Shown: one piece after another, positions 1 through 35,905 of the stretch
How positions within the stretch are numbered: the first letter of the stretch is position 1
How the letters are laid out: the number at the start of each line of letters is the position of its first letter
Source: Thermoplasmata archaeon
GTDB taxonomy: Archaea > Thermoplasmatota > UBA186 > UBA287
Assembly (NCBI GenBank): GCA_011620765.1
Contig: WOYO01000005.1
Coordinates: forward strand, 1-35,905
Length of the DNA: 35,905 nt
Direction: 5' to 3'
Notes under the pieces: model-generated
The model's database searches: none
Told to the model about the DNA's origin: nothing
The model's input: only the letters and a program-made list of their open reading frames with translations
Program-made: the position numbers and the translations under genes

Positions 1-60
1 GAAAGTCCTGAACAAGAGAAACACAAAATTGCAGAAGAATTAACGGATCATAGATCTTAA
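1..60 (+). CDS. 3' end of a truncated CDS (…ESPEQEKHKIAEELTDHRS*)
   Basis: Open frame from base 1 to TAA at 58-60; the 5' part lies outside the window. Confidence 0.3.
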   Translation, partial: ESPEQEKHKIAEELTDHRS

Positions 61-115
61 CGAGTTTTTATCTCCATTTTCAATTTCAACCAATCACATT
101 AAACAGCAACCGCAG

Positions 116-126
116 ATTATAAATAA
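116..126 (+). promoter_or_regulatory. TATA box of a putative leaderless promoter for the WtpA-TupA gene
   Basis: attataaataa centred about 26 nt upstream of ATG at 147. Confidence 0.5.
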
Positions 127-146
127 AAAAAACGATGTAGTTGTAT

Positions 147-1907
147 ATGCATATCGAAAAGAAGGTTAGTTGGAATGCCATAATAGCTACATGTTTGCTT
201 GCTATCTCACTGCTGGCAGGCTGTGTAGAGCAGGGAGAGGGTAAAACACTAAAAGTGTTCCATGCAGGCAGTCTGGCGGCACCGTTGGGCGAAGTTGAAA
301 GAGAATTCGAACAGCTGTATCCAGAGATAGATGTGCAGAGAGAATCCTATGGCAGTGTTGAAGCAATAAGGCAGATAACAGAAGCAGGAAAAAAAGGAGA
401 TGTACTTGCTTCTGCAGACTATACCCTGATACCAGATATGATGTATGATGAATATGCTGAGTGGGTGATCAGATTCGCAACAAATGACATGGTGCTTGCT
501 TACAACTCTGAAAAGAGCAGGTATGCTGAAAGTATCACCGCAGAGAACTGGCATAATATTCTGCGCAGAAGCGATGTAACCTTTGGTTTTTCAAATCCAA
601 ACCTTGACCCATGTGGTTACAGAGCTATGATGGTCTGTCAGCTTGCAGAACTGTATTACAACGATAGCAGGATATTTGATGATCTAATTATGAACAACAC
701 TCTCATTTCTGTTGAAGATGGTGACGAATATCTTATAAAGATAAAAGTACCAGAAAATCTCGGCCCTGATGCCAGAAAGGTCACCATAAAACCCAAGGAG
801 GCTGAACTCACATCTCTTGTTGAGATGGGTGGTCTTGACTATTATTTCATATACCGGAGTGTTGCGGTTCAGCACAACCTCAGTTTCGTTGATCTGCCAG
901 GGGAGATAGATCTTAGCAAGGTAGAATACGAGGATCTGTACAAAAAGATAGAAGTTGAAACCGCTGATGGAAGTGTAAAAGTTGGAAAGCCAATTGTCTA
1001 TGGTATAACTGTACCGAAGAATGCGGAGAGCCTTGAACTCGGGCTAGAGTTCGTAAGATTCGTCACAAGCAAGGAAGGACAGGAGATATTTTCCAGAAAC
1101 GGGCAGCCTCCCATCGTTCCTCCAGTTGGGAGCGGGGATCTGCCAGAGAGCCTAGGGGTTAAGGAAACATTAAAGCTGGCAACTGGAAGCCCCTATGAGC
1201 TAGGACTAATCGATGCGCTAGCTGAGCCATTTGAGGAGAGATATAATTGCAAGGTTGAAGTAACAAAGGCTGGAAGTGGTAAGTCACTGGATCTCGGCAG
1301 GGAAGGCAAAGTTGATCTTGTAATGGTACATTCACCAGAGGAAGAGGAGAGATTTATTGCCGATAAGCATGGTTTGGATAGAGCTTATGTGATGTCCAAC
1401 GATTTTGTAATTGTAGGCCCGGAGGATGATCCTGCGGGGATTAGGGGGATGACAAACGCCACAGAAGCATACAAAAAGATCGCTGAGACCAGAACACCTT
1501 TCTTTTCCAGAGGAGATAACTCTGGAACCCACAAAAAAGAGATGTCTATTTGGAAGGACGCCGGGATAACACCCAAAGGGGAGTGGTATAGAGTAACACA
1601 CTCATTTATGGCCACAACACTTGAAATGGCAAACGAGGAGCAAGGATACTTCATGACCGACAGGAGCACTTACATCACACTGAAAGATAAAATAGACCTG
1701 GACATACTGGTTGAAGGAGACCCTGAGCTGGTGAATCATTATCATGCGATTGCAGTGAATCCGGCTAAACACTCCAACGTGAATTATGTCCTAGCAAAAG
1801 CATTTATTGATTATTTAACATCCACAGAGGGAAAAAGAACAACTATGGAATTCGGAACAAAGGAGTTCGGTGAGCCTCTCTACTATGTTATGTTGCAGAG
1901 GGAGTAA
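147..1907 (+). CDS. Two-domain tungstate/molybdate-binding lipoprotein: N-terminal WtpA-like domain and C-terminal TupA-like domain
   Basis: Lipobox LLAGC; WtpA-type LKVFHAGSLAAPL…GDVLASADYTLIPDMM; TupA-type DLVMVHSPEEEERF…FFSRGDNSGTHKKE…LVEGDPELVNHYHAIAVNP…FGEPLYY. Start at ATG 147 rather than TTG 141, based on TATA spacing. Confidence 0.9.
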   Translation: MHIEKKVSWNAIIATCLLAISLLAGCVEQGEGKTLKVFHAGSLAAPLGEVEREFEQLYPEIDVQRESYGSVEAIRQITEAGKKGDVLASADYTLIPDMMYDEYAEWVIRFATNDMVLAYNSEKSRYAESITAENWHNILRRSDVTFGFSNPNLDPCGYRAMMVCQLAELYYNDSRIFDDLIMNNTLISVEDGDEYLIKIKVPENLGPDARKVTIKPKEAELTSLVEMGGLDYYFIYRSVAVQHNLSFVDLPGEIDLSKVEYEDLYKKIEVETADGSVKVGKPIVYGITVPKNAESLELGLEFVRFVTSKEGQEIFSRNGQPPIVPPVGSGDLPESLGVKETLKLATGSPYELGLIDALAEPFEERYNCKVEVTKAGSGKSLDLGREGKVDLVMVHSPEEEERFIADKHGLDRAYVMSNDFVIVGPEDDPAGIRGMTNATEAYKKIAETRTPFFSRGDNSGTHKKEMSIWKDAGITPKGEWYRVTHSFMATTLEMANEEQGYFMTDRSTYITLKDKIDLDILVEGDPELVNHYHAIAVNPAKHSNVNYVLAKAFIDYLTSTEGKRTTMEFGTKEFGEPLYYVMLQRE

Positions 1908-2025
1908 ATGAGTAATGGGCTATTAGAACATTCTTCTATTCAATTAGAACAGAACATGAGTAGGATCAACAGGCGGCATAGAGATCAACAAAAGCAAAAA
2001 ACAGATTAGGTGAAAATAGGTGTGA

Positions 2026-2354
2026 ATAGGCATATGGGTTGGAACAAAAAAAAGCTTCAAAGGGACTGTTGAAAGCGAGAGCATATTTATCGTATCTTTC
2101 CTGGTTGGTGTTTTTCTTGTTGCATTTGTTATTCTCACTTTGAGAAACATGTTCTATGCACAGATGGAAGATTTTCCTCCGCTCATTGAGCAGCAAAGGA
2201 TCTATCTGTGTTGGAGTCTTGAGTAATAAGTAGTTAGGCTGCGATATGCTCTACGCTTATAGTTCTTATCCTGGCGAATCCATTGGCATACCTCCTTGCC
2301 AGAAAGGATTTTGTGGGTAAAAGCAAAATAGAGGGTATAGCCGATATAAAATAA
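2026..2354 (+). pseudogene. wtpB: Decayed remnant of the N-terminal part of a WtpB/ModB-type ABC permease
   Basis: Frame 2026-2226 reads IGIWVGTKKSFKGTVESESIFIVSFLVGVFLVAFVILTLRNMFYAQMEDFPPLIEQQ… and hits a stop; another frame (2241-2354) reads [37 protein letters not shown], the conserved permease segment, and stops before the EAA-type loop region. Confidence 0.8.
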
Positions 2355-2360
2355 CATAGA

Positions 2361-2370
2361 TTTATAAAAA
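2361..2370 (+). promoter_or_regulatory. TATA box of a leaderless promoter for the CPBP protease gene
   Basis: tttataaaaa about 24 nt upstream of ATG at 2389. Confidence 0.5.
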
Positions 2371-2388
2371 ACCACCACCATCGCATTT

Positions 2389-3318
2389 ATGGATGATGAC
2401 TCGTTCTATCTTTTGATTGCGATCGTTGATCTGATCATAATCCATGGCCTTGGGGGATCTACACTTCTATCAGCAACCATAACAGGAATGACAGCAACAC
2501 TTGCTGTTTTGGGCATCTCATATCTCATTCTTCTAGCGATCCTGCTTCTCTATATCCTGGATAATGGTATCGCTGAAAAGATGAGAGCAAGGACTATAAT
2601 AGAAAATAACTCGATAACATCATTCCTCTTACTTATCTCTCTCATTTTCTTCATTCTTTGTATCGGTATAGGCGGCAATGCAGCAACAATATTTGATCTC
2701 TCGCAGAACTCTAGCCTCGAAGAGATCTTTGGTTCCATATCTCTGGGCCCTGCGAATTTGATAGGGCAAAGCCTGATGACATTTTTCATATTCTTTTTTG
2801 GACCATTGGCTTATGTAGCTTTAGCAAAAGGTTATGGCGCAAAGAAGAGCTTTGAGATCCTGAAGCTGAAGATAACCAGGCGCAGCATTCTATACTTCTT
2901 AGCTGGTATACCCGCAGTTATTTTACTGAACGGCGCTTTAGAATATCTATTGTTATTTCTGCAGGATCTCTTCGGATTTCAGCTCGCAGAAAATGTTGTC
3001 GCGATAGGATTGGTGCAGGGCATGAATGTGCCCATGGCTTTTATCATGGCAGCGCTTACAGCTTTCGGTGAAGAGCTTTTCTTCAGGGGCTTTATGCAGA
3101 ACCGGGCTGGAATCTGGCTCACAACAATAGTCTTCACCCTCTCGCACATAAGTTATGGAAATCTCTATGAGATCATAGCTGTATTTGTGTTTTCTCTCAT
3201 AATGGGCTATGGAGTGAAAAAAACAAAGGACCTGGGCTTTTCCATAGGCATGCATTTTACAAACAACTTTGCAACAGCTATCATCATCAACTATTTCCCG
3301 CATCTGGCGGGTATCTGA
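2389..3318 (+). CDS. CPBP family intramembrane glutamic endopeptidase
   Basis: Multi-TM; motifs FGEELFFRGFMQ, FTLSHISYGN and GMHFTNN. Confidence 0.85.
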   Translation: MDDDSFYLLIAIVDLIIIHGLGGSTLLSATITGMTATLAVLGISYLILLAILLLYILDNGIAEKMRARTIIENNSITSFLLLISLIFFILCIGIGGNAATIFDLSQNSSLEEIFGSISLGPANLIGQSLMTFFIFFFGPLAYVALAKGYGAKKSFEILKLKITRRSILYFLAGIPAVILLNGALEYLLLFLQDLFGFQLAENVVAIGLVQGMNVPMAFIMAALTAFGEELFFRGFMQNRAGIWLTTIVFTLSHISYGNLYEIIAVFVFSLIMGYGVKKTKDLGFSIGMHFTNNFATAIIINYFPHLAGI

Positions 3319-5008
3319 TAACTCTTGCGCCAGCTCTGAAGTAATATGGAAGTAGAGAGAAAATGTGAGGCTTTGCATAGCGCTCATCCCCGCAAACTAT
3401 GAAAGCCTTATCATCGATACCTCTCAAAGCCCTTCCCATAGCCTGCGAAACTCTCCTTATCGCAGGCACAGTGTATGCATAGTATCTTCCCTGCTTGGCC
3501 CCATAGAGGTTCATGTAATACTTGATATAAAGCGTTGTTTTCAGTGTTGCCCTCTCAAAGGGTATACCAGCTATAAACACAGAATCTAAAGCTTGAGGCA
3601 GATCTATGCCCTCTGCAAATCTGCCCTGAGCACTTGCGACAAGGCATCCCCGCTCTGCTTCCCTGAAACTCTCAAGCATCACTTTTGCTTCAGCTCCACT
3701 CATAGAGTGTTCCTCAATAAAGATGTTATCGGCATTCAAACCGGCATCTAAAAGATCACCCATTATCCTGTAACTTGAACAGAACAGTGCGCTCTTCTTA
3801 CCCTGATTAAGAAACCATGAGACCGCTTCCACATACCTGTTAGCCATCGTTTTGCTCAGAGCCTCTCCCTCTGTCGATAAGCCTTCTATTATGTAGCCCT
3901 TCACATTTTCTTTCTTGAAAGGCATGTAAAAACTCTTTCCTTCATAGTCCCTTAACCCTATGGTGTCGGCGAATCCCTCTACAGGTTCAAGAGTGCCAGA
4001 GCAAAAAACACATCCTAAAAACTGGTCCCATAGCTCTGAAAGGAGCTCTCTAGCTCTCATATCGTATATCTCAAAGCTTTCATCGCTCGCTAACATAACA
4101 ACACCTTCAGCAGAAGCTTTTTCTTCAACACTCTGCAGAAAAGATCCAAGATGATAAAGCGATGATCTTGGCGCAAGATTTTGCTCAAGTTTCTCAGCCC
4201 TTATTTTCTCTCCATATTCCATAAACCTGGAAGCTAAACCCCTGAGGTTTAAAGCGTTAAGGAAGCCCTCCATATCAACCCTGCTTTCTCCTTCTATACG
4301 CTCCATAACCTCTAAAAGCGCTTTAAGAGCTGCTTCACCATCTTCATCATCCATGCCTTCTATCTCATCAATAGCATGCTCAACACCGCCCTTTCTAAGG
4401 GAAACGGAGCTAAGATTTATGGCTGCCTGCTCAAGGTTGTGGGCTTCATCTACAACTAGAAAACTATCAGGGAATGAAAAAGAAGAGCGAAGAGAATAAC
4501 CGGCAGTAGAAAGGATGTAATTGTAGCTGAGACCTATAACACTTGCATAAGGTAAAAGCTTCCTCTGGAAATAATAGGGGCAGATCTTTTCTTTCTTCGC
4601 TATCTTCAAAAGCTCAGAGTAGAGTAAGGGCTCTTCTGGCGAAAAAGAAAAATCAGATAGATTCTTGTTGAAGGCGCAATCCTTCATCTTTTTCTTGCAG
4701 AAGTAGGAAGCAGTATCATAATCAAGCCCTTCCTTGAGCAGACACATGTCCTTTTTCCCTCTGTATGAGAGACCGAAAAAATTGTTTATCGCTTTAAGTT
4801 CCTCAATAGGTCTATCACTCTCATTCCCTGTCCTTACAGCCCATATTATCCTTTTGCGAAAAGGCAGGAGGGCAGAGAGTATGCAGGGCGTCTTCCCGAA
4901 ACCTGTGGTGGCGTTTATGCAAAGCGGTTTATCAATATGAGAGGACACAAAATCAATTAAATCCTGCTGCTCAGCCCTTATGCGATATGGAAAGATCAAT
5001 TTCCTCAC
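3287..5008 (-). CDS. XPD/Rad3-family (DinG-like) Fe-S DNA helicase
   Basis: Walker A ATTGFGKT, DEAH box VVDEAHN, four-Cys Fe-S region (CLLKEG…YFCKKKMKDC…ICPYY), motif VI QAMGRALRG. Confidence 0.88.
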   Translation of the reverse strand: MRKLIFPYRIRAEQQDLIDFVSSHIDKPLCINATTGFGKTPCILSALLPFRKRIIWAVRTGNESDRPIEELKAINNFFGLSYRGKKDMCLLKEGLDYDTASYFCKKKMKDCAFNKNLSDFSFSPEEPLLYSELLKIAKKEKICPYYFQRKLLPYASVIGLSYNYILSTAGYSLRSSFSFPDSFLVVDEAHNLEQAAINLSSVSLRKGGVEHAIDEIEGMDDEDGEAALKALLEVMERIEGESRVDMEGFLNALNLRGLASRFMEYGEKIRAEKLEQNLAPRSSLYHLGSFLQSVEEKASAEGVVMLASDESFEIYDMRARELLSELWDQFLGCVFCSGTLEPVEGFADTIGLRDYEGKSFYMPFKKENVKGYIIEGLSTEGEALSKTMANRYVEAVSWFLNQGKKSALFCSSYRIMGDLLDAGLNADNIFIEEHSMSGAEAKVMLESFREAERGCLVASAQGRFAEGIDLPQALDSVFIAGIPFERATLKTTLYIKYYMNLYGAKQGRYYAYTVPAIRRVSQAMGRALRGIDDKAFIVCGDERYAKPHIFSLLPYYFRAGARVIRYPPDAGNS

Positions 5009-5065
5009 TACTCAAGCTCCTTCCTGCTTTTTGTTTTTATTGCAAGATCATAGCCAATCTTTATT

Positions 5066-5713
5066 TCACCCATTCTTGAGATCGCTTATTCTAAACAGAG
5101 GGACAAGCTCCAGCTTGTTGCTCTTGAGTATTTCCTCAGCCCCTTCTTCTCTATCAACAACAGTAACAACCCTATCAACATAGCCCTTGTTGCTTCGTAT
5201 CACCTTGGCAGCACGCAATGCGGTTTCGCCCGTAGTTGTAACGTCCTCGATTATACATAGCCTCTTGCCCTCAACCTGCCCTATATGCTCTTTTTCAACT
5301 CCATGCTCTCTTTTTTCTTTTCTTATTATCACATAGGGCTTTCCAGAGTAGAGTGAGGCAGCAACAACAAGCGGCACTGCTCCGAGCTCAACACCGGCAA
5401 ACCCATCATACCCTACTCCCCGCCAGGATAGCTCCCTACCAAGGGACTGAAGCGCTGCTGGCTGTGTTATGAGACCTTTTATATCAACATAATAGTTGCT
5501 CTTTCTACCGCTCGTCAGAACAAAATCCCCCTCTTTAACACAATTGCTCACAAGCGATCTCAGCTCCTCTACGTTCTCTTCCTTAAGTGGCGCCACCGGA
5601 GCACAATCTGTACAAAGCCCGAGCATGGGCCTATAGCATGATGTGCAAACATTTCTCTTGCAGCTTATGCACACATACCTTGCTTCATTTATCCCGCATA
5701 TCTCACATTTCAT
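5066..5713 (-). CDS. pyrE: Orotate phosphoribosyltransferase with N-terminal zinc-finger extension
   Basis: PRPP motif LCIIEDVTTTGETALRAA; N-term MKCEICGINEARYVCISCKRNVCTSCY. Confidence 0.88.
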   Translation of the reverse strand: MKCEICGINEARYVCISCKRNVCTSCYRPMLGLCTDCAPVAPLKEENVEELRSLVSNCVKEGDFVLTSGRKSNYYVDIKGLITQPAALQSLGRELSWRGVGYDGFAGVELGAVPLVVAASLYSGKPYVIIRKEKREHGVEKEHIGQVEGKRLCIIEDVTTTGETALRAAKVIRSNKGYVDRVVTVVDREEGAEEILKSNKLELVPLFRISDLKNG

Positions 5714-5722
5714 ATCATCACC

Positions 5723-6250
5723 TCACCATGGTACGTCCTTTAGCCTCAGCTTGTAGGCAGCTATATTGGCTGCCCGATGAAGCAGTGGCGTCATTACCAA
5801 TACAGTTATGGCTATGTACCAATTAAAGCTTTCCAAAAACCAGTCTCTGCTAAATACGAAGCACAGAAACCATGAGCCAAAAACAAGGTTGAGCTGATCA
5901 AGCACTGGAAGCTTTTTTCCTTGCTCTATACCCAGCCTCCTCTTTAAAAAAGAATTGCAGATATCACCAAAAAGCCCGCCAAATGAAAGAAGAAATATAT
6001 TAAAGTAGGAGCCATAGAGCCCAGAATATAGCTCAACTATGACGCCAGCAATAAAGCCTAAAAGCGTCCCCAGGGCTAATCCTTCAAAAGTCTTTCCCCT
6101 GCCCAGAATCCTTCTTCCATCAAAGAAATTCTTACCCAGATCTATGGGCATTTTTCCCCTGGAGAGCACTGCCCCTGGGCTTGAGATGTAGGCTGGAAGC
6201 ATCAACAGAAAAGCTTTAAGCAAAAAGTTCATTTTATTTCTTCCACACAA
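5723..6250 (-). CDS. carS: CDP-archaeol synthase (DUF46)
   Basis: Motifs IDLGKNFFDGRRILGRGKTFEGL and GGLFGDICNSFLKRRLGIEQGKKLPVLDQL. Confidence 0.9.
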   Translation of the reverse strand: MCGRNKMNFLLKAFLLMLPAYISSPGAVLSRGKMPIDLGKNFFDGRRILGRGKTFEGLALGTLLGFIAGVIVELYSGLYGSYFNIFLLSFGGLFGDICNSFLKRRLGIEQGKKLPVLDQLNLVFGSWFLCFVFSRDWFLESFNWYIAITVLVMTPLLHRAANIAAYKLRLKDVPW

Positions 6251-7410
6251 GCAATCTGGCTCAATACATAATTGCGTATGTCCTCAGCGCTCTTTGAAGC
6301 GTAAACCCTCTTCCCTTTTTCAATAACCTTATTCAGCATAGGCTTCATCCTCTCACCACAGCACTGTGGTGGCTCTGCACCCCATGGAAGAACCTCAAAG
6401 TTGAAACAGTGGTCGCATCGAAACCACTGCTTCTTTCCCCCGAGCTTCCCTCTCTTAGCAACGGGTTTGCCCTCCTTCTCAATAACATCCATGGCAAAAT
6501 TGATGGTCGGAGCATTGCTTATGCACGTTCCAACTCCGAAACCATCAACAAGATCTCTGAGCTTTAATACCTCTTCTTCATCAACCCCGCCTGAGACAAT
6601 AACCTTTGCTTCAAATCCCCTTATGTTCATCTCCCACTTCACCTCTGCTACTATGTCCTCCATCTTCCCTTTTCTTGAGCTTGGAGTGTCCAATCTTACG
6701 CCTGTGAGCTTTTTTCCAAGGGTCTTGCAGGCAAGGAGCGCTTCTGCCTTCTCATCATAGTATGTGTCTATAAGAGCTATGCGCGCTACACTCTCATCAG
6801 CTGTCTCATCAAATGCTTTCCATGCAGCGCTCTGATCACCGAACATTATCATAAGGGCATGGGGCATTGTACCTACGGGCACTTTACCTATGGCATTTGC
6901 TCCAGCTATGCTTGAGACACTATCACAACCACCAATGTATGCGCTTCTATCTATCATTGGCGCGATAGCTGGATGCATTCTCCTTATGCCAAAAGATAAA
7001 ACAGTTTTACTACCCGCAAGTTTTTTTATCCTTGCACTTTTCGTTGCTATGCCCGAAGCCTGACAGATCAATCCTAAAGCCGGAGTCTCCAGTTCGCAGA
7101 AAGAGCCGTAAGGGCCCTCAACATAAGCAACAGGCACTCTTATTCTCTTCCTATCCTTATTTACAAATATCGTGCCTTCATCGACTGCATAGACATCTAC
7201 AGCTCTATTCTCAAAGAGCGTTAAAAACTCTTCAAGCCCGCAGAAAACAGCCCACTGATAGTTGTGCGGAAAAGTATCTGCAGTGAACTCCGCAACTACG
7301 CTCTCTCTGTCCTTACCGTACTTTTTCAGAGCATTGAGAGTGTTAACAAAGTAAATATCTGTAGTTTCACCATCAATAATCTCTTTATCTCCAGCAGTAA
7401 AAAAAGCCAT
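6229..7410 (-). CDS. Nicotinate phosphoribosyltransferase with C-terminal zinc ribbon
   Basis: NAPRTase features (EFTADTFPHNYQWAVFCGLEEFL, SFGIRRMHPAIAPMIDRSAYIGGCDSVSS, VSGGVDEEEVLKLRD); C-terminal CDHCFNFE…PPQCCGERM. Confidence 0.88.
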   Translation of the reverse strand: MAFFTAGDKEIIDGETTDIYFVNTLNALKKYGKDRESVVAEFTADTFPHNYQWAVFCGLEEFLTLFENRAVDVYAVDEGTIFVNKDRKRIRVPVAYVEGPYGSFCELETPALGLICQASGIATKSARIKKLAGSKTVLSFGIRRMHPAIAPMIDRSAYIGGCDSVSSIAGANAIGKVPVGTMPHALMIMFGDQSAAWKAFDETADESVARIALIDTYYDEKAEALLACKTLGKKLTGVRLDTPSSRKGKMEDIVAEVKWEMNIRGFEAKVIVSGGVDEEEVLKLRDLVDGFGVGTCISNAPTINFAMDVIEKEGKPVAKRGKLGGKKQWFRCDHCFNFEVLPWGAEPPQCCGERMKPMLNKVIEKGKRVYASKSAEDIRNYVLSQIACVEEIK

Positions 7411-7560
7411 AGAGTGGAGAGGCTTTACTCAAAGAAAAAGGTTTCCATAACAGACTTCAGTAAAGATCCAGAGATCCTGCTCACCTACCTACCCCTGCAG
7501 AGATACTATATACACACCGCCGCCATCAAATGATATTGTATTGCCGTAAACCACGGGATT

Positions 7561-7689
7561 TTACTTGAACGTACCAGCTGTTGCTATAAGTATCCCCTGA
7601 GCAGATAATGAATCATAAGCATATCCCACCCTCTTCATAACCCAAGCTCTGGCACAGCCTAGCCTTGAGGTATTCGGCCTTATGACCAT
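7561..7689 (-). CDS. Possible 42-aa small protein (MVIRPNTSRLGCARAWVMKRVGYAYDSLSAQGILIATAGTFK)
   Basis: Open frame with AAAAAAAGGTG upstream of ATG; no family recognised. Confidence 0.15.
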   Translation of the reverse strand: MVIRPNTSRLGCARAWVMKRVGYAYDSLSAQGILIATAGTFK

Positions 7690-7723
7690 AGCGCACCTTT
7701 TTTTAAAGATTGGACGCCCTACT

Positions 7724-9580
7724 CTATTGCTCCAGCGTTGATAGATCACCAGCTTCAGTGCCCACCTCCTTTGCTCTGAGCAACCTTCTCATTATCTTTC
7801 CACTTCTCGTTTTCGGCAAAGATTCAACAAACTCTATCTCCGAAGGCTTTGCTATGGATCCTAGCTCATGGGCCACGTGTTCTATTATTTCCTGCTTGAG
7901 CTCATTAGAAGGCTCAACTCCCTGCTTGAGAACAACAAATGCCTTTATTATGTTACCCTTTAATTCATCAGGTTTTGGTATCACGGCCGCCTCATTCACT
8001 CCAGGATGACTCACTATAGCACTCTCTATCTCCGCAGATCCCAACCTGTAACCTGAGACCTTTATCACATCATCCTCTCTCCCTATTATCTGTATGTAGC
8101 CCTCTTCATCAATCTTTGCGGCATCACCTGTATAATAATAGCCGGGAATTGTTGTCCAGTACTTCTCCCTGTATCTTTCTGGATCATTATAAAGGCCTCT
8201 AAGCATAGAAGGCCATGAAGGTTTAAGTACCAGATGCCCTATCTCCTGAGCCCTCACAGGTTTCCCTTTATCATCGACAACCAAAGATTCTATACCAAAG
8301 AATGGCTTCCCTGCCCAACCAGGTTTCATCTTCATTCCCGGGATAGTCGTTATGGTGTGCATACCCGTCTCTGTCTGCCAGTATGTGTCAACTATAGGGC
8401 ACCTGCCATTTCCCACAACAGTATATAGCCAGTCCCATGCTACAGGGTTTATTGGCTCTCCAACAGTCCCAAGAATTCTGAGAGAGCTTAGGTTATGCCT
8501 CTTTGTCCAAGCATCACCGAAGCGCATGAGCCCCCTTATAGCAGTGGGGGTGGTATAGAAGATCGATACGCCATATCTCTCAATTATAGACCACCACTTG
8601 TCAGGATAGGGGTAGTTAACAGCTCCCTCATAGATTATCTCCGTGGCACCGTTAAGCAGAGGACCATATACCACATAGCTATGCCCTGTTATCCAGCCTG
8701 CATCACCGGTACACCAATATGTATCCTCTTCTTTGAGATCAAAATCAACCTTTGTTGTAATATATGTTCCAACCATATACCCGCCATGAGCATGAACAAC
8801 CCCCTTGGGCTTTCCTGTAGTGCCAGAGGTGTATAGTATGAAAAGGGGGTCTTCAGCATCCATAACCTCAGTTTTTACTTCATTAGCAAGCCTCAGGGCC
8901 ATGAGCTCATGGTACCAGTAATCCCTCCCAGGCTCCATATTAACAATCATCTTTTCTCCTATCCTCCTTACCACTATACAAGCTTCTATAGTTGGGGATC
9001 TGCTAAGAGCCTCATCCGCTATCTTTTTGAGCTCTAGGGTTCTTCCGTGCATGTAACTTCCATCCGCTGTGATGAGTATCTTTGACTGTGAGTCTCTTAT
9101 TCTCTCGCTCAGAGCCTCTACGCTTAACCCACTGTAAACAACGTTGTGCACAGCCCCTATCTTTGCACAGGTAAGCATCGAGATTATCTGCTCAGGTATT
9201 CTTGGTAGGTATATGGTTACCCTATCTCCCTTTCGGACACCAAAGCTCTTAAGCACTGCCGCAAACTTCTCACACTCCTGAGCGAGTTGATAATAACTCA
9301 GTGTTCTGATCTCTCCATTTTCTCCCTCCCATATTATGGCTAGCTTATTCTTTCGCCATGTGGTCGCATTTCTCTCGAGTATGTTATAAGCTATGTTACA
9401 TTTGGCCCCAACAAACCACCTTGCAAATGGTTCATTCCATTCCCAAACCTTATCCCACGGCTCAAACCAATCCAGCTCTCTGGCTATCTTGTCCCAGAAC
9501 TCATCTCTGTTCTCTATGGATTTTTTATACCATTCGTCGTATTCCCTAGGCTCCATAAAATTGGATATAATCCTTGCCAT
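7724..9580 (-). CDS. acs: Acetyl-CoA synthetase, AMP-forming
   Basis: ANL motifs LYTSGTTGKPKGVVHAHGG, DTYWQTETG, YYTGDAA, GREDDVIKVSGYRLG, PKTRSGKIMRR. Confidence 0.92.
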   Translation of the reverse strand: MARIISNFMEPREYDEWYKKSIENRDEFWDKIARELDWFEPWDKVWEWNEPFARWFVGAKCNIAYNILERNATTWRKNKLAIIWEGENGEIRTLSYYQLAQECEKFAAVLKSFGVRKGDRVTIYLPRIPEQIISMLTCAKIGAVHNVVYSGLSVEALSERIRDSQSKILITADGSYMHGRTLELKKIADEALSRSPTIEACIVVRRIGEKMIVNMEPGRDYWYHELMALRLANEVKTEVMDAEDPLFILYTSGTTGKPKGVVHAHGGYMVGTYITTKVDFDLKEEDTYWCTGDAGWITGHSYVVYGPLLNGATEIIYEGAVNYPYPDKWWSIIERYGVSIFYTTPTAIRGLMRFGDAWTKRHNLSSLRILGTVGEPINPVAWDWLYTVVGNGRCPIVDTYWQTETGMHTITTIPGMKMKPGWAGKPFFGIESLVVDDKGKPVRAQEIGHLVLKPSWPSMLRGLYNDPERYREKYWTTIPGYYYTGDAAKIDEEGYIQIIGREDDVIKVSGYRLGSAEIESAIVSHPGVNEAAVIPKPDELKGNIIKAFVVLKQGVEPSNELKQEIIEHVAHELGSIAKPSEIEFVESLPKTRSGKIMRRLLRAKEVGTEAGDLSTLEQ

Positions 9581-9680
9581 ATATATTTTTTGTTATATAG
9601 ATATCCTGCAAAAAGTAAATAAAAGTGAATAAATCTAAACTAAAGAGGTTGTGATTATATATATTATATATAGTAAGTTC

Positions 9681-9687
9681 TATAATA
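9681..9687 (+). promoter_or_regulatory. TATA element upstream of the PHP-domain gene
   Basis: tataata about 24 nt upstream of ATG at 9708. Confidence 0.35.
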
Positions 9688-9707
9688 GAGTCCACCCATG
9701 TCCGTTT

Positions 9708-10748
9708 ATGAAAGGTTTGGCAGCACTCATAGCACTTCTGCTTCTCCTGCCACTGAGTGCAGGACTGCAAGAAGAGGAGTTGGAAGGACTAAACATATAC
9801 TTTGGCAATCTACACAGCCACACATCACACTCTGATGGGGAAGGCACTCCGGAAGAAGCATTTGCATTTGCAATGAATGCGGGTTTAGACTTCTATGCAA
9901 TAACAGACCATGCGGAACAGATAAGCGATGAAGAATGGATTAATACAGGGGAGGCTGCAGATGCATTCTACGCTCCTGGAAGTTTCGTAACAATGAGGGG
10001 CTTTGAATGGACATCCCCATTTACAGGTCACATAAATGTCTGGGGCACAGAAGATTTCACAAGCGCAGTAAGAACCCCGAGGCTTGAAGGAATCTACAAA
10101 TGGATAGATGAGCACAACGCTCTCGCGCAATTCAACCACCCTGGAAGAGAGTCTGGACCTTTTGTTGGGGATTTTGATGGTCTTGCATTTGACGGCATAG
10201 CAATAGATAACATGGTCAGCATAGAGACAGGGAATAAGGGCACAGGAAACAATGATGGGGGATATTATAAATACTATCCGCTAGCTCTGCAGAATGGCTG
10301 GATCTCAGGCCCTGCGAACAACTGGGATAACCATGATCTGAAAAGCAACCCCCACAGAACCGCCATAATAGCTAGCGAACTGACAAGAGAGGGACTTTAC
10401 GATGCTCTTGCACAGAAAAGGTTCTATAGCACAGATGACAGCAACATGCGCGTGATATTCAGATGCAATGGTGGATGGATGGGCTCAGAGGTCTATGGAG
10501 ATAAGCTTAATTTTGAGGTTGTGATAGAGGACGATGAGCCTATAATGAGGTTGGAGATCCTCAATGAAAGAGGCGAGGTTGTTATGTGGATGGAAACGGA
10601 GAGCACCCATGTTGAATGGAGGCCTGAGATTGAGACTCAAGGCGGTGCATACTATTTAAGAGTCTTTGAGATGGATACAAATGGTGATGAGCCCGATGCA
10701 CCAGAGGGAATGCAGGTGGCTGTTACAGCTCCTGTGTGGGTGAGATAA
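9708..10748 (+). CDS. Secreted PHP-domain (CehA/McbA-like) metallohydrolase
   Basis: Signal peptide MKGLAALIALLLLLPLSAG; PHP motifs NLHSHTSHSDGEGTPEEA, FYAITDHAEQ, FNHPG, NNWDNHD. Confidence 0.82.
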   Translation: MKGLAALIALLLLLPLSAGLQEEELEGLNIYFGNLHSHTSHSDGEGTPEEAFAFAMNAGLDFYAITDHAEQISDEEWINTGEAADAFYAPGSFVTMRGFEWTSPFTGHINVWGTEDFTSAVRTPRLEGIYKWIDEHNALAQFNHPGRESGPFVGDFDGLAFDGIAIDNMVSIETGNKGTGNNDGGYYKYYPLALQNGWISGPANNWDNHDLKSNPHRTAIIASELTREGLYDALAQKRFYSTDDSNMRVIFRCNGGWMGSEVYGDKLNFEVVIEDDEPIMRLEILNERGEVVMWMETESTHVEWRPEIETQGGAYYLRVFEMDTNGDEPDAPEGMQVAVTAPVWVR

Positions 10749-11599
10749 TGAAGGGCATAGCTTTTCTGCTGGCCCTCTCTTTCATATCCTTTTCTGGGAT
10801 CTATTCTGAGAACTATGTAGATATAGACAATACGCTGAGGAACAGTGATGAGATAATAGCCATAGCGCATAGAGGGGAGGCAAAGCTTGCCCCAGAGGAC
10901 ACACTGGCTGCTTTCGAGCTTGCTATCAATGAGGGAGCAAAGTCCATAGAGATGGATGTGAGAATGACCGCGGATGAGCATCTCGTTCTTATGCACGATG
11001 ATGATGTGAGCAGGACTACTGATGGAGAAGGAAGGATAAGTGAGATGACTCTGGAGGAAGTAAAGGCTCTGAGAATAAAGCCGAAAGCATGGATGACTGT
11101 TCATGAGCCTCAAGAGATCCCGACACTTGAAGAAGCTCTGCTTTTCATAAAGGGAAGAGCCATAGCAGACCTTGATGTAAAGAGCGCTGACCCTGCTTTG
11201 CTTGTCAGAACAATAGAGAGCGCTGACGCTTTGAATACTGCCTATGTTGATGTTTCAAGCGTTGAGGAAGCTTTGCTCCTCAGAGAAATTAACCCATGGA
11301 TAGCGATACAGGCAGGAGATATAGAAAGCACAGATGAGGCTGCGCAGTACATTGATGCTTTAGGTAGAGTTGAGGTCTTCGAGCTGGAGGAGATCCATCA
11401 GGGGATTAAAGAGACCATAGATTTCTGTCATAAACAGGGTAGCAAGGTGCACATACCGGAGAAGGAGACTCTCTATCTTTTAGGATGGCCTTTGGCGCTT
11501 TCTCTGGGGGTGGATGGGATACAGACAGACAATCTGCAGATGCTGATGCCCTATCTCGAGAGAATTAACAATGGTGCAAGAGTTGAGGAGGTATTTTAG
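10748..11599 (+). CDS. Glycerophosphodiester phosphodiesterase family protein, secreted
   Basis: Signal peptide; GDPD motifs AHRGEAKLAPEDTLAAFELAINEGAKSIEMDVRMTADEHLVLMHDDDVSRTTDGEG; 1-nt overlap with upstream stop (taATG). Confidence 0.88.
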   Translation: MKGIAFLLALSFISFSGIYSENYVDIDNTLRNSDEIIAIAHRGEAKLAPEDTLAAFELAINEGAKSIEMDVRMTADEHLVLMHDDDVSRTTDGEGRISEMTLEEVKALRIKPKAWMTVHEPQEIPTLEEALLFIKGRAIADLDVKSADPALLVRTIESADALNTAYVDVSSVEEALLLREINPWIAIQAGDIESTDEAAQYIDALGRVEVFELEEIHQGIKETIDFCHKQGSKVHIPEKETLYLLGWPLALSLGVDGIQTDNLQMLMPYLERINNGARVEEVF

Positions 11600-11627
11600 A
11601 AAAGAAAAATAAGTAAAAAAGAATTTA

Positions 11628-12917
11628 TTGCTTATGTCCATATTCAAGGCATATGACATAAGGGGTATATACCCCGAGGAGATAAATGAAGAGACGGCAG
11701 AGAGATTGGGCAGGGCTATAGCAAAGCATTTCAAAACCACAGTTGTTGCTGGCAGGGACACAAGGATCTCATCTTTGCCCTTATTCAAAAGCTTCGCAAA
11801 GGGCGTTAATGCTGAAGGCTATGATGTTGTTGATATAGGAATAATAGATACGCCAGGACTCTACTTCGCAACAGCACACTATGGCTTCGGATGCGGAGTT
11901 ATGATAACAGCCTCTCACAACCCTAAAGAGTACAATGGATTGAAGATCTGCAGGGAAGCAGCAATACCTGTTGGCTCTGACAGCGGACTTAAGGATATAG
12001 AAGAGATATTTAATGCTGTTTCTACAGGCACAGAAAAAAAAGGAAAGATCATAGAAAAGGACATGCTCGATGATTACGCTGACCATCTCATGCACTTCTA
12101 TAAAGGGAGCAAAAGAAAAGCTTTAGTCGACTGCTCTAATGGCGCTACGGCGAGGATCGTAAAGAAGCTCATTGAAAAGGGCATACCTTTGGAAGTCATA
12201 AATGACGAGATGGATGGAAACTTTCCTGCACATGAGCCTAATCCTTTGAAAGAAGAGAACCTCCAGCAGCTAAAAGATAACATGAACGATGCGGACATAG
12301 GGATATGCTTTGATGGGGATGGCGACAGGGTTGGCGTTGTTTCCAGGCAAGAAACCATAAGAAACGATTTTATAACGGCAGCAATAGCCAAAGATCTGTT
12401 GAAGACTCATAAGGGAGAGACAATTCTCTACGATCTGAGATCAAGCAGGGTGGTGAGAGAGGAGATAGAGAAAGCCGGAGGGAGGGCTGTCATGTGCAGG
12501 GTTGGACATGCGTTCATAAAGAAACAGATGCGCGAAGAGAATGCTCTCTTTGCTGGAGAGCTCTCGGGGCATTTCTATTACAGAGAGAACTACTTCGCGG
12601 ATAGCGGGCCGATAACAATGCTCACACTGCTTGGAATGGAGGACATAGAAACAGGAAGCTTCAAAAGATACTTTCCTAGCGGCGAAATAAATGTTGAGGT
12701 GAAAGATCCTCTAGCAGCTCTAAAGAGGATAGAAGAGAGATTCGCTGGAAAAGGAAGTATCTCTTACCTCGATGGCATAAGCTTTGAGTGTGAAGACTAC
12801 TGGTTCAATGTGAGGGCAAGCAACACAGAGCCTCTGGTGAGAGTAAATGTGGAGTCAGGCAACAAAGATAGAACACAGGCTGTTGTTAGACTTTTACTGG
12901 ATCTGCTGAGGGATTGA
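11628..12917 (+). CDS. Phosphomannomutase/phosphoglucomutase family protein
   Basis: AYDIRGIYPEEI, TASHNPKEYNGLK, FDGDGDRVG, GELSGHFYYRENYFADSG, RASNTEPLVRVNVE. Confidence 0.9.
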   Translation: MLMSIFKAYDIRGIYPEEINEETAERLGRAIAKHFKTTVVAGRDTRISSLPLFKSFAKGVNAEGYDVVDIGIIDTPGLYFATAHYGFGCGVMITASHNPKEYNGLKICREAAIPVGSDSGLKDIEEIFNAVSTGTEKKGKIIEKDMLDDYADHLMHFYKGSKRKALVDCSNGATARIVKKLIEKGIPLEVINDEMDGNFPAHEPNPLKEENLQQLKDNMNDADIGICFDGDGDRVGVVSRQETIRNDFITAAIAKDLLKTHKGETILYDLRSSRVVREEIEKAGGRAVMCRVGHAFIKKQMREENALFAGELSGHFYYRENYFADSGPITMLTLLGMEDIETGSFKRYFPSGEINVEVKDPLAALKRIEERFAGKGSISYLDGISFECEDYWFNVRASNTEPLVRVNVESGNKDRTQAVVRLLLDLLRD

Positions 12918-12918
12918 A

Positions 12919-13617
12919 TTGCTAATCAGCATATCCTGCCCTAAGCTTTCTTTTATACCCTTAGATGTGGCTCTGAGAGAGATCGGAGGAAAGTTTGAGG
13001 GCATAGAGATTCTTGCAGAGGAAGAGCACAGCGCAGAAAAGATAAAAAGGATAGAATTGAGATCATCAATACATGCTCCCTTCAACGATCTTAACATTGC
13101 TTCTCTGAAAGAGGAGCACAGGCTCTATTCCATGAATGAAGTAAAGAAGGCAATACTGGCTGCTGAGAGGAAGGGTATGAAGCTTGTCACCTTCCATCCA
13201 GGCTGGCCTTCACCATTTTCAATGGTTGCTAAAGATAGGGTCATAGAAAACGCAAAGAAGAGCATAGAAGAGCTCAATTCATTTGCCTCAGCTCACAGAG
13301 TCACCCTGTGCGCTGAAAATCTACCGAACTTCTTCACAACAGCAGAGGAGCTTCTTGAGGTGACAGATAACATATGCTTCGATGTGGGCCATGCGAACAT
13401 AACAAAAACAATAGACACGTTCTTAGATCACAAGAAGAGCATAAAGAACGTGCACATACATGAGAACAGAGGAGAGTATGATGAGCATCTTGCTGTAAGC
13501 GGAAGATACATAGACATAAAGAGCATCATAAAAGAGCTCGGGAATAAGAACTATGTGATAGAGGTTACCAGCATAGCGGATGGTGAGAGGAGCAGGGATT
13601 TTCTCCTGGGGCTCTAG
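12919..13617 (+). CDS. Sugar phosphate isomerase/epimerase (xylose isomerase-like TIM barrel)
   Basis: TTG start; motifs SSIHAPFNDLNIAS, TFHPG, CAENLPNFF, CFDVGHAN, NVHIHEN. Confidence 0.72.
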   Translation: MLISISCPKLSFIPLDVALREIGGKFEGIEILAEEEHSAEKIKRIELRSSIHAPFNDLNIASLKEEHRLYSMNEVKKAILAAERKGMKLVTFHPGWPSPFSMVAKDRVIENAKKSIEELNSFASAHRVTLCAENLPNFFTTAEELLEVTDNICFDVGHANITKTIDTFLDHKKSIKNVHIHENRGEYDEHLAVSGRYIDIKSIIKELGNKNYVIEVTSIADGERSRDFLLGL

Positions 13618-13620
13618 ATC

Positions 13621-14805
13621 TCAAAGAGAGCTTATGCTGCTATCTATGATCTTTTTTATCTCTGCATCCAGTGCCGGCGGTAGCCCTTTTATGTCAACGC
13701 TCAAAAACCCTCTAACGATAACGCTGGTTGCTTCCTCCTCGCTCAAGCCTCTCGACATGAGGTAGAATATCTCTTCCTCTGCTATCTTTCCTATAGCTGC
13801 TTCATGCGATAGATCAACATCACTTAGCGTTGCTGTCAGCTCCGGAACAGAGTATATCATCCCTTTCTCTCCTAGAATCAAACCCCTGCATTCTAAATGC
13901 CCTTTCACTCCCTCAGCTTTACCAACGATGTCCCCTCTAAGATAGGCATTACCTCCTGTGCTTATTCCCCTCGAGATCATCTCTGTCTTTGCACCCTTGC
14001 CTTCAAGGTGTGCTCTTGAGCCCACATCTATGTTGCTACCCTCCTTTGCAACAACAATTGTGCTGTAGCGCACCGTTGCGTTGTCTTTAACATAGGACAC
14101 GGGATACATCTGGGTGCTCTTTGTCGGCCTCATGTTCACATAGTTGCTCAGAAATGTGCCCTCAACTATGGCTCCGCTTCTGGGCCTGACTGCAACATCT
14201 TCCCCCCAGCTGTGTATCATGGTGAAGCTCAATTTTGCCCCTTTCTTTACATAAAACTCGCTTATCCCTATGTGCAATCCTCTGTTGCTCTTCTCTCCCA
14301 CAGCACATCCTGTGATAATATCAAGCTCCGAGCCCTCTTCTGCTATTATTATGTTGTGCACATTCTGCAGTATGTCCGAGCCTTTCATGTACAAGCATGA
14401 CTGAACAGGAAATCTTGACTTTACTCCTGGCAGAGCCCTTATGAAATAACCCTTTACCGGATGAAGCTGGGAGTATGCGGTATACTTATCCTGATCAACC
14501 TGAACAGCCTTCCACCAGTAGTCCCTGAGCCAATCGTACTTCTCCAGAGCTCTGTTAATACTCATGACCTCTATCCCCTCCTGCAGTGTTTCTTCACGCA
14601 ACACCGAGGAATCAAACTGCATGTATGTGCCGGAACGCCCGCTTTCCTGTATCCCTATGTCCAAAAGTCTCTCTCTATCCCCGGGATCTACACTCGGAGT
14701 TGTGACTGGCTCTTCATAATCCTCTATGTTTATATCCTCACCATATGGTGCTTTCTTGTTTAAAGCTTCTTTTGCCCTTTCATCTACTGTCTGCATCTTG
14801 CACAC
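13621..14805 (-). CDS. sufB: SufB/SufD family Fe-S cluster scaffold protein
   Basis: Parallel beta-helix Suf motifs (MIHSWGEDVAVRPRSGAIVEGTF, YSVPELTATLSDVDLSHEAAIGKIAEEEIFYLMSRGLSEEEATSVIVRGFL); next to sufC. Confidence 0.88.
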   Translation of the reverse strand: MCKMQTVDERAKEALNKKAPYGEDINIEDYEEPVTTPSVDPGDRERLLDIGIQESGRSGTYMQFDSSVLREETLQEGIEVMSINRALEKYDWLRDYWWKAVQVDQDKYTAYSQLHPVKGYFIRALPGVKSRFPVQSCLYMKGSDILQNVHNIIIAEEGSELDIITGCAVGEKSNRGLHIGISEFYVKKGAKLSFTMIHSWGEDVAVRPRSGAIVEGTFLSNYVNMRPTKSTQMYPVSYVKDNATVRYSTIVVAKEGSNIDVGSRAHLEGKGAKTEMISRGISTGGNAYLRGDIVGKAEGVKGHLECRGLILGEKGMIYSVPELTATLSDVDLSHEAAIGKIAEEEIFYLMSRGLSEEEATSVIVRGFLSVDIKGLPPALDAEIKKIIDSSISSL

Positions 14806-15506
14806 TCCTCATATCCATTCTCTTTTATGTTCTCTAAAAGCTCCTGCGGATTGCCCGAGCACACTATAGTCCCATCCAGCATTATGAAACCTCTATCAAC
14901 AAGGACATACTGCATTATTGAGCCTAAATGTGTTATTATTAAACCTGATGCTTTTCTAACTCTGGGCTTTTCTCGCTTTAGCAGCGCGTTCATTGCCTTC
15001 CCTATCAACTCTAAATTCTCAATATCAACACCCGAATCCGGCTCATCAAAGAGAGAGAGATCAGGCTCCATCAAAAGCAGCTGAAGCATCTCACTCCTCT
15101 TCAGCTCACCACCAGAGAAGCCCAGGTTAACATCTCTTTCAAGAAAGTGGGACATATTCAGCTCGGAAGCAACCGATTTTATTCTGTTCTCGTCAGAGTG
15201 TATGTGCTTTAAGAGATCAAGAAGCTTAACCCCGCGCACAGCTGGGGGCTGCTGGAATACCACGCCAATGCCCTGCTTAACCCGCTCATCAGCTGCCATC
15301 TCTGTTATATCCTTACCATTGAAAAATATTGCTCCTCCTGTAACTCTATAATTCGGGTTGCCTGCTATAGCTTGAATGAGCGTTGACTTACCGCTCCCAT
15401 TAGGGCCAAAAAGGACACAGCTCTCTCCATCCTCTATCTTGAGGTTTACTTCCTTCAGTATGCCTTTACCCTCAACCTCTACACTAAGATTCTTTATCTC
15501 AAGCAT
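14784..15506 (-). CDS. sufC: SufC-type ABC ATPase
   Basis: Walker A FGPNGSGKSTLIQ, signature LGFSGGELKRSEMLQ, Walker B LSLFDEPDSGVDIENLE. Confidence 0.92.
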   Translation of the reverse strand: MLEIKNLSVEVEGKGILKEVNLKIEDGESCVLFGPNGSGKSTLIQAIAGNPNYRVTGGAIFFNGKDITEMAADERVKQGIGVVFQQPPAVRGVKLLDLLKHIHSDENRIKSVASELNMSHFLERDVNLGFSGGELKRSEMLQLLLMEPDLSLFDEPDSGVDIENLELIGKAMNALLKREKPRVRKASGLIITHLGSIMQYVLVDRGFIMLDGTIVCSGNPQELLENIKENGYEECARCRQ

Positions 15507-15562
15507 CGCAAGGTATTGGTTAGAAGGTATTTATCCTTTTTTGCTTACATGTCTGTGAGTTT

Positions 15563-16285
15563 TTAGTCTACAGGCTCGAACTCGCTCTTTTTTGCCCCGC
15601 AGATAGGGCACACCCACGTATCTGGTATCTGTTCAAATGGCGTGCCGGGTGCAACGCCGCTCTCAGGATCTCCTTTTGCAGGGTCATACACATAGCCACA
15701 GACAGTGCATCTATACTTTTTTTGCGCGTTCATTTTTTCAGCCTCCTCACCATTAGCCTTCTCATCCTTTATATAAGTTGGTGCACTCTTTGGTGCCTTA
15801 CCTCCCTTTATCTTATGGTAGTAATCGTAGGTCATTGGCTCTTCATTGCTCATGATATCGCAATCAACAACTTCTCCCACAAATATCGTATGCGTTCCAG
15901 CATCCATTTCATCCATAACCCTCGCTTCTATGTATGCTATGGAATTGTCTAGAACTATCGGTGCTCCTGTTTTTCCATCCTTATAATTTACTCCTTCAAA
16001 CTTGTCTATATCTCTCCCGCTCCTGAAACCAAAACGGCCTACGAACTCCATAGATGTGCTCTTTGAGAGCACAGAGGCGCAGAACACCTTGCTTTTCTCT
16101 ATCATACTATGCGTCAAATTTTCTTTATTCAGAGCAACAGCAATCCTTGGAGGTTCTGAAGTTACCTGGAATAGTGTGTTGGCTATCTGTCCATTCTTTT
16201 TATCTCCATCAAATGTGCTTACCACATAAAGTCCGTAGCTTATCCTGTGCAAAGCTTTTGGATTCATGGTCTTTATTTTTTTCAT
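15563..16285 (-). CDS. hrb: High-molecular-weight rubredoxin-type protein: flavin reductase domain fused to rubredoxin
   Basis: N-terminal FMN-binding flavin reductase (SYGLYVVST…[23 protein letters not shown]); C-terminal [47 protein letters not shown]. Confidence 0.9.
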
Positions 16286-16917
16286 CGTTTATTTAACTTT
16301 GTCTCAAGGATCTCTTTGCACTCAAAGAGATCCTTTGCACAATAATCTGCCTCTGCGCTCTGAGAAAAAACAAGAACGGTTTTGAAACCTGATGCTTTTG
16401 CCCCTAATATATCCCTCTCCAAGGAGTTGCCCACAAATACTCCAGTGCTTAAATTGCTCTTACGCAGAGCCAGTTCGAATATCCTTCTATCTGGCTTTGC
16501 ATAGCCTGCTTCTTCGCTTGTTGTTATAGAGGAGAAATATCCGCGTATCGGCTTTATCTGAAACTCTATGTACTGCGTATCAGCATCGCTTATCATGCCT
16601 GCGGGAGCAAAAGCCTCCAGGAGCTCAATAGCGCCATCATTTAACCTCACATACTTCTTATGCATTCTGAAGTACTCCTCCAGAAACCAGTTTGTTGGAC
16701 CATTCTTTACCCGGCTAAGGAACCAGTCCTGTGCTATCTCTAAAGTGTTGTACCACCTGCCTCCGGCAACATTTTTCTGCATTGCCTTGTTGTAGCTTGC
16801 CAAAAGCTCTTCAGCATCAAAACCATATCTCTTTTCTATGGCTTTCATAAGCTCTTCATGCGCTCTCTCATCACTCTTTTCATCCATGAGCGTGCCGCCA
16901 AAATCAAAGAATATCAT
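16282..16917 (-). CDS. HAD family hydrolase
   Basis: [57 protein letters not shown]. Confidence 0.82.
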
Positions 16918-18094
16918 ATTCGCCTCCAGCCAGTATAGAGAGAAAACTTAGAACCTCTTCATGATCCTTAAATAAATATCGAGCTTTCGTCTCCCTCCTC
17001 CCGACAGCTATTGTTATGCCTCTATCCCCTACGGCTTCAAAAGCCGGCTCATCGCTGTTATCATCCCCTATATATATGCAGAGGCACGAGTTTTCAGAGA
17101 GCAGAAACTGAACCACTTTGCCCTTGTTCCATCCTTCATCAGGTCTAAATTCTACAATCTTTTTCCCATACTCTATATGCATATTGTCCAGGTCTAAACC
17201 TTCGAGCATTCTTCTAAACTCATCAAAAAATTCTCCTTCATCGGCGTTCCTGTAGTGAAGCGCTATGCCAAAGGTCTTATCCTCTACCACCACTCCTTTC
17301 GTCTTCATCCCATTGAAGTGCTCATACAATCTTTTTACAGTCTCTCTGTATTGATCAAAGCGCTCTTCAGGTTCCTTTACCCTATAAAACTCGAATCCAT
17401 GATTTGCCACTACAGGTAAATCCAGATCAAGAACGCTTTTTATTGATCTCATAGATCTGCCAGTAACTATGATCACCTCATCCTTCAATCTTTTAAGTAT
17501 CTCCTTACCTTTCTCCCTCAGCACAGCATCCTCTGGGTTTTTTGTTATAGGCACCAGGGTTCCATCGTAGTCCAGCAGCAGCAACCTTTTTTCAGCCCTG
17601 AGCGCTCTTTCAGCCATCGCCAGCTTCTCAAAATCTTTTGCCATGATCTCTCTCTTACCATAAAAAGCCATGGATGGATGGTATGAGATGAAAAAGTGAT
17701 CGACAAATGTGCCATGGTATTTATCTAAGCTCATTTTCCCCAGAAACGATTCTATAGCCGTAGAGCCTAGAAGCGCAATTATCCCTGGCTTCACCATTCT
17801 TATCTCCTCCTTTAACAGAGGCAAGCATCTTGCAATTTCGTCTTTTTTTGGCTTCCTGTTCCCAGGCGGCCTGCATTTGACAACATTTGTTATGTATAAA
17901 CTCTCTCTATCTATTCCTGCCCTCTTCAACAGACCATCAAGCTCTTTCCCTGCTTTTCCCACAAAGGGTATGCCAGAAGCTACCTCTCTTTCTCCCGGAG
18001 CCTCCCCTATCAGCATAACCGGTGCGCGCTCATTCCCGTAGCCATAGACCGCCTTTGAGGCTAGAGGACAGCCATTGCACTCATTTCTCTGCAT
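16904..18094 (-). CDS. Fusion protein: family-4 uracil-DNA glycosylase and OtsB-like trehalose-phosphatase (HAD)
   Basis: UDG: Fe-S cysteines CNGC…KCRPPGNRKPKKDEIARC, GEAPGEREVASGIPFVGKAG, ISYHPSMAFYG. OtsB: LLLLDYDGTLVPITKNPEDAV, IIVTGRSMRSI, ANHGFEFY, GWNKGKVVQFLL, IYIGDDNSDEPAFEAV. Confidence 0.88.
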   Translation of the reverse strand: MQRNECNGCPLASKAVYGYGNERAPVMLIGEAPGEREVASGIPFVGKAGKELDGLLKRAGIDRESLYITNVVKCRPPGNRKPKKDEIARCLPLLKEEIRMVKPGIIALLGSTAIESFLGKMSLDKYHGTFVDHFFISYHPSMAFYGKREIMAKDFEKLAMAERALRAEKRLLLLDYDGTLVPITKNPEDAVLREKGKEILKRLKDEVIIVTGRSMRSIKSVLDLDLPVVANHGFEFYRVKEPEERFDQYRETVKRLYEHFNGMKTKGVVVEDKTFGIALHYRNADEGEFFDEFRRMLEGLDLDNMHIEYGKKIVEFRPDEGWNKGKVVQFLLSENSCLCIYIGDDNSDEPAFEAVGDRGITIAVGRRETKARYLFKDHEEVLSFLSILAGGEYDIL

Positions 18095-18602
18095 TTATGA
18101 TCCCTTCAGAGTATCCTGCTTCAAATGCAGTCTTATTGAGTTCCACAAATCTCTTCGCTACTCCACTTTCTATAGCTTTCTCAAAGCTCTCTTTTTTGAT
18201 AATCTTGGTAACGCCGAGGAAGAAGCCTGTTATCACCATATTGGCAACTATCCTGTTGTGCAAGCTTTCAGCTATACCTGTAGCATCTATCCCATAGCCC
18301 TTTCTTTTAACCCCTGGCACAAGGGAAGAATCGTAAATAACAGGACCCCTTAATAGCGGTTCATTCAGCTCATAACCCTCCTTTGATAGGGCTATGAGGT
18401 AGTCTGCACTCTCAACAATAGGATAGTCTATTGGCTCATCGGATATCTTCAGGTTTGCCTTGCATGCTGAGCCTCTTGCCTCTGGCCCATAACTCTCCTG
18501 AAAAACGGCCTGCTTCCCCTCATATATTGTGGCCGCTCTACCAAGAAGGTAACCTGCAAGCATTATCCCCTGTCCGCCGAACCCTGCGATTATTATCTCC
18601 AT
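18081..18602 (-). CDS. korC: 2-oxoacid:ferredoxin oxidoreductase gamma subunit
   Basis: EIIIAGFGGQGIMLAGYLLGRAA; position in korDABC cluster. Confidence 0.9.
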   Translation of the reverse strand: MEIIIAGFGGQGIMLAGYLLGRAATIYEGKQAVFQESYGPEARGSACKANLKISDEPIDYPIVESADYLIALSKEGYELNEPLLRGPVIYDSSLVPGVKRKGYGIDATGIAESLHNRIVANMVITGFFLGVTKIIKKESFEKAIESGVAKRFVELNKTAFEAGYSEGIINAEK

Positions 18603-19393
18603 TGTTTCACTTCCTCAAGGTATGACCTCTTTTCCTTCTCCACAAACTTGCCTACAACAATCTTTTCCCCGATATCAGTATCCTCTAAATCTGGAAAATT
18701 CTTAACCTCACTCCTTGCTTTCATATCCTTTAGCATTTCTAACCCATCCGCAAAACCGTTTCTTCTACCGAAGGTTGTGGGACACATAGATATTACCTCT
18801 ATGAAAGAGAAGCCCTTCCATTCCAGCGCTTCTCTCATGCTCTTTGTGAGCTCTTTTGTGTGCGCCGTGGTCCACCTTGCCACATAGGTTGCCCCACTGG
18901 CAGCTGCCATATATGAAAAATTAAAGGGGTGCTCATAATTGCCATAGGGCGTTGTTGTTGTTTTAGCCCGTAACGGGGTGCTGGGTGCGACCTGCCCTCC
19001 TGTCATGCCGTATATGGCGTTGTTTATGCAAATAACATTGAGCTCGATGTTTCTTCGCGCTGCATGAATGAAGTGATTACCCCCTATCGCAAATATGTCT
19101 CCGTCTCCACCCCACACAGTTACTGTGAGCTCTGGATTTGCCACCTTCAAGCCTATAGCAAAAGGTATTCCCCTTCCATGTGTCACATGAAAAGAGTCCA
19201 CAGCCACATAGCCAGCTGCTCTCCCGCTGCATCCTATACCGCTCACAAATGCAACCTTATCAAGATCCATGCCAGAGAGAGCTCTGAGATAGCAGCCAAG
19301 ATCTGTACCAAGACCGCAACCCGGGCACCAGATGTGCGGCATGCGATCAGAGCGCAGTAACTGCTCCAGCGGATGCTCTTGCGGCACCATCAA
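18593..19393 (-). CDS. korB: 2-oxoacid:ferredoxin oxidoreductase beta subunit (TPP-binding)
   Basis: WCPGCGLGTDLG, GIGCSGRAAGYVAVDSFHVTHGRGIPFAIGLK, GGDGDIFAIGGNHFIHAARRNIELNVICINNAIYGMTGGQ. Confidence 0.92.
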   Translation of the reverse strand: MMVPQEHPLEQLLRSDRMPHIWCPGCGLGTDLGCYLRALSGMDLDKVAFVSGIGCSGRAAGYVAVDSFHVTHGRGIPFAIGLKVANPELTVTVWGGDGDIFAIGGNHFIHAARRNIELNVICINNAIYGMTGGQVAPSTPLRAKTTTTPYGNYEHPFNFSYMAAASGATYVARWTTAHTKELTKSMREALEWKGFSFIEVISMCPTTFGRRNGFADGLEMLKDMKARSEVKNFPDLEDTDIGEKIVVGKFVEKEKRSYLEEVKQWR

Positions 19394-20484
19394 AACACCT
19401 CCATAACTTTTAATATATCATCAGGCCTGTGAAGCTCCCCACCATAGCCTCCTAGAAGCTTTGTGTTTCTGTTCCAGCACTTCGCATCTGAGTAAAACTG
19501 CCCTGAATTCAGTTCAACCACAAGAACCTTTTTCATATCCTTAACATAATCCTCAAAGTTGCCCAGGGGCCACAGCACCTTTGGTCTCAGAAGCCCTGCC
19601 TTTATGCCCTTTTCTCTAGCCATTTTTACTGCCTTCTTTGCACTCCCTGCCTCAGAACCGTAAGCAATCACACACATATCAGCATCATCCAGCATAAAAA
19701 ATTCAGCGTCAACTATCTCCCCCTTTCTCTTCTCAACCTTATCAACTAACCTCGTGACAAGTGCCTGCTGAACTTCAGCAGAGGTAACTGGATAGCCTTT
19801 TTCATTATGTGTCAAACCCGTTACATGGAATCTATAGCCTTCACCGGCAACAGCCATAGGCGGGATAAGATCTTCATCCGCTTTAAAAGGGAGACACTCT
19901 GAGCTCCCGGGCTTCTTCCTATTCTCTATATCGACCTTTTCTCTGAGGTCCACGCCGCTAGTTATGTGTCCGCAGACCTCATCGCTTAGCACAATTACTG
20001 GCGTTCGGAAGCGCTCTGAAAGATTGAAAGCTCTTATGGTGAGATCATACATTTCCTGGGCATTGGCGGGGGCTAAAACTATCGTTCTGTAGTCTCCATG
20101 CGATCCAAACCTGCTCTGCATCACGTCTCCCTGGGCTACAAGTGTCGGAAGACCTGTGCTTGGCCCTGCACGCTGGACATCAACGATGACACAGGGTGTT
20201 TCTGTCATGGCTGCAAGTCCTATAGACTCCTGCATCAGCGAAAAGCCGGGGCCGCTTGTGGCCGTCATTGCTTTTTTTCCGGCCCATGACGCACCTAAAA
20301 CGCACATTATGCTGGCGAGCTCGTCTTCCATCTGCATAAATGCACCTCCAACCTGTGGAAGGCGCAATGCCATGCGCTCAGCTATCTCTGTCGATGGAGT
20401 TATGGGATACCCCCCAAAAAATCTGCAGCCTGCAGCTATTGCTCCTTCTGCGCATGCAACATCCCCATTAATAAACTCAAGCAT
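19390..20484 (-). CDS. korA: 2-oxoacid:ferredoxin oxidoreductase alpha subunit
   Basis: GDVACAEGAIAAGCRFFGGYPITPSTEIAE, MEDELASIMCVLGASWAGKKAMTATSGPGFSLMQE; start set to MLEFING (ORF track begins further upstream). Confidence 0.9.
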   Translation of the reverse strand: MLEFINGDVACAEGAIAAGCRFFGGYPITPSTEIAERMALRLPQVGGAFMQMEDELASIMCVLGASWAGKKAMTATSGPGFSLMQESIGLAAMTETPCVIVDVQRAGPSTGLPTLVAQGDVMQSRFGSHGDYRTIVLAPANAQEMYDLTIRAFNLSERFRTPVIVLSDEVCGHITSGVDLREKVDIENRKKPGSSECLPFKADEDLIPPMAVAGEGYRFHVTGLTHNEKGYPVTSAEVQQALVTRLVDKVEKRKGEIVDAEFFMLDDADMCVIAYGSEAGSAKKAVKMAREKGIKAGLLRPKVLWPLGNFEDYVKDMKKVLVVELNSGQFYSDAKCWNRNTKLLGGYGGELHRPDDILKVMEVF

Positions 20485-20731
20485 TTTTACCCCTCTCCTT
20501 AGATCTATACCTGTAGATCGCAAAATCAGGACATATCTCTGTGCAGATATCACACATTATGCAACCCTCAACATCATAGAGCTCTGGCGGATGATAACCT
20601 TTTGCGTTCATCACTTCGCTCTGTCGCAGAACCTTTTTTGGACAGAGGTCTATGCAAAAACCACAACCCTTGCATCGCTCTTCCTTCAAAAAAAGAAAAC
20701 CCCTCTGATTCTGCCAGCTCTTCATGCTCAT
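20477..20731 (-). CDS. korD: 2-oxoacid:ferredoxin oxidoreductase delta subunit (2[4Fe-4S] ferredoxin)
   Basis: CKGCGFCIDLCPKKVL and CIMCDICTEICPDFAI. Confidence 0.88.
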   Translation of the reverse strand: MSMKSWQNQRGFLFLKEERCKGCGFCIDLCPKKVLRQSEVMNAKGYHPPELYDVEGCIMCDICTEICPDFAIYRYRSKERGKNA

Positions 20732-20817
20732 TATTGTGTAATCTTCTCGCTCTCCAATAAACTTTACGATTTAAAGAATGAAACAAAACAAGAACAACGC
20801 CCTTAGGGCAAATTTAG

Positions 20818-21210
20818 ATGGCCCATACTCGATCGATCCCGGAACAGGTGATCTCAATACCAAGGGGGCAACCGGCTGAGATGGGGGATGCCTGCATCTA
20901 TCTGGCACAGACTCTTTTGTCCTGCCCCAACTATCTTACATTGATGCTCTGCTGCGGCATCTGCTCTGCCCTGCCTCTGCAAATATGCTGTTTTCCTTTA
21001 TCCTCGGCGCTTTTCTGCTGTGGAGTTATGCTTCAGCTCTTCGAGTTCCTGTGCTTTGAGCTCCCTGTGATAATAGCCAGAGCACTCATACAGATATCAC
21101 AGATCATGCTTTTAGAGATAGAACTCTGCTTTGAGGCGCCAATCATGTGCCCTGAGGATCTGGCTGTTATGTTAAGGGATCTGCCTGAGCTCTGCAGCGC
21201 AATCCGCTAG
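20818..21210 (+). CDS. Orphan Cys/Leu-rich ORF (130 aa), coding status uncertain
   Basis: Long open frame in the gap between divergent kor promoter and the SSS operon; no recognised family; internal similarity LCFELPVII/LCFEAPIMC. Confidence 0.25.
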   Translation: MAHTRSIPEQVISIPRGQPAEMGDACIYLAQTLLSCPNYLTLMLCCGICSALPLQICCFPLSSALFCCGVMLQLFEFLCFELPVIIARALIQISQIMLLEIELCFEAPIMCPEDLAVMLRDLPELCSAIR

Positions 21211-21353
21211 CGCGCATACCTTCTATACACATAGAAAACCACAATCATTGTGGCTACTAGAGAAAGGAGTGGTATCACAATCCCCATCCAGCTCGGGCCC
21301 AACGGTGTGTGCTCGTATGGTGGCAAAGAAAGTTCCTGAAGCAGCGCGATCAT
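21207..21353 (-). CDS. 48-aa single-TM microprotein (MIALLQELSLPPYEHTPLGPSWMGIVIPLLSLVATMIVVFYVYRRYAR)
   Basis: Strong RBS GGAGG; ATGA overlap with upstream microprotein; TM helix; not in ORF track because of length. Confidence 0.72.
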   Translation of the reverse strand: MIALLQELSLPPYEHTPLGPSWMGIVIPLLSLVATMIVVFYVYRRYAR

Positions 21354-21472
21354 TTTTTCCTCCTTTTATAAGAAAAATACGCCAGACCCATCCCTATAAA
21401 GGAAGCGATATATCCAATGGTAAGACCAACCATTCCCATAAACTCCTGTTGGGTCACAAAAAGCGCCATCAT
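21350..21472 (-). CDS. 40-aa single-TM microprotein (MMALFVTQQEFMGMVGLTIGYIASFIGMGLAYFSYKRRKK)
   Basis: RBS GGAGG; overlaps the 3' end of the 114-aa gene; TM helix with basic C-terminal tail; not in ORF track. Confidence 0.72.
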   Translation of the reverse strand: MMALFVTQQEFMGMVGLTIGYIASFIGMGLAYFSYKRRKK

Positions 21473-21813
21473 TTTTTTGCCTCCTCCAGTTCCTTCATCT
21501 CTTCCTCAAGTTTTTTTGTTTCCTCTTCAGTTAAAGACCAGCGCTGTGAATCATGCAGAAGCTTCAAATAGTGCAGCTGTCTCTTCTCGAAGGTTTCAGA
21601 TTGCACTTTCAGCTTTGGATCTATTATGTAAAACGTCAGAAAGGTGCTGACAGCAGCAACAGCTATGAGAACAAAGCCGATAGGCTCGAGCATTATAGCC
21701 CAATAGATGCCCAGAGCCCATGCAAAGTAGCTGATCGCTGAGAAAAAGCCTGCAAGATAATCCTCCTTTGTCCATGCATCGCAATCCTCTTCACTCCATT
21801 CTCTCTTTATCAT
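21469..21813 (-). CDS. Small membrane protein (2 TM, charged coiled-coil C-terminus), possible symporter accessory subunit
   Basis: 114 aa, two hydrophobic segments (AGFFSAISYFAWALGIYWAIML; GFVLIAVAAVSTFLTFYII), EEEMKELEEAKK tail, 2 nt from SSS gene. Confidence 0.7.
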   Translation of the reverse strand: MIKREWSEEDCDAWTKEDYLAGFFSAISYFAWALGIYWAIMLEPIGFVLIAVAAVSTFLTFYIIDPKLKVQSETFEKRQLHYLKLLHDSQRWSLTEEETKKLEEEMKELEEAKK

Positions 21814-21815
21814 AT

Positions 21816-23411
21816 TTATTCCTCCTTTATGAGACCTCTTCTAATGGCCTCTTTTCTCACAGGTCCCCAGAAGCCTGGTGGTCTTGTCATTGTATAGAAT
21901 GTAACCAGATGGTCCATGTCCTCAGGCTTTGTTAAGAATGTAACTGGTAGATACATAAGGGCGCTTATTATCATCATGAGCCAGAAGCGCACAGCATCGT
22001 TGTACACAGGTATTACGCCAAGGGCAGGCAGCACCCAGGCAATGAGCCACGAAACGCCAAGGTTAACAATCATTGCCGTTAGATATCCCCATCCATTGAA
22101 CCTCCACCATAGCACCTGCAGAAGCTGTGGGAGCCAGATAGCAGAGCTCAAAAACCACATAGCGAATATTAGCCAGCCAACAAAGTCCTCTCCAACCATC
22201 AAGCCGAAAACAAAGGAGCCCAGCATTATCAGAATCGTTGCTATTCTACCAACACGCACAAGCTGCTTCTCGCTCGCATTCGGATTTATGTAATGGTGGT
22301 AGATATCTCTTGTAGCATACTCTGCGCCAAGGTTTATGTGCGTATCTATCGTAGATATGTGTATCGCTAGTATCCCGGCAAAAAAGAACCCTATAAGTCC
22401 GGAGGGCAAAAATTTGAAACCGATCCAGTAAAAGCCCATGTCATAGCCTGATGTGGGATCGGTTATGCTGAGAAGAGGCAGCAGGACGAAGAAAGCGAGA
22501 ATCATAGCAACCCATATGGAGTTTCTTATGATTATCAACATTCCTCCTCCCCATATGCTATATGAAGCGTCCCTCACGCTCTTGGTTGATGCAGCCCTCT
22601 GAGCATCAGGATAGTAATCTATATGAGTTCCCATACCTAGACCGCCGAAAACAAGGATAATTATCATTGTTATCAGCCAGAAGAGAGAGAAGTTGTTGGG
22701 ATCCGTTGCATCAAATGCATCAAAATGGAAGGGATTCAGACGCCAGCTCTCCCCCGTAGCAGCCAGTGAGGCTTTTATTCCTTCTATGCCGCCTGCACCA
22801 GCTATCCCATAGGCCGCTACTAAAACTATAAGGATGAACATTATTGTTCCCTGCTGAAGGTCTCCCACAACAACTCCCCAGTAACCTGCAACCATCGAGT
22901 ATATTCCAATAACGAGAGTAAAGACTACCATCCCCATCCACAGAGGCCAGTCAAAGACCATGTTGCATACTTTACCCATTGCTATGCCAACCCAGCCGAG
23001 AACAAACATCTGCATAAACACCTGCCAGCCCGCAAGCCAGCCGCGCAGGAGCTCAGCCGGCAAACCAGCAAAACGAAGGGTTTGATACTCTGCCTGCGTA
23101 TAAGCTAAAGAGCGTTTAAAGACCTTTATACTGAAAAAAGCGCTCAAAGCGCACCAGCCCATTGTAAATAGATACCAGATGCCTCTCGCTCCATGCCTGT
23201 ATAGGGTCCCTCCCATCCATATTGGAGTGTCTGTTGCTGTATGCGTTCCATAAACCGAAACAGCAGGCATCCACCAGGGAAGGCCCCTTCCTGCAAGGAA
23301 AAAATTCTCCTGTGATCTGCTGGCTATCCTTGTGAAAAGGAAGCCGAAGGAGAAAAACCACACTATATACACGAAAACCCATACCCAGTCAAGCGAACTG
23401 AATGGTACCAT
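21816..23411 (-). CDS. Sodium:solute symporter (SSS family)
   Basis: About 13 TM segments; RSQENFFLAGRGLPWWMPAVSVYGTHTATDTPIWM and AILAIHISTIDTHINLGAEYATRDIYHHYI features. Confidence 0.85.
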   Translation of the reverse strand: MVPFSSLDWVWVFVYIVWFFSFGFLFTRIASRSQENFFLAGRGLPWWMPAVSVYGTHTATDTPIWMGGTLYRHGARGIWYLFTMGWCALSAFFSIKVFKRSLAYTQAEYQTLRFAGLPAELLRGWLAGWQVFMQMFVLGWVGIAMGKVCNMVFDWPLWMGMVVFTLVIGIYSMVAGYWGVVVGDLQQGTIMFILIVLVAAYGIAGAGGIEGIKASLAATGESWRLNPFHFDAFDATDPNNFSLFWLITMIIILVFGGLGMGTHIDYYPDAQRAASTKSVRDASYSIWGGGMLIIIRNSIWVAMILAFFVLLPLLSITDPTSGYDMGFYWIGFKFLPSGLIGFFFAGILAIHISTIDTHINLGAEYATRDIYHHYINPNASEKQLVRVGRIATILIMLGSFVFGLMVGEDFVGWLIFAMWFLSSAIWLPQLLQVLWWRFNGWGYLTAMIVNLGVSWLIAWVLPALGVIPVYNDAVRFWLMMIISALMYLPVTFLTKPEDMDHLVTFYTMTRPPGFWGPVRKEAIRRGLIKEE

Positions 23412-23739
23412 TTATTCACCCTCGATTATAATTACCTTTTTTCTATATTAAGGTTTTTATCTTTCTTTCCTGTTTTGTTTCTGCATGCACTTTGCCCTCT
23501 TATAGTCACAGAGATCTAAAAAAAGATTCAGCAAAATAAAAATTCTCATATATGCCCCCAGGTTCTAAAAAGATATGAGCCTCTGTACATCCATCAGCGA
23601 TCCATATACTATCCTCTATGATCCAGGTTGTGAGAGCCAGACAATCGGCAGAACAATAGCTTAAGCATACCCGAGGAGCAGAGCTGTCTTGGTATATAGA
23701 AAGCTAGTAGTTTTATTCTCAAGTCAGTATAGCTCTCTT

Positions 23740-24168
23740 TTATCCCGTCTTATATTCCAAAAGTTTTTCCTTAACTGCAGGATACTTCAAAGAAAGGATC
23801 TCTGCAGCGAATATAGCAGCATTATCACCCCTGTCCAACCCCATTGTTGCAACTGGAACACCTGAAGGCATCTGAACCATTGATAGAATAGAATCTAAAG
23901 ACAGCTTACCGCTCACAGGCACGCCTATAACGGGCTTTTCAGTTAGAGATGCTATAAAACCCGGTAAAGCAGCAGATAAACCAGCTATCGCTATAAATAC
24001 TTCAACATCCTCAAGCTCTTTTACGCGCTCCTCAAGTTTATTGTGTGATCTGTGCGCTGAGATGAAATCTGTAGAGTAATCTATATCAAAACGCTCAAGC
24101 ATTTGCTTTGCTTTCTCAACCACGCTTTCGTCGCTTCTGCTTCCTGCTATTATCGCTACCTTCATCAA
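23740..24168 (-). CDS. purE: N5-carboxyaminoimidazole ribonucleotide mutase / AIR carboxylase-like
   Basis: IIAGSRSDESVVEKA, ISAHRSHNKLEE, LPGFIASLTEKPVIGVPVSGKLSLDSILSMVQMPSGVPVATMGLDRGDNAAIFAAEIL. Confidence 0.92.
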   Translation of the reverse strand: MMKVAIIAGSRSDESVVEKAKQMLERFDIDYSTDFISAHRSHNKLEERVKELEDVEVFIAIAGLSAALPGFIASLTEKPVIGVPVSGKLSLDSILSMVQMPSGVPVATMGLDRGDNAAIFAAEILSLKYPAVKEKLLEYKTG

Positions 24169-24802
24169 AGCGTAAAAGCGTTGTGTATTTATATATGCTT
24201 TTTCCGTCCTTTACTGTGTGCAGCTTTTTGCTCTCTTTTTTCTCAGCACTCTTTAAAGCAATAAGCTTTTTCACAGCCTCTTTTTCCTCTGATAGAGAAG
24301 GAAAATAGAGATCTATACCACCCTTAACATCCTCTGCATAAGCCTCTGTTATATAATCCTCCCATCCATCCGGTATTTTACCTCTAAGCTGAAGCTTTGC
24401 TTCATAGTAGCCACCATGTTTTTTTCCACATGAAGGGCATAAAGCGTGTTTTACCTTAACCTCTATCTTTTTCTCCCTTTTTATTTCAATTCCAAAAGCG
24501 TTCAGTATCACAGAAACCTCAAATAACTGAAGATAAGGATCTCCTTTTATGTTTTTTACATCGATTTCCTTAAGGCGCGCGCTCTTTTCAAGAGTAAGAT
24601 TCTCCAGAATGGCGTTCTTTAAAGGATCTTTATCCTCTTCCTGCACCCACAAATTCCCTTTTTTCCTGGCTCCGCAATCTCTGCATATTTCCAGAGTTAT
24701 CGTCTCAGGCAATTTTACTTCTATATGCTTTGATGCGCATTCTGCACATAAACCATCAAAGAGCTCTTCTGTCTCTTTCCCGCATTCAACGCAAAACCTC
24801 AT
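24116..24802 (-). CDS. NMD3 family protein (archaeal)
   Basis: Zn-finger CVECGKETEELFDGLCAEC…ICRDCG…ALCPSCGKKHGGYYEAKLQLRG. Confidence 0.85.
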   Translation of the reverse strand: MRFCVECGKETEELFDGLCAECASKHIEVKLPETITLEICRDCGARKKGNLWVQEEDKDPLKNAILENLTLEKSARLKEIDVKNIKGDPYLQLFEVSVILNAFGIEIKREKKIEVKVKHALCPSCGKKHGGYYEAKLQLRGKIPDGWEDYITEAYAEDVKGGIDLYFPSLSEEKEAVKKLIALKSAEKKESKKLHTVKDGKSIYKYTTLLRFDEGSDNSRKQKRRKRG

Positions 24803-25092
24803 AACCTCACCATCTGCGCATGAGGGATCTTTTCTATATATATTACATTATTCTTATCAATCACTCCGCATTTTATAGCACAGTCTACTGTTTTTTCCCC
24901 AACCAGGTTTGCTATTGTCGCCTCTTCGAGAGCTTTTGAAAGCTCTTTGCAATTGGCGGGATTACCTTTGTAAAAAGATTCTTTGATCTCAATCTTAAGC
25001 TTTCCTTCTCTGAAGGTTTGGCCTAGCAGCTCCTCATCGCATGCAGCTACCAGTGTTTCATTACCTAAAGCTGTTATTTTTAGTGTTATCAT
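24799..25092 (-). CDS. DUF424 family protein
   Basis: 97 aa; ACDEELLGQTFREGKLKIEIKESFYKG…ANLVGEKTVDCAIKCGVI; overlaps start of NMD3 gene, a pairing common in archaea. Confidence 0.8.
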   Translation of the reverse strand: MITLKITALGNETLVAACDEELLGQTFREGKLKIEIKESFYKGNPANCKELSKALEEATIANLVGEKTVDCAIKCGVIDKNNVIYIEKIPHAQMVRL

Positions 25093-25345
25093 CTGTTTGC
25101 CTTTCTCCAGTTGTATTATATCTAATTGATTTAATGTTTCTTATAGTCTTCTTTGTCTGCATCTTATTTTTGTTAAACATATATTTAAGATCTTTACCAG
25201 AACCCCTTTGTTTCAACTGGAACTTTTTGATTCTATTGTAGTAATAAAAAGTTATAATATAAAAAAGTTTCGATTTGATTCAATAGATATCTAGAATATC
25301 TCCAGTAGAAATGAGGGGGTAGGAAGGTACAACACACATCTACAA

Positions 25346-25357
25346 TTATTTATAAAA
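25346..25357 (+). promoter_or_regulatory. TATA box of leaderless lysS promoter
   Basis: ttatttataaaa about 26 nt upstream of ATG 25379. Confidence 0.5.
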
Positions 25358-25378
25358 ACAAACAACCTATTCTGGTAT

Positions 25379-26935
25379 ATGCACTGGATAGATGTCATAG
25401 CAAACAAACTTTTAGAGAAAAAAAATGTTATAGCAAGCGGAACATCGATCTCAGGAATGATTCATATAGGAAACCTTACAGACGTTGTGATAGCTGAGGG
25501 CATTCATAGAGCTATAATCGAAAAAGAAGGAAATAGCAAATTACTATGGATAATGGATGATATGGATCCATTACGCAAAGTACCTCCACAACTGCCCAAA
25601 GAGTACAAACAATATATGGGCCACCCAGTATCTTCACTAGCGTGGAGCCCTAATGAGAGCTTTGTTGAGCACTCTACAAAAAGCTTTTTAAAAGCAATGG
25701 AAAAAATAGGCATTAAGCCAGAGGTGATTTCAGGTGCAGACATGTATAAAAAGGGGCTTTATGATGATATGATAAAAATATCTCTTAAAAAAGCATCAGA
25801 GATAAGAAAGATATTTGCAGAGGTCTCCGGATCTAAAAGAAGTGAGAGCTGGTTACCATTTAATCCCATATGTGAAAATTGTGGTAAGATAGCTACTACA
25901 GAGGCTATTGGTTTTGAAGATGACTATGTATATTATAGATGCATAGAAGGTGTTGCAGGAAAACAGAAAATAAAAGGGTGTGGTTATGAGGGTAAAACAA
26001 GCATAAGGAACGGGAAGCTTACATGGCGTGTGGAATGGGCCGCAAGGTGGAAAATCCTTGGAGTAACATGTGAGCCCTTCGGTAAAGAGCATGCAGCAGC
26101 GGGAGGCTCTTATGATACAAGCAAAAGGATAAGTGAAGAAATATTCGGCTATCCAGCGCCCTACCCTGTTGTTTATGAGCACATAATGGTAGAGGGAAAG
26201 AAGATGAGCAAGTCTCTGGGCAATATAATAACACTCGAAGAGCTTTTAGAGATCCTTCCACCAGAGGTCATAAGATTTTTCTTCTTCAGGGTAAAGCCCA
26301 CAACCCACAAGGACTTCAACATAGATCGAGAAATACTGCAATTGATGCGAGAATATGAACACGTTGAGCGCTTATACTACGGAATAGAAAAGCCGTCTAA
26401 GGGAGAGGATATAGAAGATCTGAAAAGAATGTATGAGCTCTCTCAGGTAGATTGGCCCACATCTAAACACATATCTCAGGTGCCTTATGCACACCTAACA
26501 ACTCTCGTGCAGATAAGCAGCGATGAAAGCGATGTGTTTAGAATGCTTGAGAAGAGCGGATATGAATTGAATGAAGAGGTAAAGAAAAGAGTCAGAGAGC
26601 TTTTGCCCCTGATTAAGAATTTTCTCAGGATGAAAGGTTCGGAACCCATAAGGTTCACGATAAAAAAAGAGCTTGAAGACGAAGAGAAGGAGAGCTTTAA
26701 GCCCTTTAAAGAATGCCTGAATGATATTGCTGAGTTTTTTACTGAAGCAAAAGATGAGGATCAGCTAACAAATTATATTTATGAATGCGCAAAGAAGCAT
26801 GGTTTTAAACCAAAAGAGCTATTTAATGCAATCTACTCTCTGTTCCTTGGAAAAGGCTCAGGCCCCAGAGTCGGGACTCTTCTACTCGCACTAGATACAG
26901 ATTTCGTTCTCAGGAGATTAAAATTGGAAGGATAA
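25379..26935 (+). CDS. lysS: Lysyl-tRNA synthetase, class I
   Basis: ASGTSISGMIHIGNLTDVVIAEGIHRAI; GKKMSKSLGN; VEWAARWKILGVTCEPFGKEHAAAGGSYDTSKRI. Confidence 0.95.
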   Translation: MHWIDVIANKLLEKKNVIASGTSISGMIHIGNLTDVVIAEGIHRAIIEKEGNSKLLWIMDDMDPLRKVPPQLPKEYKQYMGHPVSSLAWSPNESFVEHSTKSFLKAMEKIGIKPEVISGADMYKKGLYDDMIKISLKKASEIRKIFAEVSGSKRSESWLPFNPICENCGKIATTEAIGFEDDYVYYRCIEGVAGKQKIKGCGYEGKTSIRNGKLTWRVEWAARWKILGVTCEPFGKEHAAAGGSYDTSKRISEEIFGYPAPYPVVYEHIMVEGKKMSKSLGNIITLEELLEILPPEVIRFFFFRVKPTTHKDFNIDREILQLMREYEHVERLYYGIEKPSKGEDIEDLKRMYELSQVDWPTSKHISQVPYAHLTTLVQISSDESDVFRMLEKSGYELNEEVKKRVRELLPLIKNFLRMKGSEPIRFTIKKELEDEEKESFKPFKECLNDIAEFFTEAKDEDQLTNYIYECAKKHGFKPKELFNAIYSLFLGKGSGPRVGTLLLALDTDFVLRRLKLEG

Positions 26936-26999
26936 CCAAAGGTATATCCTGCAGTATAGAGCATAGAAAGTTAAAAATAAAAACAACATAATTACTTGT

Positions 27000-27662
27000 G
27001 TGAAGTGTTTTTTTGAAAAAAAGCACCCTTTAAACCTCGAAAACATGGAACTCCAGCTCTTTGATAGAATGCCCTCTGGAGATGGAGAGATTGAGAAAAA
27101 GGACTGCGACAGAATATTTGTGCTTTTAGATGGAGAAGTTTTGTTTAAGATCAGAGATAAGGTTTATAAAGCAAGGAGAAACAACCCTTTTTTAACAAAG
27201 CCCTCTGCTTTATACCTGCCATGCAATAAGAGCGCCAGGATCGAAAAGAAAAGCGAAAGTATGCTTATGATCTCTGCGACCGTAAAAAGTAGATCTAATG
27301 GGGTCGCTAGAATAATAAAGCAAAAAGATGTAAAAACAACCTATATTGGAAACAGCGGTATGAGGAGCAAGGAGAGAAAGATATTTGAAAAAGGTACTAT
27401 CGCATGTGGTGAAATCATATGCGCCCCAGGTAAATGGGTTATAAATGAGTGTAGTGGAAACAGAGCACTGTTTTTCTTGTTGAGATCAGAAAAAAGTTTC
27501 GGTTTTATACGCACATGGAGTAACAAGCATGATGAGACAAACCTTATAGAGGATAGATGCGTTGTCTCCTGCAGTGAAGGAAAAGAGGCCATGGTTGTAG
27601 AGCCGGGTGCAGCAATGTATGCGTTGTGGTTTTTGAGTGGAGGAGAAAGAGATGAAAGATGA
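27000..27662 (+). CDS. IolB-like (5-deoxy-glucuronate isomerase family) bicupin, degenerate metal site
   Basis: GTG start; CDRIFVLLDGEVLFKI…; KSFGFIRTWSNKHDETNLIEDRCVVSCSEG…GAAMYALWFLSG aligns by eye to the IolB C-terminal half, but the YPPHKHD metal-ligand motif is absent. Confidence 0.6.
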   Translation: MKCFFEKKHPLNLENMELQLFDRMPSGDGEIEKKDCDRIFVLLDGEVLFKIRDKVYKARRNNPFLTKPSALYLPCNKSARIEKKSESMLMISATVKSRSNGVARIIKQKDVKTTYIGNSGMRSKERKIFEKGTIACGEIICAPGKWVINECSGNRALFFLLRSEKSFGFIRTWSNKHDETNLIEDRCVVSCSEGKEAMVVEPGAAMYALWFLSGGERDER

Positions 27663-29061
27663 TAGAAGGATCTATGAACATCCTGTGCTAAAGTTTGAAA
27701 GAGGGAAAAGGTTATCATTCTATCTAGATGGCAAACCTATGGAGGGTTATGAGAATGAAACGATCGCAGCAGCCTTGCACGCAAATGGCATAAAAACCCT
27801 GGGCTTTAGCCCGAAGCTAAAGAGACCCAGAGGTTTTTTTTGCGGAATAGGCAAATGCAGCTCATGTCTTATGCGAGTGGATGGTTACCCTAACGAAAGA
27901 ACGTGTATCCTTCCTTTGAAAGAGGGAATGAAAGTTGAGGTGCAGGAGGGGAGAGGCAGAGCGGAAATAAGAGGGAGAGAGAGAAAAGGAAAGGTTGAGA
28001 GAAGAAGCACAGACTTCTTGATAGTTGGCAGTGGTCCAGCAGGCTTGAGCGCTGCAGCTGAGGCAACAAATATGGGCTTTAAAACCCTGCTTGTTGATGA
28101 GAACCCCTCTGTAGGCGGGCAGCTCATAAAGCAGACACACAGATTTTTCGGCTCGGAAAGAGAATATGCGGGCACCAGAGGTATAGATATACCTGCAAGA
28201 CTTCTGGGCGAATGTGCCGAAAAACTTCTTGAAATAGAGAAGCAGGCCAGTGTCTTTGGCTTTTATCCTGAGGGTATTGCTATAGAGAAAAGGGATAGAA
28301 TAGAACTGGTTGAGGCAAAGAAGGTTATAGTAACAACAGGGGCTCAGGAGAACTATCTGCTCTTTGAAAACAATGATTTGCCTGGCGTGTATGGTGCCGG
28401 CGGCGTTCAAACTCTCATGAACGTTTATGGTGTTTTGCCGGGTAAAAAAGCGCTGATGATAGGTTCTGGTAATGTGGGCTTGATTGTGGCCTACCAGCTC
28501 TTGCAGGCAGGAGTTGAGGTTGAAGCTCTGGTTGAGATCATGGATCACATCGGTGGTTATCAGGTGCACGCAGCCAAGCTATTGAGACAGGGCGTCCCTA
28601 TCCTGTTGAATCATACAATAATCAGAGCGCTTGGAGATGAGTGTGTTGAGGGCGCAGTGATAAAGGATATAAAAAGTGGCGAGGAGCAAACGTTAGCGTT
28701 AGATCTCATATGCGTTGCTGTCGGGCTTAGCCCGTCTATACAGCTGTTAAAGCAGGCAGGCTGCAGGAGCGCCTACATACCTGAGCTTGGAGGAGAGGTC
28801 GTGCTGCACGATGAGAACTATAAGACAGATGCAGGGATATTCGTTTCTGGTGATGGATCCGCAATAGAGGAAGCTAGCAGCGCAATGATAGAGGGCAGGA
28901 TAGCCGCAATATCTGCTGCACTTGAGCTTGGAGAGATCGAAGGAGCCGTTGAAAAAAGGAGAGAGCTCAGAGAAGAGCTCAGAAGCCTGAGATCATGCAG
29001 AAGGGGAGAGAAAATATTAAAGGGCGAAGAAAAGTTGCTGGAGGTTTATAATGAGCGCTAA
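27652..29061 (+). CDS. [2Fe-2S] (Fer2_4) and FAD/NAD(P)-dependent pyridine nucleotide-disulfide-type oxidoreductase (amine/proline dehydrogenase alpha-subunit-like)
   Basis: CGIGKCSSCLMRVDGYPNERTC; DFLIVGSGPAGLSAAAEATNMGFKTLLVDENPSVGGQL; ALMIGSGNVGLIVAYQLLQAGVEVEALVE; start MKDDRR chosen within the ORF. Confidence 0.85.
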   Translation: MKDDRRIYEHPVLKFERGKRLSFYLDGKPMEGYENETIAAALHANGIKTLGFSPKLKRPRGFFCGIGKCSSCLMRVDGYPNERTCILPLKEGMKVEVQEGRGRAEIRGRERKGKVERRSTDFLIVGSGPAGLSAAAEATNMGFKTLLVDENPSVGGQLIKQTHRFFGSEREYAGTRGIDIPARLLGECAEKLLEIEKQASVFGFYPEGIAIEKRDRIELVEAKKVIVTTGAQENYLLFENNDLPGVYGAGGVQTLMNVYGVLPGKKALMIGSGNVGLIVAYQLLQAGVEVEALVEIMDHIGGYQVHAAKLLRQGVPILLNHTIIRALGDECVEGAVIKDIKSGEEQTLALDLICVAVGLSPSIQLLKQAGCRSAYIPELGGEVVLHDENYKTDAGIFVSGDGSAIEEASSAMIEGRIAAISAALELGEIEGAVEKRRELREELRSLRSCRRGEKILKGEEKLLEVYNER

Positions 29062-29455
29062 AGTGGTTATAGAGTGCTATGAAAACATCCCCTGCAATCC
29101 ATGCGTTACTTCCTGTCCCTTCGGTGCAATAAGCAAGCAAACGATAACTTCTATACCCACGGTTGATGAATCTAAATGCACCGGTTGTACCATATGCGTC
29201 TCCAGGTGCCCCGGGCTGGCAATGTTCGTTATAGAAGAGCTTGGGGATAAAGCGCACATAACCTTACCATACGAATTTCTTCCCCTGCCGGAGAGAGGTG
29301 AAAAGGTAAAAGCACTGAATAGAGAAGGAAAGGTTGTCGGGGAGGCAAAGGTTGTAAGGGTTCTGACAAAGGGCAGGGGCAGAACAGTCGCTGTGACCAT
29401 AGAAGTCCCTGTTGAGCTAGCGGGGGAAGTGAGGAACTTCCGGAGGTATGAATGA
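29051..29455 (+). CDS. 2[4Fe-4S] ferredoxin-like subunit with C-terminal extension
   Basis: ECYENIPCNPCVTSCPFGAI and CTGCTICVSRCPGLAMF; overlaps upstream gene. Confidence 0.88.
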   Translation: MSAKVVIECYENIPCNPCVTSCPFGAISKQTITSIPTVDESKCTGCTICVSRCPGLAMFVIEELGDKAHITLPYEFLPLPERGEKVKALNREGKVVGEAKVVRVLTKGRGRTVAVTIEVPVELAGEVRNFRRYE

Positions 29456-29874
29456 GATCCTTGATTCTTGGAGCTCTGGCGCTGCTCATCTTCTTTTCAG
29501 GGTGCGTTGAGCAGCAGATATCCATCAAGGATCTGAGAGCTGATATTCCTGAGCTTGTGATCGACAGCGCTGGCGGGGCTGTGAAGATCTATGTCATGGG
29601 CGTTGAGAAGTATAGGTACCCAAGGATAGAGCTCTATGTAAATGGTGAAAAGGTGGCGGAGGAAGACCAAAGTTTGGTGCTGAATTATGTTACTAAAGAA
29701 GAGGCGTTCGATCTCAGGGCTATAGCTGTTACAGAGAGAGACACTTATTCACACTCTTGCAGGATCTCAGTTGAAGACGGAGGTATAAGGATATACGAAA
29801 GCTCTGATAAAAGCGAAAGGTTAATCAGCTGGAAGGAGATGCCCTATGAGATAGTTATGGGGGCTGAAAGATGA
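29452..29874 (+). CDS. Predicted lipoprotein of unknown function
   Basis: Lipobox IFFSGCVEQ; ATGA overlap with ferredoxin gene. Confidence 0.75.
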   Translation: MRSLILGALALLIFFSGCVEQQISIKDLRADIPELVIDSAGGAVKIYVMGVEKYRYPRIELYVNGEKVAEEDQSLVLNYVTKEEAFDLRAIAVTERDTYSHSCRISVEDGGIRIYESSDKSERLISWKEMPYEIVMGAER

Positions 29875-30200
29875 AGGAGAGAACATTCTTATTAACAATT
29901 GTCTTTATAATCTGTGTTGGAGCTGTCTTCTTAGCGCTGGGTATCCTTGGAATAATACCCGTTGGCTCAATACTTATACAGCTAACCTACATATTGAGCC
30001 TTTCCATAATAATACTCTTCGCCCTCATTGGAGCATATTTTGTGGGCATGATTACAACGCACCACATAATAAGGGATAGAAGCTTTACACCATTTGAGAG
30101 ATCAATGCTTGAGATGAGGGAGGATGTAAAGAAACTTGTGGAAGTGATCGATGAACTCAAAGAGCGTATAAATGAGCTTGAAAAGGGAAAGAAGGAATAA
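29871..30200 (+). CDS. Two-TM membrane protein with C-terminal coiled coil, unknown function
   Basis: Two hydrophobic segments then EMREDVKKLVEVIDELKERINELEKGKKE; ATGA overlap with lipoprotein gene. Confidence 0.75.
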   Translation: MKERTFLLTIVFIICVGAVFLALGILGIIPVGSILIQLTYILSLSIIILFALIGAYFVGMITTHHIIRDRSFTPFERSMLEMREDVKKLVEVIDELKERINELEKGKKE

Positions 30201-30220
30201 ACGCGCATGCAGCAGGTGCG

Positions 30221-30850
30221 CTATGCTACTGTAATGTGTGATGTGGTGTGCAGGTAGTATCTGCAACCCTTCCTGAAGGGACAGTCTCTGCACCTGGGTG
30301 CTACTGGTTTGCATATATCTCTTCCAAAGGCTATGAATAGATCGTTCACGTAGCCCCAGAGCTCTTCTGGCAGCAGCCTTTTTAGAGCCTCCTCTGTTTC
30401 TTCAGGTTTTTTTGTGCTAACAAGCCCCAGACGGTTTGATACCCTGTGGACATGCGTGTCTACAGGCAGAGCATCGATACCATAACCATAGAGCAGGACG
30501 CAATTGGCTGTTTTTCTGCCAACGCCAGGGAGCTTCAAAAGCTCTTCAATCGTGTCTGGTACGCCTCCAAGGCTCTTTATTCTGAGAGCAACCCCCTTTA
30601 CACTCTTCGCTTTTTCTCTATAAAACCCCACACCTCGAATGAGCTCTTCTATCTCTTTAATGTCTGCATCTGCAAGCTCTTCAGCGTTACTGTAGCGCTT
30701 GAATAACCTTTCTGCAGCCTTCTCTGTTTGCTCATCTCTTGTCCTCTGCGAAAGGATGGTAAAGATAAGCGTGTAGAAAGGTTCCTCTTTGCGCTCTCTC
30801 CTCCTGTATCTCTTTTGAAGTTCTCTTACTACTTCATCAGCCTTCAACAT
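30221..30850 (-). CDS. nth: Endonuclease III
   Basis: HhH LLKLPGVGRKTANCVLLYGYG, PVDTHVHRVSNRLGL, Fe-S loop CKPVAPRCRDCPFRKGC. Confidence 0.93.
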   Translation of the reverse strand: MLKADEVVRELQKRYRRRERKEEPFYTLIFTILSQRTRDEQTEKAAERLFKRYSNAEELADADIKEIEELIRGVGFYREKAKSVKGVALRIKSLGGVPDTIEELLKLPGVGRKTANCVLLYGYGIDALPVDTHVHRVSNRLGLVSTKKPEETEEALKRLLPEELWGYVNDLFIAFGRDICKPVAPRCRDCPFRKGCRYYLHTTSHITVA

Positions 30851-31235
30851 CCAGTGCCTTCAAGCCCGCCTTTATTGCCCTAGCTCTCCTGAGCCTCTTA
30901 TCTGTTTTTATGAAAGCGATCTCTACAAATATGTGCACCTTTGCATTAAAGAAGTGTCCTGCCGCTACTTTTTCGCCGTTGCTCAGAGAGCAGTGTATGT
31001 GGGCTATGCCCTCGTCTGAAACATTGCCCTGCATAGAGATGAGTTCCATGGGCTCCTTTATCAAGAACTTTTCGTATCTCTCCTCATCCCACTTATACAC
31101 GCCGAGTTCCGCGCCCTCAACAGCCCCCACGCCTCCAAGGATCCACGAGTTATAAAGCTCCCTTTCTTCTATTGTTCTCTTTATTTCGTCAGCAAGATCT
31201 TTTCCCCTGTCTATTCTGACTATTTCAACGTTCAT
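30837..31235 (-). CDS. DUF296/PPC domain (AT-hook-associated type) DNA-binding protein
   Basis: SWILGGVGAVEGAELGVYKWDEERYE…ISMQGNVS…AHIHCSLSNGEKVAAGHFFNAKVHIFVEIAF. Confidence 0.82.
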   Translation of the reverse strand: MNVEIVRIDRGKDLADEIKRTIEERELYNSWILGGVGAVEGAELGVYKWDEERYEKFLIKEPMELISMQGNVSDEGIAHIHCSLSNGEKVAAGHFFNAKVHIFVEIAFIKTDKRLRRARAIKAGLKALDVEG

Positions 31236-31367
31236 TTATATGTCTCTCTCCAGCTCCTCTATCTTTTTTTTGAGCTCTACGATCTTAACATCATCATTTG
31301 CTTCAGACTCTATTATTCTTCTGAGCTCCTCTATTCTCTTCTTCATTTCTTTGGGATCTTTTATCAT
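31236..31367 (-). CDS. 43-aa coiled-coil microprotein (MIKDPKEMKKRIEELRRIIESEANDDVKIVELKKKIEELERDI)
   Basis: Unlisted ORF between ald and the DUF296 gene; stop abuts the DUF296 ATG; heptad-like I/L spacing. The listed + ORF 31240-31536 (Ser/Leu-rich) is its antisense shadow. Confidence 0.6.
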   Translation of the reverse strand: MIKDPKEMKKRIEELRRIIESEANDDVKIVELKKKIEELERDI

Positions 31368-31375
31368 TTTATACC

Positions 31376-32494
31376 CTATAACTTCACTTCCGAGTACTCC
31401 ATGCCATGGCTCTCGGCAACAGCTTTGTTTACGATCTTTCCATCAACTATGTTCAGCCCTTCCTTTAAGGCCCCGTCTCTTCTGGCAGCCTCTTTCCATC
31501 CCAGATCTGCTATCTCTACTACGTAGCTTAATGTAGAGTTCGTCAGAGCTATTGTTGATGTTCTCGGGTATGCTCCAGGAATGTTTGCAACGCAGTAATG
31601 GACTACGTTCTCTTCAACGTATACAGGATTTTTGTGTGTTGTTGGCCTTGAAGTCTCTGTGCAACCGCCCTGATCTATCGCTACATCAACTATAACAGAA
31701 CCAGCCTCCATTTCTTTGAGCATATCCCTCTTTAAGAGCTTCGGTGCAGCTTTTCCGGGAATGAGAACAGCACCAATGACAACATCCGCGTCTTTTATCT
31801 CTTTTCTTAAATTGTACTCATTGGAGTAGGCAACGTTTACATTTTTTGGCATAATTTCATTCAGCTTCCTTATCCTGTCTATGTTTATCTCCAATATCGT
31901 CACCCTGGCGTTCAGCCCGCTTGCTATGAGCGCAGCATTTGCTCCCACAAATCCACCACCGAGGACCACCACCTTTGGAGGCACTATGCCGCTCGCTCCT
32001 GTGATAAGAACTCCCTTACCTCCCTCAAATTTCGCAAGAAATCTTGCTCCCATGATGGGGGCCACTCTTCCGGCGATCTCACTCATCGGTGCTAACAGCG
32101 GCAGAGAGCAGTCCTCTCTCTGGACAGTCTCATACGCTATGCATGTGGCGCCAGAGCGCACCATAGCTTCAGTCAAGCTTTTATCAGCAGCGAAGTGAAA
32201 ATAGGTGAACACCGTGTGCTTTCCTTTTATCCTATTGTACTCGCTCTCTAAAGGCTCTTTTACCTTAACTATCATCTCTGCCTTCTCAAAAAGTTCATCA
32301 GCACTGTTGATGATTTTTGCGCCGCTCTCTATATACTCTTCATCTGTGAAACCGCTACCAATGCCTGCGTTATGCTCAACAAGCACTTCATGCCCCCTGT
32401 TTGTTAGCTCAAGAGCTCCAGCGGGGGTCATTGCAACCCTGTATTCCTCCTCCTTTATCTCCTTAGGTACACCTATTATTGTCATATTTAGCAC
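31376..32494 (-). CDS. ald: Alanine dehydrogenase
   Basis: IIGVPKEIKEEEYRVAMTPAG, MIVKVKEPLESEY, LITGASGIVPPKVVVLGGGFVGANAA, VDVAIDQGGCTETSRPTTHKNPVYVEENVVHYCVANIPGAYPRTST. Confidence 0.94.
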   Translation of the reverse strand: MLNMTIIGVPKEIKEEEYRVAMTPAGALELTNRGHEVLVEHNAGIGSGFTDEEYIESGAKIINSADELFEKAEMIVKVKEPLESEYNRIKGKHTVFTYFHFAADKSLTEAMVRSGATCIAYETVQREDCSLPLLAPMSEIAGRVAPIMGARFLAKFEGGKGVLITGASGIVPPKVVVLGGGFVGANAALIASGLNARVTILEINIDRIRKLNEIMPKNVNVAYSNEYNLRKEIKDADVVIGAVLIPGKAAPKLLKRDMLKEMEAGSVIVDVAIDQGGCTETSRPTTHKNPVYVEENVVHYCVANIPGAYPRTSTIALTNSTLSYVVEIADLGWKEAARRDGALKEGLNIVDGKIVNKAVAESHGMEYSEVKL

Positions 32495-32540
32495 CCTCAG
32501 AGATTAGTGTTTTGCTGATATTTATCTCTATCTTTCTTTT

Positions 32541-33467
32541 TCAGTCTTCGCAGGCAAGCTCATCATAGTGTATTAGCCCTATCAGCTTATTTACGATCTC
32601 CACACTTTCATCCTTTGAAAAGCCATCTACGCTTGGTGCCTTTGTCTTTAACCTTCCATCCACCAGGCCCGAGGCCGCGGTAAAAAGTCTCTCTTCTGTG
32701 TCGCTATTGCAGAGCAGAGGCCTGTTGTTCAGTTTTCCAAGAGTAGCAAGAAGTCCATAAGCCCCCCAGTTTGAAGTGCTGCCGACGATAAGTTGATCTG
32801 TTTTTACTTTTGAGGCAATAATTTCACCATTTTTCACCACCCTCTTTACAGCGTCCATTATCCAGCCCATTCCCGCTTCATTACCCCCATCCCCTATACC
32901 TATAGTTCTTATTTCTTCTTCTTTTGCGAGGTCAATGATATAGTCCAGGGGCACCACATATGGCGTTATGTCTATGCCCTTCATATCTCTGTATCTATTG
33001 TCATACCCTCTACCAGGGAGCTCTATTGTTATGATAATGCTTGGTTTGTAATCTTTCAGCAGTCTGCTAAGCTCTTTCTTGACTTCTTTTCTTCTTTTAA
33101 TAACAGCTATCTTTGTGTTAACCCCAAGTGCATTGAGAAGATCTGATATGGGTTTCGAATACGTTTGATCAGTTATCACGCAACAATCTTTGCCCAGAAT
33201 GGAAAGACCATAAACCAGTCTTGCAGTGCCCAGAGGCCCATCGGTCTCTCCAACAACGCTCCCATCATCAAGAACAACAGGGAAACCTGTGACTATGAAA
33301 GCAGAGCCTTTTGCCTCTAAAATCTCTTTTGCAGCACTGAGGCACATAGGGGATACAGAGATCTCTCTGACCGCGGCATAAAGATCCTTTATGCCTCTGT
33401 TGTTCTCCTTTGAGGTTATTAAAGCATCTATCTCATCGAACACAGCCTCCTCGGCTCTAGATGACAT
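32541..33467 (-). CDS. DUF4392 / D-glutamate cyclase-like C-terminal-domain protein
   Basis: FIVTGFPVVLDDGSVVGETDGPLGTARLVYGLSILGKDCCVITD…ELPGRGYDNRYRDMKGIDITPY…IGIGDGGNEAGMG. Confidence 0.75.
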   Translation of the reverse strand: MSSRAEEAVFDEIDALITSKENNRGIKDLYAAVREISVSPMCLSAAKEILEAKGSAFIVTGFPVVLDDGSVVGETDGPLGTARLVYGLSILGKDCCVITDQTYSKPISDLLNALGVNTKIAVIKRRKEVKKELSRLLKDYKPSIIITIELPGRGYDNRYRDMKGIDITPYVVPLDYIIDLAKEEEIRTIGIGDGGNEAGMGWIMDAVKRVVKNGEIIASKVKTDQLIVGSTSNWGAYGLLATLGKLNNRPLLCNSDTEERLFTAASGLVDGRLKTKAPSVDGFSKDESVEIVNKLIGLIHYDELACED

Positions 33468-33548
33468 CTACCCCCTATTTCCATACCAAGATATATCCTT
33501 TCTGCTTTTTTCCTCTCTCAGATGCGCGATCTGTGGGTGCATGAAAAA

Positions 33549-33683
33549 ATGTGCAGAGAAAGCGTAAGGGTAAGCAATAACACATATGGCCGATACAAAC
33601 CTGTGATGCGTATTGAGATACGTGATGCGCCAATTATGGAAGATTTCATAATTCGCTCCTTTTCTACGAGAGATCAAAACTGA
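33549..33683 (+). CDS. Possible 44-aa small ORF (MCRESVRVSNNTYGRYKPVMRIEIRDAPIMEDFIIRSFSTRDQN)
   Basis: Open frame in intergenic DNA with GTGGGTG upstream; no family recognised; may be a gene remnant. Confidence 0.2.
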   Translation: MCRESVRVSNNTYGRYKPVMRIEIRDAPIMEDFIIRSFSTRDQN

Positions 33684-33828
33684 AATATTATGGCCAGCAC
33701 CAATCAGCTATCCGTGCTTTTCCAAGATTGAGTAAGGGCATAAACAAAAGCACGATCTTTTCCATATTCTTACATTATTTTGTGCCGCTTCTTCCAAGAA
33801 AACAGTTTATCAAAATGACCTGGGTTAA

Positions 33829-33840
33829 TTATTTATATAG
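33829..33840 (+). promoter_or_regulatory. TATA box of leaderless promoter for TPR gene
   Basis: ttatttatatag about 24 nt upstream of ATG 33859. Confidence 0.5.
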
Positions 33841-33858
33841 AAAACGGAATAATCCTTG

Positions 33859-35070
33859 ATGAAGCATCCCTGGAATTATCTGATCAACGCAGGTCTTGTC
33901 CCTGAGGAGCTGGAATCTTTCTTCGATGATCTTGAGCAGGAGGAAGTGAGAGAAGCATTGAGAGATCTAAACGTCGAACCATGGCTCAAGGATCTAATCC
34001 ATGCCCTGCTCCTGGAGCTTGGCGGAGATGCTGAAGCTGCTCTGAGAATTATAGAGAGAATCGATGAAGAAAACTTTTATGTTCTCTACAACAGACAGAG
34101 ACTCTATGTTATCCTTGGAGACTTTGAAAAAGCGGAGGAGTGTGATAAAGCCCTTAAGAAAACGGATCTTGACAAAAGGCAGAGATGTCTTGTGGAGAAC
34201 GAGCATGGTAAGTCACTGTGGAAGAAAAGCCTTTATGGTGACGCCATAGCGCGCTTTACCGATGTATTAGAAACGGCGCTGGAGCTTGGAGATAAGTTTC
34301 TTGAGAGCACCGGCTATAATAACATTGCTATTGTGTTGCTGGATACAGGAGATTATCAGCAGGCAAGGGAACTGTTCACAAAAGCTCTTGAAGCTGACAG
34401 TGTTCTCAAAAATGAGAGAGGAATAGCCATTAGTGAGCTTAACCTTGGGGAGTGCTGCAGGAGGATGGGAGATTTTGAGAGCGCAAAGGAGTTCTTTGAT
34501 GAGTGCATAAATGCTGTTGAGCCTCTTGATGAATATGAAAAAACAAGGCTAAGCTCTGATTGCTACTGGAATTTAGGTCAAATATATGTGCAGGAGCATG
34601 ACTTTGAAAAAGCACACGAGAACTTTGAAAGAGCGTTAGCTCTTGCAGAGAAAACAGGTGATAAAGAGCTAACCGTCAGAGTCTATCTATCTCTGGGGGC
34701 TCTTGCAGTTGAAGAGAAAAAGCTCTATGATGCTCAAGCGCATATGCAGAGCGCATATGAAATAGCAAAAGCAATAAATTCAAAGAAACATGAGGCTGAG
34801 AGCTATGCCCTTAGAGGGAGGATCTATGAGAAGGAGAGAAAGTATGCAGAGGCGCTGCAGAGCTATGGCCTTGCCATCTTCCTGTTCAGACAGATTAATG
34901 ATAGGTATAACATGGCAAGGATGGAGGAGGCAGCAGGTTCAATATACCTGTTACAGGGTGATAAAGAGAGGGCGAGTGAATACTTCAGAAAAGCAAAGGC
35001 AAAGTATGCCGCGCTCTCTTATAGAGATTTTGTTGCTGTAGATGAAAAGCTGAAGGAGATAGAGAGCTAG
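33859..35070 (+). CDS. Tetratricopeptide-repeat protein
   Basis: Multiple TPR units (e.g. GYNNIAIVLLDTGDYQQARELFTKALE; CYWNLGQIYVQEHDFEKAHENFERALALAE). Confidence 0.88.
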   Translation: MKHPWNYLINAGLVPEELESFFDDLEQEEVREALRDLNVEPWLKDLIHALLLELGGDAEAALRIIERIDEENFYVLYNRQRLYVILGDFEKAEECDKALKKTDLDKRQRCLVENEHGKSLWKKSLYGDAIARFTDVLETALELGDKFLESTGYNNIAIVLLDTGDYQQARELFTKALEADSVLKNERGIAISELNLGECCRRMGDFESAKEFFDECINAVEPLDEYEKTRLSSDCYWNLGQIYVQEHDFEKAHENFERALALAEKTGDKELTVRVYLSLGALAVEEKKLYDAQAHMQSAYEIAKAINSKKHEAESYALRGRIYEKERKYAEALQSYGLAIFLFRQINDRYNMARMEEAAGSIYLLQGDKERASEYFRKAKAKYAALSYRDFVAVDEKLKEIES

Positions 35071-35904
35071 AAGAGATCAAGAAAGGTCATAACCTCTATT
35101 TTTGCTTCGGGTAACCTCTCTTCGAGTTCTGTAGCAAGCCCTGTTGTGTGCGCTGCTCCGGTGACAACAACGATCCTGCTCTCAGGGATCTCAGATATTC
35201 TATCAGCCATGTATTCCTCTCTATCTGTCAGCAGGGAGTTGTAAAGCTCGGGCATAAAGGAATAGAACTCTCTTAAGCCCTCAATGCCCATTTTTGAGCC
35301 TATAGCTAGAGTAAGACAGACTGAAGAGAGAGAGAAAGGTAGCGTAAGAAAGCTTATCAGCGGCTCTGTTAAGGAGAGAGCGCTAAATGTATCAACTAGG
35401 GAGCTGATGATAAATTTTGAAGAGACTATGGGGCTGCTGATAAATGAAAGAGCAATACCCACCAATATCTTAGCCGAGGCTCTGATGAAGGAAAAGAGCA
35501 TCAAAAAAAGCTCTCTGTAACTCGATGAAGCAATGTTGTTCAATTGTGCGCTATAGCCGCGGGCCATTCCTTCTATCGTTGTCGTTATGTGTTTATCTAC
35601 CGGATAGACTGGCACCCCGAGCTCTATCGCTGCCTTTATGCCTGCAAGCATATCTTCTCCGCTCTCTGCCTGAAAAGCTCCGGCCATCTGCTCTTGCATA
35701 GTAGACAGTATCATTAGCATTTGCATATCGCTTTCATTGAGCTCAGCAACTTCGGGCTCCTTTACCTCTCCGACAACCGCATTATCAACCCCGCTTGAGG
35801 ATTGTAAGGAGTTTAACCTATCGCTATCTAACTCAACAACTACAGCTTCAGGCTTGAGCTCAAGTATCTTTTCCTCGACTTTTTCACCGATATCGAATAC
35901 ATGG
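35067..35904 (-). CDS. TraB/GumN-type family protein, 5' end truncated by window edge
   Basis: Reverse-strand frame runs upstream of the listed ORF: HVFDIGEKVEEKILELKPEAVVVELDSDRL…; DREEYMADRISEIPESRIVVVTGAAHTTGLATELEE. Confidence 0.75.
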   Translation of the reverse strand, partial: HVFDIGEKVEEKILELKPEAVVVELDSDRLNSLQSSSGVDNAVVGEVKEPEVAELNESDMQMLMILSTMQEQMAGAFQAESGEDMLAGIKAAIELGVPVYPVDKHITTTIEGMARGYSAQLNNIASSSYRELFLMLFSFIRASAKILVGIALSFISSPIVSSKFIISSLVDTFSALSLTEPLISFLTLPFSLSSVCLTLAIGSKMGIEGLREFYSFMPELYNSLLTDREEYMADRISEIPESRIVVVTGAAHTTGLATELEERLPEAKIEVMTFLDLF

Positions 35905-35905
35905 G

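Follow-up and report, generated by a model that had tools for sequence, protein, structure and literature searches.

An intact tungstate-binding protein gene that stands directly before the remnant of a permease gene raises two questions: how the transporter came to be incomplete, and what the surviving protein does. We examined this locus in a window of 35,905 nucleotides, which is contig C56 (positions 1–35905) of a MAG that comprises 101 contigs and is 87% complete. Tungsten is scarce, and its capture with picomolar affinity is the first selection step.

A truncated wtpB pseudogene

The N-terminal third of wtpB is found on the forward strand at positions 2034–2351. The preliminary description had proposed two conserved permease segments in different frames, and both are encoded where it placed them. 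With the WtpB of ex4572_44 (genome G390) as query, tblastn aligned segment 1, which includes the first transmembrane stretch, at 2068–2184 (+, frame 1) and segment 2 at 2190–2348 (+, frame 3), with a joint E-value of 1.4e-15. The WtpB of genome G393 recovered the same remnant with an E-value of 3.7e-15. Against the NCBIfam profile tungstate_WtpB (NF040839), the joined segments gave an E-value of 1.3e-12 over profile positions 6–88 of 251, and segment 2 alone gave 7.2e-9. Segment 1 alone had no significant match to this profile and was therefore dropped as proof of WtpB by itself. In a whole-genome search with the WtpB profile the remnant scored 2.0e-11, with two TGA codons and one TAG codon inside the match. 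Judged by this homology, which is well above chance, the remnant at 2034–2351 is a WtpB pseudogene.

The likely start of the gene is the ATG at 2034. One base is missing at approximately 2185–2189, which shifts the frame between the segments, and a second one-base slip probably lies in the A8 run after the start codon. The claimed in-frame stops are present in segment 2 as TGA (2220–2222) and TAG (2235–2237). The abrupt end before the permease core was likewise borne out: homology is cut off after 2348, and the core has no counterpart. The remnant, with a third of the profile, two stops and a frameshift, is thus not a full-length permease with an intact transmembrane core. The right junction (2349–2388) leads from the end of wtpB homology to the promoter-like region (TTTATAA) of a CPBP gene, which begins directly after it. 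Because two nonsense codons and a truncation are present, sequencing error is unlikely as the sole cause of these lesions.

The intact tandem binding protein

Beside the broken wtpB, the binding protein is indeed intact, as the preliminary description stated. Its gene (147–1907, +) is open over 586 codons with no internal stop, and the product carries a lipoprotein signal with the lipobox LLAGC and Cys26. The WtpA domain (168–1154, +) scored 430.8 bits against NF003196 (cut-off 355) and 372 against TIGR03730 (cut-off 242.75). Its relatives in the PDB are 3k6u (2.9e-105) and 2onk_E (2.2e-103). The carboxylates within NPNLDPCGYR and PKEAEL are common to the solved WtpA proteins, and conserved acidic residues (Glu/Asp) of WtpA are presumably its tungstate ligands.

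The second half (1167–1856, +) is related to 3lr1, 3muq and 5my5 in the PDB and is a TupA-like domain of TGSP type, as placed by profile, residue comparison and tree. Homology spans the whole TupA domain, with a score against NF041772 of 178 bits under a cut-off of 400, so that by homology this half is a TupA-like domain and not TupA proper. In D. alaskensis TupA, the site residues are the TTTS motif, H59, R118, T124 and D170 (PMC5517513). The half studied here retains equivalents of R118, T124, D170, H59 and the motif serine (S12), with ATGS in place of TTTS. It has no signal peptide of its own, being fused behind WtpA.

Tungstate transport genes elsewhere in the genome

No intact permease or ATPase follows in the window, in agreement with the preliminary description. 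By tblastn and profile search of all 35,905 nucleotides we found no other wtpB, and the window holds no wtpC. Its sole WtpC-like match (14817–15458) is SufC, an identity that rules it out as a transporter ATPase. Two other window genes, both on the reverse strand, are fusions as well. A 396-aa ORF (16904–18094) has the odd pairing of a family-4 uracil-DNA glycosylase (4–159) with a trehalose-phosphatase (167–389), and at 15563–16285 a flavin reductase domain is fused to a C-terminal rubredoxin.

Beyond the window, a profile search of the contigs of this 87%-complete genome found no wtpB. The best other match, a TupB-like permease on contig C78, was ruled out as the missing WtpB by that identity. 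Within the same 87%, no other contig carries a wtpB 3′ part and there is no wtpC. The best WtpC-like ATPase, on contig C32, is UgpC/MalK-like and passes the UgpC cut-off, which rules it out as an orphan WtpC. The 87%-complete genome thus lacks the wtpB and wtpC of a functional WtpABC importer. Contig C78 does encode a separate Tup-type importer with adjacent tupA, tupB and tupC. Its TupB scores 139.5 bits, under the 320-bit cut-off, and is accordingly called Tup-like. The C78 tupA (L017 5643–6733) is crossed by a gap of 100 N, and both flanks encode the same peptide (VDCSLVHA and DCSLVHA). The gap therefore likely hides an overlap, and this tupA is probably intact. The genome also encodes three AOR-family enzymes and one molybdopterin oxidoreductase, and the cell therefore probably needs tungsten or molybdenum.

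Related fusions in other genomes

In the WtpA tree, the window protein falls in a four-row clade with G390, G393 and G395 (support 100/97), apart from the WtpA proteins of its own phylum. In the TupA tree, its second half falls in an 11-row TGSP clade (100/99), and the C78 TupA lies outside that clade. In genome G239, of the same phylum, the wtpB and wtpC genes behind a WtpA-TupA fusion are both intact, and ex4572_44 encodes WtpA-TupA-TupA followed by a broken wtpB and an intact wtpC. The reverse order, TupA-WtpA, precedes intact wtpB-wtpC in two MAGs labelled Proteobacteria (L053 945–2729 and L054 1961–3712). In the fusions of G394, G395 and G396, the partner of WtpA is another SBP_bac_11 (ModA-like) domain, and a permease and a WtpC-like ATPase accompany them. 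These WtpA-SBP_bac_11 genes (L142 6186–7952, L143 2838–4604 and L144 4911–6680) are followed by an ORF of about 162 aa, the permease and the ATPase. As read from these gene neighbourhoods, the WtpA/TupA fusion is a recurring architecture, mostly with intact wtpB-wtpC, and is not unique to the window.

Several relatives have peculiarities of their own. The ex4572_44 wtpB (L052 8290–8990) lacks 28 codons and has a frameshift after IEGIIDI, the codon at which the window wtpB also ends; this shared break may reflect chance, common history or assembly error. The fused protein of ex4572_44 is incomplete as well: the WtpA end is missing, as are 27 aa of its final TupA domain. In G393 (L141 1297–6397, on a 1.9-Mb contig), DUF6884/DpdA-like, HerA-like and NurA-like genes lie between wtpA and wtpB-wtpC; this insertion at the same wtpA/wtpB junction is possibly a defence cluster. 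In G002, a 618-aa TupA-FmdE protein (L047 7701–9557), whose TupA is 71–73% identical to that of the window, has no permease alongside. In the literature, seen mostly as titles and abstracts, neither WtpA-TupA fusions nor this wtpB pseudogene turned up, which is weak evidence of novelty. The pseudogene is ordinary, and we regard the binding-protein architecture as mildly novel.

Origin of the incomplete operon

Window bases 1–55 exactly match the start of contig C99 (55 bases, reverse-complemented), and this overlap (1–55, +) is unique to these two contig ends. It links the window to gcvT, with which C99 begins and which is oriented away from the window. No upstream gene was found at 1–58, a region that is gcvT spacer. 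The conserved right neighbour is the gene for a CPBP (Rce1-like) protease (2389–3318, +), 58% identical to its counterpart in G001, a genome of the same genus. In G001, gcvT and the CPBP gene point away from each other across a spacer of about 50 bp, with no trace of wtp genes. The sister-genome comparison thus found a relative with the two neighbours adjacent and no intact wtpABC at this place. Relative to G001, the window has an extra block of about 2.4 kb, made up of spacer, fused gene and wtpB stub, between gcvT and CPBP. Helicase, phosphoribosyltransferase and CarS-like genes beyond CPBP are common to both genomes. The GC content of the block (0.40–0.45) does not contrast with the rest of the contig.

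The gcvT-CPBP adjacency in G001 and the WtpA tree together speak for insertion of a partial operon rather than for decay of a wtpABC already resident here. The source would be a wtpA-tupA::wtpB-wtpC operon with relatives in Methanosarcinales such as ex4572_44. A piece of it would have been acquired as a fragment between the divergent gcvT and CPBP genes, or trimmed at its CPBP-side edge inside wtpB. The stub is dead, and the remainder of wtpB and wtpC are absent from the 87%-complete genome. The orphan binding protein would have been retained, and tungstate imported by the separate TupBC of C78. We give this account, taken as a whole, about an even chance of being right. What counts against it is that the genome is 87% complete and that the same-genus comparison consists of one genome of 63% completeness, which is compatible with insertion here or with deletion there.

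The preliminary description spoke of a disrupted transporter. That wtpB is dead and wtpC absent from the 87%-complete genome holds, but decay of a resident operon in place is the less favoured origin. On this view, wtpABC once resided between gcvT and CPBP; a deletion removed the wtpB end together with the entire wtpC, the binding gene survived, and in G001 the operon disappeared completely in a separate event. Decay would leave the same anatomy, the sister genome could have lost the block, and TupABC could have made WtpBC dispensable. However, the G001 promoters stand tightly back to back with no wtp trace, and the window WtpA clusters with another lineage. We consider this history possible but about half as probable as the inserted fragment.

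Fate of the orphan binding protein

Substitutions relative to G390 at codon positions 1, 2 and 3 are 55, 35 and 144 in WtpA and 42, 26 and 108 in TupA, and thus concentrated at third positions. The NG86 dN/dS is about 0.09 (0.21/2.31) for WtpA and about 0.05 (0.16/3.2) for TupA, with dS saturated; these low values span the whole divergence from G390 and give no date for the loss of wtpB. Identity to the G390 proteins is 54% for the stub (compared with WtpB) and 70–74% for the two binding halves, and over the stub columns the G390 and G393 WtpB proteins are 67% identical. The pattern is consistent with a stub under relaxed selection next to an ORF under constraint, but leaves the loss undated.

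The fused gene could also be recently acquired junk, functionless and heading for the same decay as wtpB. No partner gene is adjacent, the intact binding protein is possibly young, and only one genome of the lineage was seen with the fused gene. On the other hand, 586 codons are free of stops and frameshifts against at least four lesions in the stub of about 300 bases, and the binding residues are retained. We hold a functionless gene to be improbable.

Most likely the protein is an orphaned double binding protein that still captures tungstate at the membrane, as its preserved frame and residues suggest. Under the inserted-fragment account, its TupA-type half may pass tungstate to TupBC; against such a hand-over, this half is not in the clade of the C78 TupA. 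A partner permease elsewhere, or repurposing, had been suggested earlier. The first has a candidate in tupB/tupC on C78. As for the second, the fusion occurs mostly beside intact wtpB-wtpC and is therefore itself no sign of repurposing, which may still have taken place.

The protein might also work independently of any permease, as a membrane-anchored tungstate trap or sensor for which a transporter is not required. In G002 (where TupA is fused to FmdE), G421, G413, L055 and L057, the region read around the TGSP-clade TupA contains no adjoining permease. Yet the WtpA-containing fusions in the relatives read always precede a permease gene (broken in ex4572_44), and the protein has no signalling domain; we rate this role lower still. 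Least credible is an assembly or sequencing artefact, in which sequence was wrongly joined within wtpB and the real wtpB-wtpC went unassembled: the assembly is fragmented and incomplete, and single-base indels make up one or two of the lesions, but two in-frame nonsense codons precede the truncation, CPBP and the genes beyond it match the G001 order, and the 3′ end of wtpB is on no other contig.

Comparison with known tungstate importers

The locus resembles the WtpABC importer (WtpA, NF003196/TIGR03730; WtpB, NF040839; WtpC, NF040840) in a WtpA half that exceeds both cut-offs and in the order wtpA-then-wtpB. It differs in the extra TupA domain, in the truncated wtpB pseudogene and in the lack of wtpC. 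With the TupABC importer (TupA, NF041772; solved as 3lr1 and 5my5) it shares homology over the whole TupA domain and the equivalents of R118, T124, D170, H59 and S12. Unlike TupA, this half has ATGS for TTTS, scores far under the NCBIfam cut-off, lacks its own signal peptide and is fused behind WtpA.

The fusions of G239, ex4572_44, L053 and L054 likewise combine both binding families within a single chain, and wtpB and wtpC come after it. The bacterial L053 and L054 proteins differ from the window protein in their reversed domain order, and ex4572_44 differs in that it has a second TupA domain and that its own wtpB is broken, whereas the window lacks permease and ATPase. That two different tungstate-binding families have been combined within a single lipoprotein in several lineages, with either one first, suggests that selection favours tandem capture. 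More speculatively, and with a low probability in our estimate, the tandem WtpA-TupA would be a distinct two-site tungstate capture device spread among archaea and bacteria, here outliving its own permease and feeding TupBC or acting as a permease-free trap. The permease-less case offers a chance to test importer switching by binding proteins. In GlnPQ-type importers, tandem substrate-binding domains with amino-acid ligands are fused to the permease (PMC8025302). The window protein is like them in having two tandem binding domains to serve one importer, and unlike them in being a free lipoprotein composed of two different oxyanion families.
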